Positions 1 to 64,000 of a stretch of 64,000 bases of DNA are shown piece by piece. The notes beneath the pieces were generated by a model. The model ran no database searches. It was not told the origin of the DNA and saw nothing but the letters and a program-made list of their open reading frames with translations. Source of the DNA: Bacteroidales bacterium (lineage in GTDB: Bacteria > Bacteroidota > Bacteroidia > Bacteroidales > UBA1402); NCBI GenBank assembly GCA_021373135.1, contig JAJFTH010000003.1, positions 124,001-188,000 of the forward strand, written 5' to 3'. How positions within the stretch are numbered: position 1 is the stretch's first letter; the number at the start of each line of letters is the position of its first letter. The position numbers and the translations under genes are program-made.

Positions 1-540
1 GATATGAAATCCAAGAGCATTCATTGACTCAAAGGATGTACCTGATGCCACTTCTTCATAAGTCATCCAACGTTTGTCGGAGAAGGTGAATTCCAGTTTG
101 TTGCGATAAAATCTGGTCTTTTTGGAACCCATGATGGGATAGAAGCCCTCCTGTGGGTAAATGCTATTTTCGGCAGGCTTGGTCACCTCATCCGGAAGAT
201 CAATCTTTCCGATGCGGGTCAGAGCATCGTAAACCTGTTTTTGTTTAAAGTCGATTTGTGCCTGATAGGGGAGTTGCTGCCATTTGCAACCACCACAAAC
301 GCCAAAGTGTTCACAAAATGGTGTTTCCCGATTTTTGGCGTATTCGTGAAACCTGACAACCCGACCTTCAGCATATTTGTGCTTTTTACGGGTCAACTGA
401 ATATCAACCACATCACCGGGAGCGACAAAAGGTACAAAGACGACCATGTCATTTACCCGCGCCAAGGCTTTGCCTTCGGCTGCCACGTCAGTTATTGTCA
501 CAGCTTCAAGCATCGGAAGCATTTTTTTATTTCTTGCCAA
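1..540 (-). CDS. rlmD: 23S rRNA (uracil-C5)-methyltransferase RlmD, N-terminal part (runs off the window)
   Basis: The minus-strand frame is open from 540 to the window edge and gives 180 residues. Residues about 8-75 look like a TRAM RNA-binding domain. A cysteine cluster follows (PFCEHFGVCGGCKWQ), the signature of the [4Fe-4S] site in RumA/RlmD-type uracil methyltransferases that act on U1939 of 23S rRNA with S-adenosylmethionine. The SAM domain and catalytic cysteine lie outside the window. The likely start is TTG at 540, giving MARNKKMLP, which resembles the N-termini I remember for Bacteroides homologues. The ATG at 522 is the alternative, and an in-frame stop lies at 553-555. It diverges from ppdK. 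RlmC/RlmCD-type paralogues cannot be excluded from this fragment. Confidence 0.85.
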   Translation of the reverse strand, partial: MARNKKMLPMLEAVTITDVAAEGKALARVNDMVVFVPFVAPGDVVDIQLTRKKHKYAEGRVVRFHEYAKNRETPFCEHFGVCGGCKWQQLPYQAQIDFKQKQVYDALTRIGKIDLPDEVTKPAENSIYPQEGFYPIMGSKKTRFYRNKLEFTFSDKRWMTYEEVASGTSFESMNALGFHI

Positions 541-601
541 AATGATAGAATTTTAAGTTTTAAAATCTGTTTGATAGGGCAGATCCATTCGATTGAGCAT
601 A

Positions 602-609
602 CAAAAGTA
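602..609 (-). promoter_or_regulatory. Candidate -7 element for rlmD
   Basis: The minus strand reads TACTTTTG, a full match to the Bacteroidota -7 consensus TAnnTTTG, about 60 bp before the proposed rlmD start. No good TTG -33 box is seen at 19-21 bp. Confidence 0.4.
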
Positions 610-672
610 CTGATTTGTCGTCAAAATTCTTTTATGATTGTATAACAGCCATGATTTTTACCTGAAATTAAG

Positions 673-702
673 TTTGGTTATAAACAAAAATTTCTATTTT
701 TG
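673..702 (+). promoter_or_regulatory. Promoter of ppdK
   Basis: TTTG at 673-676 and TATTTTTG at 695-702 match the Bacteroidota -33/-7 elements with 18 bp between them. The predicted transcript start is near 709, leaving a leader of about 45 nt before the ppdK ATG at 757. Confidence 0.5.
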
Positions 703-756
703 TCTGCATAATCAGAAAAAGACTGAGTTTATTCACTTTTAACCTTAATAACTAGA

Positions 757-3474
757 ATGACAACTAAAAGAGTGTACACCTTTGGTAATGGTAAAGCTGA
801 AGGAAAAGCTTCCATGAAAAATTTACTTGGCGGAAAGGGTGCCAACTTGGCAGAAATGAATTTAATAGGCGTTCCGGTACCTCCAGGATTTACTATTACA
901 ACAGATGTCTGTACGGAATACTTTGAATTGGGTAAAGACAATGTGGTCTCTTTGCTGAAATCAGATGTTGAAGCAGCGATAAAAGGTGTTGAAATATTGA
1001 TGAATTCAAAATTTGGAGATGTTGAAAATCCTTTGTTGGTTTCTGTTCGCTCAGGTGCCCGCGCATCTATGCCGGGTATGATGGACACTATTCTCAATTT
1101 AGGTTTGAACGATCAAGTTGTTGAAGGCTTGATCCGTAAAACCGGAAATGCCCGTTTTGTTTGGGACTCCTATCGACGTTTTGTACAGATGTACGGAGAT
1201 GTGGTGTTAGGCATGAAACCAGCCAATAAAAATGATATCGATCCCTTTGAAAAAATTATCGAACGTATCAAAAAAGAAAAAAGCATCAAACTTGATACGG
1301 AGTTATCGGTTGAAGATTTGAAAAAATTAGTGACCCTCTTTAAAGCAGCCGTAAAAAGCCAGACAGGAAAAGATTTCCCCGAAAAATCGTACGATCAGTT
1401 ATGGGGTGCCATTTGTGCCGTATTTGACAGTTGGATGAACGATAGAGCCATATTATATCGCAAAATGGAAGGTATTCCTGCCGAATGGGGTACGGCTGTG
1501 ACCGTTCAAGCTATGGTATTTGGAAATATGGGGGACACTTCTGCCACTGGAGTCTGCTTCTCTCGTGACGCTGCTACAGGTGAGGACATCTTTATGGGTG
1601 AATACCTCATCAATGCACAAGGTGAAGATGTTGTGGCAGGTATCCGTACCCCCCAACAGATTACAAAAGAAGGTTCGCAACGATGGGCAAAGTTAGCCGG
1701 CATCAGCGAAAAAGACCGTTTTGAAAAATATCCTTCCATGGAAGAAGCCATGCCGAAGATTTTTAAAGAACTCAATTCCATTCAGGAAAAGCTGGAAAAT
1801 CACTATAAAGATATGCAGGACATGGAATTTACCGTACAAGAAGGTAAACTTTGGTTCTTGCAGACCCGTAACGGCAAACGTACAGGTTCAGCCATGGTCA
1901 AAATAGCCATGGATATGCTGCATCAAGGCTTTATTGATGAAAAGACAGCAGTCTTACGCGTGGAACCCAATAAGCTGGACGAATTGCTTCACCCTGTATT
2001 CGATAAGAATGCAATCAAGAATGCAAAGATTATCACCAAAGGTTTGGCCGCTTCACCGGGAGCAGCATCCGGTCGCATCGTGTTTAATGCTGACGATGCT
2101 GCCGAATGGGCAAAAAGAGGTGAAAAAGTGGTGATGGTCCGTATTGAGACATCTCCTGAAGATTTGGCCGGTATGGCTGCAGCCCAGGGTATTCTTACAG
2201 CCCGTGGCGGCATGACTTCCCACGCCGCCGTTGTAGCCCGTGGCATGGGTAAATGTTGTGTTTCGGGTGCAGGTAGCCTGAGAATAGATTATAGCACCAA
2301 AACCATAGAAGTAGGTGATGTTGTGTTACACGAAGGAGACTATATATCACTGAATGGCTCAACAGGTGACATTTATCTTGGTTCAGTTGCAACCAAAGAA
2401 GCTGAAGTGGATGCTGATTTTGCAGAATTGATGGCATTGGCAAACAAATATACCCGCATGACGGTCAGAACAAATGCTGATACGCCCCATGATGCTGAAG
2501 TCGCCCGTAAATTCGGTGCTACAGGTATCGGCCTTTGCCGTACGGAACACATGTTCTTTGAAGGCGAAAAGATCAAGGCTATGCGTGAAATGATTCTGGC
2601 CGAAGATGTAACAGGTCGACGCAAAGCATTGGAAAAGATTTTACCCTATCAAAAGGCCGATTTCAAAGGTATTTTCAAGGCTATGCATGATCTTCCTGTG
2701 ACAGTACGTTTGCTGGATCCGCCTTTGCATGAATTTGTTCCTCATGAAGAAAGAGAACAAGCCGAGTTGGCTAAAACCATGGGTATTTCCTTAAAAACCA
2801 TCCAACAACGTGTTGATGCTTTACATGAAGCCAATCCGATGTTGGGGCACCGTGGTTGCCGTTTGGGCAACACTTATCCTGAAATTACCGAAATGCAAAC
2901 ACGTGCCATCCTTGGTGCTGCATTGGAATTGCAGGCAGAAGGCATTGTTGCTGTTCCTGAAATCATGGTTCCGCTTACCGGTATCCTTTATGAATTCCTC
3001 GAACAGGAAAAAGTAATCCGTAAGACGGCAGAGGATCTTTTTGCTGAAACCGGCCGCCGTATTGATTTCAAAGTTGGTACCATGATAGAGATTCCGCGTG
3101 CAGCCCTTACAGCCGACCGTATTGCCACTTCCGCCGAATTCTTCTCCTTCGGAACCAATGACCTTACCCAGATGACTTTCGGGTACAGTCGTGATGACGT
3201 GGCAAGTTTCCTCCCGACCTATCTTGAAAAGAAAATCTTGAAAGTGGATCCTTTCCAGGTTCTTGATCAAAAAGGGGTAGGTCAGCTGGTCAGGATGGCT
3301 ACCGAAAAAGGCCGTTCCATCCGTCCGGACTTGAAGTGTGGTATTTGCGGCGAACATGGTGGTGAACCATCCTCCGTTGAATTCTGTCATCGTGTCGGTT
3401 TGAACTATGTCAGCTGTTCTCCGTTCCGTGTGCCTATCGCACGCTTGGCCGCCGCACAGGCTGCATTGCGTTGA
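757..3474 (+). CDS. ppdK: Pyruvate, phosphate dikinase
   Basis: This 905-residue protein interconverts pyruvate + ATP + Pi with phosphoenolpyruvate + AMP + PPi. Domains in order: N-terminal ATP-grasp nucleotide-binding domain (about 1-350), central swivelling phosphohistidine domain with GGMTSHAAVVARGMG (phosphorylated His489), and a C-terminal PEP/pyruvate TIM barrel ending in CGICGEHGGEP with the catalytic Cys864. Length and motifs fit full-length bacterial PPDK, not PEP synthase. In anaerobic Bacteroidota it links glycolysis and the PEP pool in a PPi-dependent way. It is monocistronic: its own promoter lies upstream and a strong hairpin follows. Confidence 0.97.
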   Translation: MTTKRVYTFGNGKAEGKASMKNLLGGKGANLAEMNLIGVPVPPGFTITTDVCTEYFELGKDNVVSLLKSDVEAAIKGVEILMNSKFGDVENPLLVSVRSGARASMPGMMDTILNLGLNDQVVEGLIRKTGNARFVWDSYRRFVQMYGDVVLGMKPANKNDIDPFEKIIERIKKEKSIKLDTELSVEDLKKLVTLFKAAVKSQTGKDFPEKSYDQLWGAICAVFDSWMNDRAILYRKMEGIPAEWGTAVTVQAMVFGNMGDTSATGVCFSRDAATGEDIFMGEYLINAQGEDVVAGIRTPQQITKEGSQRWAKLAGISEKDRFEKYPSMEEAMPKIFKELNSIQEKLENHYKDMQDMEFTVQEGKLWFLQTRNGKRTGSAMVKIAMDMLHQGFIDEKTAVLRVEPNKLDELLHPVFDKNAIKNAKIITKGLAASPGAASGRIVFNADDAAEWAKRGEKVVMVRIETSPEDLAGMAAAQGILTARGGMTSHAAVVARGMGKCCVSGAGSLRIDYSTKTIEVGDVVLHEGDYISLNGSTGDIYLGSVATKEAEVDADFAELMALANKYTRMTVRTNADTPHDAEVARKFGATGIGLCRTEHMFFEGEKIKAMREMILAEDVTGRRKALEKILPYQKADFKGIFKAMHDLPVTVRLLDPPLHEFVPHEEREQAELAKTMGISLKTIQQRVDALHEANPMLGHRGCRLGNTYPEITEMQTRAILGAALELQAEGIVAVPEIMVPLTGILYEFLEQEKVIRKTAEDLFAETGRRIDFKVGTMIEIPRAALTADRIATSAEFFSFGTNDLTQMTFGYSRDDVASFLPTYLEKKILKVDPFQVLDQKGVGQLVRMATEKGRSIRPDLKCGICGEHGGEPSSVEFCHRVGLNYVSCSPFRVPIARLAAAQAALR

Positions 3475-3492
3475 TCATAATCCATAAACTAA

Positions 3493-3582
3493 AGAGGGTG
3501 GGCTCATAGTGAAGTGACCTCCAAAAGTTGGACAAAAACTTTTGGGGGTCACTTCAAAACGGGTTCACCCTCTGTCGTTTTT
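3493..3582 (+). terminator. Long two-part hairpin terminator after ppdK, resembling fused IS ends
   Basis: The outer stem pairs 3493-3505 with 3561-3573 (13 bp including three G-U pairs). The inner stem is a near-perfect inverted repeat, 3511-3555, reading GAAGTGACCTCCAAAAGTT and its complement with one G/A difference. A T-run (3578-3582) follows, so it should terminate ppdK transcripts. The inner arms resemble the terminal repeats of IS150-group IS3 elements (TGACCCCCAAAAGTTGGACA type, from memory) placed head to head with no transposase between. Confidence 0.75.
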
Positions 3583-3615
3583 AAAAAAAGTTCTGGTAGT
3601 TTAAAAACGCCCTAA

Positions 3616-3629
3616 AAACTTGCAAGTTT
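3616..3629. promoter_or_regulatory. 14-bp perfect palindrome upstream of the HU pair
   Basis: AAACTTGCAAGTTT is identical to its reverse complement and lies about 50 bp before the HU-like gene, overlapping a TTTG (3627-3630) that could be a -33 box. It looks like an operator for a dimeric repressor. The protein that binds it is unknown. Confidence 0.4.
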
Positions 3630-3679
3630 GCCGTATTTTATTTAATATCGCGATACATTCCATTTAAAATCTCATCATC

Positions 3680-3973
3680 TTGAAAACCAAAGATTTTGTT
3701 CAAAAAATCCAGCATAATATAACGGTAAATCCGGAAAGGTCAGCTGAACTTGTGGAACTTACAACCTCTATCATTGCCAGGATTTTGGGTGATGGAGATG
3801 CTCTTGCGATAAAAGGTTTTGGCACTTTTGAAGTGAAGAAAAAAGAAGAACGTGTCTCCGTTAATCCGGTTACAGGAAATCGTTGGATGATTCCTCCCAA
3901 ATTGGTCCCGAGTTTTAAGCCGGGAACAACATTGAAGGAAAAAATAAAAACCTATTCCGGCCATGAACAATAA
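3680..3973 (+). CDS. HU/IHF-family DNA-binding protein
   Basis: A 97-residue protein with the bacterial histone-like fold. Helical dimerisation residues 1-40 are followed by the conserved GFGTFEVKKKEERVSVNPVTG segment and the beta-arm that enters the minor groove (about residues 55-80). It should bind and bend DNA as a homo- or heterodimer. No ATG exists in frame after the stop at 3665-3667, so TTG at 3680 is the only reasonable start. Its 3' end overlaps the next gene by 11 nt, so the two HU-fold proteins are translationally coupled and may form a heterodimer. A perfect palindrome lies upstream. Confidence 0.9.
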   Translation: MKTKDFVQKIQHNITVNPERSAELVELTTSIIARILGDGDALAIKGFGTFEVKKKEERVSVNPVTGNRWMIPPKLVPSFKPGTTLKEKIKTYSGHEQ

Positions 3974-5168
3974 ACTGTTATTTCAAGATTTGACGGACCA
4001 ACTTTCCGAATCAGGGAAGTTGAAGAAAAAAGATACGGAAGAATTTTTAAAAGCATTTTTCAAGGTTATTGAAGATTCACTTTTTGAAGGTGAAACAGTA
4101 AAAATTCAAGGCCTTGGAACCTTTAAGCTGTTAAAGGTGGAATCCCGTAAAAGTGTGAATGTCTCAACGGGTGAAGAATTCGAAATCAAAGAACATTACA
4201 AGATATCATTTTCTCCTGATAATACCCTGAAGGAAATTGTAAATGAGCCTTTCTCTTACCTGGAACCCGTCGAACTGGATGGATCTTCTGCAAAGAAAGA
4301 ACCTGTTGTGCGGAATATTCGCGAGGAAAAGGACAGGTTTGATGAAATGATCATAAATGCAGAAGAAAAAGAAGAAGAAATGGAAAAAAAACCTGATAAA
4401 CCAAAAGGAACACCACATAACATGATGCCACAAAACACAGACGACTTAAGAACACCAAACAAAGAGCGAAAAAATGAAACGCAACAGCCCACGAACGGAT
4501 CCCAAAAAAAATCCGAAAAATCAGGTGGATCCAAGAATTCCGGAAGTTTCTTTCGGGTATTCCTGATTTTGATTGTATTGGCATTGGCAGCGTGGGCTAT
4601 CCTGTCCAATTATTCCGCCAAAAAAGAAAATGACCATAAATTGAAAGAATTTGCTGTCATTGATGCCGACACTTCCTTTGAAGATACTCCGTCTGAAGAT
4701 TTTGAAACCGTTATTCAAGATTCCTTAAAACTCGAAGCTGAGATTGCTGCAAAGGTAGAATCTCTGGCGATAGCCGAAAAAAACGGCGGTGGCAAAAATT
4801 TGGCTTCGAAACCATCTGCTATAGCAAAACCGACACCGGTTGCTGCAACCAAGGAAAATGAGGCAATCAAGCCGAAAATGACGACTCAGGGCAGTACAGG
4901 ATCAGATAGAGTGACCTTTCCTGTCTTTGTCAAACTTAAACAAGGAGAGATGCTTACCGTTTTATCCTTGAAATATTACGGGCACAAAGCCTTTTGGGTA
5001 TACATCTATGCAGCCAATATGGATGTCATTAAAGATCCGGACCACATCCCCCTCGGAACAAGAATCCGAATTCCAAAACCGGATACCTCTATCATCAATG
5101 CCAATGATCCGGATTGTGTAGCAAAAGCGAAGGCTCTTCAGACCAAGATATTGTCAAGAAAAGAATAA
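3963..5168 (+). CDS. Membrane-anchored HU-like protein with C-terminal LysM domain
   Basis: This 401-residue protein joins three modules. Residues 1-95 are an HU/IHF-like domain (QGLGTFKLLKVESRKSVNVSTG). A charged, low-complexity linker (about 96-193) leads to one hydrophobic segment at about 196-217 (FFRVFLILIVLALAAWAIL). A second linker rich in A/E/K/P leads to a LysM-like domain at about 323-373 (LKQGEMLTVLSLKYYG, then IPLGTRIRIP). With lysines before the membrane segment, the HU domain should be cytoplasmic and LysM periplasmic, so the protein could link DNA to peptidoglycan. That topology is inference; domain assignments come from motifs. It overlaps the preceding HU gene. Confidence 0.85.
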   Translation: MNNKLLFQDLTDQLSESGKLKKKDTEEFLKAFFKVIEDSLFEGETVKIQGLGTFKLLKVESRKSVNVSTGEEFEIKEHYKISFSPDNTLKEIVNEPFSYLEPVELDGSSAKKEPVVRNIREEKDRFDEMIINAEEKEEEMEKKPDKPKGTPHNMMPQNTDDLRTPNKERKNETQQPTNGSQKKSEKSGGSKNSGSFFRVFLILIVLALAAWAILSNYSAKKENDHKLKEFAVIDADTSFEDTPSEDFETVIQDSLKLEAEIAAKVESLAIAEKNGGGKNLASKPSAIAKPTPVAATKENEAIKPKMTTQGSTGSDRVTFPVFVKLKQGEMLTVLSLKYYGHKAFWVYIYAANMDVIKDPDHIPLGTRIRIPKPDTSIINANDPDCVAKAKALQTKILSRKE

Positions 5169-5245
5169 CCGCTTTTACCATTATTTATGATCCCTGTTCA
5201 ATCATTATTAAATAATGCAATGAAAAGGGAAAATTCAACTTTATT

Positions 5246-5309
5246 AGGATAGGCTTAATTTTTTTTAACGGGATAAACTGTTAAATGAAGCCTATCCTGT
5301 TTACTTTTG
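5246..5309 (+). promoter_or_regulatory. bat operon promoter with an upstream 11-bp inverted repeat
   Basis: TACTTTTG at 5302-5309 fits the -7 element of the bat operon (ATG at 5358). Just upstream is a perfect inverted repeat, AGGATAGGCTT (5246-5256) and AAGCCTATCCT (5288-5298), with a 31-nt loop. The right arm covers the position where a -33 box would lie, and no TTG is seen there, so an activator or repressor site is plausible. Confidence 0.5.
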
Positions 5310-5357
5310 CATATTCTGTAAAAAAAGGAATCGTTTTACTTAAATATTTATAATCAT

Positions 5358-6353
5358 ATGAGTCAAACCGTAGACATTCGGGAATTGAATGAGCTGATTG
5401 AGAAAAAAAGCGCATTCGTAGATTCGATAAACTTTGGCATGGACAAGGTTATCGTTGGACAAAAACACTTGGTTGAGTCTTTATTAATTGGCTTGCTTTC
5501 AGATGGCCATATTTTGCTGGAAGGTGTTCCTGGATTGGCAAAGACCTTGGCTATCAAGAGTCTGGCTTCCTTGATCGACGCCAAATACAGCAGAATTCAG
5601 TTTACACCCGATTTATTACCGGCCGATGTGATCGGGACCATGATTTACAGTCAGAAAAAAGAAGAGTTTGCCGTAAAGAAAGGCCCGATTTTTGCAAATT
5701 TCATTCTTGCTGATGAAATCAACCGTGCTCCGGCTAAAGTACAAAGTGCATTGCTTGAAGCCATGCAGGAACGTCAGGTTACGATCAGTGACAAAACCTA
5801 TGAATTGGATGCCCCGTTTCTGGTGATGGCCACGCAAAACCCCATCGAACAGGAAGGTACATATCCGCTCCCTGAGGCTCAGGTAGACCGTTTTATGCTG
5901 AAAGTAGTCATCGGCTATCCCAAAAAAGAAGAAGAAGCTTTGATTATTCGTCAGAATATCGGTGAAAAGATGCCTCCAATCAAACCGGTACTTAAAGGTG
6001 ATGATATTCTTGAAGCACGTAAGGTGGTTCGTCAGGTTTATATGGACGAGAAAATTGAACGCTATATCATAGATATCGTGTTTGCCACCCGTTATCCTGA
6101 AGAATATGGCTTGAAAGATCTGAAAGGCATGATTTCTTTCGGCGGTTCACCCCGTGCATCCATCAATTTGGCTTTGGCGGCACGCTCTTATGCTTTTATC
6201 AAGCGCAGAGGTTATGTCATCCCTGAAGATGTCCGTGCTATTTGTCATGATGTATTGCGTCACCGTATCGGCCTGAGTTATGAAGCAGAAGCCAATAATC
6301 TGACCAGCGAAGAAATCGTCAGTGAAATTTTGAATAAGGTAGAAGTACCCTAA
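5358..6353 (+). CDS. MoxR-family AAA+ ATPase of the Bat operon
   Basis: A 331-residue MoxR-type AAA+ ATPase. The Walker A region reads LLEGVPGLAKTLA, Walker B is ILADEINRAP, followed by the typical ALLEAMQERQVT and MATQNPIEQEGTYPLPEAQ sensor segment, and a C-terminal lid domain is present. MoxR proteins are thought to act as chaperones for VWA-domain partners, here the DUF58 protein and BatA/BatB encoded just downstream. It is the first gene of a nine-gene co-directional run with minimal gaps. Confidence 0.95.
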   Translation: MSQTVDIRELNELIEKKSAFVDSINFGMDKVIVGQKHLVESLLIGLLSDGHILLEGVPGLAKTLAIKSLASLIDAKYSRIQFTPDLLPADVIGTMIYSQKKEEFAVKKGPIFANFILADEINRAPAKVQSALLEAMQERQVTISDKTYELDAPFLVMATQNPIEQEGTYPLPEAQVDRFMLKVVIGYPKKEEEALIIRQNIGEKMPPIKPVLKGDDILEARKVVRQVYMDEKIERYIIDIVFATRYPEEYGLKDLKGMISFGGSPRASINLALAARSYAFIKRRGYVIPEDVRAICHDVLRHRIGLSYEAEANNLTSEEIVSEILNKVEVP

Positions 6354-6362
6354 TTGGCAGGC

Positions 6363-7232
6363 ATGGAAACAAGCGAATTATTAAAACGTGTACGGAAGAT
6401 AGAAATCAAGACCAGGGGATTGTCTCAGAACATCTTCGCAGGGCAATATCACACAGCCTTTAGAGGTAGGGGTATGGCCTTTTCCGAAGTGAGGGAATAT
6501 CAATACGGAGATGATATCCGAAGCATCGACTGGAACGTAACAGCTCGCTTTAATCACCCATATGTCAAGGTCTTCGAAGAAGAACGTGAATTGACCGTGA
6601 TGTTGCTGATCGATGTTTCAGGAAGCCGTATGTTTGGTACTGATATTCAGCTTAAGAAAGACATGATGACCGAGATTGCAGCAACACTCGCTTTTTCTGC
6701 CATTCAAAACAATGATAAGATCGGAGTCATTTTCTTTTCCGACAAGCTGGAGAAATTCATACCACCCAAGAAAGGGAAAAAGCACATCCTCTACATCATT
6801 CGTGAATTGATTGATTTCGAACCGGAAAATACGAAAACGAACATACCGGGAGCCTTGCGCTATCTGACAAATGTTATCAAGAAGCGCAGTACTGCATTTG
6901 TGATTTCAGATTTTATCGATGCAAAGGATTTCCAGACCGATTTGACCATCGCCAATCGAAGACATGATATTGTGGCTATTCAGGTATATGACAAAAGGGA
7001 AACTGAGTTGCCTCCAATTGGTCTTGTTCACGTGAAGGATGCAGAAACAGGTGAAGAACGTCTAATCGATGCATCTTCAAGAGCCGTACGCAAAACCTAC
7101 CAAGATTGGTGGCTTCGTCAACAGGAAACATTGAACGATGCTTTTAAGAAAAGCAATGTGGACTCTGTTTCAGTCTCAACAGATCAGGATTACGTACGTT
7201 CGCTGATGGGTTTATTTAACCTTAGAAGTTGA
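6363..7232 (+). CDS. DUF58 domain protein of the Bat operon
   Basis: A DUF58 protein of 289 residues. It carries the family motif GRGMAFSEVREYQYGDDIRSIDWNVTAR and a VWA-like segment with LLIDVSGSRMFG (a MIDAS-like DVSGS). It probably works with the MoxR ATPase encoded 9 bp upstream. A TTG directly after the moxR stop (6354) would add MAG. The ATG at 6363 gives METSELL, which matches the usual N-terminus better, so I use it. There is no signal peptide, so the protein is cytoplasmic. Confidence 0.93.
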   Translation: METSELLKRVRKIEIKTRGLSQNIFAGQYHTAFRGRGMAFSEVREYQYGDDIRSIDWNVTARFNHPYVKVFEEERELTVMLLIDVSGSRMFGTDIQLKKDMMTEIAATLAFSAIQNNDKIGVIFFSDKLEKFIPPKKGKKHILYIIRELIDFEPENTKTNIPGALRYLTNVIKKRSTAFVISDFIDAKDFQTDLTIANRRHDIVAIQVYDKRETELPPIGLVHVKDAETGEERLIDASSRAVRKTYQDWWLRQQETLNDAFKKSNVDSVSVSTDQDYVRSLMGLFNLRS

Positions 7233-7265
7233 ATCGTTTGAAAAACGAATATGTTATAAACGAAT

Positions 7266-8312
7266 ATGTTTAATTATAGAAGAAGTTTGGTTTTGTTGCT
7301 GCTAAGTGCGTGCTTATCCCCTGTCTTTGCACAGGAGATCAGTGTAAAAGCCTCCATCGATTCCACCGTAATGCTTATCGGGCAGCAATCAAAGATGCAT
7401 ATAGAGGTATCCGGTCCTGCTTCATTGAAATATACTTTCCCGACATTCCCGGGTGATACAGTGGTAAACGGAGTTGAAATCTTGTCAAGAGGGAAGATGG
7501 ATACTTTGGAAAATGAAAACAACCTGATTCATCTGAAGACGGATTACCTGATAACCTCCTTTGACTCGGGACTGTATTATATTCCCCCCATCAAGATCAT
7601 AGCAGGTCTTGATACCGTTGAAAGCAACTATATGGCACTTAAGGTCATGACTTATAGTGTTGATACGGCAAAAGTCCGGATATTTGATATCAAAGGTGTC
7701 CAGAAACCACCGTTCGTTTTGGGAGATTATTTTATGGAGTTGGTCTTGTTTCTGCTCATTTATGCCATTATACTTTTTTCTATTTGGCTGATATTGAAAA
7801 AGAAATACGGTTTATCTAAAGCAGAGATTGAATCAAATAAACCTTTGTTGCCGCCTCATGTTGTCGCCATCATGGAATTGGACAAACTTAAATCAGAAAA
7901 GATTTGGAAGAGCGGTAAGAACAAGGAATACTATACGGCCTTGTCGGATATCCTGCGAAAATACATTCAGAGACGTTTCCAAATCGGTGCTTTGGAAATG
8001 ACAACGGATGAAATATTGGCCCTTTTTAAACGTGACAAGGATACGCAATCTGTTTATCAAAACCTGCGTCAGATTCTTCAATTGGCCGACCTGGTAAAAT
8101 TTGCCAAGATCCAGCCACTTGAAAATGAAAATGAATTGAGCATCATGAATTCCTATTTGTTTGTCAATCAGACAAAGATTGAGGATGTTAAACCGATAGA
8201 GGAGCAAATGGAGGGAATACAGGAAGACCAGCAAAATGATGTTGAATCTGATCTGTCCCCAAAGGATGTTCCTTCCCAAAATGATGAAATGAAAAAATAT
8301 CAACCGAAATGA
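7266..8312 (+). CDS. Bat-operon membrane protein of DUF4381-like type
   Basis: A 348-residue protein with a signal peptide (about 1-22, ending SPVFAQ), an Ig-like extracytoplasmic region (about 25-140), one membrane segment near 155-180 (FMELVLFLLIYAIILFSIWLIL) and a cytoplasmic tail with KNKEYYTALSDILRKYIQRRFQI, typical of the proteins encoded between DUF58 and batA in Bacteroidota. It overlaps batA by 4 nt. Its role in the Bat complex is not known. The acidic C-terminus has no recognisable motif. Confidence 0.8.
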   Translation: MFNYRRSLVLLLLSACLSPVFAQEISVKASIDSTVMLIGQQSKMHIEVSGPASLKYTFPTFPGDTVVNGVEILSRGKMDTLENENNLIHLKTDYLITSFDSGLYYIPPIKIIAGLDTVESNYMALKVMTYSVDTAKVRIFDIKGVQKPPFVLGDYFMELVLFLLIYAIILFSIWLILKKKYGLSKAEIESNKPLLPPHVVAIMELDKLKSEKIWKSGKNKEYYTALSDILRKYIQRRFQIGALEMTTDEILALFKRDKDTQSVYQNLRQILQLADLVKFAKIQPLENENELSIMNSYLFVNQTKIEDVKPIEEQMEGIQEDQQNDVESDLSPKDVPSQNDEMKKYQPK

Positions 8313-9292
8313 TACTTGCAAATCCGTATTATCTCTATTTATTGCTGTTGATCATACCGGCTATTGTCTGGTATGTTCTTAAGCGGAAAAAACGTTATGC
8401 GACGCTTCAGGTATCGAACAGTTTTGCCTTTGAAGGAATCAAACCGTCTTGGAAAGATCGTTTGGAGCATGTGCCTTTCATTTTAAAGATGTTGGCATTT
8501 GCCATGATTGTCATCGCTTTGGCGCGTCCGCAATCGACCAATAGCTGGCAGAATGTATCCACTGAAGGTATCGACATTGTCGTTACCCTCGACATATCCA
8601 GCAGCATGTTGGCCGAAGACCTGAAACCAAATCGTCTTGAGGCGGCCAAAAACGTAGCGTCCTCTTTTATTTCCGGAAGGCCCAATGACAATATCGGTTT
8701 GGTGGTCTTTTCTGCCGAAAGCTTTACCCAATGCCCCCTGACAACAGACCATGCGGTGCTGCTGAATCTTTTCGGCGGCATTCAAAGCGGTATGATTGAA
8801 GATGGAACAGCTATCGGTTTGGGGCTCGCAAATGCAGTTAATCGCATCAAAGATTCACCGGCTAAATCCAAGGTCATCATTTTACTTACTGATGGATCCA
8901 ACAACCGGGGAGATATTGACCCGATTACGGCTGCAGGTTTAGCAAAAACATTTGGCGTCAGGGTCTATACCATCGGTATCGGAACAAGAGGGAAAGCCCC
9001 ATATCCTTTTCAGACGGCCTATGGTGTTCAATACCAAAACATAGATGTCGTCATTGATGAAGGACCTTTGAGACAGATAGCATCCATTACCGGCGGTAAA
9101 TATTATCGTGCTACCGACAACAGTAAGTTGAAGAATATTTACAATGAAATTGATCAATTGGAAAAAACGAAGATGAAAGTACACGAGTACAGTAAGAAGA
9201 ACGAGGAGTACCGGGCATTTGGCGTTGCCGCCCTGATATTGCTCCTTCTGGAAATCTTTCTCAGAAATACCGTGTTGCGTCGTCTTCCATAA
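8309..9292 (+). CDS. batA: BatA, VWA-domain membrane protein
   Basis: A 327-residue protein with two N-terminal hydrophobic segments, a VWA domain and a C-terminal membrane helix. The MIDAS motif is DISSSM beginning at Asp95, followed by the conserved LLTDGSNNRGDI. Bat proteins were first described as needed for aerotolerance of Bacteroides fragilis. The VWA domain probably mediates metal-dependent contacts within a BatA-BatE membrane complex. The start overlaps the preceding gene by 4 nt. Confidence 0.95.
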   Translation: MILANPYYLYLLLLIIPAIVWYVLKRKKRYATLQVSNSFAFEGIKPSWKDRLEHVPFILKMLAFAMIVIALARPQSTNSWQNVSTEGIDIVVTLDISSSMLAEDLKPNRLEAAKNVASSFISGRPNDNIGLVVFSAESFTQCPLTTDHAVLLNLFGGIQSGMIEDGTAIGLGLANAVNRIKDSPAKSKVIILLTDGSNNRGDIDPITAAGLAKTFGVRVYTIGIGTRGKAPYPFQTAYGVQYQNIDVVIDEGPLRQIASITGGKYYRATDNSKLKNIYNEIDQLEKTKMKVHEYSKKNEEYRAFGVAALILLLLEIFLRNTVLRRLP

Positions 9293-9310
9293 TTGCTAAA
9301 AATCAGAACT

Positions 9311-10327
9311 ATGTTTCGTTTTTCGAATCCCGAATATCTATATTTCCTCCTGCTGATTCCTACATTGGCTTTGCTTTTCATTGCAGAAAACAGAAAGCAG
9401 AAAAAACGTCTGAAAGTGTACGGAAATCCGGACATTGTCAGTCAGTTGATGCCTGATATTTCACGTAGGCGTCCTTGGCTGAAATTTATCCTGCAGTTGA
9501 CGGCCATAACAGTGTGTATTTTTATGGTATCAGGTCCGCAATTCGGTTCAAAATTGCAAAAAGTCCAAAAGAAAGGCGCAGAAATGATGATTGCCTTAGA
9601 TGTCTCCAATTCCATGATGGCCGAAGATATTACCCCGAACCGTTTGGAAAAATCCAAGCAAATACTCTCCAAATTGGTCGACAAACTGAGCAACGACAAG
9701 ATTGGTTTGATCGTTTTTGCCGGAGAAGCATTCACTCAGTTGCCGATTACCAGCGACTATGTCTCCGCCAAAATGTTTATGAACAGCATCAACCCGTCAC
9801 TTGTACCTACACAGGGAACAGCCATAGGTTCAGCCATCGATTTATGTGTACGCTCATTCCCGCAGAAAGGAAAAGCAGAGAGGGCCATCATCCTGATTAC
9901 CGATGGTGAAAACTTCGAGGATGACGCAGTGGGAAGTGCCAAAGAAGCTTTGGCTCAGGGTATCAAGACACACGTCATCGGCATGGGGCTTGAAAAAGGT
10001 GCTCCCATACCCATTGCAAACAGCAATGAATTCCGTAAGGACAAAAGTGGGAATGTGGTCATTACCAAATTGAATGAAAAAATGTGTCAGGATATCGCAG
10101 CTGCCGGTGGTGGTGTTTATGTGCGCTCCGACAATACCAACGGTGCATTGCGTGTCATTACGACAGAACTTGACAAAATGAAAAAAGCCGACGTGGAATC
10201 ATCCGTATACAGTGAATATGATGAACAGTTTCAAGGTCTGGCATGGATCGTTCTGGTCCTGTTACTCATTGACGTGTTCATTCTTGAGCGAAAAAACAAA
10301 CTCTTGCGCAAGATCAAATTGTTTTAA
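9311..10327 (+). CDS. batB: BatB, VWA-domain membrane protein
   Basis: A 338-residue homologue of BatA: N-terminal membrane segments, a VWA domain with MIDAS motif DVSNSM beginning at Asp97, LITDGENFEDD, and a C-terminal helix (GLAWIVLVLLLIDVFIL). The frame is open from a TTG at 9293, but the ATG at 9311 gives MFRFSNPEYLYFLLL, the usual BatB N-terminus. It lies 18 bp after batA and 2 bp before batC. Confidence 0.95.
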   Translation: MFRFSNPEYLYFLLLIPTLALLFIAENRKQKKRLKVYGNPDIVSQLMPDISRRRPWLKFILQLTAITVCIFMVSGPQFGSKLQKVQKKGAEMMIALDVSNSMMAEDITPNRLEKSKQILSKLVDKLSNDKIGLIVFAGEAFTQLPITSDYVSAKMFMNSINPSLVPTQGTAIGSAIDLCVRSFPQKGKAERAIILITDGENFEDDAVGSAKEALAQGIKTHVIGMGLEKGAPIPIANSNEFRKDKSGNVVITKLNEKMCQDIAAAGGGVYVRSDNTNGALRVITTELDKMKKADVESSVYSEYDEQFQGLAWIVLVLLLIDVFILERKNKLLRKIKLF

Positions 10328-10329
10328 TC

Positions 10330-11043
10330 ATGAGAATACTCAAATACATATTATCCGCACTTTTAATCCTTGGTTCATGGAGTGTTTCTGCCCAGAAAAT
10401 GGAAAGGAAAAGTATCCGCCAAGGGAACAAGCTTTACGAAAAACAAAAGTATACCGAGGCGGAGATTGCTTATAGAAAAGCTTTGGAAGTGAACAAGAAG
10501 TCAAAGGAAGGTTCGTATAATCTCGGGAATGCCCTTTACAGACAGGAAAAAGGAAAAGAAGCATTGGAACAATATCAATTGTCTTTAAGTCAGCAGACCA
10601 ACCCTGTAAAGAAAGCAGCTATTTTTCACAATGCCGGTAACACTTTCATGCAGGCAAAAGATTACGGGAAAGCAGTTGATTCCTATAAGTCTTCCCTAAA
10701 ATTCAACCCGAATGATGACCAGACGCGTTATAATCTTGCCATGGCTCAGGCTCTTTTGAAGAAACAGCAACAGGACCAAAAGAACAACAAAAACAAAGAT
10801 CAGAATAAGGATCAGAAACAGGATCAACAAAAGAAACAGCAACAGCAAAAACAAGATGATCAGGAAAAGAAGCAAAACAAACAACAACAGCAACAGCAGC
10901 AGCAACAACAGGAGCAAGTTTCCAAAGAAAAAGCCAAACAGTTGCTGGACGCCCTGAGTCAAGACGAAAAAGATACGCAGGAGAAGGTCAAGAAACTTCA
11001 AATGCAGCAAAGCAAGGCTAAGAAAAGAGAAAAAGATTGGTGA
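10330..11043 (+). CDS. batC: BatC, TPR protein with glutamine-rich tail
   Basis: A 237-residue protein with a signal peptide (about 1-21, ending VSAQ), three to four TPR units (about 24-140; GSYNLGNALYRQEKGKEAL, KAAIFHNAGNTFMQAKDYGKA, QTRYNLAMAQALL) and a long Q/K/D/N-rich tail containing an unbroken run of ten glutamines. TPRs suggest a scaffolding role in the Bat complex. The low-complexity tail is common in BatC but its length varies. Encoded 2 bp after batB. Confidence 0.92.
   Translation: MRILKYILSALLILGSWSVSAQKMERKSIRQGNKLYEKQKYTEAEIAYRKALEVNKKSKEGSYNLGNALYRQEKGKEALEQYQLSLSQQTNPVKKAAIFHNAGNTFMQAKDYGKAVDSYKSSLKFNPNDDQTRYNLAMAQALLKKQQQDQKNNKNKDQNKDQKQDQQKKQQQQKQDDQEKKQNKQQQQQQQQQQEQVSKEKAKQLLDALSQDEKDTQEKVKKLQMQQSKAKKREKDW
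10837..10919 (+). repeat. CAG/CAA-type low-complexity repeat in batC
   Basis: Runs of CAA and CAG codons (densest at about 10880-10915) encode the glutamine-rich part of BatC. Codons are mixed, which limits but does not rule out slippage. Confidence 0.75.
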
Positions 11044-11109
11044 AAAAGCGTAACTTTGAACGCTTGAAATAAAAAGTAGTTTAGATACATATATAAGTTT
11101 TTATTTAAT

Positions 11110-12942
11110 ATGAGGAACAAACTGGTACTGGTATTCGTTGGGATGTTGATCTGTTTTGGCAGCAAACTTTTTGCAGCAGATGTGACATTTACAGCCGAGG
11201 CTCCAAGAACCGTGGTTATGGGGCAGAATTTTAATCTTGTATATACGTCCAATGCAGAAGCCAGAGATTTAAGGATTGCAGAATTAAATAATTTTGAGAT
11301 TCTATCCGGGCCATTCACTTCGACGATGAGTTCAACAAGCATCATCAATGGGCAATATTCTTCTTCCACATCGTATCGATTTACGTATGTCTTGTCTCCC
11401 AAGAAAACAGGAACTTTTACAATTCCATCCGCTACAGCAAATATCAGAAATAACAGATATACCAGCAATAGTCTGACTATTAAGGTTCTGCCTGAGGATC
11501 AGCAATCAAGTGGAGGCAGCAATTCTTCGCAACGCTCATCTATAAGCAGCTCTTCTTCCTCCTCACAAAGCGTGTCTTCAGATCAGGTTTTTATCCGTGC
11601 CATTCCTTCTAAAACAAGGGTTCGTGAGCAGGAAAGCCTGACTGTCACCTATAAGATTTACACAAAAGTGGACATTGCCGGATTCGAAAATCCCAAGTTC
11701 CCCGAATTTGTAGGATTCATGGCTCAGGAAATAGATCTTTCCAAAAATCAACAATGGAATTTGGAAAATTACAATGGAAGTAATTACCGGACTGCCATCC
11801 TGAAGCAAACGGTACTTTTTCCGCAGAAAAGCGGAACGCTCACCATCAAAAGAGGCTCCTTTGATGTGGTGGCACGTGTCAGAAATACCAATACCCGTAC
11901 AAGAAGCATATTCGACGACTTTTTTGACTCCTATTCCGAAGTGAAGAAGACCTTGTCATCCAATAGTATCAAGATTCAGGTTGATCCGCTGCCTTCCGGC
12001 AAACCTGCAGATTTTTGCGGAGTGGCCGGAAATCTTAGGATGAGTTCCTCCATCACCTCCACCAAAGTAAAAGCCAACGACGCCGTAACCATCAAGGTTA
12101 ATATTTCAGGTAGTGGAAACCTGAAAATGATACCCACTCCGGAATTCACTTTCCCTGCTGATTTCGAAGTGTATGATCCCAAAGTGGACAATATGTTTAA
12201 AAACACCCCAGGTGGCGTAAGCGGTATCAAAACAATTGAATATCTATTTATTCCGAGATATGCCGGTAAATTTAAAATTCCCGGTGTTTCACTCAGCTAT
12301 TTTGATATAGCTTCAAGAAGTTATAAGACTCTCAGGACAAATAGTTATACACTTGAGGTCGCCAAAGGTGAAGGTGGTCAGATGATATCGGGTAACTTTA
12401 CCGATCAGGAACAAGTACGTTTGCTGGGATCAGATATCCGTTATCTGAAAAACGACATCAAACTGCATCAGCAAACAAATCTCATTTATGGAAAGACATG
12501 GTTTTGGCTTTGCTATCTGATACCGCTTTTGTTTTTTGCGATCTTTTTGATCATCAATCGCAAACAGGTGAAAGCCAATGCCGATGCGGCCAGAGTCCGT
12601 AACCGAAAAGCAAACAAAGTCGCAGTAAAACGTCTGAAGCAAGCCGGCATCTATCTGAAAGAAGGTAAAAAGGAATCATTTTATGATGAAGTCCTGAAAG
12701 CTCTTTGGGGGTATACCAGTGATAAACTGAACATTCCACTTTCACTTTTAACCAAAGAAACCATAGAAAGTCAACTTGATGATTGCAAGGTGAGTGAAGA
12801 TATCAGAAAAGAATATATGGATATTCTTCAAACATGTGAATTTGCCCGTTATGCGCCCGGAGAAAACAGTCATGCCATGGATGTCCTCTATGAAAAGACG
12901 ATGAATGTAATGAATAAGATGGAAAATACGATCAAAAAATAA
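11110..12942 (+). CDS. batD: BatD, aerotolerance-operon oxygen-tolerance protein
   Basis: A 610-residue BatD-family protein. It has a signal peptide (about 1-23, ending LFAAD), several Ig-like beta domains (about 24-440), a serine-rich linker near 135-160, one membrane helix near 462-480 (WFWLCYLIPLLFFAIFLII) and a cytoplasmic tail (about 490-610) related to the tail of the gene product at 7266-8312 (EGKKESFYDEVLKALWGYTSDKL). The large extracytoplasmic part should sit in the periplasm. A 66-bp gap separates it from batC; no clear promoter is seen there. Confidence 0.92.
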   Translation: MRNKLVLVFVGMLICFGSKLFAADVTFTAEAPRTVVMGQNFNLVYTSNAEARDLRIAELNNFEILSGPFTSTMSSTSIINGQYSSSTSYRFTYVLSPKKTGTFTIPSATANIRNNRYTSNSLTIKVLPEDQQSSGGSNSSQRSSISSSSSSSQSVSSDQVFIRAIPSKTRVREQESLTVTYKIYTKVDIAGFENPKFPEFVGFMAQEIDLSKNQQWNLENYNGSNYRTAILKQTVLFPQKSGTLTIKRGSFDVVARVRNTNTRTRSIFDDFFDSYSEVKKTLSSNSIKIQVDPLPSGKPADFCGVAGNLRMSSSITSTKVKANDAVTIKVNISGSGNLKMIPTPEFTFPADFEVYDPKVDNMFKNTPGGVSGIKTIEYLFIPRYAGKFKIPGVSLSYFDIASRSYKTLRTNSYTLEVAKGEGGQMISGNFTDQEQVRLLGSDIRYLKNDIKLHQQTNLIYGKTWFWLCYLIPLLFFAIFLIINRKQVKANADAARVRNRKANKVAVKRLKQAGIYLKEGKKESFYDEVLKALWGYTSDKLNIPLSLLTKETIESQLDDCKVSEDIRKEYMDILQTCEFARYAPGENSHAMDVLYEKTMNVMNKMENTIKK

Positions 12943-12946
12943 GAAG

Positions 12947-13792
12947 ATGTACAGATCATTAAGCATACTATTTCTTTTGTTAATCTGTTTTTGTTCTTAT
13001 GCTCAAACAGATACGGTACAGGTAAAGACTGAGATGACGAAATCTTCAGAGCCTTCGAAAATGAAAGAAGTTCAATCGAAACAAGTTATTGAAGGTTCCG
13101 CCGATGAATTATTGAAAAAGGCAGCTGTTTTGTACTCACAAAGCCATTATGCAGAAGCTGCAACAATCTATGAACATATCCTGGCCAATTTTGGGACTTC
13201 AGACAAAATATATTATAACCTCGGGAACGCGTATTACAAATCCAAGAACATGGCACCCGCCATCCTGAATTATGAGCGTGCAATCAGGCTGAATCCCGGT
13301 GACAGGGATGCGAGGTTTAATCTGGAGATGTGTCAGGCACGAATTACGGACAAAATCGAACCCGTGGGGATGTTTTTTATAAATCGTTGGTTCAAATCCC
13401 TTGGAAATAGCTATAATTCCAACGCCTGGGCCGGAATCAGCATCTTTTTCTTTATCCTTTTCATTGCCTGTTTGTTTATATACTTTTTTACAAAGTTTTC
13501 CTGGTTGAAGAAGAGTGGATTTTTTGTCGGCATTTTGTTCATTTGTCTTAGTGTGTTGTCGTTGGTTTACAGCGGAGAGCAACATCACAGTCTTGTTAAG
13601 CCTGATACGGCCATTTTGTTTGCGCCGACGGTTACTGTCAAAAGTTCTCCTGACGAGAGTGGTACAGACCTTTTTATTATTCATGAAGGATGTAAGGTTA
13701 AAGTGTTGAGTGTGCTCGGTACATGGAGTGAGATTGAATTGGAAGATGGTAATATCGGATGGTTGGAATCTAATAATATTCAAGTGATATAA
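12947..13792 (+). CDS. batE: BatE, TPR and SH3-like membrane protein
   Basis: A 281-residue protein with a signal peptide (about 1-20, ending CSYAQ), two or three TPR units (about 50-125; KIYYNLGNAYYKSKNMAPAIL), two membrane segments (about 160-210) and a C-terminal bacterial SH3-like domain (APTVTVKSSPDESGTDLFII through GNIGWLESNNIQVI). This order is typical of BatE. It is encoded 4 bp after batD and 10 bp before the PAP2 phosphatase. Confidence 0.92.
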   Translation: MYRSLSILFLLLICFCSYAQTDTVQVKTEMTKSSEPSKMKEVQSKQVIEGSADELLKKAAVLYSQSHYAEAATIYEHILANFGTSDKIYYNLGNAYYKSKNMAPAILNYERAIRLNPGDRDARFNLEMCQARITDKIEPVGMFFINRWFKSLGNSYNSNAWAGISIFFFILFIACLFIYFFTKFSWLKKSGFFVGILFICLSVLSLVYSGEQHHSLVKPDTAILFAPTVTVKSSPDESGTDLFIIHEGCKVKVLSVLGTWSEIELEDGNIGWLESNNIQVI

Positions 13793-13802
13793 AGTTTCAA
13801 AG

Positions 13803-14507
13803 ATGGGCCTGTTGGAAAGAATTATCGATTGGGATCAGGAGATGTTATTGTTGGTCAATGGCTATCATCTCCCATGGTTGGACAGGTTTATGTGGTTGCT
13901 TTCTGAAACGATGATGTGGACACCCGTTTTGTTGGTGATGATCATTGTGCTCATCCGCAACAAAAAAGGACAGACGTTCTTTATATTGCTCGCTTTTGGA
14001 CTATTGCTCGCTTTTACAGATCAGATATCCTCCGGAGTCATCAAACCTTTGGTTGCCAGGTTTCGTCCGACCTATGACCCTGAAATTTCAAATCTCGTTC
14101 AAGTGGTCAATCATTACAAAGGAGGGGAGTTTGGTTTCATTTCAAGCCATGCAGCCAACGTTTTTGCCTTTGCCGGACTAAGCATCTTGTTTTTTAGAAA
14201 TTGGTTCTATTCACTCGTGATTTTGCTTTGGGCGATAGCTGTTTCGTACTCAAGGATTTATCTGGGTGTCCACTTCCCTTTGGATGTGGTTTCCGGGGCT
14301 TTGTTCGGGATCCTTTCTTCCATTGCTTTTTATTATCTATATAAGTTCATCATTCAAAAGAGTACAGACATTCGTCTCATTACAGACCGGAGGTCAAGAC
14401 AAATGACGATAAGCAATTATAGGAAGTCAGACCTTTCTTTTATCGTGATTTCATTGCTGTTGGTGGTGGTTACCATGTTATCCGCATCCTTTTATCTGAG
14501 TTGGTAA
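13803..14507 (+). CDS. PAP2-family membrane phosphatase
   Basis: A 234-residue protein with about five or six membrane helices and the three PAP2 motifs: KPLVARFRP, SSHAANVFAFAG (variant of PSGH, catalytic His) and SRIYLGVHFPLDVVSG. Family members remove phosphate from lipid substrates such as undecaprenyl pyrophosphate or phosphatidic acid. The substrate cannot be told from sequence. A tail of about 50 residues (after QKSTDIRLITDRR) includes one more hydrophobic segment. It lies 10 bp after batE and is probably co-transcribed. Confidence 0.9.
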   Translation: MGLLERIIDWDQEMLLLVNGYHLPWLDRFMWLLSETMMWTPVLLVMIIVLIRNKKGQTFFILLAFGLLLAFTDQISSGVIKPLVARFRPTYDPEISNLVQVVNHYKGGEFGFISSHAANVFAFAGLSILFFRNWFYSLVILLWAIAVSYSRIYLGVHFPLDVVSGALFGILSSIAFYYLYKFIIQKSTDIRLITDRRSRQMTISNYRKSDLSFIVISLLLVVVTMLSASFYLSW

Positions 14508-14637
14508 AAGACATCCTGATAAATTAAGATAAGTTTCCCTAAAAAAGACTATAAATATTTTTTCTTTCCTGTTTTATTCTTTATTTTTAGAGCAGTTTAA
14601 TTTCAACAGTAGTATTAACTTCAAAATTCATACGGCC

Positions 14638-14892
14638 ATGATCAAGACTATAACTTTTAACGATCTTCGTAAAATCAAAGACAGTTTGCCCTCCGGCAGT
14701 TCTCAACGTATAGCTGACGAATTGGGTATATCGGTTGAGACTGTCCGGAATTATTTTGGTGGGTACAATTATCGTGATGGTAAAAGTGTTGGTGTTCATA
14801 TTGAGCCCGGCCCCGATGGTGGATTGGTCATGTTGGACGATACCATCATTTTAGATATGGCAATGGAGATTCTTGAAGAGAAGAAAGCTTGA
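14638..14892 (+). CDS. Small helix-turn-helix protein
   Basis: An 84-residue protein whose residues about 22-42 (SQRIADELGISVETVRNYF) form a clear helix-turn-helix. The rest is acidic and ends DMAMEILEEKKA. Similar short proteins occur widely in Bacteroidales and are annotated only as DNA-binding. It stands alone: 130 bp after the PAP2 gene and with its own terminator. Targets are unknown. Confidence 0.75.
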   Translation: MIKTITFNDLRKIKDSLPSGSSQRIADELGISVETVRNYFGGYNYRDGKSVGVHIEPGPDGGLVMLDDTIILDMAMEILEEKKA

Positions 14893-14921
14893 TTGCAAAA
14901 AGAAAATTTTGATACATATTT

Positions 14922-14953
14922 AAGGCCACTTTTTTAAGGTGGCCTTTTTTTGA
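14922..14953 (+). terminator. Rho-independent terminator
   Basis: AAGGCCAC pairs with GTGGCCTT across a T-rich loop, followed by a run of T. It ends the small HTH gene. Confidence 0.9.
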
Positions 14954-15037
14954 TTTTATTTTCTTTAAACGAAATTAATATTACATAATGTTTTAATTCT
15001 TAAATGATAGATTGCAGATATGTTTAATTAATATTAA

Positions 15038-15045
15038 TAATTTTG
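15038..15045 (+). promoter_or_regulatory. Candidate -7 element for the gene at 15113
   Basis: TAATTTTG fits TAnnTTTG, 68 bp before the ATG. The nearest TTG (15012-15014) is 23 bp upstream, somewhat far, so support is modest. Confidence 0.35.
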
Positions 15046-15112
15046 TCCAGCCACTACATCGTGTTTTATTTTGACTATTTTTTATTATTCATTATAAAAG
15101 ATTTTTAACAAA

Positions 15113-15721
15113 ATGAAAAACAACGAATGGAGGCTTTTTTTAGTTTATTCTCTGAATATCTGTTTTGATAACCCTGTAAACATATCTCCGGGAAAACCGC
15201 TTTTTTTCTCAAATAAGAAAAAAGCGGAGGAGGTCATATCAAGGTTTAAAGATCATTATCCTTTCCTTTATGGAGACTCTTTGCATGAGGAACGGGTATA
15301 TTGCCTCGTCCTTGAGGAATTTGAACTGGACTCTCCGTATCGCTATCAACTTTCAACAAGCGTATTTTCACCGGAAGGGCAGCTGTTGACCGAAAGTTTA
15401 GTGCCGGATGACGGACCGTTTTTAGGACGTCCGGAAAAAACCATGTATCATGAAGTAGGAGAGGTCGTTGAATTACCCTTCGGCAATCAGCTTGTATTTG
15501 GGATTGTCGTTGAAAAACCGATGTGTTTTAACGAAGATGCAGGCCTTTACGGACTTACGGCCTCAGATGATTGCTACACCGTCATTCACCATCAAAGCCA
15601 GGAGGTTAATTATGCACATTCCCCTATGGTCTTCAAACCGTCCAGAGATGTACCGGAAGAGGTCAGGAAAGATTTGACGGAGCAATTACAAAAATCGAGA
15701 AACAAGAAAGAGAGAAGTTGA
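15113..15721 (+). CDS. Uncharacterised 202-residue protein
   Basis: I do not recognise this family. There is no signal peptide or membrane segment, so the protein is probably cytoplasmic. Visible features are an acidic middle (FELDSPYRYQLSTSVFSPEG), a segment GEVVELPFGNQLVFGIVVEKP that could form a small beta-barrel, aromatic-rich patches (YGLTASDDCYTVIHH), and a charged helical C-terminus (VPEEVRKDLTEQLQKSRNKK). It is monocistronic: an AT-rich upstream region contains a promoter-like box and a terminator follows. Codon use matches its neighbours. Confidence 0.75.
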   Translation: MKNNEWRLFLVYSLNICFDNPVNISPGKPLFFSNKKKAEEVISRFKDHYPFLYGDSLHEERVYCLVLEEFELDSPYRYQLSTSVFSPEGQLLTESLVPDDGPFLGRPEKTMYHEVGEVVELPFGNQLVFGIVVEKPMCFNEDAGLYGLTASDDCYTVIHHQSQEVNYAHSPMVFKPSRDVPEEVRKDLTEQLQKSRNKKERS

Positions 15722-15744
15722 TGCTCTATATTTTAAAATGTTAA

Positions 15745-15783
15745 AAAGGATTTGGCAAACAATTTTACCAGATCCTTTTTTTT
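15745..15783 (+). terminator. Rho-independent terminator
   Basis: AAGGATTTGG pairs with CCAGATCCTT (one mismatch) and is followed by a run of eight T. It ends the 202-residue gene. Because this hairpin lies at 15745-15783, an in-frame extension of the next gene upstream of 15854 is unlikely to be translated. Confidence 0.85.
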
Positions 15784-15797
15784 AAAAACGAATCTAT

Positions 15798-15805
15798 TAT
15801 CTTTG
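15798..15805 (+). promoter_or_regulatory. Candidate -7 element for the membrane protein / LytS / LytTR operon
   Basis: TATCTTTG matches TAnnTTTG exactly and lies 48 bp before the ATG at 15854, just beyond the preceding terminator. No TTG is found at the -33 position, suggesting possible dependence on an activator. Confidence 0.45.
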
Positions 15806-15853
15806 ACAACCATTTTAGCTCTTTTTAAATCTAAGGAAACACATCATTTGAAT

Positions 15854-16225
15854 ATGAAAATTTTTTCAACTCCTTTGAAATCAGCACATGTCGTTGTTCA
15901 TGGCTTTGCACTTGCACATGCTATAACGGCCATGTCTATTATTTCAATTTATCACACTGATCCCGGAATTATATTGAGCATATTAACCATTACCATGCTT
16001 ATAATTTTAGCCCGTATCAATGATTATCCGCTTGACGTAACAATGGCACTGACTTTGATTTGTTGCCTGGCTGGTTTCTTTTTAGGTACCATTGGTGCTG
16101 AGATTATTGTAAAATTTTTTCCCGTTTCAGCCATGACTGCACAAGTTATCACAACAGTTCTTGTGACAGAAATGCTTGGATGGATCACTTATATCATTGT
16201 AAGACGAGCCAACCGGAAGGAATAG
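15854..16225 (+). CDS. Small membrane protein encoded before a LytS/LytTR pair
   Basis: A 123-residue protein with about four hydrophobic helices (HVVVHGFALAHAITAMSIISI, GIILSILTITMLIILA, VTMALTLICCLAGFFLGTIGAEII, and a last one near AQVITTVLVTEMLGWITYIIV) and a basic end. I do not recognise the family. The frame is open back to 15752, but that part overlaps a terminator, so ATG 15854 is chosen. It lies 6 bp before the histidine kinase gene and is presumably co-transcribed, so a role in signal perception or membrane coupling is possible but unproven. Confidence 0.7.
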   Translation: MKIFSTPLKSAHVVVHGFALAHAITAMSIISIYHTDPGIILSILTITMLIILARINDYPLDVTMALTLICCLAGFFLGTIGAEIIVKFFPVSAMTAQVITTVLVTEMLGWITYIIVRRANRKE

Positions 16226-16231
16226 CAAATA

Positions 16232-17305
16232 ATGAATAAGACGACAGACAGCAAATGGCGTGAGATTCTAATTTTGGCAGGAATAGTTTTACTGTTCAGG
16301 ATTTTCTATGTCGAAATTCTCGATTATCTGAAATCGGATTATCAATTTGATTTTGAAAACATACTCAAAAATATTTTCAGAGAATACCCGATTTCTCTAT
16401 TTATTGCTGTCGCTGGTTTTTTCTCAATCCGTCGCATTAATAAACATTATTCCTGGGGTGAAAATCCGTTGCTAAGAATTCTTTTGTTTATTTTGGCGAG
16501 TGTTGCAATTTCGTCAATTGTAACTATGCTGTATTGTATTCCAAAATTGAAACAGTTATCATGGAAAGATTTGGTTGCCAGCGGACATATTGAAGGAGCT
16601 TTCGTTGTTACCACCGTTTTGACTGTGACAATTATGGGGAGCATCGATATTGTGCTGTATTATCTCAAATCTCACAAGAAAGCGTTGGATGCTGAAATCC
16701 TGAAAAAGAATAAAGCTCGTTTTCAATATGAACAACTAAAACGTCAGCTTAATCCACATTTCCTGTTTAACAGCCTGAATGTGTTAGATTATTTGGTACA
16801 TACAGATCCGGAGCGCGCGAGTGGTTATATTAAAAAATTGGCTGGAGTCTACCGTTACTTGCTTAGCAAAGAGAGTGATCCAGTTGTTTATTTAGAAGAA
16901 GAAATGGAATTTGTGAACATGTACGTCAATTTGTTAGAAGAGCGCTTTAAAAATGGTCTTGAAGTTTCGATCAAGATCGAGGATCAATATTTAAAAACAC
17001 TTGTTATACCTTGTAGTATTCAATTGCTTATCGAGAATGCAACCAAACATAATATTATCAGCGAATCATCGCCTCTTTTTGTTAAAGTCTATGCGAAAGA
17101 TCATTATATCTATGTAGAAAATAATTATCAACCGCGTATCAGATCTGATGCTTCCACAGGAGTTGGGTTAAAAAATATTGACGGACAAATTAGTGCGTTA
17201 TTTAATAAGAACATAGAAATTTCCAAATTGCCAGATAAATTTATTGTGAAACTTCCCGTTATTGAGAATAAAGGAAGCCAACTTTTTTTTAAGACTGAGT
17301 CATGA
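16232..17305 (+). CDS. LytS/YehU-type sensor histidine kinase
   Basis: A 357-residue membrane kinase. Four hydrophobic segments in the first 150 residues are followed by the His_kinase domain of the LytS group, with QLNPHFLFNSLNVLDYL (phosphorylated His176), and a divergent ATPase region including LLIENATKHN and TGVGLKNI. It should pass phosphate to the LytTR regulator encoded next, which it overlaps by 4 nt. There is no large periplasmic sensing domain, so the signal may be sensed within the membrane or through the small membrane protein encoded upstream. It stands directly before the PUL. Confidence 0.9.
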   Translation: MNKTTDSKWREILILAGIVLLFRIFYVEILDYLKSDYQFDFENILKNIFREYPISLFIAVAGFFSIRRINKHYSWGENPLLRILLFILASVAISSIVTMLYCIPKLKQLSWKDLVASGHIEGAFVVTTVLTVTIMGSIDIVLYYLKSHKKALDAEILKKNKARFQYEQLKRQLNPHFLFNSLNVLDYLVHTDPERASGYIKKLAGVYRYLLSKESDPVVYLEEEMEFVNMYVNLLEERFKNGLEVSIKIEDQYLKTLVIPCSIQLLIENATKHNIISESSPLFVKVYAKDHYIYVENNYQPRIRSDASTGVGLKNIDGQISALFNKNIEISKLPDKFIVKLPVIENKGSQLFFKTES

Positions 17306-18057
17306 GAATTCTTATCATCGAAGATGAGCTTCCTGCACAAATTCAGCTTGAGAGACTCATTCAATCATTTTTTCCTAAATCTGATATTGTAGCGAAGATT
17401 GACTCCGTAAAAGCATCTGTTTCATGGCTTGAGAAAAACCACGCAGATCTGATATTTATGGATGTAGAATTATCAGATGGCCAATGTTTTGAAATATTCA
17501 AACAAGTTTCTATTGACACGCCCATCATCATCACTACAGCATATAGTGATTATGCCATTAAGGCATTTAAGGTGAATAGCATTGATTATTTATTGAAGCC
17601 AATAGATGACGGTGAATTTGTTCAAGCTGTAGAAAAATCAATTAGATATAATCAGAAAGAGCGTTTTGATTTTCGGAATATGGAAAGATTACTTATCCAA
17701 AATACTACGAAAGAATATAAAAAACGTCTTACAATAAAAATCGGAGATCATATCCATATTTTGAATATGGATGAAATAGCCTATTTTTATTCGGAAGAGA
17801 AAGCTACATTTGTTGTAACAAATGCGGATAAACGCTATATTCTGGATTATTCACTTGATAGTTTAGATGACCAGCTTAATCCAAAAGACTTTTTCCGAGT
17901 TTCCCGTGGATGTGTTGTCAACATCAAATCCGTGCAATCCGCTTCAAAGTTCTTCAACAGTCGGCTTAAAATCAAACTAAATCTCCCCATGAAAAAAGAT
18001 ATTCTGGTAAGCCGTGCTCGTGTTTCTGAATTCTTAAAATGGCTGGAAGGATTGTAA
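17302..18057 (+). CDS. LytTR-family response regulator
   Basis: A 251-residue protein: receiver domain at about 1-120 (IIEDELPAQ acidic pair; LIFMDVELSDG with phospho-acceptor Asp54; TAYSDYAIKAF; LLKPID) and a LytTR DNA-binding domain at about 145-250 (DEIAYFYSEEKATFVVT, FFRVSRGCVVNIKSV). LytTR proteins bind paired short direct repeats upstream of target promoters. The nearest downstream gene is susC, 190 bp away on the same strand, with a 9-bp direct repeat at its promoter, so the PUL is the first candidate target. Confidence 0.92.
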   Translation: MRILIIEDELPAQIQLERLIQSFFPKSDIVAKIDSVKASVSWLEKNHADLIFMDVELSDGQCFEIFKQVSIDTPIIITTAYSDYAIKAFKVNSIDYLLKPIDDGEFVQAVEKSIRYNQKERFDFRNMERLLIQNTTKEYKKRLTIKIGDHIHILNMDEIAYFYSEEKATFVVTNADKRYILDYSLDSLDDQLNPKDFFRVSRGCVVNIKSVQSASKFFNSRLKIKLNLPMKKDILVSRARVSEFLKWLEGL

Positions 18058-18108
18058 TTCATCACACTAATTCTTCATTTCGTCAGAAAAGAATATTTAT
18101 TTTCATTG

Positions 18109-18154
18109 TTTGCCAGGATATTTGTCAGGTAAAAATACTTGAGATCTATACTTG
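18109..18154 (+). promoter_or_regulatory. Candidate susC promoter with overlapping direct repeat
   Basis: TTTGCCAGG (18109-18117) and TTTGTCAGG (18121-18129) form a 9-bp direct repeat with one difference and a 12-bp period. The second copy supplies a possible -33 TTTG, 22 bp before TATACTTG (18147-18154), a 7/8 match to TAnnTTTG. The weak, wide-spaced promoter plus direct repeats fits an activator-dependent promoter, plausibly for the LytTR regulator. Confidence 0.45.
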
Positions 18155-18156
18155 GC

Positions 18157-18210
18157 ATGGAAATATTTTATTCCATAGGTTTCAATTGTATGTGTATCCT
18201 CTAAAGGATA
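18157..18210 (+). promoter_or_regulatory. Two small hairpins in the susC leader
   Basis: ATGGAA/TTCCAT (18157-18162, 18171-18176) and TATCCT/AGGATA (18195-18200, 18205-18210) are consecutive short inverted repeats in the predicted 5' leader of susC. They may shape mRNA stability or expose a target for a small RNA. No function can be assigned. Confidence 0.4.
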
Positions 18211-18247
18211 GAGAAAACCTTAAATTACTAATTAAATCATTTACAAC

Positions 18248-21190
18248 ATGAAAAAAATCAGATTTATGCTTTCAGTCTTTTTCCTTTTGTGCTTGAGTGT
18301 GAATTCTATAGCACAAAGAAAGACCTTGCAAGGCACGGTGGTAGACAAAGATAACCAAGCAATAATTGGTGCTTCTGTGATAGAAAAGGGTACCCAAAAC
18401 GGAACCATCACAGATGCTGATGGGAATTGTGTTATCAGTGTAAGCAAACCAAATGCCATCATTCAGATTAGCTCTATTGGTTTCGAAAACAAAGAACTGA
18501 CAGCATCAGATTTTTCCGGAAGGAAAAGGATTCAGCTTATTGAATCGTCCGTTTCACTAAACGAAGTGATTACTATTGGTTACGGACAGGTCAGAAAAGG
18601 TGATGCCACAGGATCTTTAAATACGATAAAGCCAGATGCTCTTAATAAAGGAAGGCAATTGACCGTTCAGGATGCCTTGGTAGGTAAAGTTGCCGGAGTC
18701 AATATTGTTCCAGGATCAGGAGCACCTGGTACTGGTGGTACCATCCGCATACGTATGGGAGCTTCACTTTCTGCTACCAATGACCCTCTTATTGTCATTG
18801 ATGGAATACCTGTAAGCAACACGTCTGTCAGTTCAATCAATCCAAATGATATAGCCACCTTCACCGTTTTGAAAGATGCTTCTGCTACTGCTATTTACGG
18901 TTCTCGTGCTTCGAATGGTGTAATCATCATTACAACAAAAAAAGGCAATGAAAATGGCGATGGAAAGCCACAGATAAATTATAGCAGTAATTTTACATTG
19001 AGTGATGTGTCCGGTAAGCTGGATGCTCTCTCTGCAGATGAATATCGTATAGCATTTGCTGAAAACTCTGGAGCACCTGCTGACTTTGAATTGGGTACAG
19101 CTTCTACAAATTGGCAAAATGAAATATATCGTTCGGCTTATGGCACAGACCATAATCTATCTGTAACAGGAAATGCCAAGCATATTCCTTACCGGGTATC
19201 CGTTGGCTATACCAATCAAAATGGAATTATCAAGCAAAATAATTATGAGCGATTTAATGCCGGATTAGGTTTGTCCCCCAAATTTTTTGAAAAACACTTA
19301 TCTGTAGACATTAATTTAAAAGGTAGCATTGAAAATGATAAATCCATTTCCGAAGATATAATCGGCACAGCCGTCTCGTTTGATCCGACTCGTCCAGTCC
19401 ATGAATCTTATACCAATAATGTCGGCCTTGGATATTTTACCTGGATGTCAGGAGGTGCACCGATTGCTATAGCTTCAAGTAATCCTGTTGCCGATCTTTA
19501 TCTAACGGATAAATTAGATAAAACCATGCGCTCTATTGGAAATATAGCTTTAGATTATAAAGTCCATGGCCTCGAAGATTTGCATCTTAATCTGAATGTA
19601 GGTTATGACATATTGAGAAATAATAATGACGAGTTCTCTCCTCAATATGCTCCTTTGATGTATATTTCCAACCAAAAAGATGGGACAGGAAAAGATTATT
19701 CCTATGTTCAAGATAAGAAAAACTACTTATTGGATTTGTATGCCAACTACAGCAAGAAATTTGGAGAAAACCACTCTTTAAGTGCAATGGGCGGTTATGG
19801 ATGGCAACGCTTTTGGTATAAAAACAACAGCACGACAAACGACACTTTTGGTAACGAACTATCTTCACCATTACATGAGGAAGCAGAATTATATCTTCTT
19901 TCTTTCTTCGGACGTTTAAATTATTCTTACGCCCAAAAATACCTACTTACAGCGTCATTAAGAGCCGATGCATCTTCCCGTTTTTCATCTGAAAATCGTT
20001 GGGGATATTTTCCTTCAGTAGCAGCCGCTTGGCGCATCAAAGAAGAGAACTTTCTTAAAGACGTAGATTTTTTATCCGATCTGAAACTACGTTTAAGCTA
20101 TGGGCAAACAGGGCAACAAGATATTGGTTCCTATTATCAACATCTTTCCACTTATACCGCATCTTATAACGAGTCCCGTTATCTATTTGGAGATAAATGG
20201 ACCACAATATATCGACCAGATGGATATGATCCAAATATAAAATGGGAAACAACAGAAACGTACAATTTTGGTTTAGATTATGGCTTCCTAAATAATCGTA
20301 TTTCCGGTGGCATTGATATCTATAAACGTTATACATCAGATCTTCTGAATGAAATATATGTTCCTGCCGGAAGTAATTTTACCAATGTTATCGAAACAAA
20401 TATTGGAAATATGGAAAGCAAAGGTATTGAATTTGCTATAAGCGGAATTCCTGTAAAAACCAAAGATTGGGAATGGACTATAGGTGGAAATTTTACCTGG
20501 AATGATTCCAAGATTACAAAATTAAATACAATTGATACGGATGATAATTATATAAAAACAGGAGATGCAGGCGGTACGGGTAAATATCTTCAAGTACATA
20601 TGGTCGGCGAAACACCCAACACCTTCTTCCTATTGAAACAAGCTTACGATGAGAATGGAAAACCACTTGACGGACAATATGTTAAAGAGGATGGAACGAT
20701 TACGACAAGTGAAGAAGATGTAAATAAATATGTAACCGGTAAAACTTCGAAGGCACCCTATTATTACGGATTATCAACCAGACTTATTTATAAGGATTGG
20801 GACTTTGGAATAAATGGTCATGGTAGTTTTGGCAATTATGTATATAACTATGTTGCAGCAAGTGAGTCCTTGGATGATTTATATACTGCAAACGGCACAT
20901 CCGGAAATATTCTTAAATCAACACTTGAAACAGGATTTACCCAACAACGCCTTTATACCGACTATTTTCTTGAGAATGGCGCTTTTTTCCGTCTTGATAA
21001 TATAACCTTGGGTTATACATTCAAAAAGTTGTGGAATTCATCAAGTTCTTTACGCTTGTCGTTTAGTGCTCAAAATATTGTCACTATTACCGGTTATTCA
21101 GGGCTTGATCCTGAAATATACAGCGGTATAGACAAAAATGTGTATCAACGTCCGAGGGTTTATATGCTTGGCGTGAATCTAAACTTTTAA
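18248..21190 (+). CDS. SusC/RagA-type TonB-dependent outer-membrane receptor
   Basis: A 980-residue protein. Signal peptide about 1-22 (ends NSIAQ), carboxypeptidase-regulatory-like domain about 25-105 (GTVVDKDNQAIIGASV), plug about 115-235 with the SusC/RagA signature DPLIVIDGIPVSN and DASATAIYGSRASNGVIIITTKKG, then a 22-stranded barrel ending in an aromatic residue (GVNLNF). It forms the TonB-driven import channel for a glycan bound by the SusD partner encoded 18 bp downstream. The substrate is inferred as alpha-glucan from the adjacent GH31 and GH13 genes. Confidence 0.95.
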   Translation: MKKIRFMLSVFFLLCLSVNSIAQRKTLQGTVVDKDNQAIIGASVIEKGTQNGTITDADGNCVISVSKPNAIIQISSIGFENKELTASDFSGRKRIQLIESSVSLNEVITIGYGQVRKGDATGSLNTIKPDALNKGRQLTVQDALVGKVAGVNIVPGSGAPGTGGTIRIRMGASLSATNDPLIVIDGIPVSNTSVSSINPNDIATFTVLKDASATAIYGSRASNGVIIITTKKGNENGDGKPQINYSSNFTLSDVSGKLDALSADEYRIAFAENSGAPADFELGTASTNWQNEIYRSAYGTDHNLSVTGNAKHIPYRVSVGYTNQNGIIKQNNYERFNAGLGLSPKFFEKHLSVDINLKGSIENDKSISEDIIGTAVSFDPTRPVHESYTNNVGLGYFTWMSGGAPIAIASSNPVADLYLTDKLDKTMRSIGNIALDYKVHGLEDLHLNLNVGYDILRNNNDEFSPQYAPLMYISNQKDGTGKDYSYVQDKKNYLLDLYANYSKKFGENHSLSAMGGYGWQRFWYKNNSTTNDTFGNELSSPLHEEAELYLLSFFGRLNYSYAQKYLLTASLRADASSRFSSENRWGYFPSVAAAWRIKEENFLKDVDFLSDLKLRLSYGQTGQQDIGSYYQHLSTYTASYNESRYLFGDKWTTIYRPDGYDPNIKWETTETYNFGLDYGFLNNRISGGIDIYKRYTSDLLNEIYVPAGSNFTNVIETNIGNMESKGIEFAISGIPVKTKDWEWTIGGNFTWNDSKITKLNTIDTDDNYIKTGDAGGTGKYLQVHMVGETPNTFFLLKQAYDENGKPLDGQYVKEDGTITTSEEDVNKYVTGKTSKAPYYYGLSTRLIYKDWDFGINGHGSFGNYVYNYVAASESLDDLYTANGTSGNILKSTLETGFTQQRLYTDYFLENGAFFRLDNITLGYTFKKLWNSSSSLRLSFSAQNIVTITGYSGLDPEIYSGIDKNVYQRPRVYMLGVNLNF

Positions 21191-21193
21191 ATT

Positions 21194-21199
21194 AGGAGG
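21194..21199 (+). promoter_or_regulatory. Strong Shine-Dalgarno before susD
   Basis: AGGAGG ends 9 bp before the susD ATG at 21209. Such perfect sites are unusual in Bacteroidota and fix this start. Confidence 0.7.
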
Positions 21200-21208
21200 A
21201 ATCTATTT

Positions 21209-22903
21209 ATGAAAACAAATATCATAAAATATATATCTATTGCTGTTTTAACACTTCCCCTGTTTACATCTTGTCTAAGCGACTTGGACACATTGCCACT
21301 GGATTCCAATCAGCTTGTAGGTGAAGAGGTTTATCAAACATCCGATGGCTATCGTGGCGTATTGGCCAAGTGTTATGCATCATTGATCCTTACAGGTCAA
21401 GAGGGTGGAGACGGCGGAGATGGTGACGTACCAAGTATTGATGAAGGTTACAGTGGTTATACCAGGGCACTCTTCTATCTTCAGGAAGCATCTACCGATG
21501 AAATTGCGTTTCATGCAGGTAGTAGTCACGGTTCACTCACTATGTTATATATGAACTGGAATCCATCTACCAAGCTTGTCAGTTATCCATACTATCGCCT
21601 TTATATGGCGATAGGGTATTGCAATGAATTCTTGCGTGAATGCACTGAATCCAAACTGAAAGACAGGGGTGTATACGAAAAACTTAAAAATGAATATGAA
21701 TACTATAGGGCAGAAGTCCGTTTTATCCGTGCATACTGCTATAATGCGATATGTGACCTTTACGGATCAGCACCATTTGTAGACGAAACAATGGCTATAG
21801 GAACCATTCCCAGTCAGAAAACCCGAAAAGAAATTTATGATTATGTCGTATCAGAAGGAGAAGCATTGACGACATTGCTAAAAGAACCTGGTACCAATGA
21901 ATATGGTCGTGTGGATCAAGTTGCAGATTGGTTTTTATTGGCCCGTGTATATTTAAATGCAAAGACTTGGGTTAATGAGGACCAGTATGAGAAAGCATAC
22001 CTTTATGCTAAAAAAGTAATTGAAGATGAAAATTATCATTTGGCTCCCGATTATCGTCAAATATTCTTGGCTGATAACAATACCTGTTCTGAAATAATAT
22101 GGCCTTTGGTTCAAGATGCCGACAATGCACAAAGCAGTGCTGGTACTAATTTCTGTATTAAAGCATTGATGAATGGCAGTATGAATAATTACTTTTTTAC
22201 GGGTGTTGGAACCAAAGGTTGGGGAAATGGCCGAGTAAAAACACAATTGGTTGATTTATTTGATCTATCCGATCAAACTTTTGATGTAAACGACACATGG
22301 GGTGATAATAAAAAAGACAAAAGAGCTCAATTTTTTACGATAGGCCATACCAAAGAAACTTGGGTTACGGGAAAAGCCTTCCAGAAAGATTTTGCCAATG
22401 GATATGCTTGTATTAAATGGAGAAATGTCACAAAAGACAGAAAAGAACTTGTAGAAGGCGGAACTGTTTATTCTTCTGTTGATTTTCCGATGTTCCGTAC
22501 AGCAGATGCTTATTTAATGGCTGCAGAAGCTATTCTTCGTGGCGCAAGCGGAACTCGTCAAAATGCGTTGGATTATGTGAATGAAGTTAGAGACAGAGCC
22601 TATATGTCAGGTAGTTATGGTAATGGAATATCCGGAAGAATCACCGACAGTCAGTTGACATTAGATTTCATTTTGGCAGAACGCGGACGTGAATTATATA
22701 CAGAACTGATACGCCGTACTGATCTTATCCGTTTTGATAAATATACAAAAGGATACAATTGGGATTGGAAAGGAAGTGACGGTGCCGCTGGAAATTATGT
22801 AGGAAAAGACGTTGATGACAAATACAAGTTGTTCCCAATACCACAAGATGAATTTACGGTTAATCCGTATTTAACTCAAAATTCAAACTATGTAAATAAC
22901 TGA
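21209..22903 (+). CDS. SusD/RagB-type surface glycan-binding lipoprotein
   Basis: A 564-residue lipoprotein. The lipobox is LFTSC with lipidated Cys22, followed by a Ser-Asp-Leu-Asp segment of the kind seen in surface-exported Bacteroidota lipoproteins. SusD features include TPR-like helices (YYRAEVRFIRAYCYNAICDLYG), FPMFRTADAYLMAAEA, and the conserved end ILAERGRELYTELIRRTDLIRF. It caps the SusC barrel and hands over oligosaccharide. A strong intergenic palindrome follows the gene. Confidence 0.95.
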   Translation: MKTNIIKYISIAVLTLPLFTSCLSDLDTLPLDSNQLVGEEVYQTSDGYRGVLAKCYASLILTGQEGGDGGDGDVPSIDEGYSGYTRALFYLQEASTDEIAFHAGSSHGSLTMLYMNWNPSTKLVSYPYYRLYMAIGYCNEFLRECTESKLKDRGVYEKLKNEYEYYRAEVRFIRAYCYNAICDLYGSAPFVDETMAIGTIPSQKTRKEIYDYVVSEGEALTTLLKEPGTNEYGRVDQVADWFLLARVYLNAKTWVNEDQYEKAYLYAKKVIEDENYHLAPDYRQIFLADNNTCSEIIWPLVQDADNAQSSAGTNFCIKALMNGSMNNYFFTGVGTKGWGNGRVKTQLVDLFDLSDQTFDVNDTWGDNKKDKRAQFFTIGHTKETWVTGKAFQKDFANGYACIKWRNVTKDRKELVEGGTVYSSVDFPMFRTADAYLMAAEAILRGASGTRQNALDYVNEVRDRAYMSGSYGNGISGRITDSQLTLDFILAERGRELYTELIRRTDLIRFDKYTKGYNWDWKGSDGAAGNYVGKDVDDKYKLFPIPQDEFTVNPYLTQNSNYVNN

Positions 22904-22920
22904 TAAATGACTATGATTTT

Positions 22921-22951
22921 ACAGGACATGTTGTATCACAACATGTCCTGT
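22921..22951. terminator. Perfect 14-bp palindrome between susD and the phosphatase gene
   Basis: ACAGGACATGTTGT, a 3-nt loop, then its exact complement ACAACATGTCCTGT. The hairpin is very stable but is followed by AATTAAAATT, not a clean T-run. It may be a partial terminator or a 3'-end protector giving higher susCD than enzyme mRNA, as intergenic hairpins do in other operons. Confidence 0.6.
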
Positions 22952-23031
22952 AATTAAAATTATTTATCAAAGAAAATGTCTGTTCGTTTTCCTTTTTTTT
23001 TATTTGCATTAATTTACATAAGAATTTAAAA

Positions 23032-24147
23032 ATGAATATAATAAAATACTCGTTAATCGTATTTACGGGGTTATCTCTATTCTCATGCAATACAAATCGT
23101 GCTTTAAGTGAAAACGACCAGGCAGGCGTAAAGAACGTTATCTATATGATTGGTGACGGTATGGGGCTGGCTCATGTAACAGCAATGATGATTGAACAAA
23201 AATACGAGCCTTGCGCTTTTGACAGAGCTGAAGCTGTGGGCCTTGTCAAGACTTTTTCTGCCAACAACCGGATCACGGATTCAGCAGCAGCTGGTACAGC
23301 TCTGGCAACAGGCAACAAAACCAATAATGGCATGCTGGGATTGACACCTGGAGGTGATACTATCCAGAGTGTGCTTTCACGTGCCGGCGTATTTGGGAAA
23401 AAAACGGGCATTGTCGTTACTTGTGAAATTGAAAATGCAACTCCTGCTGCGTTTTATGCACATGTTGATAACCGGAGCAAATCGGCAGAGATTGCATTAC
23501 AACTTTCTCATGACAGTATTGACGTTCTTTTCGGTGGGGGAATGAAGTATTTCAACGGACGGGATGACGGAATAGATCTTGTTAAAAATCTTAAAGCAAA
23601 AAATTATCAGGTTTTTGATAAATGGACTGATGCCATACAAGTTAAAAATGGAAAAGTTGCGGCATTTGTTGCTCCCGGCCACCTTCCGTACCATGATGAC
23701 GGCAGAGGTGATTTTTTGCCTGAAGCTACATCAAAAGCATTGGAAATATTGACCAACGATAGTCAGGCATCTGGTAACAAAGGCTTTTTTATGATGGTTG
23801 AAGGCTCACAAATAGATTGGGCAAGTCATGGAAACCAATTCTCCAAGTTGTTGCATGAGGTGAACGATTTTGAAAAGTCAGTTAAGATAGCTTTTGATTA
23901 TGCAGACGCACATCCTGGAACCTTAGTTGTTGTTACGGCTGACCATGAAACGGGTGGCCTTATTATGCCTTCAGGAAATGTGGATTTTACTAAAAGCGAG
24001 AGTGGTATAGATTACAAATTCGGCTCAGTCAGTCATACCGGTATCATGGTTCCGCTGTTTGCCTATGGTAAAGGTGCTGCAAACTTTACAGGTATTTTTG
24101 ATAATACAGATGTGCCAAAAATAATAAATAAGTTATTAGGTTTATAA
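23032..24147 (+). CDS. Alkaline phosphatase lipoprotein
   Basis: A 371-residue PhoA-family alkaline phosphatase. The lipobox is LFSC with lipidated Cys19. Metal and active-site motifs are MIGDGMGLAHVTA (first metal Asp), TDSAAAGTALATGNK (nucleophilic Ser of DSAAAGTA) and VTADHETGG. It is shorter than E. coli PhoA (471), as is common for Bacteroidota members that lack some insertions. It should remove phosphate from monoesters in the periplasm or at the cell surface. It lies inside the PUL, between susD and GH31, on the same strand. Confidence 0.95.
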   Translation: MNIIKYSLIVFTGLSLFSCNTNRALSENDQAGVKNVIYMIGDGMGLAHVTAMMIEQKYEPCAFDRAEAVGLVKTFSANNRITDSAAAGTALATGNKTNNGMLGLTPGGDTIQSVLSRAGVFGKKTGIVVTCEIENATPAAFYAHVDNRSKSAEIALQLSHDSIDVLFGGGMKYFNGRDDGIDLVKNLKAKNYQVFDKWTDAIQVKNGKVAAFVAPGHLPYHDDGRGDFLPEATSKALEILTNDSQASGNKGFFMMVEGSQIDWASHGNQFSKLLHEVNDFEKSVKIAFDYADAHPGTLVVVTADHETGGLIMPSGNVDFTKSESGIDYKFGSVSHTGIMVPLFAYGKGAANFTGIFDNTDVPKIINKLLGL

Positions 24148-24191
24148 TTCTAAGGTTTTTATAGAAAAGTGTACGCAATATTTATAATAAA

Positions 24192-26333
24192 ATGATTATG
24201 ACAAGAAATTTTCTTTCATTCATATTACTCTTTCTAACACTGACGGTTGCATCGGAGGCGAAAGATCAGCGGGACAAATTGATAGCCCGCCAAGTCGCAG
24301 TATTCTATCCTTCGGATTTTGATTCTGTGGCCAATATGCCCTCTTTTGCTTTGATAAAAGAATTTCCTGCTATTGGAAAAGTTCCGGATTCCTGGAAACT
24401 TAATCCTGTATTTTTTCATTCTGGTAAGTATAGTTGCGTGTCTCTTCCTGTAAAAAAAGGGACCAGTTTATATGGATCAGGTGAAACGACCGGATCGTTG
24501 CTAAGAAATGGAAATGATATCACATTATGGAATACCGATAATTTTAATTATGCAGGTTTTGATGGAAAGCAACTTTATCAGTCTCATCCGTGGGTTCTTG
24601 GCGTAAATGTAGACGGTACAGCTTTTGGTATAATAGCTGATAATACCTGGAAGCAAAAACTTATTTTGAATGATAGCATCAAATTCATCTCTGAAGGACC
24701 TGCTTTTCGTGTAATCGTTATACAAAAAGACTCTCCTCAGGCTGTTTTGACAGCCCTGTCTGAACTTGTTGGAAAAATGGATTTGCCCCCGCTCTGGAGT
24801 CTGGGATATCAACAATGCCGTTATTCTTATTTTCCTGATAGTAGAGTAAAACAAATTGCAGATGAATTTCGTAACCGGAAAATTCCTTGCGATGTAATAT
24901 GGTTTGACATAGATTATATGGATAAATTCAAAGTTTTTACGTTTGATAAAAATATCTTTCCTGACCCTAAAGGTTTAAATGATTATCTTCATGATAGAAG
25001 CTTTAAAACTATTTGGATGATTGATCCTGGGATTAAAGCAGAAGAAGGATACATGGTGTATGATTCCGGCTCAAAAGGCAACCATTGGATTAAAGATAAG
25101 AACGGCAAGGATTTTGTTGGTAAAGTGTGGCCTGGTGATTGTAAATTTCCGGATTTCACAAGGCCACAAACGCAAAAATGGTGGAGTGACTTCTATAAGG
25201 ATTTTATGGCAACAGGTATAGACGGCGTTTGGAATGATATGAATGAACCGTCTGTTTTTGAGGTGGATAGTAAAACCATGCCAATTGATAATCAACACCG
25301 TGGTGGGGAGCTCTTGCCCCCGGGGCCGCATCTCCGTTACCATAATGTGTACGGTATGCTGATGATCAAATTTTCACGCGAAGGAATTTTGAAAGTTCAT
25401 CCTGATAAACGGCCTTTCATTCTTTCGAGGTCTGGGTATCTGGGAAGCCATCGTTATGGTGCAACCTGGACTGGAGACAACATGGCTTCCACCGATCATC
25501 TCCGGCTTTCCATTCCTATGTCTCTCAATTTAGGGCTTTCAGGTCAATTTTTTAACGGTGCTGATATTGGTGGATTTGCAGAAAATACAACGCCTGAGCT
25601 TTTTGGACAGTGGATAGCATTGGGTGTTTTTTATCCATTTTCCAGAGGACATGCATGCAAGGGCTCGAATGACAAAGAACCCTGGGCTTTTGGCCCTGAG
25701 ATTGAAAAAGTATCACAGATGGCCTTGAACAGACGCTATCGACTTCTTCCATATCTCTATACACTGTTTCAGGAGGCATCTTCAACAGGTGTACCTGTGA
25801 TGCGTCCCATCTTTTTTGCTGATATAAAGGATACGACACTTCGTCGTGAAGAACAATCATTTCTTTTGGGTAAGGATTTGATGGTTATTCCAAAATGGGC
25901 AAAAAATCCGGCCATGCCAAAAGGAATTTGGAGAAACATTTCCATTGCTGGTGAAAACAGTCAGAATGATCAGTATCAACCGGATGTAAAAATTCGTGAA
26001 GGAGCTATTGTTCCGGTTGGAAAATGCATTCAGAATACGACAGAATACAGTACCGACTCGCTGACACTGATTATTTCAACCAATGCCAATGGTTTTGCAG
26101 AAGGAAGATTGTACGAAGATGCCGGTGATGGGTTTGGTTATAAACGGGGTCAGTATGCTTTTTGGACTTTCTCTGCCAGCACAAAAAGCGGAGTCGTAAC
26201 GGTGAAAGCCAGAAAATCTGAAGGGCGATTATCTTCAAAACCAAAAATGTTTAAAGTCATGCTATATACAAAAAATGGTGTTATTGAAAGTTCCTGGAAA
26301 AAAGGCCCAGTCTTAAATATAAAATTTAGGTGA
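24192..26333 (+). CDS. GH31 family glycoside hydrolase, probable alpha-glucosidase
   Basis: A 713-residue protein with a signal peptide (about 1-22), an N-terminal beta-sandwich, the GH31 barrel, and C-terminal beta domains. Catalytic residues are visible: WNDMNEPSVF with nucleophile Asp349, and TWTGDN with the acid/base Asp429. The barrel also shows YQQCRYSYFPDSRV and the IWFDIDYMD-type segment. Family members retain configuration and most often release glucose from alpha-1,4/1,6 glucans; alpha-xylosidase or other activities cannot be excluded. An alternative ATG lies at 24198. It replaces the GH97 SusB of the classical sus locus. Confidence 0.93.
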   Translation: MIMTRNFLSFILLFLTLTVASEAKDQRDKLIARQVAVFYPSDFDSVANMPSFALIKEFPAIGKVPDSWKLNPVFFHSGKYSCVSLPVKKGTSLYGSGETTGSLLRNGNDITLWNTDNFNYAGFDGKQLYQSHPWVLGVNVDGTAFGIIADNTWKQKLILNDSIKFISEGPAFRVIVIQKDSPQAVLTALSELVGKMDLPPLWSLGYQQCRYSYFPDSRVKQIADEFRNRKIPCDVIWFDIDYMDKFKVFTFDKNIFPDPKGLNDYLHDRSFKTIWMIDPGIKAEEGYMVYDSGSKGNHWIKDKNGKDFVGKVWPGDCKFPDFTRPQTQKWWSDFYKDFMATGIDGVWNDMNEPSVFEVDSKTMPIDNQHRGGELLPPGPHLRYHNVYGMLMIKFSREGILKVHPDKRPFILSRSGYLGSHRYGATWTGDNMASTDHLRLSIPMSLNLGLSGQFFNGADIGGFAENTTPELFGQWIALGVFYPFSRGHACKGSNDKEPWAFGPEIEKVSQMALNRRYRLLPYLYTLFQEASSTGVPVMRPIFFADIKDTTLRREEQSFLLGKDLMVIPKWAKNPAMPKGIWRNISIAGENSQNDQYQPDVKIREGAIVPVGKCIQNTTEYSTDSLTLIISTNANGFAEGRLYEDAGDGFGYKRGQYAFWTFSASTKSGVVTVKARKSEGRLSSKPKMFKVMLYTKNGVIESSWKKGPVLNIKFR

Positions 26334-26391
26334 GAAAGTAGATTTTTGCTGTATCTTTAATGGTGGAGTCGTCATTTTATACTTTTATCGC

Positions 26392-28233
26392 ATGAAAAGG
26401 ATTTTGATTTTTCTCAGTTTATTAATTTTTTCGTTTGAGCTTTTTGCCTCTATCTCAATTAATAGACTTGAACCATCTTTTTGGTGGGCAGGTATGAGAA
26501 CTTCAGAGTTTCAAATTATGGTTTATGGAACGAACATAGGGAACGCCAAGGTCGTGTGTCAGACTCCAGGAGTCTTGTTAAAAAGTGTTGTAAAGGCTGA
26601 AAGTCCCAATTATTTGTTCCTGTATTTAGACTTGAGCCATGCTATTCCAGGAAAAATTGATCTGCTTTTTAAGCAAGGGAAGGAAAAGAAAACGGTTAGT
26701 TATGAGCTGAAAGCCAGAACGGCTGCTCCTGAATCCCGTAAAGGTTTTACTACTGCAGATGTGCTTTATTTGTTGATGCCTGACCGATTTTCCAATGCGA
26801 ATTCGGAAAATGACAATCAAAAGATGAAGTATTGCACTGTAAATGTGAATCGTAGTGATCCTGGTTCCCGTCATGGAGGAGATTTGGCTGGAATCAAGCA
26901 ACATCTGGATTACATCGCAGATCTTGGAGTCACCGCCATCTGGCTTAATCCGGTTCTTGAAAATGATATGCCCGGAGGGGCTTATCACGGTTATGCAATC
27001 ACGGACTTTTATAGAATTGATCCACGTCTTGGTACAAACGAAGACTATAAAAACCTGATATGCGAAGCCCACCAAAGAGGATTAAAGGTGGTTATGGATA
27101 TGATATTCAATCATTGTGGCAGCGAACATATTTGGAGAAAAGATTCACCCTTTAAAGATTGGTTTAATTCCCCGGATAAATTGATTCAAACAAATCATGC
27201 TAAAAATGTAAGATATGACCCTTATGCCTCCGATTACGACAAAAAGAATCTGTATGATGGTTGGTTTGTTGAAAGTATGCCGGATTTGAACCAACGGAAT
27301 CAGCATTTGGCCAAATATCTCATTCAGAATAGTCTCTGGTGGATTGAATATGCTGAGATTGACGGCATACGTCAAGATACTTATCCATATACAGATACGT
27401 CAATGATGTCTGAATGGTGTAAGGATGTTATGATTGAATATCCAAACTTTAATATCGTCGGTGAAATCTGGTTGGAAAATACTGTTGGAGGAGCAATCTG
27501 GCAAGCGCATAGTCATTTGAATAAAGGGGTAGACTCTGAGTTGAAAACGGTGATGGATTTTGCATTAATGAACGCTTCGTTTGATGCTTTTAACCAGGAA
27601 ACAAATGGGGAGAATGGCCTTAGCCGGCTCTATGATATCTTAGGCCTTGATTTCCTCTATCAAGATGTGAACAACTTGTTGGTTTTTTTTGAGAATCATG
27701 ATACGGAAAGGTTTTTACGCGAGAGACCTCAGGACTTATCCGTTTTCAAACAAGCTTATGCTTTCTTGTTTACCACCCGCGGTATTCCTCAGCTTTATTA
27801 TGGTGCTGAAATATTGATGAATGGAGAGAAAAAAGGAAATGATGGAAATGTCCGTCTGGACTTCCCCGGAGGTTGGAAAAATGATTCTGTGAATGCTTTT
27901 ACACCTGAGGGACGATCTGTTATTCAGAATGAAGCGTTTAACTATATGAGAAAACTATTGAATTGGCGAAAAAACAATGAAGTGATAGCCAAAGGCTCGC
28001 TTCTCCATTTTAAACCTCAAAATGGTGTGTATGTCTATTTACGATCTTATAATGGGAAAAAAGTATTGGCGATACTAAACGGAGTTAGTACGAAAAATAT
28101 CATTTCCTGGGATAAATATGCAGAAATACTTATCGGTGCTTCATCTGGTAAAGATGTAATGACAGGAAAGACTGTCAGTTTTGAGAAAGAATTAACATTG
28201 GCTCCACGTGAGACGTTAATTCTTGAATTTTAG
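26392..28233 (+). CDS. GH13 cyclomaltodextrinase/neopullulanase-type alpha-amylase (SusA-like)
   Basis: A 613-residue protein: signal peptide about 1-20, N-terminal cyclomaltodextrinase-type domain about 21-110 (RLEPSFWWAGM), GH13 barrel, C-terminal beta domain. Conserved regions: DMIFNHCG, GIRQDTYPY with nucleophile Asp329, GEIWLE with acid/base Glu358, FFENHDTER with Asp437. The domain order matches SusA-type neopullulanases, which act in the periplasm on imported maltodextrins. A hairpin after the gene probably ends the PUL transcript. Confidence 0.93.
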   Translation: MKRILIFLSLLIFSFELFASISINRLEPSFWWAGMRTSEFQIMVYGTNIGNAKVVCQTPGVLLKSVVKAESPNYLFLYLDLSHAIPGKIDLLFKQGKEKKTVSYELKARTAAPESRKGFTTADVLYLLMPDRFSNANSENDNQKMKYCTVNVNRSDPGSRHGGDLAGIKQHLDYIADLGVTAIWLNPVLENDMPGGAYHGYAITDFYRIDPRLGTNEDYKNLICEAHQRGLKVVMDMIFNHCGSEHIWRKDSPFKDWFNSPDKLIQTNHAKNVRYDPYASDYDKKNLYDGWFVESMPDLNQRNQHLAKYLIQNSLWWIEYAEIDGIRQDTYPYTDTSMMSEWCKDVMIEYPNFNIVGEIWLENTVGGAIWQAHSHLNKGVDSELKTVMDFALMNASFDAFNQETNGENGLSRLYDILGLDFLYQDVNNLLVFFENHDTERFLRERPQDLSVFKQAYAFLFTTRGIPQLYYGAEILMNGEKKGNDGNVRLDFPGGWKNDSVNAFTPEGRSVIQNEAFNYMRKLLNWRKNNEVIAKGSLLHFKPQNGVYVYLRSYNGKKVLAILNGVSTKNIISWDKYAEILIGASSGKDVMTGKTVSFEKELTLAPRETLILEF

Positions 28234-28269
28234 ATTTTATGTCCAGAAGCTTGCCTACGATTATATAAT

Positions 28270-28306
28270 AAAAAAGAAAAAAGCACCTACATTTCTGTAA
28301 GTGCTT
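28270..28306 (-). terminator. Terminator after tRNA-Pro (also facing the PUL)
   Basis: On the minus strand AAGCACTTAC pairs with GTAGGTGCTT and is followed by a T-rich run, ending the tRNA transcript. On the plus strand the same stem is followed by GTTTCTT, so it may also end the GH13 transcript. Confidence 0.8.
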
Positions 28307-28318
28307 GTTTCTTAAACG

Positions 28319-28393
28319 TCGGGGTAGCGGGATTCGAACCCACGACCCCCTGCTCCCAAAGCAGGTGCGCTAACCGGACTGCGCTACACCCCG
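28319..28393 (-). tRNA. tRNA-Pro (anticodon TGG)
   Basis: A 75-nt cloverleaf on the minus strand: acceptor CGGGGTG/TACCCCG, D-arm with GCGC/GCGC, anticodon stem CCTGC/GCAGG with loop TTTGGGA (anticodon TGG), T-arm GTGGG-TTCGAAT-CCCGC and discriminator A. CCA is not encoded. Confidence 0.97.
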
Positions 28394-28409
28394 TTTTATT
28401 TGACGGGTG

Positions 28410-28440
28410 CAAATGTAGACCTTTTTTTTGAGAATACAAA
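28410..28440 (-). promoter_or_regulatory. Promoter of tRNA-Pro
   Basis: On the minus strand TTTG (28440-28437), 19 bp, then TACATTTG (28417-28410) is a textbook Bacteroidota promoter placed 17 bp before the tRNA. The -7 box is followed by CACCCG, as at tRNA-Arg. Confidence 0.8.
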
Positions 28441-28449
28441 TAAACCGGC

Positions 28450-28479
28450 TTGTGATTTGCAAAAAAATGCAGATATTTG
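28450..28479 (+). promoter_or_regulatory. Promoter of aspS
   Basis: TTG (28450-28452), 19 bp, GATATTTG (28472-28479, one base off TAnnTTTG). The box is followed by CACC, giving a leader of only about 15 nt before the ATG at 28501. It lies back to back with the tRNA-Pro promoter. Confidence 0.6.
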
Positions 28480-28500
28480 CACCATAAATGAAGGAAAGCT

Positions 28501-30264
28501 ATGTATAGAACACATACTTGCGGCGAGCTCCGCATCAGCGATGTAGATAATAAGGTAACCCTGGCGGGGTGGGTGCAACGCAGCCGAAAAATGGGAGGGA
28601 TGACCTTCGTGGATATTCGTGACCGTTATGGTATCACTCAACTTGTTTTCAATCAGGATATCAACGGAGAATTATGCGAAAAGGCCAATAAACTGGGCCG
28701 TGAATGGGTTATTCAGGTAAAAGGAAAAGTATTGGCACGTTCCAATAAGAACAGCAAAATTCCTACCGGAGACATAGAAATCCTTGTTGATGAACTGAAT
28801 ATATTGAATTCCTCCGAAACGCCGCCTTTCACCATAGAAGATGAAAGTGATGGTGGTGATGATCTCCGCATGAAATTCCGCTATCTGGATTTACGCCGTA
28901 CACCGGTACGTCAAAATCTGGAGATGAGACATAAGATGACAATTGCAATTCGTAACTATCTTGATAAACAAGGCTTTATTGAAGTGGAAACACCTATATT
29001 GATCGGTTCGACTCCTGAAGGTGCACGTGACTTTGTGGTGCCTTCCCGAATGAATCCCAATGAATTCTATGCTTTGCCGCAATCACCTCAATTGTACAAG
29101 CAATTATTGATGGTCGCCGGCTTTGACCGGTATTTCCAGATTGCAAAATGTTTTCGTGATGAAGATCTTCGTGCAGATCGCCAGCCTGAATTTACACAAA
29201 TAGACTGTGAAATGTCTTTTGTTGAACAGAATGATATATTGGGCATCTTTGAAGGTATGGCCAAATATCTTTTCAAGGAAATCAGAGGGATTGAATTCAA
29301 GGATGATTTTATCAGGATGACTTGGCATGAAGCCATGAAAAAATATGGCAGCGATAAGCCGGATTTGCGTTTTGGCATGACTTTCGTCGAATTGAAAGAC
29401 TGCACTGAAACAGGTAAATTTACCGTGTTCGACAGTGCCAAATATATCGGTGCCATTTGTGTTCCCAGGTGTGCTGATTTTACCCGCAAGCAGATTGATC
29501 AGCTGACCGAATTTGTAAAACGTCCCCAGGTAGGAGCCAAGGGGATGGTTTATGTTCGCTGTGAAGCTGACGGAAGCTATAAGTCCTCCGTCGATAAATT
29601 TTACGACCAGACTCAACTGAAGACTTGGGCTGAAGCTTGCAAAGCAAACCCCGGTGATTTGATCCTGATACTGTCCGGTGAAAATATCATCAAGACACAA
29701 AAAGCCCTTTGTGAACTTCGTCTTGAAATGGGCACCACCCGTCTGGGTTTACGCAACAAGGATGTTTTTGCACCACTTTGGGTGGTCGATTTCCCGATGT
29801 TCGAATGGGACGAGGAAGCGCAAAGGTTTTTTGCCATGCACCATCCGTTTACTTCACCGAAGCTTGAAGATGTACAATATTTAGAAAGCGATCCCGGTGC
29901 CGTTCGTGCAAATGCCTATGATATGGTGATCAATGGTGTGGAATTGGGTGGGGGATCCATTCGTATCCATGACCATGAACTACAGGAAAGAATTTTTAAA
30001 AGCCTCGGTTTTACACCGGAAAGGGCTGAGAAACAGTTTGGTTTCCTGATGAACGCATTTAAGTTCGGTGCACCTCCTCATGGTGGATTGGCCTTTGGTC
30101 TGGACCGTTTTGTATCCATGCTGGCCGGCTTGGATTCCATCCGTGACTGCATCGCTTTCCCGAAAAACAATTCGGGGCGTGACGTGATGAGCGATGCTCC
30201 ATCCCAGATTGATGATGAACAACTCGAAGAATTGTATCTTGAACTGAAACAACCCGATAAATAA
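28501..30264 (+). CDS. aspS: Aspartyl-tRNA synthetase
   Basis: A 587-residue class IIb synthetase. An N-terminal OB-fold anticodon-binding domain (about 1-110, [24 protein letters not shown]) is followed by the class II core: motif 1 region near [25 protein letters not shown], motif 2 [19 protein letters not shown], a bacterial insertion domain, and motif 3 [10 protein letters not shown]. It charges tRNA-Asp with aspartate. The bacterial insertion and length indicate the bacterial AspRS type. It shares one base with the next gene. Confidence 0.97.
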
Positions 30265-31055
30265 TGACGACAGTCAACGACATATCAGGGATAATTGAAG
30301 CGTTTGCCCCCTTATCGTACCAGGAATCGTATGATAATGCAGGCTTGATAATAGGGACGCGCGATGCTGTATTGACGGGCGTTCTGGTTTGTTTGGATGT
30401 GACAGAACCCGTTATAGATGAAGCCATGGATTTGGGATTCAATATGATTGTCTCTCATCATCCTCTGATTTTTAAGGGCATCAAATCGATTACAGGGAAG
30501 AACCATACAGAAAAATGTTTGGTGAAAGCCATCAAAAATGATATAGCCATTTATGCCGGTCATACCAATGTGGATGCTGTCCGCCATGGGGTAAACGGAA
30601 AAATGGCTGAAAAGTTGGGTCTGCAGAATTGCCGCATCCTGTCACCTGTCTTTTCGGAAAACGGTGAAGAGTATGGTCTTGGAATGGTTGGTGATATGCC
30701 TTCTGCAGAAAGTGAAAAAGACTTTCTGAAAAGGGTGAAGGAAACTTTTCATTGTGAAAGATTGAGATATTCAGAACCGACAGGAAAACAGATCAGGAAG
30801 GTTGCCCTTTGTGGCGGTTCCGGCAGTGAATTCATAGAGTTGGCCAAAGCAGCGGGTGCTGATGTGTTTTTGATAGGAGAGGCCCGTTTTCATGAATTTT
30901 TCACTCAAGGGCAAAATATACTGATGATTGACGCCGGACATTATGAAACCGAACAATTTACAAAAGAGGTTTTTTTCGATTTAATTTCAAAAAAAATCCC
31001 TACCTTTGCCGTTCAGATTTCAAGGGTTGAGAGAAACCCGGTTTATTATTTATAA
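30264..31055 (+). CDS. NIF3-like dinuclear metal-centre protein
   Basis: A 263-residue NIF3/YbgI family protein. Typical motifs are SYDNAGLIIG near the N-terminus, VSHHPLIFKGIKSITG with metal-binding His residues, IAIYAGHTNVDAVRHGVN, and near the C-terminus LIGEARFHEFF and IDAGHYETEQF. The family binds two metals. It is often described as a GTP cyclohydrolase I type 2 homologue, but its true reaction is unsettled. The ATG overlaps the aspS stop (TAATG), so the genes are translationally coupled. Confidence 0.92.
   Translation: MTTVNDISGIIEAFAPLSYQESYDNAGLIIGTRDAVLTGVLVCLDVTEPVIDEAMDLGFNMIVSHHPLIFKGIKSITGKNHTEKCLVKAIKNDIAIYAGHTNVDAVRHGVNGKMAEKLGLQNCRILSPVFSENGEEYGLGMVGDMPSAESEKDFLKRVKETFHCERLRYSEPTGKQIRKVALCGGSGSEFIELAKAAGADVFLIGEARFHEFFTQGQNILMIDAGHYETEQFTKEVFFDLISKKIPTFAVQISRVERNPVYYL
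31001..31008 (+). promoter_or_regulatory. Possible internal promoter for the zinc-ribbon gene
   Basis: TACCTTTG matches TAnnTTTG inside the 3' end of the nif3-like gene, 75 bp before the next ATG. No clear -33 TTG accompanies it. Confidence 0.35.
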
Positions 31056-31082
31056 AAGACTATTAAACAAGAAATTATTGAT

Positions 31083-31853
31083 ATGAGTGCTGAAAATACA
31101 AAAGCAGAATCTAAAGAAATCACAGTAAAAGAAAAGCTGAAAGCTTTATACGATTTACAAGTGGTTGTTTCCGAAATTGACAAAATCAAGACCCTTCGTG
31201 GAGAATTACCTTTGGAAGTTCAGGATCTCGAAGACGAAATTGCAGGTTTGGAAACACGTATCGAAAATTTCCGTGGGGAAGTCAAGGAATGTGATGATAT
31301 CGCTTCCGGTAAAAAACAGGATATCGAGAATTCCAAAGCTTTGATGATCAAATACAAAGAGCAACAAGATAATGTCCGAAATAACCGGGAATTTGATTTT
31401 TTGAGCAAAGAGCTTGAATTTCAGGGACTTGAAATAGAATTTGCGGAAAAGAAAATTCGTGAAGCCCAGGCATTGAGTAAGACCAAGAGTGAAGAAATGT
31501 CTGCTGCTGAAGAACACCTTTCAGAACGTCGTAAAGATTTGGAACTGAAACAGGAAGAGTTGGAGGAAATTATTTCTGAAACCCGTTCGGAAGAGGATAA
31601 TCTTCGTGAAAAAGCCAAAGAAATCGAAACTCGTATAGAGCCACGTCTATTGACGGCATTCAAACGTATTCGTAAAAGTGCACGTAATGGCCTTGCAGTC
31701 GTTTCAGTACAACGTGATGCATGTGGTGGTTGTTTCAATAAGATTCCGCCTCAACGTCAGATGGATATCCGCATGGGTAAGAAAATTATCGTTTGTGAAT
31801 ATTGCGGTCGTATCATGATTGATTCCGACCTGAAAAACGAAGAACAAGCATAA
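31083..31853 (+). CDS. Coiled-coil protein with C4 zinc ribbon
   Basis: A 256-residue protein of the zinc-ribbon (DUF164-type) family. Residues about 15-195 form a long charged coiled coil rich in E/K. The C-terminus holds two CxxC knuckles, CGGCFNKIPPQ and CEYCGRIM, which should bind one zinc. Homologues next to nif3-like genes are common in Bacteroidota; the family is suspected of nucleic-acid binding but the function is not established. It lies 27 bp after the nif3-like gene and before a strong terminator. Confidence 0.9.
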   Translation: MSAENTKAESKEITVKEKLKALYDLQVVVSEIDKIKTLRGELPLEVQDLEDEIAGLETRIENFRGEVKECDDIASGKKQDIENSKALMIKYKEQQDNVRNNREFDFLSKELEFQGLEIEFAEKKIREAQALSKTKSEEMSAAEEHLSERRKDLELKQEELEEIISETRSEEDNLREKAKEIETRIEPRLLTAFKRIRKSARNGLAVVSVQRDACGGCFNKIPPQRQMDIRMGKKIIVCEYCGRIMIDSDLKNEEQA

Positions 31854-31879
31854 AAAACATTGCTTTCGTAAAGCAAAGA

Positions 31880-31913
31880 GGGTGTATCAAGTCTGGTTGA
31901 TATACCCTTTTTT
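31880..31913 (+). terminator. Rho-independent terminator
   Basis: GGGTGTATCAA pairs with TTGATATACCC (one G-U) over a 6-nt loop, followed by seven T. It ends the aspS-nif3-zinc-ribbon operon. Confidence 0.9.
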
Positions 31914-31955
31914 ATTCGAGATCAATCTCAGATATTCCATTCTTACAAGCTTAAA

Positions 31956-31980
31956 TTTTTTTTGAGACAGCCTCTTTTAT
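31956..31980. repeat. Possible IS-end remnant or recurrent terminator sequence
   Basis: The segment TTTTTTGAGACAGCCTCTTT resembles terminal repeats I remember from Bacteroides insertion sequences (GAGGCTGTCTCAAAA type). On the minus strand its short GAG..CTC stem and T-run could also weakly end the gene at 32000-32449. No transposase remnant is nearby. Confidence 0.3.
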
Positions 31981-31999
31981 TATGGTATATTCCGGAATT

Positions 32000-32449
32000 T
32001 TACAATGCAGAATAATCCGGAATCGCTTCGAGGTAATCCACTTTTTGGTTTTCATAATCCATACGGCAACAGTAATGCTTTAATCCGTTGCTGACAATCA
32101 GATATTTAACTTTAAGAGCCATATTATATGTCGCAATCTGATTGAATACAGTCTGGGTGATTTGAATTTCCGGTGCTTTATATTCGATGATCACCAAAGG
32201 CTTCAGGTATTCATCATAAAGCACAGTATCACAGCGTCTTTTTAAGCCGTTTAGCTGGATGTTACATTCGTTGGACAATCTTCCGGCAGGAAAATTTCTA
32301 TCTTTTATCAGATAATTCACAAAATGTTGTCTGACCCATTCTTCCGGAGTCAGGGCTACAAACTTGTGGCGTAAGGGGTCAAAGATTTTTGATTTTCCTT
32401 CCTGTTGACGGATTTTATACTCAAAGACGGGTAGGTTTAAAGCAAACAT
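32000..32449 (-). CDS. Stand-alone HsdR_N-type PD-(D/E)XK nuclease-like protein
   Basis: A 149-residue protein resembling only the N-terminal domain of type I restriction R subunits. The nuclease-like core is RRCDTVLYDEYLKPLVIIEYKAP, with the Asp and the ExK pair of the PD-(D/E)XK fold. There is no helicase domain and no hsdM/hsdS nearby, so it is unlikely to be a restriction enzyme. Similar lone proteins near holA occur in other Bacteroidota as I recall, suggesting a conserved housekeeping role in DNA or RNA metabolism. A minus-strand -7 box (TATCTTTG, 32482-32475) lies upstream. Confidence 0.85.
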   Translation of the reverse strand: MFALNLPVFEYKIRQQEGKSKIFDPLRHKFVALTPEEWVRQHFVNYLIKDRNFPAGRLSNECNIQLNGLKRRCDTVLYDEYLKPLVIIEYKAPEIQITQTVFNQIATYNMALKVKYLIVSNGLKHYCCRMDYENQKVDYLEAIPDYSAL

Positions 32450-32474
32450 TTCGTATTTTTGTTTAATAATGTAT

Positions 32475-32482
32475 CAAAGATA
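32475..32482 (-). promoter_or_regulatory. Candidate -7 element for the HsdR_N-like gene
   Basis: The minus strand reads TATCTTTG, 26 bp before the start, inside a small palindrome GTATC-AAA-GATAC. No -33 TTG is seen. Confidence 0.4.
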
Positions 32483-32529
32483 CAAAATCATTAAGAATGC
32501 GGTTGTTTGAACATTAAAGTTTCGGATGT

Positions 32530-33300
32530 ATGAAGACAAAAAAAGAAATCGTTGACAACTGGCTTCCACGTTATACCCAGCGTCCGCTGGAGGAATTCGG
32601 TAAACACATTCTGCTTACGAATTTCAATCAATATGTCAGGCTTTTTGCCGAAAAATTTAATGTTCCCATTGATGGAAAAGAAGGAAATATGCCCAATGCT
32701 TCTTCCAATGGCATCACAATCATCAATTTTGGTATGGGAAGTGCCAATGCCGCAACAATCATGGATTTGCTCTCTGCGATTGAACCTAAGGCTGTCTTGT
32801 TCTTGGGAAAATGTGGCGGCATCAAAAATAATTTAGTTTTGGGTGATTTTGTTTTACCCATTGCTGCCATCCGTGGAGAAGGTACATCAAATGACTATTT
32901 TCCACCGGAAGTGCCTGCTTTACCGGCATTTAGTTTGCAACGCGCTGTGTCTTCCACAATCCGTGATTTTCAGAAAGATTATTATACAGGTACCGTTTAT
33001 ACCACCAACCGCCGAGTCTGGGAATATGATGAAATCTTCAAGGACTATTTGCATAAGATACATGCGATGGCTGTTGATATGGAAACCGCTACCTTGTTTA
33101 CCGTTGGCTTCGCCAATAAAATTCCGACAGGTGCACTATTATTGGTGTCAGATCAGCCAATGATTTCTTCAGGTGTAAAAACAGAAAAGAGCGACAAGGA
33201 AGTCAACCGCTTATTTGTTGAAGATCATTTAAACATTGGAATAACGGCTTTGGATATTCTTATCCGTAACGGACGTTCCGTCAAACATTTGCGTTTCTGA
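32530..33300 (+). CDS. amn: AMP nucleosidase
   Basis: A 256-residue phosphorylase-fold protein. INFGMGSANAATIMDLL and FLGKCGGIK are the glycine-rich base/ribose site, MAVDMETATLFTVG supplies the ribose-binding Glu, and LLVSDQPMISSGVKTEKSD is typical of the short Bacteroidota AMP nucleosidases. It hydrolyses AMP to adenine and ribose 5-phosphate. It is about half the length of E. coli Amn (484) because the N-terminal regulatory domain is absent. It lies 2 bp before holA. Confidence 0.92.
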   Translation: MKTKKEIVDNWLPRYTQRPLEEFGKHILLTNFNQYVRLFAEKFNVPIDGKEGNMPNASSNGITIINFGMGSANAATIMDLLSAIEPKAVLFLGKCGGIKNNLVLGDFVLPIAAIRGEGTSNDYFPPEVPALPAFSLQRAVSSTIRDFQKDYYTGTVYTTNRRVWEYDEIFKDYLHKIHAMAVDMETATLFTVGFANKIPTGALLLVSDQPMISSGVKTEKSDKEVNRLFVEDHLNIGITALDILIRNGRSVKHLRF

Positions 33301-33302
33301 TC

Positions 33303-34319
33303 ATGGCAAAAACAACCTATACGCCTCAATCCATCATGTCTGATGTCAAACAGGGAAATCTCAAGCCTGTTTATTTTTTGATGGGTGAAGAATCTTATTA
33401 CATTGATTTGATTACGGACTTTTTGTTGAGTAATCTGCTGACTGATTCTGAAAAGGAATTTGATTTGAATGTGGTTTACGGCAAGGATGTTGCTATGCGT
33501 GATGTGATCGGACTATCCAGACAGTATCCAATGATTGCCAAACACCGTGTTGTCCTTTTGAAAGAGGCTCAGGATATCAAGAATATGGAAGACTTGTCCT
33601 TATATCTTCAAAAGCCTATGCTTTCGACTATTCTTATCATCAACCACAAAAATGGGAGCATAGATCGTAGAAAAAAAGTGGCTGTAGATTTGGAAAAAAA
33701 TGCGGTCATTTTTGAATCCAAAAAATTATATGACAACGAATTGCCGGGTTGGATCATGAGCTATGTCAAAACAAAGGGTTTGGGCATCGATGATAGAACC
33801 GCAGCGTTGTTGGCTGATTTCCTTGGTAGCGATTTGGGACGGATTGTCGGGGAACTGGACAAGCTATCTATTACCATGCCGAAGGGCGAGACCCGCATAA
33901 CACCGGAGTTGATAGAACGCAATATTGGAATCAGTAAGGAATACAATGATTATGAGCTTCAGAATGCCATCATTCACAAAGACATATTGAGAGCCAACAA
34001 AATTGTTGCTTATTATGCAAAAAGCCCCAAAAATAATCCACTGGTAAAAACGATAGCTGTGCTTTCCATCTTTTTCAGCAATCTGATGCTTTATCATTAT
34101 CTGGTTGACAAATCTCAGTTTGCAGTGGCATCGGAATTGGGGATAGCTCCATTCAGAGTTAGGGAATACGCCGACGCTGCCAAAAATTACAATGCCTTCA
34201 AGACAATGAACATCTTCAGCCTTTTAAGAACATACGATGCCAAATCAAAAGGTTTCGAATCAAGAGGAGTGCCGGATGCCGAAATCTTGAAGGAACTACT
34301 CTTCAAAATCCTTCATTGA
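33303..34319 (+). CDS. holA: DNA polymerase III subunit delta
   Basis: A 338-residue HolA-family protein, the clamp-loader subunit that opens the beta clamp. Features are PVYFLMGEESYYIDLITDFL at the N-terminus, a RecA-like region with VVLLKEAQDIKNMEDL, a degenerate P-loop (no Walker A, as expected for delta), EFLGSDLGRI-like helices (LADFLGSDLGRIVGELDKLS), and the C-terminal collar domain. It is encoded 2 bp after amn, so it should be co-transcribed. Confidence 0.93.
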   Translation: MAKTTYTPQSIMSDVKQGNLKPVYFLMGEESYYIDLITDFLLSNLLTDSEKEFDLNVVYGKDVAMRDVIGLSRQYPMIAKHRVVLLKEAQDIKNMEDLSLYLQKPMLSTILIINHKNGSIDRRKKVAVDLEKNAVIFESKKLYDNELPGWIMSYVKTKGLGIDDRTAALLADFLGSDLGRIVGELDKLSITMPKGETRITPELIERNIGISKEYNDYELQNAIIHKDILRANKIVAYYAKSPKNNPLVKTIAVLSIFFSNLMLYHYLVDKSQFAVASELGIAPFRVREYADAAKNYNAFKTMNIFSLLRTYDAKSKGFESRGVPDAEILKELLFKILH

Positions 34320-34356
34320 TTTTTTTCTGTCCATTTCATCGGTTTTTTTTCTTTGT

Positions 34357-34410
34357 GAGAATTGAATATTTCTGTGCAATGCCCGGAACTGTCTAAAATA
34401 TTCGATTCTC
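34357..34410. repeat. Interrupted 15-bp inverted repeat downstream of holA
   Basis: GAGAATTGAATATTT and AAATATTCGATTCTC are complementary except at one position, with a 24-nt loop. The right arm overlaps the hairpin CGATTC-tcgt-GAATCG, so two exclusive RNA folds are possible. Confidence 0.55.
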
Positions 34411-34508
34411 GTGAATCGGGAGTTTCATGTCCTAAATTTTGATTGGTGAAAATTTGATATTGATTGAGATGTCAATACCTGTTGATAAATTGTTCATTAG
34501 TCTGGCCA

Positions 34509-34545
34509 TGAATTTACAAATCTAATCGATACTTATGTAAATTCA
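34509..34545. repeat. Perfect 10-bp inverted repeat, operator-like
   Basis: TGAATTTACA and TGTAAATTCA are exact complements separated by 17 bp. The arm centres are about 27 bp apart. Confidence 0.5.
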
Positions 34546-34978
34546 CAGTACACAATTGTTTCATATACTTGTTTGTGATAAGAAATAACATTTCGAATAC
34601 CATGCCGAATGGTTGATGTGTATATTTGTAAACCGCAAGAATATTACATTTGGAAACGCTATTTAAGGCTGAATATTTGATCATTAAATATAACTATACG
34701 ATTCATAACCAGTATATTAGTGCTTATATTCGGAAGTTTTAATTCATATATTTTGCATTTAAATTCATTTTTGGTCGAATAATCCGTATTATTACAGAAA
34801 TATTTATATATTAAATATTGATAATTAGTTATATATACGTTTTTATTTAAAGTTTAAACTCCAAGTGTTTACGGCCGTAAATTTTATAGCTCAATTTTTC
34901 TATTTACATCCGTACCGCTTTTGTTTTTCTGTGTTTACATTTGGAACAAAATCAAGAGTTTCTTTTTGTTTCTTCTTG

Positions 34979-35010
34979 TTTGCTATTGTAAAAAACAATT
35001 ATTACATTTG
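34979..35010 (+). promoter_or_regulatory. Promoter upstream of the XRE regulator
   Basis: TTTG (34979-34982), 20 bp, TACATTTG (35003-35010) is a consensus promoter, predicting a leader of about 145 nt for the gene at 35164. Confidence 0.6.
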
Positions 35011-35163
35011 TTCCGTTGTCTGTTTTGTAAATTATTGGCTTCCATAAAGGCTGATAGTAACCAACTGTTGGTGAATATCTGTCTCAACCAGTAAAGAAAC
35101 ACCATTTGAAAGTGGATTTAAAAAATGATAGGATTATCTCATACGCATTAAACCATTATTCTG

Positions 35164-35619
35164 ATGAAAAATCGGATTCAACGAATTATTGATGACAAAA
35201 AATTAACTCCTTCCCGGTTTGCCGATGAGGTTGGTTTAAACCGTCCGGCAGTATCCCATATTCTTAACGGAAGGAACAACCCGGGACTTGATGCCTTGCA
35301 GCGTATTCTTGCCCGTTATAAGGATATCAATGCGGCTTGGTTGATCTCCGGAGTAGGTCCTATGTATAATGGCCACTCTTTAGACTCAAAAAACCCTTCT
35401 TTGTTTGACGAGAATTCGGAAAATGCGACCGAAGACCCGGCTATTTCTGAATATCCTGTGGAAAATGAGGTTAAAGCGGCTGTTTTTGGCACTAAAACAA
35501 TTGAAAATCAGTCTGTTATAACCGTAAATAAACCTTCGGTAAAAGTGAAGAAGATAGCGGTTTTTTACTCCGATAATACCTATGATGAGTTTATTCCGGT
35601 AAATGGATTGTCAAAATAG
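35164..35619 (+). CDS. XRE-type helix-turn-helix regulator
   Basis: A 151-residue protein. Residues about 3-60 are an XRE domain (LTPSRFADEVGLNRPAVSHILNGRNNPGLDALQRIL) followed by DINAAWLISGVGPMY, a segment typical of phage-repressor-like regulators in Bacteroidota. The C-terminal half is acidic, then ends KVKKIAVFYSDNTYDEFIPVNG, with no peptidase or ligand domain I recognise. It stands alone after a long regulatory region. Its targets are unknown. Confidence 0.88.
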   Translation: MKNRIQRIIDDKKLTPSRFADEVGLNRPAVSHILNGRNNPGLDALQRILARYKDINAAWLISGVGPMYNGHSLDSKNPSLFDENSENATEDPAISEYPVENEVKAAVFGTKTIENQSVITVNKPSVKVKKIAVFYSDNTYDEFIPVNGLSK

Positions 35620-35723
35620 AATGATACAGTCTTTAAATTGAGATTTCGCATCCGAATAATGGTTTTCATGTATACGAAATTTTTCAAGCGGTTTTTTTAA
35701 AATGGAGAATTCTGAGGGTGGAA

Positions 35724-35755
35724 TTTGCAGGATGAAGAGGGAAAGCTTATCTTTG
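35724..35755 (+). promoter_or_regulatory. Promoter of pyrK-pyrD
   Basis: TTTG (35724-35727), 20 bp, TATCTTTG (35748-35755). The predicted transcript begins near 35762, 18 nt before the pyrK ATG. Confidence 0.75.
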
Positions 35756-35779
35756 TCAGACTATTGATTATGCAAGAAT

Positions 35780-36556
35780 ATGCAAAAAGCAGCAAGCTTT
35801 ATTTTGGATTTGGAGCTGACTGAAAAGCTTTCTCTTAATTCACAATACGTCCTGATGAAATTTCGAGGCGTAGAACAATTCCCACCTATTAAACCAGGGC
35901 AATTTGCCCAAATTCGTATTGACGGATCACCGACAACCTATTTAAGAAGACCCTTTTCCATCAATTTTGTGGACACAGAGCTCAATGAACTTTGGATTTT
36001 GGTGCAAATAGTAGGTGACGGTACCAAGGCCTTGTCGAAAGCTCAGGTCGGAACGCAAATCAATATGATTTTACCGCTCGGTAACGGATTCAGTATGCCA
36101 CTTTCGAATGAAAGGGTCTTGCTGATTGGTGGTGGGGTCGGTGTAGCACCCTTATTGATGCTTGGAAAGGTATTACATGACCAAGAGATCCCTGTAACCT
36201 TTCTTTTGGGTGCCAGATCTGCTTCAGACTTGCTCGAATTAGACTTGTTCGCTGAATATGGAATGGTCTTTACCACCACCGAAGATGGTAGTAAAGGAGA
36301 AAAAGGTTATGTAACCCAACATAGCTTGTTGAATACAGATGTTTTCCGGAAAATTTACACTTGTGGCCCCAAACCGATGATGCAAGCTGTTTCAAACTAT
36401 GCAAAACATCACGGAATAGACTGTGAGGTCTCTCTTGAAAACACCATGGCATGCGGGATAGGAGTGTGTTTGTGCTGTGTTGAGAATACCCGCGAAGGAC
36501 ACGTCTGTGTTTGCAAAGATGGACCCGTATTTAATACAAATGTACTCAGATGGTAG
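35780..36556 (+). CDS. pyrK: Dihydroorotate dehydrogenase B, electron-transfer subunit
   Basis: A 258-residue PyrK protein: FAD-binding beta-barrel ([23 protein letters not shown], the RxxS flavin motif region), NAD-binding domain ([17 protein letters not shown]) and a C-terminal [2Fe-2S] site with cysteines in [10 protein letters not shown] and the later [10 protein letters not shown]. It passes electrons from dihydroorotate oxidation in PyrD to NAD+. It overlaps pyrD by 7 nt. Confidence 0.95.
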
Positions 36557-37488
36557 ATCAAAAGGTTTATTTAAAAGGACTGGAACTTCGTAATCCTGTA
36601 ATTACTGCCTCCGGAACTTTTGGTTTTGGAGAAGAATTTACAGATTTTATGGATCTATCGCGAATAGGTTGCATTGTTGTAAAAGGAACGACTATTCGTC
36701 ATAGGGAAGGTAACCCATATCCCCGGATGGCAGAAACGGCAAGCGGCATGTTAAACGCTGTGGGACTGCAAAATAAGGGTGTAAAATACTTTGCGGAAAA
36801 CATCTATCCCCGTATAAAAGACTTCGATACAAATGTTTTGGTCAATGTTTCCGGATCAACGATAGAAGATTATGTTGATACAGCTGAAATCATACAACAG
36901 TTGGATCAAATTCCGGCCATCGAACTCAACATTTCATGCCCGAACGTAAAACAAGGTGGTATGACTTTTGGAACAACCACCAAAGGGGCATCTCAAGTTG
37001 TTGAAGCGGTCAGAAAAGTCTATAAGAAACACTTGATGGTGAAACTGACTCCTAATGTGACCGATATAACAGAAATAGCAAGAGCTGTTGAAGCTGCCGG
37101 TGCCGATTCCGTATCGTTGATCAATACGTTGTTGGGGATGGCAATCAATGCTGAAAAACGTCGTCCGGTCCTTTCCACTGTTACAGGTGGTCTATCAGGT
37201 GCATGTGTCAAGCCTATAGCATTGCGTATGGTATGGCAAACGGCTAATGCTGTGAAGATACCAGTCATAGGCTTAGGTGGCATTTCATCGGCTGAAGATG
37301 CTATTGAATTCTTATTGGCAGGTGCTTCGGCCATTCAAGTGGGTACGGCAAACTTCATAGATCCGGCCATCACACCGAAAATTGCAGCCGGTATCGTAGA
37401 TTATTGCGAAAGACATGGATTTAAGTCGGTTAGAGAGCTTACCGGTGCTTTAATTATTGATGGAGATGGTACTGACTGTAGGAGATAA
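36550..37488 (+). CDS. pyrD: Dihydroorotate dehydrogenase B, catalytic subunit
   Basis: A 312-residue class 1B dihydroorotate dehydrogenase with an FMN TIM barrel. Motifs: [12 protein letters not shown] near the N-terminus, [16 protein letters not shown] with the class 1 catalytic cysteine, [14 protein letters not shown], and [28 protein letters not shown] for FMN phosphate binding. It makes orotate in pyrimidine synthesis together with PyrK, encoded immediately upstream. It converges on trmD. Confidence 0.96.
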
Positions 37489-37531
37489 GTAATTTTTTAT
37501 AGACGACAGTCAAGAGTTGATCTTAAAAATG

Positions 37532-38218
37532 CTACTTATTATCTTCCAACAAGTCCGGTCTTAAAAGTTTTGTCCGCTCTACAGCTTGTTGATGTTCCCA
37601 TTCTTCAATCTTTCTTTGATTTCCGGACAGTAATATTTCCGGAACTTCCCATCCGTTATAGATTGCAGGGCGAGTATAGACCGGTGGAGCCAACAAATTG
37701 TCCTGAAAAGAGTCCGATAAAGCAGACTGTTCATCGGAAATGGCACCCGGAAGGACACGTATGACTGCATCTGAGATAATGGCAGCTGCCAATTCTCCAC
37801 CGGTCAGGACATAATCTCCGATAGATATTTCTTTGGTAATGAAGTGCTCACGAATACGATGGTCGATTCCTTTATAATGTCCGCACAAGATCATGATATT
37901 GTTCAGCAAAGACATGCTGTTGGCCATTTTTTGATTGAATTTTTCACCGTCCGGAGAGGTATAAATGATTTCGTCGTAAAACCGCTCGCTCTTTAACTTG
38001 TTGATAATACGTTCGATAGGCTCAATTTGAAGGACCATGCCCGCAGAAAATCCGAAAGCATAATCATCCACACGGCGATGACGTTTATCCGAAGAATAAT
38101 CGCGCAGATTATGTACGTGTATTTCTGCAATACCTTTGTCCTGAGCTCGTTTCAGAATGGAACAATTCAGTGGGCTATCCAGCAATTCAGGTAGCACGGT
38201 GATGATGTCTATGCGCAT
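37532..38218 (-). CDS. trmD: tRNA (guanine37-N1)-methyltransferase
   Basis: A 228-residue TrmD of the SPOUT knotted fold. Motifs: [11 protein letters not shown] at the N-terminus, [18 protein letters not shown], the knot region [17 protein letters not shown] and [26 protein letters not shown], then the GYTRP-equivalent [21 protein letters not shown]. It uses SAM to methylate G37 next to the anticodon. It has its own promoter at 38285-38315. Confidence 0.96.
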
Positions 38219-38284
38219 TTAAATACATTTTTGCAGGAATATTTATGCATTATTCAATAGATAAAGGTTCCGGCATTCATCGGG

Positions 38285-38315
38285 CAAAAGTACTTAAAAA
38301 ACATCACTGTGGCAA
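38285..38315 (-). promoter_or_regulatory. Promoter of trmD
   Basis: On the minus strand TTG (38315-38313), 20 bp, TACTTTTG (38292-38285). It lies between the DUF4465 terminator and the trmD start. Confidence 0.7.
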
Positions 38316-38337
38316 TAAGCGTTTTTGGGATGATTGA

Positions 38338-38376
38338 TAAAAAAGATGTCATCTCTTTAAAGTAAGGGATGACATC
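38338..38376 (-). terminator. Terminator of the DUF4465 gene
   Basis: On the minus strand GATGTCATC pairs with GATGACATC, extended by four pairs including one G-U, followed by a run of T. Confidence 0.85.
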
Positions 38377-38414
38377 TATCAATCAAAAAAGCTGTCGGCA
38401 GATAGCTGATTTAT

Positions 38415-39167
38415 TTATTTCTTGTAAACAATATTGTCGATGCAGACATAGGTTGGGGTATAAATATCTGATGATGTCAATTTAAAAGACAGACTTTTTA
38501 TTTTGCCTAAAGCAGACAAAGGCACTTTTGTCCAGTTTTTGCAGACATAGGTTCTGTCACCTCTGAAGTCAGCCAAATAATAATCAACACTGTCCGTTTT
38601 CAAACCGTTGGCATCGTAGCCGATAATGGTCATATAATAATAATCACCAGCTGTAAATTTTTCAGACATGCCGGTACCGTCTTTTCCTTCTGCTATGGCC
38701 TTGTAAGTATATGTTGAATTGTTGATCATCAGGCTTTTAATTTCAACCTCCTGATTGAAACGACAGGTTGAACTCCCCCAATTATAAATGATTGCAAAAT
38801 TCTTGGATCCGCCTGCTCCTGAGGTGGCATATACGCTGTACTGATTGCCATAGCCAATACTATCCATGTCATGATGTGAAGAGCAGGCCATACCGGACCA
38901 TGAATACCATGATGCATTGTAAATATTGTCACAGGTCAGATCCCCAGATACAAAATTTCCGGTATATTCTGTAACAGTTTGTCCAAAGGATTCGTACGAT
39001 GAACTTGTTCCGGACAAGTCACTACCGTTCCAGTGACCGGTTTCTCCTAAATCCACATCTTCGAACGTGATGACCTGGTCTGTATTTCCTTCAGATTCGC
39101 AACTTGTAAACCCAAAACTGCAAAGGATTCCCAATAAAACCCCTGTAAAAAAACGATTTTTTCTCAT
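38415..39167 (-). CDS. DUF4465 lipoprotein under a cobalamin riboswitch (BtuH-like candidate)
   Basis: A 250-residue lipoprotein (lipobox FTSC, Cys23, then ESEG). The mature part is rich in aromatics and Gly/Ser and fits DUF4465: ITFEDVDLG, WSGMACSSHHDMDSIGYGNQYS, GGSKNFAIIY, DYYLADFRGDRTYV and the C-terminal CIDNIVYKK. A cobalamin riboswitch directly precedes it on the same strand and no other gene follows before the terminator. As I recall, surface B12-binding BtuH proteins of gut Bacteroidetes belong to this family, so corrinoid capture is the likely role. The N-terminal acidic residues after Cys fit surface export. Confidence 0.85.
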   Translation of the reverse strand: MRKNRFFTGVLLGILCSFGFTSCESEGNTDQVITFEDVDLGETGHWNGSDLSGTSSSYESFGQTVTEYTGNFVSGDLTCDNIYNASWYSWSGMACSSHHDMDSIGYGNQYSVYATSGAGGSKNFAIIYNWGSSTCRFNQEVEIKSLMINNSTYTYKAIAEGKDGTGMSEKFTAGDYYYMTIIGYDANGLKTDSVDYYLADFRGDRTYVCKNWTKVPLSALGKIKSLSFKLTSSDIYTPTYVCIDNIVYKK

Positions 39168-39311
39168 ATCAATTTTAATTAAAAATTATACGTTCAAAAA
39201 TCGGGAGAGGTTACCTCAAAGGCATGAAATCAAATCAAATCCATGAAAAAGGAAACGAATGAATGCTCATACATTTTACTTTATCTCCCGAAAGTAATAT
39301 AATCAAGGTTT

Positions 39312-39474
39312 AGGCAGGTTTTCTGACTCAGCTCTCCTTGTATTGCCTTCCCATTCTGAATGAACAGTGGCTTGGGGTTACAAGGTTTTTGAAGGAGCTA
39401 CACAGCAGCGGGTACTGTTCCGGATTTTGACCGGATTCCCTTTTATGCAAACGAAAGAATCTCGTTGCATCACC
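39312..39474 (-). ncRNA. Cobalamin (B12) riboswitch
   Basis: The minus strand carries the conserved order of the class: a 5' stem (GCAACGAG..CTTTCGTTTGC), GGGAATCCGGTCAAAATCCGG, ACCCGCTGCTGTG, GCCACTG with GGGAAGG, and the B12-box-like end GAGTCAGAAAACCTGCC. It lies about 145 nt before the DUF4465 lipoprotein gene, which it should repress when cobalamin is plentiful. Confidence 0.93.
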
Positions 39475-39525
39475 AAAACGGTACAAAATTAAGCAAAATT
39501 TTGTATTGGCAAAAGAGGTTTGAAA

Positions 39526-39562
39526 TAAAAAAACGTTTAAGTGTGGAAAAATCACTTAAACG
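39526..39562 (-). terminator. Terminator of the ispE-kor operon
   Basis: CGTTTAAGTG and CACTTAAACG form a perfect 10-bp stem. On the minus strand it is followed by a run of seven or more T. Confidence 0.9.
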
Positions 39563-39590
39563 CTTCATTATTAGTTTAATAATTGAAAAA

Positions 39591-40136
39591 CTACTTCAAT
39601 TTTTCTACGATATCCATGCCCTTCAGAAGAGCCTTTTCATTCATTGGTATCAAATGGTGATGCCTTTCGGGCAATGATTTTTTCAAACCTTTGATGACAC
39701 CATCCAGATCGACGGCAGGTTTAACTTTCAGATAGGCACCCAATACGACCATGTTGAAAGCCTTTGAGTTTTCCATTTCTGCAGCGGCATCCATAGCACG
39801 AACTGTGTAAATGCTGATGTCTGTACGTGTCGGAACATGGGTAATGCCGTGAGGATCATAAATCAGGATGCCTCCGGGTTTTACTGTGCTTTCGAATTTA
39901 TCCATGGATTGCTGGTTCAGGATGATTGCAGTGTCGAACCTGTTCAATACGGGTGAACTGATTTTGTTGTCGCTGATAATGACGGTCACATTGGCCGTTC
40001 CGCCGCGTTGTTCCGGTCCATAGGCTGGCATCCAGGATACTTCTTTGTCATGCATCAAACCTGCATAAGCAAGAATTTTGCCCATTGACAAGACTCCTTG
40101 TCCGCCAAAGCCGGCTATAATTATTTCTTCCTTCAT
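39591..40136 (-). CDS. korC: 2-oxoacid:ferredoxin oxidoreductase, gamma subunit
   Basis: A 181-residue gamma domain protein: IIAGFGGQGVLSMGKILAYAG and PAYGPEQRGGTANVTVIIS are its family signatures. With the alpha, beta and ferredoxin subunits encoded just upstream it forms the complex that oxidatively decarboxylates a 2-oxoacid to acyl-CoA with reduced ferredoxin. In Bacteroidales such four-gene sets are labelled either 2-oxoglutarate (Kor) or branched-chain 2-oxoacid (Vor) oxidoreductase, and sequence alone does not decide. Confidence 0.92.
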   Translation of the reverse strand: MKEEIIIAGFGGQGVLSMGKILAYAGLMHDKEVSWMPAYGPEQRGGTANVTVIISDNKISSPVLNRFDTAIILNQQSMDKFESTVKPGGILIYDPHGITHVPTRTDISIYTVRAMDAAAEMENSKAFNMVVLGAYLKVKPAVDLDGVIKGLKKSLPERHHHLIPMNEKALLKGMDIVEKLK

Positions 40137-40144
40137 ATCTTTGA

Positions 40145-40903
40145 TTATTTATCTTTCAAATCTCCAAGTGGATAAGCTTTGAACATGTTTTCTTCCATCC
40201 ATGCATTGGCCTTTACGGGGCTCATTTTCCAACCTGAATTACAGGAGGATACGACTTCCACCACGCTGGTGCCTTTGCCTGCCATGGAGTTTTCGAAGGC
40301 TTTACGGATGGCTTTCTTGGTTTTTTTGACATTGTTTGCAGTGTGAACGCTTTGGCGGGTGACATAGCAGGTCCCTTCCAGTTGTGCGAGCAATGGGGTG
40401 ATGTTCAAAGGATAACCGTTCAATTGGACATCACGGCCATAAGGACAGGTTGAACTCTTCATTCCGACCAGGGTTGTCGGAGCCATTTGGCCTCCGGTCA
40501 TACCATAGATACCATTGTTGATGAATATGATGGCAATGTTTTCACCACGGTTGCAAGCATGAATGGTTTCACCGGTACCGATTGCAGCGAGGTCACCGTC
40601 TCCCTGATAGGTAAATACCAGATGATCGGGATTCAGTCGCTTGATGGCGGTTGCCAAAGCCGGTGCACGACCATGGGCGCATTCTGCGAAATCGACGTTA
40701 ATGTAATTATAGATGAATACTGCGCAACCGACAGGGGCACAACCGATGGTTTTGTCCTGCATGTTCATTTCTTCAATCACTTCTGCAACAATACGGTGAA
40801 CTGTTCCGTGGCTGCAACCCGGGCAATAGTGCATGGTGTTGTCGAGCAAAACACTCGACTTCTCATACACCAGATTTTCGGGATTTATTATTGGGTTAGA
40901 CAT
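40145..40903 (-). CDS. korB: 2-oxoacid:ferredoxin oxidoreductase, beta (TPP-binding) subunit
   Basis: A 252-residue subunit. The TPP/Mg site is visible as YCPGCSHGTVHRIVAE, VFTYQGDGDLAAIGTGE (GDG motif) and the following NIAIIFINNGIYGMTGGQMAPTT. It holds thiamine pyrophosphate and carries out decarboxylation. Encoded 8 bp before korC and 21 bp after korA in transcription order. Confidence 0.94.
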   Translation of the reverse strand: MSNPIINPENLVYEKSSVLLDNTMHYCPGCSHGTVHRIVAEVIEEMNMQDKTIGCAPVGCAVFIYNYINVDFAECAHGRAPALATAIKRLNPDHLVFTYQGDGDLAAIGTGETIHACNRGENIAIIFINNGIYGMTGGQMAPTTLVGMKSSTCPYGRDVQLNGYPLNITPLLAQLEGTCYVTRQSVHTANNVKKTKKAIRKAFENSMAGKGTSVVEVVSSCNSGWKMSPVKANAWMEENMFKAYPLGDLKDK

Positions 40904-40924
40904 ATATTTCTGTATTACAATATT

Positions 40925-41998
40925 TTACATTTGCTTTTTCAAGGCGTCCACGATTTCTTCCGGGTTTGGAACAATACCGCCCATACGTCCGTAATGGAGC
41001 ACAGGAACTTTACCGTTGACCGCCAGTTTGACGTCCTCTATCATTTGGCCGGCGTTTAATTCGACAGTCAACATTGACTTGACTTTTTCAGCATATTTGG
41101 AAATCACTTTGGATGGGAAAGGCCACAAGGTGATGGGGCGAAGCATGCCGACTTTGATGCCTTCTTCACGCAGGGTTTCAACCGCATTTTGACTGATCCG
41201 GGCAGCAGAACCGAATGCAATGATCAGATAATCTGCATCTTCACACATGTATTCATCATAACGAACTTCGGTTGCTTCCACGATGCGGTAACGTTCCTGA
41301 CGTTCAACATTTTTCTTTTCCATTTTGGATGGATCCAATTCAAGAGAAGAAATGATATTGTTTTTGCGGTTGGCCGGTTTTCCGGTAGCAGCCCATGGAC
41401 ATTGTTCAATAATTTCCTCAGCGGTCTGTCTTGGTTTGAAAGGAGGCAAGATTACCTTTTCCATCATCTGACCAATTGCTCCGTCTGATAAAATCATGGA
41501 AGGAATTCTGTATTTGGAAGAAAGTGTAAATGCAAGATCTACAAAATCTGCCATTTCCTGGACGGAAGCAGGAGCCAGTACTATTAATTTGTAATCACCG
41601 TGACCACCGCCTTTTGTAGATTGAAAATAATCGGATTGACTGGGTTGGATGGTTCCAAGTCCTGGGCCACCGCGCATGACGTTTACAACCAGGCATGGCA
41701 GATCTGCGCCGCAGAGGAAGGAAACTCCTTCCTGCATCAGACTGACACCGGGGCTTGATGAAGAGGTCATCACTTTCTTTCCGGTGGATGCACCTCCGTA
41801 AACCATATAGATGGATGCGACTTCGCTCTCGGCTTGCAAAACAGTCATTCCGGTTGTTTCCCATGGTTTTTGCGCCATGAGTGTTTCCATAATTTCGGAC
41901 TGGGGTGTAATAGGATAACCAAAATAGCCGTCAGCTCCGCAACGGATAGCTGCAAGTGCAATAGCCTCGTTTCCTTTTAACAATGATACTTCTTCCAT
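40925..41998 (-). CDS. korA: 2-oxoacid:ferredoxin oxidoreductase, alpha subunit
   Basis: A 357-residue alpha subunit: GNEAIALAAIRCGADGYFGYPITPQSEIME (pyrimidine-binding domain), EVASIYMVYGGASTGKKVMTSSSSPGVSLM, and a C-terminal domain II with MLRPITLWPFPSKVI and ELNAGQMIEDVKLAV. In many genomes it is called VorB or KorA. It lies 3 bp after the ferredoxin gene in transcription order. Confidence 0.94.
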   Translation of the reverse strand: MEEVSLLKGNEAIALAAIRCGADGYFGYPITPQSEIMETLMAQKPWETTGMTVLQAESEVASIYMVYGGASTGKKVMTSSSSPGVSLMQEGVSFLCGADLPCLVVNVMRGGPGLGTIQPSQSDYFQSTKGGGHGDYKLIVLAPASVQEMADFVDLAFTLSSKYRIPSMILSDGAIGQMMEKVILPPFKPRQTAEEIIEQCPWAATGKPANRKNNIISSLELDPSKMEKKNVERQERYRIVEATEVRYDEYMCEDADYLIIAFGSAARISQNAVETLREEGIKVGMLRPITLWPFPSKVISKYAEKVKSMLTVELNAGQMIEDVKLAVNGKVPVLHYGRMGGIVPNPEEIVDALKKQM

Positions 41999-42001
41999 TT
42001 C

Positions 42002-42250
42002 TTAAATTTTTATCTTATAAACCCGGATACATCCGTCCGGGCAAACATAACCACAACTTGCACAACCGATGCATGCATCCGGATTGAGCATATACGAATA
42101 GGGGTAGCCTTTTGTATTGACTTCTTTTGACATTGCCAAAACATTTGAAGAACAAGCACTTATGCAGACTTCGCACCCTTTGCAGCGCTCGATGTCAACC
42201 TCTATTGCTCCTTTAACTTTAGCCATTTTCTTATTTATATTTAGTTTCAA
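42002..42250 (-). CDS. korD: 2x[4Fe-4S] ferredoxin subunit of the 2-oxoacid oxidoreductase
   Basis: An 82-residue protein with two clusters, CKGCEVCISACSSN and CIGCASCGYVCPDGC. It is the electron-carrying delta subunit of the complex and is encoded first, followed by korA, korB and korC. It lies 32 bp after ispE with no obvious promoter, so it is probably in one transcript with ispE. Confidence 0.92.
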   Translation of the reverse strand: MKLNINKKMAKVKGAIEVDIERCKGCEVCISACSSNVLAMSKEVNTKGYPYSYMLNPDACIGCASCGYVCPDGCIRVYKIKI

Positions 42251-42282
42251 ATAATACTTTCAAATCAGGTAAAAACCAGCAA

Positions 42283-43110
42283 TCAAGCCAGTGTTTCGCA
42301 CCAGTAGAAGCAACCCTGAAAAGATTGCCTGAGATTGACAGGTTCACTGAATAACCCATAAACCGAAGAGCCACTTCCGGACATGGATGCGTAAATGGCT
42401 CCATGTTTGTACATCTGCTCCTTCATTGATTTGATTTGAGGAAAACGTTCAAAAGCGGATGCCTCAAAATCATTGATAACAGTGTTTTTCCAGGTAGTGA
42501 TCGGATCAGCCAAAACGTCTTTCAATGAGAAATCCGGATGAACCGGATGAACCAAGGAATATGCTTCTGCAGTAGATATGTGGATGTCTGGTTTTATCAA
42601 AATCAAATAATATCCTTTTAAGCTTAAAGCGATATCTTCGAACACTGTTCCGATTCCGGTTGCAAAAGTAGGTTTATTTTTTATAAAAAACGAACAATCT
42701 GCTCCTAAATGTGTGGATAAATCTTCCAATTCGAAAGTAGAAAGACCTAAATTGTTCGTTTCATTAATAAGTTTCAATGTGAATGCCGCATCGGAAGAGC
42801 CGCCGCCGAGACCGGCTCCGGTAGGAATAGCCTTATGCAAATAGAAATCCATAGGCCGGATGGGATATCTGGATTGAATGAGCCGAAAAGCTTTGGTAAC
42901 CATATTGTCCGCTGAATCATCAATCAAGTCTGTTCCGTCCAATTGACAGACAGACAGTGAATAATCCGTATGATGCGTGTTTGGCACGGATTCCAATGCA
43001 TCTTTCAGACCAATCGGATAAAAAACGGTTTCCAAGTTGTGATACCCGTCAGGACGCTTTTCGGTGATTCGCAATCCAAGATTGATTTTTGCATTTGGGA
43101 AACAGATCAT
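42283..43110 (-). CDS. ispE: 4-diphosphocytidyl-2-C-methyl-D-erythritol kinase
   Basis: A 275-residue GHMP kinase. NAKINLGLRITEKRPDGYHNLETVFYPI at the N-terminus and the ATP-binding loop IPTGAGLGGGSSDAAFTLKLIN are diagnostic, with MSGSGSSVYGLF near the C-terminus. It phosphorylates CDP-ME in the non-mevalonate isoprenoid pathway. It is the first gene of the operon running into korDABC and diverges from dnaB. Confidence 0.96.
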   Translation of the reverse strand: MICFPNAKINLGLRITEKRPDGYHNLETVFYPIGLKDALESVPNTHHTDYSLSVCQLDGTDLIDDSADNMVTKAFRLIQSRYPIRPMDFYLHKAIPTGAGLGGGSSDAAFTLKLINETNNLGLSTFELEDLSTHLGADCSFFIKNKPTFATGIGTVFEDIALSLKGYYLILIKPDIHISTAEAYSLVHPVHPDFSLKDVLADPITTWKNTVINDFEASAFERFPQIKSMKEQMYKHGAIYASMSGSGSSVYGLFSEPVNLRQSFQGCFYWCETLA

Positions 43111-43154
43111 ATTTATCCTCTATATCAGTTTGAGACAACTTCATAAAAGTTGTG

Positions 43155-43185
43155 CAAAGATATAAATAAACGAGCGAAGAGGCAA
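43155..43185 (-). promoter_or_regulatory. Promoter of ispE (and kor operon)
   Basis: On the minus strand TTG (43185-43183), 20 bp, TATCTTTG (43162-43155), followed by CAC as at the tRNA promoters. Confidence 0.7.
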
Positions 43186-43238
43186 GTTATCAACAACTGA
43201 TGTTGATAGGTTTTTATATAAATTATTGTTTTCTTTTT

Positions 43239-43246
43239 TACCTTTG
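43239..43246 (+). promoter_or_regulatory. Candidate -7 element of dnaB
   Basis: TACCTTTG directly touches the ATG at 43247. If used, transcription would begin near 43253, so translation must start at the ATG at 43265. No -33 box is seen. Confidence 0.4.
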
Positions 43247-43264
43247 ATGTCAAAGAAGAAAGAT

Positions 43265-44800
43265 ATGGATGAACGCAAAAATTACCGCAATTCTAAGAGT
43301 AGGCAAACACCAATGAGTATTACTGAAATTGGACGGCGTCCGCCTGAAGCCCGAGAACTTGAAGAAGCGGTTTTGGGTGCGCTGATGTTGGAAAAGGATG
43401 CTTATTCCATTGTAAGTGAAATACTTAAACCTCAGAGCTTTTATGAACACTCGCACGAGTTGATTTTCACGGCCATACAGAACCTGGCTATTTTGCAGAA
43501 GCCTGTGGATATGCTTACTGTTCAGGAACAGCTCAAAAAACAGGGAGACCTGGATGAAGTAGGGGGAGCATACTATCTGGCTCAATTGACGGGAAAAGTA
43601 GCATCTACCGCACATCTGGAATATCATGCCCGAATTATTGCACAAAAATATATAGCCAGGGAATTGATCCATTTTACTTCCAACGTCCAGGGCAAAGCCT
43701 TTGATGAAACAATGGATGTGGATGATTTGATGCAGGAAGCTGAAGCCAATCTTTTCGAGATTTCGCAAAGGAATATGAAAAAGGATGTGATTCAAATCAA
43801 TCCGATTATCAATGAAGCCATTGAATTACTGAATATTGCCGCCAAACGAAAAGATGGTCTGAGCGGTTTACCTTCCGGTTTTACAGGTTTGGACAAAATT
43901 ACTTCCGGTTGGCAAAAATCCGATTTGGTCATTATTGCTGCGCGTCCTGCGATGGGTAAGACCGCCTTTGTTTTATCCATGGCCAAAAACATAGCTGTGG
44001 ACTACAAACATCCGGTGGCCGTATTTTCATTGGAAATGTCCAATGTCCAGCTGGTGAACCGTTTGATTGTGAATGTCTGCGAAATTGAGGGCGAAAAGAT
44101 CAGAAACGGTCAGTTGGCCGAACACGAATGGATTCAATTGGACCAAAAGATCAAGGATCTTTACGATGCACCGATTTTTATTGATGATACGCCCAGTTTG
44201 TCCATCTTTGAGTTTCGAACCAAAGCCAGGCGTCTGGTAAGGGAAGAACATGTGGAAATTATCATCATAGACTACTTGCAGCTGATGAATGCAAGTGGGG
44301 CAAATTTTGGCAGTCGTGAACAAGAGGTCAGTACTATTTCCAGGTCTTTGAAAGGCTTGGCAAAAGAGTTGAACATTCCAATCATCGCACTTTCCCAGTT
44401 GAATCGTGGTGTAGAAAACCGAACAGGCAACGGGCCGGATTCCAAACGTCCGCAACTTGCAGATTTGCGTGAATCCGGAGCCATTGAACAGGATGCGGAT
44501 ATGGTTTGCTTTATCCACCGTCCTGAATATTACAAGATTATGGAAGATGCTGAAGGACATAGTCTGGTAGGGATGGCTGAAATCATTGTTGCCAAGCACA
44601 GAAATGGTTCGACTGGTGATGTCCGTCTCCGGTTTAAAAGCCAGTTTGCAAAATTTTGCAACGTGGATGACGATATTGACATAGGCCCGGGTATGTCATC
44701 AATCATTAGTTCCAGAATCAACAATGAGAAGCATTTTGCCGATCATGTTCCACAAAATTTTTCTTTTGGCGGGGAATCTGACAACAGTGTACCGTTTTAA
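43265..44800 (+). CDS. dnaB: Replicative DNA helicase
   Basis: A 511-residue DnaB (524 if counted from the TTG at 43226). The N-terminal primase-binding domain (about 25-130; PPEARELEEAVLGALMLEKDAY) is followed by the RecA-like motor: Walker A AARPAMGKTAFVLSMA, Walker B IIIIDYLQLM, and the arginine-containing VAKHRNGSTGDVRLRF. It unwinds DNA ahead of the replisome. Starts at ATG 43247 or 43265 are possible. I prefer 43265 because a promoter-like box touches 43247. No intein is present. Confidence 0.95.
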   Translation: MDERKNYRNSKSRQTPMSITEIGRRPPEARELEEAVLGALMLEKDAYSIVSEILKPQSFYEHSHELIFTAIQNLAILQKPVDMLTVQEQLKKQGDLDEVGGAYYLAQLTGKVASTAHLEYHARIIAQKYIARELIHFTSNVQGKAFDETMDVDDLMQEAEANLFEISQRNMKKDVIQINPIINEAIELLNIAAKRKDGLSGLPSGFTGLDKITSGWQKSDLVIIAARPAMGKTAFVLSMAKNIAVDYKHPVAVFSLEMSNVQLVNRLIVNVCEIEGEKIRNGQLAEHEWIQLDQKIKDLYDAPIFIDDTPSLSIFEFRTKARRLVREEHVEIIIIDYLQLMNASGANFGSREQEVSTISRSLKGLAKELNIPIIALSQLNRGVENRTGNGPDSKRPQLADLRESGAIEQDADMVCFIHRPEYYKIMEDAEGHSLVGMAEIIVAKHRNGSTGDVRLRFKSQFAKFCNVDDDIDIGPGMSSIISSRINNEKHFADHVPQNFSFGGESDNSVPF

Positions 44801-44924
44801 TTGATTTGAAAACAGATTGGATAGGAATGTTGGTGATATCTCGCTTTAAGTCTTTCAGATAGAGAATGTTCCGGCTAATATGGTTTTTTTGCTTCTGATT
44901 TTTTATAAAAAAGCCCCCAAACAG

Positions 44925-44955
44925 TTGTATAATTTAACCAAACGCCCTATATTTG
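44925..44955 (+). promoter_or_regulatory. Promoter of tRNA-Arg
   Basis: TTG (44925-44927), 20 bp, TATATTTG (44948-44955), then CACCCGT; the tRNA begins 19 nt further. The initial segment matches that of the tRNA-Pro promoter. Confidence 0.8.
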
Positions 44956-44973
44956 CACCCGTTAAACAAGAAT

Positions 44974-45047
44974 GGCTGCGTAGCTTAACTGAATAGAGCA
45001 TCTGACTACGGATCAGAAGGTTGAGGGTTTGAATCCCCCCGCGGTCA
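44974..45047 (+). tRNA. tRNA-Arg (anticodon ACG)
   Basis: A 74-nt cloverleaf: acceptor GGCTGCG/CGCGGTC (two G-U), D-arm GCTT/GAGC, anticodon stem TCTGA/TCAGA with loop CTACGGA (anticodon ACG), T-arm GAGGG/CCCCC with one A-C mismatch and loop TTTGAAT, discriminator A. Unusually, the D-loop has A19 and the T-loop U56 in place of the nearly universal G19-C56 tertiary pair, a matched change that keeps base pairing. CCA is not encoded. Confidence 0.93.
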
Positions 45048-45050
45048 CAT

Positions 45051-45090
45051 AAAAAATCCTGAAATTCCAATTGGTTTTCAGGATTTTTTA
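45051..45090. terminator. Bidirectional terminator
   Basis: AAAAAATCCTGAAA and TTTTCAGGATTTTT surround a 10-nt loop. It has T-runs in both directions, ending tRNA-Arg (plus) and the patatin gene (minus). Confidence 0.88.
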
Positions 45091-45099
45091 TGCCTTTAT

Positions 45100-47397
45100 T
45101 TATTCGATAAATCTTCTATTGAATAATAAGAATCCAATATTTACTCCAAAATTCCAGTTTCCTTTCGGGTAGCTGTAGTTATTGACGAAGAGGCTGATGG
45201 AAGTGAAGGGTAAGCTATAAACCAATGAAGATTCAGCCAGATATTGGATGTTTGACCATGAATGGCTGACCAAAGCCTCCTGATCGGATGCCCTGTGTAG
45301 TGCAGACCATGGAAAAAATCCGTAAAACTCATTGCGGAGGTATAGGTTTGGCCATAAAGTCCAAATAGGGAGAATGCCCAGAGCCAGAAATTGGTTGGAA
45401 CGATAAGCTTCGTTGAAGCTTGCCTGACTATGTGGTGTAGGTGCAAATGCCGGTGCCTGAATGATGCTGGCTGTATAGTTGTCCAATAAACGTTTATTGT
45501 TGTAGACGAATTCACCTTTTGCTCCTATGATAAATTGATCATCCATTGGCTTGTATTTCTCGAAACCTCCGGATATTTGAAAATAGGCAAGTGATTTGTC
45601 TGATTTTGAAAAATTACCGATGGAGTCTGGATATCTGTAGCTTTCGACTCCTTCTATAAATTGACCGATCAGATATTTTCTGAATCCGGATGTTGCAAAC
45701 TGCTTATTGTTCAAATTGTTTTGTTCAAAGCGGGCAGAAGCTGTCCATAGGGCATAGATGCTTCTATCGAAACTGCTTGAATTGAAGGATTCCAGTTTTG
45801 TTTTCATGTAGGAATCTATCAAAAATCCGCCGGAAAATCCGAATTCCATTTTGCCGTTTTTCCAAACGGGTATTCCATATCTGGATTTGATGAAAGATTC
45901 ATGCTGTTTGATGAAAGCCGGTCTGTCGTCATTGTAGAATAGTTTTTCACCCTGAAAGAAATTATAATTCATGGTAGATAAATTAAAAGACAGATATCCT
46001 GGCTTATTTCCTGTAAAATACATTTTTGAAGAAATACTGAAGGCATTCAGTATTTTACCCATGTAGGCGTCAGCTGAATAAAACTGAGAGAATTCGTTCA
46101 ATACCTGATATCCTACACCCAGATACAGCTGATTGGAGGATGAAGAAGAGAGGTTGGCTCCAATGGAAATCAAGATGTTGTTTTCCATCTTCACATCCAA
46201 AACCAGTTTAAAAGACTGGTCTTCTTTGTTGTATATGGCATGCGGAATAATTTCAGTGATTTTTGTGTCTGCCAGTAATTTGAAATATCCGACTTTGAAA
46301 TCTTCCAGGGAAAAATACTTGCTTCCGTCTTGTTTGAGGACCTTCAGTATATATTCCTTTTGAATGTCGGAAACGCCATGCATCTCTATTTCCTTAAAAC
46401 GAAGCTGGGGCATTTCACTGCGAAACATAAAACGCCTGAGATTAACGGTAAATGGATCAATGCGTCTTTTAACAACTTTTTTGATGGAGTCCATTTTGGC
46501 TATGGCTCCGTCATATCCGATTTTATAGACAGAGTCTGCCTGATTGAAAGCCAGTAATGATACCCCTTCCAGGTTGAATTCCAGTTGAATGCCCTTTTCT
46601 TCCGGAAGGTTGTAATCACTTGGATGCATGATCATGTTTTGCACCTGTGCAACCATGTCATAGTCGTCAATACGTTTTTCTTTTTCGACGACAACACTAC
46701 CTAAAATAAAACCCGGATTAAAGTCGTTGATCATCACATCTACCGGGTAGTTGTTGTAAATACCTCCATCATAGAGTAACTTATTATCTACCTTAATGGC
46801 TTTAAAAACGAAAGGAAAAGTCATGGAAGCCCGGATGGCATCCCCAAGATCTCCATTCCTGAATATGTAAGGTTTGCGGTTGTTGACATCGGCTGCGACA
46901 CTTCTATATGGTACAAAGAGCTTGTCAAAATTATGGTCGCATTTTCCTGTGGCTTGTGCGCAAAGTTGTAAAAATGCAAAGTTCATTTGTATGGGATTCA
47001 TCAGACTGTTTGGCAGCATTCTGGACGTAGAAAAGGTGGAATCATTCAAAGGAATGGAAGCTGTCAAAAAATCAGGAGTGGGGTTTGGTTTTCTGAAATA
47101 GTCAATATATTGATTTTCAACCGTTCCATTTTTCCAATTGTTGAAGTCTTCCGATTTGACCAAAGCCAGCATCTCTGCCGGTGAGTATCCCATGGCATAT
47201 AAACCACCTATCACGGCGCCAATGGAGGTTCCCGCCACGTAGTCAATAGGTATCCCATTTTCTTCAAGTGCCTGAATGACACCAATATGTGCTATACCTT
47301 TTGCTCCGCCGCCACTCATAACCAATCCGACCTTTTGTGCTGGAAGCGACTGAAGGATTAAACAGAAAAAAAACGACACACTTAAAAGACGTCTCAT
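45100..47397 (-). CDS. Patatin-like phospholipase with outer-membrane beta-barrel
   Basis: A 765-residue protein. Signal peptide about 1-20 (ends LPAQ), patatin domain about 22-310 with oxyanion loop SGGGAKG, nucleophile elbow GTSIG (Ser58) and DGG (Asp210), then a POTRA-like region (about 335-415, LRFKEIEMHGVSDIQKEYILKVLKQDG) and a C-terminal barrel of the surface-antigen type ending in an aromatic segment (NIGFLLFNRRFIE). This domain order resembles PlpD-type (type Vd) secreted phospholipases. Substrate and whether the patatin part is released cannot be told. Confidence 0.9.
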   Translation of the reverse strand: MRRLLSVSFFFCLILQSLPAQKVGLVMSGGGAKGIAHIGVIQALEENGIPIDYVAGTSIGAVIGGLYAMGYSPAEMLALVKSEDFNNWKNGTVENQYIDYFRKPNPTPDFLTASIPLNDSTFSTSRMLPNSLMNPIQMNFAFLQLCAQATGKCDHNFDKLFVPYRSVAADVNNRKPYIFRNGDLGDAIRASMTFPFVFKAIKVDNKLLYDGGIYNNYPVDVMINDFNPGFILGSVVVEKEKRIDDYDMVAQVQNMIMHPSDYNLPEEKGIQLEFNLEGVSLLAFNQADSVYKIGYDGAIAKMDSIKKVVKRRIDPFTVNLRRFMFRSEMPQLRFKEIEMHGVSDIQKEYILKVLKQDGSKYFSLEDFKVGYFKLLADTKITEIIPHAIYNKEDQSFKLVLDVKMENNILISIGANLSSSSSNQLYLGVGYQVLNEFSQFYSADAYMGKILNAFSISSKMYFTGNKPGYLSFNLSTMNYNFFQGEKLFYNDDRPAFIKQHESFIKSRYGIPVWKNGKMEFGFSGGFLIDSYMKTKLESFNSSSFDRSIYALWTASARFEQNNLNNKQFATSGFRKYLIGQFIEGVESYRYPDSIGNFSKSDKSLAYFQISGGFEKYKPMDDQFIIGAKGEFVYNNKRLLDNYTASIIQAPAFAPTPHSQASFNEAYRSNQFLALGILPIWTLWPNLYLRNEFYGFFPWSALHRASDQEALVSHSWSNIQYLAESSLVYSLPFTSISLFVNNYSYPKGNWNFGVNIGFLLFNRRFIE

Positions 47398-47415
47398 CTG
47401 AATTTAAGTTAAAGA

Positions 47416-47469
47416 AGGTGTTTCGGCAAAACGTGGAAATTGGTTCCATTTTTGTATTCCGAAACACCT
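47416..47469. repeat. 11-bp perfect inverted repeat between htpG and the patatin gene
   Basis: AGGTGTTTCGG (47416-47426) and CCGAAACACCT (47459-47469) are exact complements with a 32-nt loop that itself holds TGGAA/TTCCA. Neither side has a T-run. It resembles in size the repeat at 5246-5298 but shares no sequence with it. Confidence 0.5.
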
Positions 47470-47572
47470 CTATATCATTACAAAACCATTTTTAATGTCG
47501 TTTTGTTCAATCAAACGACGGATTTCGTACCAAATATAATCAGAAAATTTAACCTTCTGATAAAATGATGTC

Positions 47573-49435
47573 TTAATCTATCAAATCAATGCTCCTTTTA
47601 ACAAAATTTGTAAGAGCTTCGCCTTTCAATAGTCCATTGGAAAGCAGTGCAAGGTCTATTAGTTGTTTGGCTTTTTCTCCCGGGTTTTCCTCAGGTTTCT
47701 CTTTCTGGAATTTTTTTACGAGGGGATGGTCTGTATTTATAACCACTGAATAGGTGACGGGCATTTCTCCGTAAAAATTCATGCCCGGGTTCATTGCTGA
47801 CATTTCTTGCATTCTGCGCATGAATTCATTTTGTGTAATGACAATTGGCAGGGATTTTTCTCCAAGATTTTCCAATTGGAGCTTGAATTCTGTTTTTTCG
47901 ATGGTCGGCAGTTGATCGGTAAAAACCTTTTTCAGGCTTTCTTGTTGTTCCTCTGTCAGCGTAAGTGCTTCTTTCTCTTTTTTAACGATCAGATTGTCGA
48001 TCACATCACTATCTACTCTGACAAATCTGGTCTTTTCAAACAGCTGTTCAAGCTTGCCGACGAAATGGACATCGAGTTGTCCGTCCATCAGCAGAACGTC
48101 GTAACCTTTGGCTTTTGCAGCATCAATATAGGTGTTTTGAGCATCTTTATCTGAGGTATAAAGATAAATCAATTGTCCATCCTTGTCTGTTTGGTTTTCT
48201 GTAATCAGTTTTTTGTATTCATCCGAAGTGTAGTATTGACCGTCCACATTGTTCAATAAACAGAATTTTTGTGCTTTGTCCCAGAATTTTTCTTCAGTCA
48301 GGATACCATATTCGATGAATATTTTCAGGTCATTCCATTTTTCCTCGAATTTTTTGCGGTCTTCCTTGAATAGCTCCATCAAACGGTCGCCCACTTTTTT
48401 GGTGATGTGGCTGGATATCTTTTTTACGTTGCTATCACTTTGCAGATAGGAGCGGGATACATTCAACGGAATGTCCGGCGAGTCTATAACACCGTGAAGC
48501 AAGGTCAGGAAGTCCGGAACAATGTTTTCGACTGAATCGGTTACATAAACCTGATTGCAATACAATTGAATCTTATTTTTTTGAATCTCAACGCTGTTCT
48601 TGATTTTCGGGAAATAGAGGATACCGGTCAGATTAAAAGGGTAATCCACGTTCAGGTGGATATGAAATAACGGATCTTCCGACATTGGATACAGATCCTT
48701 GTAAAATTTCAGATAGTCGTCTTCTGTCAGGTCAACCGGCTTTCTTGTCCATGCCGGATTTATATCGTTGATTTGGTTGTCTTCTTCCGTTTCCTGGTAT
48801 TTGCCGTCTTTCCATTCTTTCTTTTTGCCGAAGATGATCGGGACAGGCAGGAATCTGCAATATTTTTTCAGTAAATCGTTTATTTTGCTTTCTTCCAGGA
48901 ATGATTGATTGTCATCATCAATGTGAAGTACAATATCTGTCCCACGATTCTCTTTCTCTACTTTTTCGATGGTGTATTCGGGGGAGCCGTCGCAACTCCA
49001 TTTGACAGCTTCTGAACCGTCTTTAAAAGATTTTGTGATGATGTCCACTTGCTTGGAAACCATAAAGGTCGAATAGAAACCCAATCCGAAGTGTCCGATG
49101 ATGGCGTTGGCGTCATTCTTGTATTTTTCAAGGAATTCTTCAGCACCGGAGAATGCAATTTGATTGATATATTTGTCGATTTCCTCTGCTGTCATTCCAA
49201 TACCACAATCAGATATGGTCAAAGTCTTTTCTTTTGGATCAATGGATAGGCGCACGGCCATTTCGCCCAATTCACCTTTAAATTCTCCCACAGAAGCGAA
49301 AGTTTTGAGTTTTTGTGTGGCATCAACAGCGTTTGAGATTACTTCTCTCAGAAAAATTTCATGATCACTGTATAGAAACTTCTTGATGACGGGAAAGATG
49401 TTGTCTGTTGTTACCCCGATGTTACCTTTTTGCAT
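47573..49435 (-). CDS. htpG: Molecular chaperone HtpG (Hsp90)
   Basis: A 620-residue Hsp90. The N-terminal ATP domain shows FLREVISNAVDATQKL, LTISDCGIGMTAEEI and IGHFGLGFYSTFMV; the middle domain has GVIDSPDIPLNVSRSYLQSD with the catalytic Arg; the C-terminal dimerisation domain is present (ending KRSIDLID), and there is no MEEVD tail, as expected in bacteria. It assists folding under heat and oxidative stress. It lies next to clpC on the same strand but has a separate terminator upstream. Confidence 0.96.
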   Translation of the reverse strand: MQKGNIGVTTDNIFPVIKKFLYSDHEIFLREVISNAVDATQKLKTFASVGEFKGELGEMAVRLSIDPKEKTLTISDCGIGMTAEEIDKYINQIAFSGAEEFLEKYKNDANAIIGHFGLGFYSTFMVSKQVDIITKSFKDGSEAVKWSCDGSPEYTIEKVEKENRGTDIVLHIDDDNQSFLEESKINDLLKKYCRFLPVPIIFGKKKEWKDGKYQETEEDNQINDINPAWTRKPVDLTEDDYLKFYKDLYPMSEDPLFHIHLNVDYPFNLTGILYFPKIKNSVEIQKNKIQLYCNQVYVTDSVENIVPDFLTLLHGVIDSPDIPLNVSRSYLQSDSNVKKISSHITKKVGDRLMELFKEDRKKFEEKWNDLKIFIEYGILTEEKFWDKAQKFCLLNNVDGQYYTSDEYKKLITENQTDKDGQLIYLYTSDKDAQNTYIDAAKAKGYDVLLMDGQLDVHFVGKLEQLFEKTRFVRVDSDVIDNLIVKKEKEALTLTEEQQESLKKVFTDQLPTIEKTEFKLQLENLGEKSLPIVITQNEFMRRMQEMSAMNPGMNFYGEMPVTYSVVINTDHPLVKKFQKEKPEENPGEKAKQLIDLALLSNGLLKGEALTNFVKRSIDLID

Positions 49436-49500
49436 AGTATATTCTTTTTAAATGATAGTTTGATTTTGGTGTCTTTATCAGACTGCAATAACTCATGGGC

Positions 49501-49540
49501 AAAAAAAATGCCAGAGCAAAAACCCTGACATTTTTTCTTT
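49501..49540 (-). terminator. Terminator of clpC
   Basis: On the minus strand AATGTCAGGG pairs with CTCTGGCATT (with G-U pairs) and is followed by eight T, 27 nt after the clpC stop. Confidence 0.85.
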
Positions 49541-49566
49541 ATTTATTTTCATACCTGACAAACATG

Positions 49567-52116
49567 TCACAACAATGCCGGTTGGTCGTTGACCGAATGT
49601 AAGATTTTTTTGTTTTCGGCATCAAAATAGATGGTGATGCGATCCCCTTGTTTTAAGGTATTGCTCAAGATCAGTTCTGCCAACTCATCTTCGAGATATT
49701 TCTGGATGGCGCGTTTTAGCGGACGTGCACCAAATTGAACATCATATCCTTCTGTTGCAATGAATTGTTTGGCATCGTCTGTAATAGTCAGCAGATACCC
49801 CAAGTTTTCCACCCGTTGTTTGAATGTAACCAATTCTAAATCAATGATTTGAATGATTGAATCTTTGGAAAGCTGGTCGAATTGGATGATATCATCAATA
49901 CGATTCAGGAATTCCGGAGCAAAGGTTTTGGCCAAGGCTTTCTGGATGACATTCTTGGAGTAATCGCTGTTTAGGTCTTTTTCCGGTTTGCTGAAACCGA
50001 TGCCTTTTCCGAATTCTTTCAATTGACGGGTACCGACATTGGAAGTCATGATCAAGACTGTGTTCTTGAAGTCTATCATACGTCCAAGACTGTCTGTCAG
50101 CCTTCCTTCATCCATGACCTGCAATAGGAGGTTGAAAACATCAGGATGGGCTTTTTCAATTTCATCTAATAAAATAACTGAATAGGGTTTGCGGCGTACT
50201 TTTTCGGTGAGTTGTCCACCTTCTTCATATCCGACATATCCCGGAGGTGCTCCAACCAGTCTGGAAACGGTGAATTTTTCCATGAACTCACTCATATCTA
50301 TGCGAAGGAGAGCATCTTTGCTGTCAAACATCGCTTCGGAGAGCAATTTGGCCAAGTGGGTTTTTCCGACTCCGGTGGGACCCACAAAAAGAAATGCACC
50401 GATGGGTCTGTTGGGGTCTTTCAGTCCGACGCGGTTGCGTTGGATAGCTTTTACAACAGAATCAACAGCTTTATCCTGACCAATGATTTTTTTCTTTATT
50501 TCGTATCTCATTTTCAAGAGCTTATCACCCTCTTCCTGAGCTATTCGTTGAAGTGGAACACCCGTCATGACGGCTACGACTTCCGCTATTTTTTCGGCAT
50601 CAACCGGCTGCCGTTTGATATCAGTGCTTGCTTCCCAATCGGCTTTCATTTTGGCCAATTCTTCGCTTTGAGTTTTGCCTTCGTCGCGGTAGCTGGCTGC
50701 CAATTCGAAATTCTGGGACTGAACAGCCTCAATTTTCTTGCGGTTACTTTCATCTATCTGTTTTTCAAGCAATTCGATGCCTTCAGGAACCACGATGTTT
50801 GATAAATGAACCCTGGATCCTGCTTCATCGAGTGCATCTATTGCCTTGTCGGGGAAATTGCGGTCTGAAACATATCTTTGCGTCAGCCTGACACAGGCTT
50901 CCAAAGCTTCGTCAGTATAAATGACATGGTGATGTTCTTCGTATCTGTCCTTGATATTGTGCAAAATTTGAAGGGTTTCTTCAGCAGTGGTCGGTTCTAC
51001 GATGATTTTTTGGAAACGACGTTCCAAAGCACCGTCTTTTTCAATGCTTTTGCGATATTCGTCCAGCGTGGTGGCTCCTATACATTGAATTTCACCTCTT
51101 GACAAGGCTGGTTTAAGCATATTGGCTGCATCCATCGAGCCGCTTGCATTTCCCGCACCGACAATGGTGTGTATCTCATCAATGAAAAGTATGATGTTTG
51201 AATTCTTCTGAAGCTCGTTTAGGATGGCTTTCATGCGTTCCTCAAACTGGCCCCGGTATTTGGTTCCGGCGACCATGGATGCCAAATCCAGCGAAATGAT
51301 GCGTTTGTCAAACAGGATACGAGATACTTTTCTCTGTACGATACGTAAGGCCAAACCTTCTACAATGGCAGATTTACCAACACCTGGTTCACCAATGAGA
51401 ACAGGGTTGTTTTTCTTTCGTCTGCTCAGGATCTGTGCCAGACGCAAGATTTCGTTCTCGCGGCCAATGACAGGGTCTAAACGCCCTTCCATAGCAGCTT
51501 TTGTCATGTCGTTGCCGAAATTGTCGAGGGCAGGTGTATCTGGGCCTCCGCCAGCTTTCGTTTGTGTCTGTTTGGCTGAACTTTGAGGAGAAGAGGACGA
51601 TTTTTCATCTCTGATATCATCATCGTCTTCTTCGTTGAATTCGGTAAACCCGGGACCGGCAAATGGGGTAGGGGATCCTACGATAGCATCTTGTAATTTC
51701 ATCCACTCCAGTCCTTCCTCATGTAAAACATCTGCAGCCAGATTGTCGTTCTCTTTCAATATAGCAAGTAAAAGATGTTCAGTATCAATAACTTCACTTT
51801 CAAAACCACGCGATTCGAGTGAACGGGCTTCAAGCAGGACCATTTTTAATACTCGTTCAGCTGATTTGTCAAGTGGTATGTTTGCGCTTCTGTTAGGTGC
51901 TTCCTGTCTGGCAATGCGAGATTCAATAGTACGTTTAATGCGCAATGCGTCGATGTTCAGTTTTGACAAGTACATCAAAGCCTTGCTATCTCGTTCGCGA
52001 AGAATGCCCAAAAGCAAGTGCTCAGGAGCAATAGCTTCGTTTCCAAGCCTTTGTGCTTCTTCCCTGCTATAACCTATGACATCGCGCATCCCTTGCGAAA
52101 ATTTTGCTGTATCCAT
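49567..52116 (-). CDS. clpC: ClpC-type AAA+ chaperone (Clp protease ATPase)
   Basis: An 849-residue two-ring AAA+ protein. Clp_N repeats (about 1-145), D1 ATPase with [15 protein letters not shown] and [14 protein letters not shown], a UVR-type middle segment (about 415-450, [18 protein letters not shown]), and D2 ATPase with [14 protein letters not shown] and [15 protein letters not shown]. It unfolds proteins for ClpP, usually with an adaptor. The frame extends to 52191, but ATG 52116 ([17 protein letters not shown]) is the conserved ClpC N-terminus. An IGF/LGF-type ClpP loop is expected in D2. Confidence 0.94.
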
Positions 52117-52454
52117 ATTTTTTGTATAAAAACCCAATGATTCAACCTTAAGAACCTTTGAAACAAGCTTGTTATTCAAACGCTGACACATCAGATCATC
52201 TTGACATGTGGTGTGAACTCTGACCTATATTAAAAATAAACAGGATGAAAACTGAGTCAAATTTAGGTATTTTGAATTACATTTCAAATGTGATGCTACA
52301 AATACTTTGCCATAAGACAAAATGTCAGTAGATGGTTGTTTTTTGAAGCCAAAAACTGCAAATTTATTTGAAAAAGCCATTGCAGAATCGTGGAAAAGCA
52401 GTACATTAGCATACTTTTTTGAAAAAAAGATCCTATTAATAAAAGTTATAATAA
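52117..52454. other. Divergent clpC-gyrA intergenic region
   Basis: This 338-bp AT-rich region between divergent genes should hold both promoters. I see TACTTTG-type boxes (for example near 52303) that miss the TAnnTTTG spacing by one base, and no exact consensus. No hairpin or small gene is evident. Confidence 0.4.
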
Positions 52455-55004
52455 ATGATTAATCAAGACCGTATTATTCGGATAAACATTGAAGAAGAAA
52501 TGAAGTCTTCTTACATTGATTATTCGATGTCTGTTATTGTATCTCGGGCTTTGCCGGATGTGCGGGACGGACTCAAACCTGTTCACCGCCGTGTTTTATT
52601 TGGAATGAACGAGTTAGGCAACAATTCAGATAAGCCATATAAGAAATCTGCCAGAATTGTCGGTGATGTTCTTGGTAAATATCACCCGCATGGTGATTCA
52701 TCAGTATATTTTGCCATGGTTCGTTTAGCCCAGGATTGGACCATACGTTATCCGATGGTTGACGGACAAGGTAACTTTGGTTCCGTTGACGGAGACTCTC
52801 CTGCAGCTATGCGTTATACGGAGTGCCGTTTACGTAAGATTGCCGAGGATATGTTAATCGATATTGAAAAGGATACGGTTGACATGCAATTAAACTTTGA
52901 TGATACCCTTCAGGAACCAACCGTTTTACCGACACGTATTCCTAATCTGCTGGTTAACGGGGCATCTGGTATTGCCGTCGGTATGGCAACAAATATGGCT
53001 CCACACAATTTGACGGAAGTTGTGAACGGTATGGTTGCCTATATTGACAACAATGACATCACTATTCCTGAGTTAATGAAATATATTGTTGCTCCGGACT
53101 TTCCGACAGGTGGTTACATTTACGGTTATTCCGGCGTAAAAGACGCTTTTGAAACGGGTAGGGGACGTATTGTCATGCGTGCCAAAGCTTCTATCGAAAA
53201 TGATGGTAGTCGTGAAAAGATAGTCATTACCGAAATACCTTATATGGTAAACAAGGCAGACTTGATTACTTCAATTGCTGATTTGGTCAAAGAACAGAAA
53301 ATTGAAGGAATCTATCACATCAATGATGAATCAGATCGAGATGGTATGCGCATTGTCGTAGAAGTGAAGAAAGATGCCAACTCCAATGTATTGCTCAACA
53401 AACTGTACAAGATGACAACTTTGCAGTCATCTTTCAGTGTTAACAATATCGCTTTGGTTCATGGCCGTCCTAAGATGTTGAATTTGAAGGATTTGATTCG
53501 ACATTTTATTGATCATCGACATGAAGTTGTGGTCAGAAGGACTCAGTATGACCTGAATGAAGCTGAAAAGCGTGCACATGTCCTGGAAGGTTTGATTATA
53601 GCCTGTGACAATATTGACCGTGTCATTGCCATTATCCGTGGTTCTCAATCGCCCGATGAAGCCCGCGAAAAATTAATGGCGGAATTCAACTTAAGTGACA
53701 TTCAGTCACGCGCCATCGTTGAAATGCGTTTGCGTCAGTTGACAGGTCTGGAAATGGATAAATTGCGCAATGAATACGATGCTTTGATGCAGAAAATTGC
53801 ATGGTACAAAGAAGTTCTGGAAAGCAAGGAAATAAGAATGAAAATCATTAAGGATGAACTTCAGGAAATCAAGGATAAATATGGTGACGAACGCCGTTCA
53901 GAAATCATTTTTGCTTCTGAAGATTTCAATCCTGAAGATTTCTATTCCGATGACGAAATGATCATTACCATATCTCATCTGGGCTATATCAAACGTACGC
54001 CTCTAAGTGAATTCCGTTCGCAAAACAGAGGTGGAGTAGGATCCAAAGGTTCTGAAACCCGTGATGAGGATTTTGTGGAATACATCTATCCGGCATCTAT
54101 GCACAATACGATGATGTTTTTCACTCAGAAAGGTAAATGTTTCTGGCTGAATGTCTATGAAATACCGGAAGGAGCAAAGACATCCAAAGGGCGTGCCATC
54201 CAGAATTTGCTCAATATCGATGCAGATGATAAGGTGAATGCCTTTATCCGTATAAAGAATCTTCAGAAAGACGATGCTTTCATCAACTCTCATTATCTGA
54301 TATTCTGTACAAAGAGGGGTATCGTCAAGAAGACGCTGTTAGAGGCTTATTCACGTCCGCGTTTGAATGGTGTCAATGCCATCACCATTCGTGATGATGA
54401 CCAAGTCATATCAGTTCGTATGACCAACGGTGACAATCAGGTTATTATAGCTAACCGAAACGGCCGCGCCATCAGGTTTCATGAAAGTAAAGTCCGCTGT
54501 ATGGGACGTACAGCAACCGGTGTTCGAGGAATGGATCTGGATGAAGACGCTCAGGATGAGGTTGTCGGCATGATTTGTATCAAGAATCCGGAGGAAGAAA
54601 CCATCATGGTCGTATCTGAACAAGGATTTGGAAAACGTTCAATGATTGATGATTATCGTATCACAAACCGTGGCGGAAAGGGTGTCAAGACTATGAACAT
54701 CTCCGAAAAAACGGGGAAACTGGTTACTATCAAGAGCGTTACTGATGAAAATGACCTCATGATCATCAACAAATCAGGCATAACCATCCGTATGAAAGTA
54801 TCTGACTTCCGCATCATGGGACGTGCCACACAGGGTGTCCATCTGATTAATCTGGAAAAACGTCATGATGAGATTGCTTCTGTATGTAAAGTTTTGTCAG
54901 AAACGGAAGAAGAAGAATTACCAGACGCAGGCAGTATTGAGGTGGAAGATATGAGTTCTGAGGAGTCAGTACAAAATACTATAAATCAAGATAATAACAA
55001 TTAA
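52455..55004 (+). CDS. gyrA: DNA gyrase subunit A
   Basis: An 849-residue type II topoisomerase A subunit. The winged-helix/tower region has the active-site Tyr121 in [10 protein letters not shown], the QRDR is [17 protein letters not shown], and the C-terminal beta-pinwheel contains the GyrA box variant [10 protein letters not shown], marking gyrase and not topoisomerase IV. Residue 86, equivalent to E. coli Asp87, is Phe. The acidic tail ends NTINQDNNN. The TPR gene follows after 28 bp. Confidence 0.95.
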
Positions 55005-55032
55005 CAGAGTCCATTTTAAAAAGAAAAACCAA

Positions 55033-56250
55033 ATGAAAAAAATTGTTTTCTTGCTTTCTGCAATTCTTCTGGTTGGAGGAAGTGCAAGCGCACAAAAGAA
55101 TAATGTGTCCAAAGCCAAAGCTAAGATTCTTTCGGAAACGCCTGATACGAAGGCGGCCAAAGAAGCAATACTCTTAGCCTTGGAAAATCCTACGACTAAA
55201 GATTTAGCCAGTACATGGTTTACAGCCGGAGATGTGTTTTATACTATTTATAACGAACAGCAAAAAATTCAGTGGACACAGAAAAAAGGTGATCAGGCTT
55301 TGATGGCAACTTCATTGAAGAGTGCTCTTGATTCATACTCGAAGGCTGATTCATTGGATCAGTTACCCAATGAAAAAGGAAAGATCAACCCAAAATTTCG
55401 TAAAAAGATTGTAGAAAAAGTAAAAGGATTTCAGCGTGGTTTTATCGATGCGGGTTCTTATTACTATGAAAAAAAGGATTTCATGAAATCGTTCGATATG
55501 TTTCAAACATATATTCAATATCCGAACCTGAAGTATATGAAAGGTCAGGGGTTGGAAAAAGATACCTTGATTCCTATGATTACCTATTATTGTGGTTTAT
55601 CTGCTACTCAGGCTGAAAAACCGGCTATTTCAGTCAAATATTTTGAACAGATCAAAGATACGATTGAATCCCAATGGGTTTATGGCCGTCTTTGTAGTGA
55701 ATACCTGATTTTGAAGGATACGGCCAATCTGATTCGTATGTATAAGCTTGGTGCACAGAAATTTCCAACTGAACCATTCTACACCAGCAACCTGATCAAT
55801 TATTATATCAATGAGGATTTGATGGATGAAGCATTGGTATGGATCAACCAGGCTCTCAATCAAGATCAGAAAAGTCCCATTCTTTGGAATGTGAAAGGTC
55901 GTATTTTAGAAAACACCAATAAATTGGATGAATGTAAGGTCTGTTATCAGAAAGCTTTGGATTTAGATCCAAATTATGCGGATGCTCTTGGTAATATGGG
56001 ACGTCTGTATTACAATAAGGCAGTCGAAGAATTAGATCGTATCAATACCATCCGTGACGACAAAAAGTATAGGGCAGAAAAGGTGATACTGAAAGATTTG
56101 TTTGAGCAGGCTAAACCGTTCTTTGAAAAAGCATATTCCATCAATCCGAATGACCGTGATTTTGTCATTGCATTAAGAGGTATTTATTACAATACTGGAA
56201 ATGATGAAAAATATAAGATCATGGATCAGCGCATCAGGGAAATGAAATAA
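55033..56250 (+). CDS. Exported TPR protein
   Basis: A 405-residue protein with a signal peptide (about 1-21, ending ASAQ) and multiple TPR-like helical repeats; the clearest are near 265-330 (PILWNVKGRILENTNKLDECKVCYQKALDLDPNYADALGNMGRLYYNKAVE). Proteins of this layout are common periplasmic scaffolds in Bacteroidetes. No enzymatic motif is seen. It lies 28 bp after gyrA and is probably in the same transcript, an order often seen in this phylum, as far as I recall. Confidence 0.88.
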   Translation: MKKIVFLLSAILLVGGSASAQKNNVSKAKAKILSETPDTKAAKEAILLALENPTTKDLASTWFTAGDVFYTIYNEQQKIQWTQKKGDQALMATSLKSALDSYSKADSLDQLPNEKGKINPKFRKKIVEKVKGFQRGFIDAGSYYYEKKDFMKSFDMFQTYIQYPNLKYMKGQGLEKDTLIPMITYYCGLSATQAEKPAISVKYFEQIKDTIESQWVYGRLCSEYLILKDTANLIRMYKLGAQKFPTEPFYTSNLINYYINEDLMDEALVWINQALNQDQKSPILWNVKGRILENTNKLDECKVCYQKALDLDPNYADALGNMGRLYYNKAVEELDRINTIRDDKKYRAEKVILKDLFEQAKPFFEKAYSINPNDRDFVIALRGIYYNTGNDEKYKIMDQRIREMK

Positions 56251-56277
56251 TCATTGGTAAACTTCTATAAATTTTTT

Positions 56278-56307
56278 AAAGCATCCCTCAAAAGGGGATG
56301 CTTTTTT
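56278..56307 (+). terminator. Rho-independent terminator
   Basis: AAAGCATCCC pairs with GGGGATGCTTT, followed by T-run. It ends the gyrA-TPR transcript. Confidence 0.9.
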
Positions 56308-56382
56308 GTTGCTGAAAATTTTACATATCATTTTGAATAATATCTATTCATCATAATATTAATTATAACACAAATACAGTAA

Positions 56383-56415
56383 TGAAAAAATGGGCTGCTT
56401 TTGACAGGCCCATTT
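56383..56415 (-). terminator. Terminator of the universal stress protein gene
   Basis: On the minus strand AAATGGGC pairs with GCCCATTT and is followed by six T. Confidence 0.85.
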
Positions 56416-56495
56416 ATATTAAAACTTTATGAGAATCGCATATTTGAAATTGTGCCGAACCAATCTCTGAGATTTTTAATTCTCGCGATCTTAAA

Positions 56496-57608
56496 TTATC
56501 CTCTTAAGACCAATAATGGCGTATCACTGTGAAAAACCATCTTATGTGCAAGTCCTGGATTAAATAATCGTGCAAAGACATTTCGCTTTTGTTGTGTTAT
56601 TGTAAGAACGTCGATTTGCCGGTCTTTGACAAATTCATCCAAATTATTGATTAGGTCGTCTCCTTCAATGATACAATATGAACTATCTACTTCAGGATAT
56701 TGCTTGCTGAAATATCCTTTGACTCCATTCAGTTGCACTTCTGTCCATTTATCCGACTCGCCTGATAAGTGTATAAAGTACACTTTAAAATTAAAGGTTT
56801 TCATCAATTGCATCAGTGATTCAAATGCAATCAGATCTCTTTGGTCAAAATTTGTAATAAATCCAATATTCTTAATTTGTTCAAATTTGTCAAAAGGTGT
56901 ATTTTCCGGAATGGCAAATACCGGAACGCGTGACCTGTCAATTACTTCAGCGGTGACACTCCCCATTAATGCTGCTTCTTTGGCATCCTTACCACGTGTA
57001 CCCATAATAATCATGTAAGGATTGTGTTTTTTGCTGTAAAGCAGAATTTGTTCTTCGGGCATTCCTTCACGGAATTTACAGCCAAATGCAATTTCGGGCA
57101 AAATACCGTTCTCAATATTCTTTTTCAACGTATCAGTCAGATTATCCATATTTTCATGGATTTTTTTCATCTGTTTCCGAATACTTTCCTGATTTGCTTC
57201 GTCAAATGCAAATGCGTCGCTGATTGGCATTCCACCTGAATAATATGGGCTGTAATAGGTATTCAAGAATATGATGCTGGCATCAATATTTTTTGCCATA
57301 CTGAATGCAAATCGTGCGGCTTTGATAGAATAGTCAGAGAAATCTACCGGTACCAGGATGAATTTCTTTTCCGTTTCTGCAACATCTTGATTTTCAGTAT
57401 TATAACTAAAATCGATTTCTTCAATCCGTTTCAAGGCTGCTGCCAGATCGCTTTCCTTGATACGAACCCGTACTCCTGCAGATATCATTGGTTGTATCTC
57501 GTTGACATTGTGCAGGTAAACATCAATACCTTCCGATTCAAGTATCCCTTTTAAGATGATGGCACGTTCATAAGTATGAATGGCGACAGTAACTAATTTT
57601 TCTTCCAT
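56496..57608 (-). CDS. DUF2007-universal stress protein fusion
   Basis: A 370-residue protein. Residues about 1-65 match DUF2007 (LVTVAIHTYERAIILKGILESEGIDVYLHNVN), then two UspA-like domains: about 80-240 (FILVPVDFSDYSIKAARFA; ATP-binding GTRGKDAKEAALMGSVTAEVI) and about 245-370, which keeps the fold but lacks a clear glycine loop. The frame opens upstream to 57644, but ATG 57608 with an A-rich leader is more likely. It stands alone with its own terminator. Role: nucleotide-dependent stress signalling, by family inference. Confidence 0.9.
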   Translation of the reverse strand: MEEKLVTVAIHTYERAIILKGILESEGIDVYLHNVNEIQPMISAGVRVRIKESDLAAALKRIEEIDFSYNTENQDVAETEKKFILVPVDFSDYSIKAARFAFSMAKNIDASIIFLNTYYSPYYSGGMPISDAFAFDEANQESIRKQMKKIHENMDNLTDTLKKNIENGILPEIAFGCKFREGMPEEQILLYSKKHNPYMIIMGTRGKDAKEAALMGSVTAEVIDRSRVPVFAIPENTPFDKFEQIKNIGFITNFDQRDLIAFESLMQLMKTFNFKVYFIHLSGESDKWTEVQLNGVKGYFSKQYPEVDSSYCIIEGDDLINNLDEFVKDRQIDVLTITQQKRNVFARLFNPGLAHKMVFHSDTPLLVLRG

Positions 57609-57780
57609 ATCTTTAGAATTTATTTTTAGAGTATAGAAATCCATCCTTAAAGATAAACATTCTTGTTCCGAAATTGTTTACAAAATCCTTATTATATTGG
57701 TGATTTATTTCAAAAAGAAAAGGGAAATGCTCATTTATAAGTGCTCCCCCCTCCTACCCAAAATGGAAGATGGTAAATGG

Positions 57781-59082
57781 TTAGTTTTTAATGTGTCCAA
57801 ATAAATCGTATGGTTCTGATGATGTGATTTCAATATTGTAAAAATTTCCAGGCTTCAACTCTTTTTCTTTTGAAATAAAGACTTCGGGATCTACTTCCGG
57901 CGAATCAAATTCTGTGCGCCCGACATAATAATCTTGTTCTTCCCGATCTACAATGACTTTAAGTGTTTTTCCCACTTTTGTTGCATTGATTTCTTCTGAA
58001 ATGCCTTGTTGCAGGAGCATGAGTTCATCCAGTCTGGCTTGTTTCACTTCTGCTGGAATTTCATCCTGATAGTGTTTGGCGGCATAGGTGCCTTCTTCCT
58101 CAGAATAGGTAAAAGCTCCCATGCGTTCAAAGCGGATTTCTTTTACAAAGTCACAAAGTTCCCTGAAATCTGCTTCGGTTTCGCCTGGATGGCCAACCAT
58201 CAGAGTCGTACGGAGATGAATGCCTGGAACTTCCTGACGAATGTATTTCAGCAATTCCAGGGTTTGTTCCTTATTGATTTTGCGACGCATCTTGAGAAGC
58301 ATGTTGTCGCTGATATGTTGTAAGGCCATGTCAAGATAGGAACAAACATTGGGCCTTTCACGCATGACATGTAGAATATCCATTGGGAATTCGTATGGGT
58401 AAGTATAGTGCAAACGCAGCCATTCTACACCTGGAATCAGTGAAATCTGCTCCACCAGATCGGCCAGTTTCAGGGTATGATAGAGATCCTTTCCGTAATA
58501 GGACAAATCCTGTGCGATAAGCTGAAATTCCTTGACACCCTGACTTATGAGCAAACGAATTTCTTCAAGTATATCCTCCATGGGTCTGGACTGATGTTTG
58601 CCTGTGATGATCGGTATGGCGCAATAGGAACAGGTACGGTTGCATCCCTCTGAAATTTTGATATAAGCGTAGTGCGAAGGGGTGGTGAGGTGACGTTCCA
58701 GTTTTAACTCATTGTGGTACGTTTCACCCAAGTCGGCTATGACTTCTTTCCAGTTGAATTTTCCGTAAAAATGATCGACTTCAGGAATTTCGTCGGTTAA
58801 CTCCTTTAGGTAACGTTCAGACAGACATCCCATTACAAATAGTTTACTGATCTGTTCCTTTTTTCGGGCTGCAGACCATTCCAGTATGGTGTCGATGGAT
58901 TCTTCTTTGGCATCACCGATAAAGCCGCAAGTATTGATAATCACTATGCCACCATTTGGAACATCAGCATTATGCTCTACTTGGTAGCCGATGGCTTCAA
59001 ATTGCAGCAAGAGTTGTTCGGAATCAACCAGATTCTTGGAACAGCCCATGGTTATAATATTGATTGTTTTCTTGAATCGCAT
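57781..59082 (-). CDS. rimO: Ribosomal protein S12 methylthiotransferase RimO
   Basis: A 433-residue radical-SAM methylthiotransferase. The N-terminal UPF0004 domain begins TMGCSKNLVDSE and continues INTCGFIGDAKEESID and VMGCLSERY with its three cysteines; the radical SAM cluster is CNRTCSYCAIP; a C-terminal TRAM domain follows (LKVIVDREEQDYYVGRTEFDSPEVD). The TMGCSKNLVDSE start points to RimO and not MiaB. It follows ftsY by 2 bp. Confidence 0.96.
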   Translation of the reverse strand: MRFKKTINIITMGCSKNLVDSEQLLLQFEAIGYQVEHNADVPNGGIVIINTCGFIGDAKEESIDTILEWSAARKKEQISKLFVMGCLSERYLKELTDEIPEVDHFYGKFNWKEVIADLGETYHNELKLERHLTTPSHYAYIKISEGCNRTCSYCAIPIITGKHQSRPMEDILEEIRLLISQGVKEFQLIAQDLSYYGKDLYHTLKLADLVEQISLIPGVEWLRLHYTYPYEFPMDILHVMRERPNVCSYLDMALQHISDNMLLKMRRKINKEQTLELLKYIRQEVPGIHLRTTLMVGHPGETEADFRELCDFVKEIRFERMGAFTYSEEEGTYAAKHYQDEIPAEVKQARLDELMLLQQGISEEINATKVGKTLKVIVDREEQDYYVGRTEFDSPEVDPEVFISKEKELKPGNFYNIEITSSEPYDLFGHIKN

Positions 59083-59084
59083 TC

Positions 59085-60053
59085 TTAAAAGTTGGAGCCA
59101 AACAAGGAATCGACAAAGTTGCGACGATTAAAGATCTGCAAGTGATCCATTCCTTCGCCCAACCCGATATATTTCACAGGAATCCGGAATTGGTCGGAAA
59201 TGCCGATAACAACGCCGCCTTTGGCCGTTCCGTCCAGTTTAGTGATGGCTAATGCGTTTACTTCTGTAGCTAATGTAAATTGCTTGGCTTGTTCAAAGGC
59301 ATTCTGCCCTGTCGAACCGTCAAGTACCAAAAGAATTTCATGAGGTGCATCGGGAATCACTTTTTTCATGACATCCTTGATTTTGGTCAATTCATTCATC
59401 AGGCCAATTTTATTGTGTAGTCTTCCGGCTGTATCGATCAATACGACATCGGCGTCATTGGCGACAGCAGATTTGAGGGTGTCGTAAGCGACAGCGGCCG
59501 GATCAGAACCCATGGCTTGTTTGATGACAGGAACCCCTGCCCTTTCTCCCCAAATGCATAATTGTTCTACGGCTGCGGCCCTAAATGTATCTGCTGCACC
59601 CAAATACACTTTCTTGCCTGCTTGTTTGAATTTGTATGCCAATTTTCCAATGGTGGTTGTCTTTCCAACACCGTTTACTCCTACGACCATGATGACATAG
59701 GGTTTTTTCACTTCAGGAAAGTCAAAATCGTCAGTGTCTTCATTTTCGTTTCTGATGAGCAAGCCGACTATTTCTTCCCGAAGAACGGCGTTCAGTTCTT
59801 TGGTATCTATGTATCTGTCTCTTGCTATGCGCTTTTGAATCCGGTCTATGATTTTTAAGGTGGTATCTACTCCGACATCAGAAGAGATCAGGATCTCTTC
59901 CAACTCATCCAGTACGTCGTCGTCAACTTTGGATTTTCCAGCAATGGCACGGCTGATTTTTGAAAAAACATTTTCTTTGGTTTTGGATAATCCCTGATCC
60001 AAAATATCCTTTTCTTCTTTTTTATCTCTTGAAAATAAATTGAATATACCCAT
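59085..60053 (-). CDS. ftsY: Signal recognition particle receptor FtsY
   Basis: A 322-residue SRP receptor GTPase. The N domain (about 25-100) is followed by the G domain with GVNGVGKTTTIGKLA, DTFRAAAVEQLCIW, VLIDTAGRLHN, ITKLDGTAKGG and IGLGEGMDHLQIF. The acidic A domain is nearly absent, as in other Bacteroidota. The ORF reaches 60083, but the promoter -7 box at 60081-60088 makes ATG 60053 (MGIFNLFSRD) the only sensible start. It docks ribosome-SRP complexes at the membrane. Confidence 0.96.
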   Translation of the reverse strand: MGIFNLFSRDKKEEKDILDQGLSKTKENVFSKISRAIAGKSKVDDDVLDELEEILISSDVGVDTTLKIIDRIQKRIARDRYIDTKELNAVLREEIVGLLIRNENEDTDDFDFPEVKKPYVIMVVGVNGVGKTTTIGKLAYKFKQAGKKVYLGAADTFRAAAVEQLCIWGERAGVPVIKQAMGSDPAAVAYDTLKSAVANDADVVLIDTAGRLHNKIGLMNELTKIKDVMKKVIPDAPHEILLVLDGSTGQNAFEQAKQFTLATEVNALAITKLDGTAKGGVVIGISDQFRIPVKYIGLGEGMDHLQIFNRRNFVDSLFGSNF

Positions 60054-60080
60054 TGTTTGTGCTATTTTCGCTAAACATTG

Positions 60081-60112
60081 CAAATGTACAGATTATTAAC
60101 GAAGTGCACAAA
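60081..60112 (-). promoter_or_regulatory. Promoter of ftsY-rimO
   Basis: On the minus strand TTTG (60112-60109), 20 bp, TACATTTG (60088-60081). Fully consensus, and it sits on top of the upstream candidate ATG. Confidence 0.8.
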
Positions 60113-60222
60113 TTTGCTTTGGTTCGAGGCTGTGTTTTAACAATAAATTCCACATTTTAATAGGATTCGGGAATGTGTTAAGCCATCATTAATCGTCAGT
60201 ATAATGAACATCCGTACTTGAC

Positions 60223-62652
60223 TTATCTGTTGCTGCTGCTGCTCCGGCTCTCTTCATCACTGGAAGCGGTCGAACGGTTGACTCTTGTCTTGAAAGTTTC
60301 TTTACCGAAACGATAAGTGAACGATAGATTCAGTCGTCTGGTCGTGCCATTCCATTTTGATGTTACATCTAAATGGCCATATTTGGCGTATCCATTGCTA
60401 TGGTTTGTATCAAAGATATCTCCCAATGAAAGTTTTAGTGTTCCATTTTTGCTGAAGAGGCTTTTTTTGACTCCTATATCAAAGGAATAAAAACCATTAT
60501 TGACAAAATAACCCCACAATTGTTTGGACTGTCCTCTTCCGGAGAATTCTAGTCCGATATCATGCGGTAAAGAAAACGTATGTATCATGTTACCCATAAA
60601 ACTCCATCTGGAAAAATCCGGAACACCTTCGTAATCGGATGCAAATTTTTTATACATGCCAGTTACCGTGGTATTCAGGTGCCACCATTTGGTAATGTCG
60701 AATTGGACCGTTTCCGATCCGTTCAGATCAATGGATTTACTCAGGTTTTTATCCATTTGGTATATTTTTTTGGAGATGTCATCCTGTTCAATGATTTGAG
60801 TGAACACGTCATTGGTGTTATTGAAACCAATGGATGTGATTAATTTGTTTTTATAAGTGTAATTCAAACCAAGTGCATTGGAATATTGTGGACGCAGGAA
60901 CGGGTTTCCCTCTACATAGGTATAGAGATCAATCATCCACATAAATGGATTGAGCTGATTGTAGCCTGGACGTCCTATGCGGTAGCTGTATGAAAGGCCA
61001 AGCTGATTGTCTTTATTGATGGAATGTTGCACAAAAAATGTAGGGAATAGGTTGGTATAATGATTCCGGTCTATGCGATCCAAGGATTTGGAGTCACCTT
61101 TTGAATTGGTGTTTTCCATCCTCAGGCCCAATTGAACGGATGTCTTGCCAAATTGCCCCCGTCCGCTCAGGTAAGCAGCGTTGATGTTTTCCGTGTAGAT
61201 GAACTTGTCAGAAGGTTCGAGATCTGTATTAGAAACGATGTTGGTCGGGCCATCAATATTGAAATCCATATTTGCATGATTGGTTACCAAACTGATTTTC
61301 GTGCCTGCTTCTAAAGAAAATATTTTGTTGATGGGCTTTTCATAATCAGTTTTGACGGTCAAGATATTGATTTTTGAACCTTGATTTCCAACAATTCTCG
61401 AATCTGCGTTGATCTGGTTTCCGCCGGCATCAAAAAACTGACTAAACTGATCACTGAGTGAATGATAAAAGAAGCGTGCGTAGTCGGCATCCACCATTAA
61501 ATTTTGCCCTAAAGTGTCAAAATCCAATTTGTAATTGACGTTATAGGTGTAATTATGCCAATTGTCTTTTTGGTCGGTTCTGGTTTTCAACAAGGAATCA
61601 AGTTGATACCGACTGTCTTCGAACCTGCTTTTTGAAGTTAAAGGGCTTAAGTTTAGGCCGTTTGATTCCCTGAACATGACACTGACGACCTGCTTTTTGG
61701 TCAGGAAATAATCAGCACCGACTTTATAATTGTGAGAATGTCCATTGTAATCGCAATTAATGAAGGTACGTTCAAATGTCCCTATATCAGGACCTGTCAG
61801 AAATTTGCGTGTAATGACCGAATTATTACTGCCTGCCCAAGTGTAGATGGAGTAATTGCCATAGATGTTCAGTTTACCGAAATTCATGTTCAGGTTGAAA
61901 CCTGTGTTTTCGCTAAATTTGTTGTTGTATCCCAAACCTCCAAATACACTGCCGTTAAAACCTGTGCGTCTGTTATGTTTGGTCTTGATGTTGATAATAC
62001 CTGAGCTACCCTCGGCATCATAACGAGAAGAGGGATTTTCTATGATTTCAATATGATCAATGTCCTTTCCCTGCATTCCTTTGAGCATGGAGGCCAACTG
62101 TTCGGCGGAAACATAAGTTGGTTTATCATCAATCAGCACTTTGATCCCCTGTTTGCCTTTCAAGCTGATATTGTTGTTGTCGTCGACGGATACACCAGGT
62201 GCTTTCTTCAGGATGTCTAATACATTTTCAGAATCAGTAGTGATGGATGCTTCCGGATTGATGACTATCTTATCTGCTTGTTGTTCAATAAATGAACGTT
62301 TGGCAGTTACTGTGGCCTCTTTTAATATCTGGGTGGATTCCTCCAAAACCACATTTTTCACAATCTTATTGGATGCCAGAACAAATTTTTCTGTTTCATA
62401 CTTCTTGTATCCCATTAAAGTGATGGACAGGATATATTCATCAGGATTCACCTTGTCAATGGAAAATTCTCCGGTGCTATTGCTTTCTCCACTTTTGACG
62501 GGTATTTTTGTTTTTGCATCCAGCAAAGTTACGGTTGCAAACATCACCGGTTTGTGCTTCCGGTCGGTAATATGTCCCATTACGATATTTTCTGCCATGG
62601 ATGTACATATATAAAGGAATGTAAACATGAACAAACTCAAGATTCTTCGCAT
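60223..62652 (-). CDS. TonB-dependent receptor-like outer-membrane beta-barrel protein
   Basis: An 809-residue protein: signal peptide about 1-20, carboxypeptidase-regulatory-like domain about 22-105 (GHITDRKHKPVMFATVTLLDAKT), plug-type region about 115-225 (VLDILKKAPGVSVDDNNNISLKGKQGIKVLIDDKPTYVSAEQLASMLKGM), then a long barrel of the OMP_b-brl_3 type ending SFTYRFGKE plus a Ser/Arg-rich tail. It lacks the SusC signature, so it belongs to the other large Bacteroidota receptor group. No partner gene is adjacent, so the ligand is unknown. Confidence 0.9.
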   Translation of the reverse strand: MRRILSLFMFTFLYICTSMAENIVMGHITDRKHKPVMFATVTLLDAKTKIPVKSGESNSTGEFSIDKVNPDEYILSITLMGYKKYETEKFVLASNKIVKNVVLEESTQILKEATVTAKRSFIEQQADKIVINPEASITTDSENVLDILKKAPGVSVDDNNNISLKGKQGIKVLIDDKPTYVSAEQLASMLKGMQGKDIDHIEIIENPSSRYDAEGSSGIINIKTKHNRRTGFNGSVFGGLGYNNKFSENTGFNLNMNFGKLNIYGNYSIYTWAGSNNSVITRKFLTGPDIGTFERTFINCDYNGHSHNYKVGADYFLTKKQVVSVMFRESNGLNLSPLTSKSRFEDSRYQLDSLLKTRTDQKDNWHNYTYNVNYKLDFDTLGQNLMVDADYARFFYHSLSDQFSQFFDAGGNQINADSRIVGNQGSKINILTVKTDYEKPINKIFSLEAGTKISLVTNHANMDFNIDGPTNIVSNTDLEPSDKFIYTENINAAYLSGRGQFGKTSVQLGLRMENTNSKGDSKSLDRIDRNHYTNLFPTFFVQHSINKDNQLGLSYSYRIGRPGYNQLNPFMWMIDLYTYVEGNPFLRPQYSNALGLNYTYKNKLITSIGFNNTNDVFTQIIEQDDISKKIYQMDKNLSKSIDLNGSETVQFDITKWWHLNTTVTGMYKKFASDYEGVPDFSRWSFMGNMIHTFSLPHDIGLEFSGRGQSKQLWGYFVNNGFYSFDIGVKKSLFSKNGTLKLSLGDIFDTNHSNGYAKYGHLDVTSKWNGTTRRLNLSFTYRFGKETFKTRVNRSTASSDEESRSSSSNR

Positions 62653-62663
62653 ACAATTTTTAG

Positions 62664-62696
62664 TTTAATACATTTAATTTTCTATTTAATACATTT
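62664..62696. repeat. 12-bp direct repeat before the receptor gene
   Basis: TTTAATACATTT occurs twice, at 62664-62675 and 62685-62696, with a 21-bp period (two helical turns), 12 bp upstream of the receptor start. It lies where a regulator might bind or in the mRNA leader. Confidence 0.45.
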
Positions 62697-62806
62697 GACG
62701 CTCTATTTCAAAAAAGGTAACCTCTGAAAAATTTATTTAATTTTTTTTAAAGTTTAAAGGATGTGCCAGAAACATAAATATTTGAGAATGTGGATCTAAA
62801 ATAAAA

Positions 62807-62834
62807 ACAGAGTGCCCAATAATGAACACTCTGT
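62807..62834 (-). terminator. Second of two tandem terminators
   Basis: ACAGAGTG/CACTCTGT stem; on the minus strand it is followed by GTTTTTATTTT. It backs up the stronger hairpin at 62852-62887. Confidence 0.7.
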
Positions 62835-62845
62835 GTGAATTAGAA

Positions 62846-62887
62846 AAACAAAAAATGGGTTGAACTCTTTATGAGTCAACCCATTTT
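62846..62887 (-). terminator. Terminator of the rpmB-rpmG-DUF4295 operon
   Basis: AAATGGGTTGA pairs with TCAACCCATTT around a short loop that can itself pair (CTC/GAG). On the minus strand a T-run follows. It lies 20 nt after the DUF4295 stop. Confidence 0.9.
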
Positions 62888-62905
62888 AAATATGATACCG
62901 ATCAA

Positions 62906-63058
62906 TTATTTTTTGAAAAAGTCATTGATCTTTTCGTTGTGTACGATTTCTTCCTGGAAAGTATAGGCTCCGGTTTTCGGAGATTTTACCATCTTGATTA
63001 CCTTGGCGTAGGCACGACCTTCGCCTTTTTGCAATGATGCAACTGCTTTTTTTGCCAT
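62906..63058 (-). CDS. DUF4295 small protein
   Basis: A 50-residue basic protein, MAKKAVASLQKGEGRAYAKV then IKMVKSPKTGAYTFQEEIVH and NEKINDFFKK. It is the DUF4295 protein found after L33 in Bacteroidota and is thought to be ribosome-associated; the function is not proven. It starts 8 bp after rpmG in transcription order. Confidence 0.93.
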   Translation of the reverse strand: MAKKAVASLQKGEGRAYAKVIKMVKSPKTGAYTFQEEIVHNEKINDFFKK

Positions 63059-63066
63059 GACCTATC

Positions 63067-63255
63067 TTATTTAATTTCTTTATGAACTGTCATTTTCTTT
63101 AAAATCGGGTTGTATTTCTTCAGTTCCAAACGACCTGTCGTATTCTTGCGGTTTTTGGTCGTGATGTAACGAGATGTACCCGGCATGCCACTTTCTTTGT
63201 GCTCTGTGCACTCCAGAATAACCTGGATTCTGTTTCCTTTAGCTTTTTTTGCCAT
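63067..63255 (-). CDS. rpmG: 50S ribosomal protein L33
   Basis: A 62-residue L33 with [30 protein letters not shown] and [17 protein letters not shown]. The L33 zinc-binding cysteines are missing except one (Cys near residue 16), so it is a zinc-independent (C-minus) form. It is encoded between L28 and DUF4295. Confidence 0.95.
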
Positions 63256-63273
63256 TTCTTTGATCTCCTACGA

Positions 63274-63534
63274 TTAATTAAGTACTTGGACATCTTCAAC
63301 ACGTAAATATCCCTTTTCGCTGGCATCTCTCATGGCTGCGTCCAAACCTTTTTTGTTGATGGTGCGCAAAGCTGCTGCCGAAATGGTCAGCGAGATCCAA
63401 CAATCTTGTTCTACCCAATAGAACTTCTTTGTAAACAGATTGACATTGAATTTACGTTTGGTACGCCTTTTAGAGTGCGAAACGTTATTCCCTATCATTG
63501 CTTTTTTCCCTGTGATTTGACAAACTTTAGACAT
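63274..63534 (-). CDS. rpmB: 50S ribosomal protein L28
   Basis: An 86-residue L28: [61 protein letters not shown]. First gene of the rpmB-rpmG-DUF4295 operon; the upstream region has a TTACTTTG box one base short of the consensus. Confidence 0.95.
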
Positions 63535-63683
63535 GTCTTATCTTTTTTAGATTAGTATAGCTCTTGGTGTTTCTTAAAACGGCTGCAAAGTAAGTCATTT
63601 TTTGCTTTCCATGCAAATTTTCAGACAAAAATCATTTTGGAAGAGGCTGATATTCAAAGCGTATTTGTGGGCTATTGGACTAT

Positions 63684-63761
63684 TATAATGGTTGAAATAT
63701 TAATCATTATAAATAAATTATTGATATAATGGTATAAATAATAATCATTATAGTACATTTG
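63684..63761 (+). promoter_or_regulatory. Tandem palindromic operators and promoter of the HipB-like gene
   Basis: Two copies of TATAATGG-N9-TAATCATTATA lie at 63684-63711 and 63725-63752, 41 bp apart (about four helical turns). Each has inverted arms TATAATG/CATTATA spaced 14 bp. The second copy ends 1 bp before the -7 box TACATTTG (63754-63761). This is the expected layout for autorepression by a helix-turn-helix antitoxin. The ATG follows the box by only 13 bp, so the leader is very short. Confidence 0.7.
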
Positions 63762-63774
63762 CAAAAAAATACCT

Positions 63775-64000
63775 ATGCAAGACTGGTATCGATTAACTGA
63801 TTTTGAAATTTTATCGGAAATGGGCCAACGGATCAAGGCGTTCCGGATATCGAAAAACCTGACTCAGCAGTCCCTTGCCGATCATTCCGGACTGAACCGG
63901 GGTACCATACGTGACCTGGAAAACGGCAAGCCTTTGAATGTCTTGAGTTTGGTTCAGGTGCTCCGTTCTTTGGAGATGCTTTCCAGACTGAATGACCTTT
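63775..64000 (+). CDS. XRE-family regulator, HipB-like, 3' truncated by the window
   Basis: The frame opens at ATG 63775 and runs to the window end (75 residues). The XRE helix-turn-helix covers about residues 15-60 (GQRIKAFRISKNLTQQSLAD, then HSGLNRGTIRDLENGKPLNV). The N-terminus MQDWYRLTDFEILSEMG and the SLVQVLRSLEMLSRL end are those of antitoxins I associate with HipA-type kinases in Bacteroidetes. HipA would be expected downstream, outside the window. The tandem operator upstream supports autoregulation. Confidence 0.8.
   Translation, partial: MQDWYRLTDFEILSEMGQRIKAFRISKNLTQQSLADHSGLNRGTIRDLENGKPLNVLSLVQVLRSLEMLSRLNDL

What the first reader, a model, noticed from the sequence alone, without database searches (positions are those of the whole stretch)
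3963..5168. HU DNA-binding domain fused through a membrane helix to a periplasmic LysM domain
The sequence shows an HU/IHF-like N-terminus, one hydrophobic helix (about residues 196-217) and a LysM-like C-terminus in one 401-residue frame, translationally coupled to a second HU-fold gene. Inferred topology would tie chromosomal DNA through the inner membrane to peptidoglycan, a direct physical link between nucleoid and cell wall. Individual domains are well known; their combined function is, to my knowledge, not described.
Basis: partly seen in the sequence, partly recalled or inferred. Interest (0 to 1): 0.75.

Follow-up and report, generated by a model that had tools for sequence, protein, structure and literature searches.

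The report
Membrane-anchored HU protein with LysM domain
Many gut-type bacteria of the order Bacteroidales carry a conserved gene pair whose larger protein looks like a DNA-binding HU protein attached through the cell membrane to a cell-wall-type LysM domain, so the two proteins together may tie the chromosome to the cell wall, although nobody has yet shown that it binds DNA or the wall.

Summary
Confirmed: 3963-5168 encodes HU domain - acidic linker - one membrane helix - linker - LysM fold, overlapping by 11 nt an upstream short HU gene (3680-3973). It is no chance fusion: in the best 80 of 482 GTDB loci the same architecture and the same upstream HU gene recur (80/80). Sampling finds it in roughly a fifth of Bacteroidales genomes and not in genomes sampled outside the order. 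Topology is N-in/C-out by charge bias.

New here: the two HU genes behave as halves of one asymmetric heterodimer. The short subunit is basic (median +6) and keeps the intercalating proline (79/79). The anchored subunit is neutral and has Val/Ile there (80/80). Their divergence is correlated beyond operon background. In three genomes of two families both HU units are fused in one chain; one is predicted to fold like single-chain IHF. The same LysM subfamily caps OmpA-type outer-membrane proteins, supporting a periplasmic, wall-associated role.

Most likely: a transmembrane IHF-like heterodimer linking DNA to peptidoglycan. DNA and wall binding are untested; a protein scaffold (as in RodZ or CCDC81) is the main rival. 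A precedent, HU-CCDC81-TM-SPOR, is present in this same genome. New variant of a known kind.

The parts
3680..3973 (+). Short HU-family gene (97 aa, TTG start), proposed free partner subunit; keeps the arm-tip proline (SVNPVTG)
   Evidence: PF00216 E 2.6e-21; homologue directly upstream in 80/80 loci
3963..3973 (+). 11-nt overlap of the two reading frames (translational coupling)
   Evidence: sequence; 58 of 79 homologous pairs overlap by 4, 8 or 11 nt
3963..5168 (+). HU-TM-LysM protein, 401 aa
3963..4253 (+). HU domain, residues 1-97; arm tip RKSVNVSTG with Val in place of the intercalating Pro
4254..4541 (+). Low-confidence, poorly conserved acidic cytoplasmic linker
   Evidence: pLDDT mostly 33-50; family mean 28% D+E
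4548..4613 (+). Single transmembrane helix, residues 196-217
4923..5078 (+). LysM-fold domain, residues 321-372, predicted periplasmic
5109..5162 (+). Conserved C-terminal helix after the LysM (residues 383-400), a family-specific extension
   Evidence: shared with the OmpA-LysM protein

Best explanation
The two overlapping genes encode an asymmetric IHF-like heterodimer. The short HU subunit supplies most of the basic surface and the proline-tipped arm. The long subunit supplies the other half of the dimer plus a membrane anchor: a long, probably disordered acidic cytoplasmic stalk, one transmembrane helix and a periplasmic LysM domain that engages peptidoglycan. Chromosomal DNA bent by the heterodimer would thereby be held at the inner membrane and mechanically coupled to the wall, probably with little sequence specificity, to position or segregate the nucleoid in Bacteroidales. 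Shown here: architecture, conservation, gene pairing, topology bias, subunit asymmetry, correlated divergence and natural HU-HU fusions. Inferred: heterodimerisation, DNA binding, peptidoglycan binding and the cellular role.
For: HU and LysM folds. HU-1TM-LysM in one frame in 80/80 loci, short HU adjacent in 80/80, frames overlapping in 58/79. K+R before versus after the helix 4.7 versus 1.8, N-side richer in 70/81, p=3e-13, so HU inside and LysM outside. Short subunit Pro 79/79 and net charge +6; long subunit Val/Ile 80/80 and charge about 0; pair median +5, in the range of HU/IHF. Distance correlation short-long HU 0.71 after removing MoxR distance, above short HU-LysM 0.42 and long HU-LysM 0.44. 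Natural HU-HU-TM-LysM single chains in G042, G339 and G188; one is modelled as an intramolecular dimer, best match single-chain IHF, Z 12.7 over 128 residues. Same LysM subfamily on OmpA-type outer-membrane proteins.
Against: The long HU has neutral charge, no intercalating proline and a conserved acidic residue (D/E in 79/80 at position 86), and its arm is degenerate or deleted in the three fused forms, so the long half may not touch DNA. The nearest LysM structures (Kbp, phage and injection-system baseplates) are not peptidoglycan-binding paradigms. The family is absent from most Bacteroidales genomes sampled, so the function is not universal in the order.
Confidence: 0.5

Rival explanations
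1. The HU heterodimer is a protein-protein module, not a DNA binder: a RodZ-like envelope scaffold in which the cytoplasmic HU dimer holds a cytoskeletal or division protein and the LysM holds the wall.
For: Neutral anchored HU with the proline replaced in every member and arms degenerate or deleted in fused forms. The HU-HU fold model also matches proteins from doublet microtubules and a Mycoplasma gliding ATPase complex (Z 8.2-12.1), i.e. HU-like tandems in protein assemblies. The RodZ precedent is own knowledge.
Against: The short partner retains the basic arm (K/R at 53-55, R58, N/H62, P63, R68, K74) and basic C-terminal helix in nearly all members, features expected only if DNA contact is selected.
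Confidence: 0.25
2. A transmembrane regulator: LysM senses wall state and the HU pair changes transcription of particular genes (ToxR-like one-component logic), for example the downstream moxR/Bat operon.
For: MoxR-DUF58-Bat genes lie downstream in the window and in 37 of 80 loci.
Against: More than half of the fetched loci show no such neighbour in the flank held, with other unrelated genes there instead. HU domains generally lack specific operator recognition (own knowledge).
Confidence: 0.12
3. The long protein anchors DNA to the membrane but the LysM serves a structural or ion-related role (as in Kbp or baseplates) rather than binding peptidoglycan.
For: Closest LysM matches by sequence and fold are Kbp and contractile-tail LysMs; PF01476 not reported.
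Against: Same LysM subfamily attached to the peptidoglycan-type OmpA domain in three genomes.
Confidence: 0.1

Closest known systems
HU-CCDC81_bac - TM - SPOR proteins of Bacteroidota (Pfam PF18174/PF18175 + PF05036; predicted chromosome-partition factors, Burroughs et al. 2017, recalled, paper not held)
   Same: HU-superfamily domains, hydrophobic segment, C-terminal peptidoglycan-type domain; one is encoded in this same genome (L133:1871-2923)
   Different: HU of the CCDC81 clade in tandem within one chain and SPOR instead of LysM; no sequence similarity to our protein; found in 20 of 21 relatives, including genomes without HU-LysM
IHF alpha/beta heterodimer
   Same: Two diverged HU-fold subunits; fused natural version modelled like single-chain IHF
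   Different: Genes overlap in one operon, one subunit is membrane-anchored, only one subunit keeps the arm proline
Kbp (YgaU) LysM / Phage_tail_X LysM-like domains
   Same: Closest LysM matches by sequence and fold
   Different: Here on a membrane protein, predicted periplasmic, with an extra conserved C-terminal helix
RodZ (own knowledge)
   Same: DNA-binding-type fold in the cytoplasm, one TM helix, periplasmic domain
   Different: HTH instead of HU; binds MreB; no LysM; no overlapping partner subunit

Membership tests
HU/IHF (PF00216) | Profile match and fold | tested here: met
   E 2.5e-23 and 2.6e-21; Z up to 10.9
HU/IHF (PF00216) | Intercalating proline at arm tip | tested here: not met
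   Long subunit Val/Ile in 80/80; the short subunit does have it, 79/79
HU/IHF (PF00216) | DNA binding and bending | not testable with these tools
   needs EMSA or ChIP
LysM | Beta-alpha-alpha-beta LysM fold | tested here: met
   AF2 pLDDT above 93, Z 7.2-8.0 to LysM domains
LysM | Pfam PF01476 profile above cut-off | tested here: not met
   not reported at E<=1; Phage_tail_X at 22.5 bits versus cut-off 22 for the isolated domain; relative L149 matches PF01476 at E 0.003, below cut-off
LysM | Binds peptidoglycan/GlcNAc chains | not testable with these tools
   needs pull-down; indirect support from OmpA fusions
HU-CCDC81-SPOR | CCDC81-type HU domains (PF18174/PF18175) | tested here: not met
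   no bac_1/bac_2 match in the window protein
HU-CCDC81-SPOR | SPOR domain at C-terminus | tested here: not met
   LysM fold instead
HU-TM-peptidoglycan-domain architecture in general | HU, TM and wall-type domain in one chain, N-in | tested here: met
   (predicted topology; wall binding itself not tested)
IHF-like heterodimer | Two paralogous subunits that dimerise with each other | tested here: inconclusive
   paralogues, co-divergence and natural fusions support it; no physical test

The most novel reading that the evidence does not exclude
Bacteroidales possess a dedicated two-subunit, IHF-like transmembrane tether in which only one subunit is anchored, physically coupling chromosomal DNA to peptidoglycan and acting alongside the separate HU-SPOR system in nucleoid positioning.
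Probability: 0.45. Interest if true: 0.85.

Novelty: new variant of a known kind. Interest (0 to 1): 0.62.

Why it matters
A protein that directly connects nucleoid and cell wall would be a rare molecular link, in a major gut phylum whose chromosome organisation is little studied (own knowledge). The conserved asymmetry (proline kept in the free subunit, always replaced in the anchored one) and the natural fusions give clear, testable predictions.

Tried and rejected
Chance or frameshift fusion: rejected, 80/80 relatives. Signal peptide/exported HU: no 19-residue stretch averaging above 1.45 hydropathy near the N-terminus of any member. Local regulator of the Bat operon: neighbours vary. Replacement of HU-SPOR by HU-LysM: both occur in the same genome. 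A mixed alignment of single and fused HU misaligned the second HU and was not used for folding. Literature searches found no description of an HU-LysM protein in the held library; the key HU-superfamily paper is not held, so prior mention there cannot be excluded.

Full report
Observation. The frame at 3963-5168 is real and complete. Pfam places an HU domain at residues 8-94 (E 2.5e-23); the short gene at 3680-3973 is a second HU (E 2.6e-21). Both subunits match solved HU/IHF chains. AlphaFold2 on a 19-member alignment models the HU part at pLDDT about 93, a helix at 194-230 and a compact domain at 321-372, with low-confidence linkers. Foldseek and VIA-align identify HU/IHF for the first domain (Z to 10.9), and VIA-align Kbp or contractile-tail LysM domains for the last (Z 7.2-8.0). 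The generic LysM model of Pfam did not report it; Phage_tail_X, which I recall as LysM-related, matches the isolated domain just over its cut-off. So the LysM call rests on fold and on Kbp-type sequence similarity.

Distribution. A scan of genome contigs found 482 relatives; the best 80 were kept. This set is biased towards full-length matches, because the search motif lies in the LysM and loci were ranked by match. All 80 have HU, one hydrophobic helix and LysM in one frame, and all 80 have a short HU gene immediately upstream (57 by motif, the other 23 by profile). Of 79 measured pairs, 58 overlap by 4, 8 or 11 nt. Named hosts include Dysgonomonas, Parabacteroides, Paludibacter, Tannerella, Coprobacter and Muribaculaceae. 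In a spread sample of the order, 53 of 247 genomes have the LysM subfamily at E<=1e-10, including a few short or unrelated LysM proteins. In class and phylum samples at E<=1e-14 the only hits outside the order were two short stand-alone frames of 86 and 109 aa. I did not work out the phylogeny of the genomes in the order that lack it.

Context. Downstream moxR/DUF58/Bat genes occur in 37 of 80 loci and PPDK upstream in 4. In Dysgonomonas, Parabacteroides and Porphyromonas-labelled loci, ftsY and rimO homologues (named from sequence by eye, not profile-searched) precede the pair. Downstream genes differ, which argues against a local regulator.

Topology. Over 81 proteins the 15 residues before the helix carry 4.7 K+R and those after it 1.8; the N side is richer in 70, equal in 8 and poorer in 3 (Wilcoxon p=3e-13; related sequences are not independent). 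In the window protein itself the counts are equal (4 and 4), but net charge is +3 versus +1. This supports HU in the cytoplasm. Independent support for a periplasmic LysM comes from L141, L144 and L147, where the same LysM subfamily follows an OmpA domain and a beta-barrel domain (L141 has 40% identity to the window LysM region, E 4e-20).

Two subunits. In an HU tree the short and the anchored subunits form separate groups, both apart from a housekeeping HU of this genome (the support value for the anchored group was not informative). At the position of the DNA-intercalating proline of HU/IHF the anchored subunit has Val (73) or Ile (7), never Pro; the short one has Pro in 79/79. Median net charges are 0 and +6, pair +5. 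Pairwise distances of short HU and anchored HU correlate at 0.86, and at 0.71 after regressing out MoxR, versus 0.42 and 0.44 for the pairs with LysM; bootstrap differences exclude zero and 0 of 1000 permutations reach the value. In G042 and G339 (one family) and G188 (another), the short HU, anchored HU, TM and LysM are one frame. The G042 HU-HU part is predicted with pTM 0.67 from three sequences and best matches single-chain IHF by VIA-align (Z 12.7 over 128 residues). It also matches HU-like tandem proteins from axonemal microtubules and a Mycoplasma motor, a reminder that HU dimers can serve as protein modules.

Interpretation. The simplest account is an IHF-like heterodimer with one anchored half, linking DNA to the wall. 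The competing scaffold reading is serious because the anchored HU lost canonical DNA-binding features.

Known relatives. The same genome encodes an HU-CCDC81-TM-SPOR protein (PF18174 6.9e-24, PF18175 8e-15, SPOR 1.4e-6), a known architecture for which, from memory, a chromosome-partition role was predicted. Our protein fails its defining domains but shares the logic, hence new variant of a known kind. No paper on an HU-LysM protein was found in the held library, which lacks most subscription journals.

Noticed in passing
window 3493-3573: Very strong nested hairpin between ppdk and the short HU gene (-56 kcal/mol, z -9.7): a 20-bp inverted repeat set inside a 13-bp terminator-like stem, single copy in the genome; looks like a small inserted element or a remnant of insertion-sequence ends inside the ppdk terminator.
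   Followed up: partly
L133:1871-2923 (own genome G000:C9, about 314370-315422): HU-CCDC81_bac-TM-SPOR protein in the same genome: a second HU-membrane-wall-domain protein with no sequence similarity to the first.
   Followed up: partly
L141:1079-2752 (-), L144:1090-2730 (-), L147:1256-2971 (-): The same LysM subfamily fused to OmpA-type outer-membrane proteins in three genomes; L141 and L147 also keep its C-terminal helix region.
   Followed up: yes
L138:563-2824, L145:1139-3109 (-), L149:776-1858: Short HU, anchored HU, TM and LysM naturally fused in one frame; the second HU arm is degenerate or, in L149, deleted.
   Followed up: yes
L140:306-1953: One genome (G330) with a degenerate HU, an HU-TM-LysM frame and a further TM-LysM frame without HU in tandem, besides a larger relative elsewhere.
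   Followed up: no
L139:639-2537: 633-aa protein with an N-terminal region resembling degenerate tandem HU (by eye only, no Pfam match), a very long charged repeat, TM and the same LysM.
   Followed up: no
L142:1193-2551 (-): HU pair and TM-LysM in two overlapping frames in G413: either an assembly error or a frameshift.
   Followed up: no

Follow-up and report, generated by a model that had tools for sequence, protein, structure and literature searches.

The window, a 64,000-nucleotide stretch of a Bacteroidales genome, contains a row of five genes on the positive strand at positions 18248-28233: susC, susD, a gene for a PhoA-family lipoprotein, a GH31 gene and a SusA-like GH13 gene. This order and the shared strand, described in a first-pass annotation, were confirmed by gene and domain calls. 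The intergenic gaps from susC to the GH13 gene were, in order, 18, 128, 44 and 58 bp. The row and the regulatory features associated with it are listed below.

16232..17305, + strand: sensor histidine kinase, possible regulator (PF06580)
17302..18057, + strand: LytTR response regulator (PF04397, PF00072)
18248..21190, + strand: SusC-like TonB-dependent transporter of a phosphatase-linked clade (TIGR04056, 754 bits)
21209..22903, + strand: SusD-like lipoprotein of the same clade as SusC, without the aromatic starch platform (PF07980)
22920..22952, + strand: stem-loop with a perfect 15-bp stem in the susD-phoA gap, a possible attenuator (sequence, fold)
23032..24147, + strand: alkaline phosphatase lipoprotein of the PhoA family, resembling 2iuc and filling the phosphatase slot (PF00245, 240.8 bits)
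24192..26333, + strand: GH31 alpha-glucosidase, probably periplasmic, with a signal peptide but no lipobox (PF01055, 405.5 bits; 5djw, 1.2e-257)
26392..28233, + strand: SusA-like GH13 (neopullulanase/cyclomaltodextrinase), probably periplasmic, with a signal peptide but no lipobox (Pfam; 9fyz, 1.5e-210)

On the 3' side, the locus is followed by a tRNA-Pro gene on the opposite strand and then by aspS. No SusE/F-like gene was found between 18248 and 28233, and the locus contained no surface (lipoprotein) amylase, its sole GH13 having a signal peptide that lacks the lipobox cysteine. A gene for a PAP2-superfamily phosphatase lies on the same strand a few kilobases upstream (13803-14507 of the window), in a separate gene group. 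The GC3 of susC and susD was low (0.294), with values of 0.33-0.36 in the rest of the locus and 0.32-0.51 in 17 other genes. The locus genes other than susC and susD are thus at the low edge of the 17-gene range, and no conclusion about transfer was drawn from GC content. Promoter-like matches (53, versus a mean of 42.8 with sd 6.3 in shuffles) were too weak for use as evidence.

The N-terminus of the PhoA-family protein, MNIIKYSLIVFTGLSLFSC, is lipobox-like. All of the active-site blocks of the enzyme are present (GDGMG, TDS, AHVDNR, EGSQIDWASH, TADHETGG and HTG), and the protein has the nucleophile serine and the metal-ligand motifs of the PhoA family. Its nearest solved structure was the alkaline phosphatase 2iuc (1e-67), ahead of the E. 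coli enzyme. The GH31 and GH13 proteins aligned near full length with the alpha-glucosidase 5djw and the neopullulanase SusA 9fyz, respectively, and the GH13 contained the Pfam domains Alpha-amylase with Cyc-maltodext N and C. Another GH13 of the host genome had only 30% identity to that of the locus, and no second GH31 was found in this genome at E <= 1e-60. The same genome contains a second, distant PhoA-family gene (L046, G000:C8:156000-175999; 34% identity to the window PhoA), which has no genes resembling the window locus in its surroundings.

The SusCD clade and the gene after susD

Relatives of the importer were picked by SusC similarity alone, and their neighbours were disregarded. In the order search, three SusCs stood out at 62-64% identity (G144, G221 and G290), the next ones being below 50%. 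The family of G144 (101 genomes) contained 11 clade SusCs, and the family of G221 (15 genomes) contained 4, with G144 and G221 themselves included. We read the neighbourhoods of 13 clade members (L149-L151 and L209-L218), with G499-G501 left out. The window proteins are 56-67% (SusC) and 58-77% (SusD) identical to those of these members. The clade formed a single group with 100/100 support in the SusC tree and in the SusD tree, with the window inside it and apart from the starch-type SusCDs sampled.

In all 13 other members, a phosphatase gene directly follows susD on the same strand. The enzyme in this slot is a histidine phosphatase of the phytase/MINPP branch in 12 members and a PhoA-family protein in one (L218; PF00245, 45% identity to the window PhoA). 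All three histidine phosphatases that were scanned matched PF00328, and one that was compared with solved structures matched the histidine acid phosphatase 7r5y and BtMinpp; the nine remaining ones were recognised by 60-87% identity to those scanned. The motifs RHGSR and HDG are kept in 12 of 12, and MINPP enzymes have HAE where the slot enzymes have HDG. We held back from naming these 12 proteins phytases in view of the HDG motif, glucose-1-phosphatase-like activity being also possible.

Neither GH31 nor GH13 was found nearby in any of the 13 relatives. A DUF6377 protein is encoded before susC in all 12 relatives with enough upstream sequence (two by Pfam, the rest by similarity). No DUF6377 match was found within the window, and its position there is occupied by the histidine kinase (16232..17305).

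Two of the relatives have a CotH kinase-like gene right after the histidine phosphatase (L149:5881-7260 and L215:14131-15507). A CotH-like match was also present in the starch-type row of L154, and CotH recurs beside unrelated envelope enzymes. In L210:1-8772, genes for glycerol-3-phosphate dehydrogenase, glycerol kinase and a glycerol facilitator were recognised by eye beyond the histidine phosphatase and a DeoR-like gene; their presence hints that the ligand might be glycerol phosphate.

The stem-loop in the susD-phoA gap of the window has a predicted fold of -30.5 kcal/mol (z -4.67), and none of 200 shuffles was as stable. Hairpins were seen at the susD-phosphatase junction in 7 of the 13 relatives, those with longer gaps (folds without shuffle control). 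Five others have junction gaps of 15-27 bases and no hairpin, and L216 has a weak fold. The stem-loop may lower the level of the enzymes relative to SusCD, or divide the transcript. Because of its place between susD and phoA, a single unbroken transcript is not certain.

For comparison, 37 places with a SusC were surveyed. Nine were outside the clade at 43-47% identity, two of which (L114 and L121) end before the gene after susD. Among the genes walked in the seven readable starch-type SusCD loci (L152-L158; 45-47% SusC identity), we found no phosphatase of either kind. A GH13 gene is part of the row in five of the seven, and the rows of L156 and L157 end early. Of the comparison loci, L139 and L153 have SusE/F, with SusE confirmed by Pfam in the starch-type L153. 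Fisher's test for a phosphatase in 13 of 13 clade members versus 0 of 7 starch-type loci gave 1.3e-5, a value that ignores kinship, as 11 of the 13 relatives belong to one family (f20) and hence are not independent.

More distant SusCDs also occur near PhoA genes, separated from them by one or two genes, in L122:8336-19748 (G216; 31% SusC identity) and L187 (G299; 26%). In L122, a calcineurin-like phosphoesterase gene lies between SusCD and PhoA, and a GH88 gene is present too. Thus, the combination of SusCD and PhoA arose in other clades as well.

The clade also differs from starch-type loci in SusD. The solved relatives nearest to the window SusD were 3jys and SusD 3ck7. At the positions of W96, W98, N101 and Y296 of SusD, which we take to be the starch contacts of its aromatic platform, the window protein has F, A, S and S by alignment, suggesting that it has lost this platform. 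All six starch-type SusDs have a tryptophan at a position where the clade has glycine. Ninety-two columns were fixed in 13 or all 14 of the clade members and rare in the six starch-type ones; these clade-specific residues include His102, within the lost platform stretch, and Lys318. In bulk and net charge, the clade SusDs were not more positive than the starch-type ones and gave no sign of an anionic ligand.

The two PhoA enzymes in the slot have separate histories. The SusC and SusD of L218 branch elsewhere in the clade than those of the window in both trees. In a PhoA tree of 85 sequences (FastTree, rooted at the midpoint), the window protein pairs with L050 (0.83). The L218 protein pairs with L058 (0.69) on a separate branch, within a three-member group supported at 0.995. 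With both the phosphatases and the SusCDs on separate branches, PhoA therefore entered the slot at least twice. The simplest history would be one in which the slot held a histidine phosphatase and the enzyme was replaced by PhoA at least twice. The persistence of the slot beyond its enzyme is good evidence that phosphate removal is needed. From these sequences, the phosphatase is predicted to be the core partner of the importer, with GH31 and GH13 as a local addition.

Occurrence of the locus genes in other genomes

Among the 12 other genomes of the family, GH13 was detected in one (E <= 1e-60, 40% identity) and GH31 in none at the same cutoff. Eight of the 12 have a phosphatase of 43-46% identity to the window PhoA, and in the neighbourhoods read, no other gene of the window locus was near these homologues. 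In the 393 genomes of the order, the window's own included, PhoA (E <= 1e-60) was found in 124, GH31 (1e-100) in 43 and GH13 (1e-100) in 208; SusC (1e-200) was found in at least 129, the SusC search having scored the two best candidates per genome, so that its counts are lower bounds.

A conserved five-gene PUL did not emerge from these searches. The first-pass annotation had proposed looking for the same gene order elsewhere, and the five-gene order was absent from every other genome examined. Linkage of PhoA and GH31 in relatives was also rejected: in 17 other order genomes with both genes (E <= 1e-60 for PhoA, E <= 1e-100 for GH31), none had them close, the two being on different contigs in 15 genomes and separated by 590 kb or more in the other 2. 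Relatives of the GH31 lie behind a distant SusC (L138-L141) or away from any SusCD (L130 and L132), and L139 has the SusE/F, GH66 and GH97 neighbours of a dextran type. In G229, which encodes close relatives of the GH31 and of the GH13, the two are on separate contigs (C3 and C6). The PhoA relatives are mostly stand-alone genes, and most of their neighbourhoods that were read contained neither SusCD nor GH13.

A SusA-like GH13 gene directly before a PhoA gene was found in four loci of two other families: L164:5722-15676 and L165:4542-15849 (f68), and L178:8527-10998 and L199:2-4910 (f110). L164 and L165 were chosen for close coordinates, and no frequency is implied. These tandems share a SusA-like GH13 gene and a PhoA-family gene with the window, but they lack a SusCD of the clade, and their PhoAs group together on another branch than the window PhoA (L178 being represented by its duplicate, L078). 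Thus, alpha-glucan enzymes and PhoA met at least twice. Three of the four tandems have CotH-like genes downstream, recognised by Pfam in L164 and L165 and by eye in L199. In L164, a 1,430-aa protein with a sub-threshold GH57 match is encoded before the GH13, and a protein of similar size is present in L165.

Interpretation of the locus

The first-pass annotation had read the locus as an alpha-glucan PUL with a built-in phosphatase. What stands of this reading is a functional tie between the phosphatase and the locus, as indicated by the slot in 13 of 13 relatives. The notion of an alpha-glucan PUL with an inserted phosphatase was not supported, the SusCD clade being phosphatase-linked and glucanase-free elsewhere and its SusD here lacking the aromatic starch-binding residues. 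For the same reasons, only GH31 and GH13 point to an alpha-glucan ligand; they accompany a clade SusCD in the window alone, and their link to the ligand comes from one genome. The gene content of the clade suggests that the importer takes phosphate-bearing molecules rather than plain starch. We consider it probable that the locus is an uptake module of SusCD and phosphatase, extended with two alpha-glucosidases, and that its ligand carries phosphate monoesters. Possible ligands are phosphorylated alpha-glucans, inositol phosphates and sugar phosphates.

In such an extended module, SusD would capture the phosphorylated ligand, and TonB-driven SusC would import it. The lipid-anchored PhoA would strip phosphate at the envelope, since we propose that a charged, capped molecule cannot proceed as such. 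The remaining alpha-linked glucose would be cut by the presumably periplasmic GH13 and GH31, in an order of action that is likewise presumed, and the cell would gain phosphate and glucose. The genes of the locus would be expressed jointly.

A less probable reading is that the locus scavenges organic phosphate (inositol phosphates, sugar phosphates or glycerol phosphate) in the manner of a phosphate utilisation system (PUS), with GH31 and GH13 as separate cargo. The phytase/MINPP-branch phosphatase of 12 of the 13 relatives agrees with such scavenging, as do the separate contigs of the GH31 and GH13 relatives in G229. So does PUSII of Flavobacterium johnsoniae, a SusCD with PhoA, in a species whose PusCD is induced by phosphate depletion (PMC8115612). 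However, the glucosidase genes of the window are tightly spaced behind phoA, and no further GH31 or GH13 close to these two was found in the genome. We regard as rather unlikely a PUL for phosphorylated alpha-glucan, in which the phosphate esters of a starch or glycogen oligosaccharide would obstruct GH13 and GH31 until PhoA removes them; this reading is a particular form of the extended module, and the confidences placed in the two overlap. In its favour, GH31 and GH13 come close behind phoA in the same orientation (gaps of 44 and 58 bp), and GH13-then-PhoA tandems of one PhoA lineage occur in two other families. Against it are the 13 SusCD relatives without GH31 or GH13 nearby, the loss of the SusD starch platform, the lack of SusE/F and of a surface amylase, and the GH31 relatives placed behind a distant SusC or away from SusCD.

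Chance proximity, in which an unrelated phoA dropped into a PUL, was the alternative offered by the first-pass annotation. PhoA homologues are indeed common (124 of 393 order genomes, E <= 1e-60) and mostly stand alone. Chance is nonetheless very improbable, because all 13 readable SusCD relatives have a phosphatase in the slot, which PhoA entered on two separate occasions. With considerable doubt, the extended-module reading might be carried further: the clade could be specialised in importing phosphorylated carbohydrates or polyols, its phosphatase obligatory but interchangeable, and the window a true phospho-glucan utilisation locus.

The ligands of SusCD pairs are usually guessed from neighbouring glycosidases. 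In this clade such a guess would give the wrong substrate, because the persistent neighbours are phosphatases and glycosidases are the exception. If the extended-module reading is true, Bacteroidales would have an outer-membrane pathway devoted to inositol phosphates or to phosphorylated sugars or glucans, with consequences for the use of starch phosphate or phytate.

Comparison with known systems

The Sus of Bacteroides thetaiotaomicron shares SusC, SusD and a SusA-like GH13 with the window and carries GH97 where the window has GH31. Like starch-type systems, the window has a SusC/SusD pair and, in the same locus, a GH13 and an alpha-glucosidase. Unlike them, it has no SusE/F, no surface lipoprotein amylase and, judged by the contact residues named above, no SusD aromatic platform, and it contains a phosphatase. 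Because these three defining features are absent, we did not class the locus as a member of Sus.

The 12 Bacteroidales loci with a SusCD and a MINPP-branch histidine phosphatase are of the same clade and have the phosphatase directly after susD, but their phosphatase is of another fold, DUF6377 lies upstream, and glucosidases are absent. Among the matches listed from the part of the open-licence PMC literature that was available, we recognised no paper describing a SusCD with a MINPP-branch phosphatase.

A PUS is defined as a SusCD-like complex co-located with a phosphomonoesterase or diesterase, and PUSI and PUSII are contrasted with CAZyme-bearing PULs (PMC8115612). PUSII of F. johnsoniae, PusC2-PusD2-PhoA1 (Fjoh_3251-3249), shares with the window a SusC-SusD pair beside a PhoA-family phosphatase, a likeness of gene content rather than of aligned SusCD sequences (PMC8115612). 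The passages on PUSII in that paper show low-phosphate induction and name no GH31 or GH13, whereas the window has both after phoA (PMC8115612). Thus, the window has the co-located SusCD and phosphatase of a PUS as so described, and we did not class it as a full member because its cluster contains glycosidases. By analogy, the locus would work like the phosphate utilisation systems of Flavobacterium, with alpha-glucosidases added (PMC8115612).
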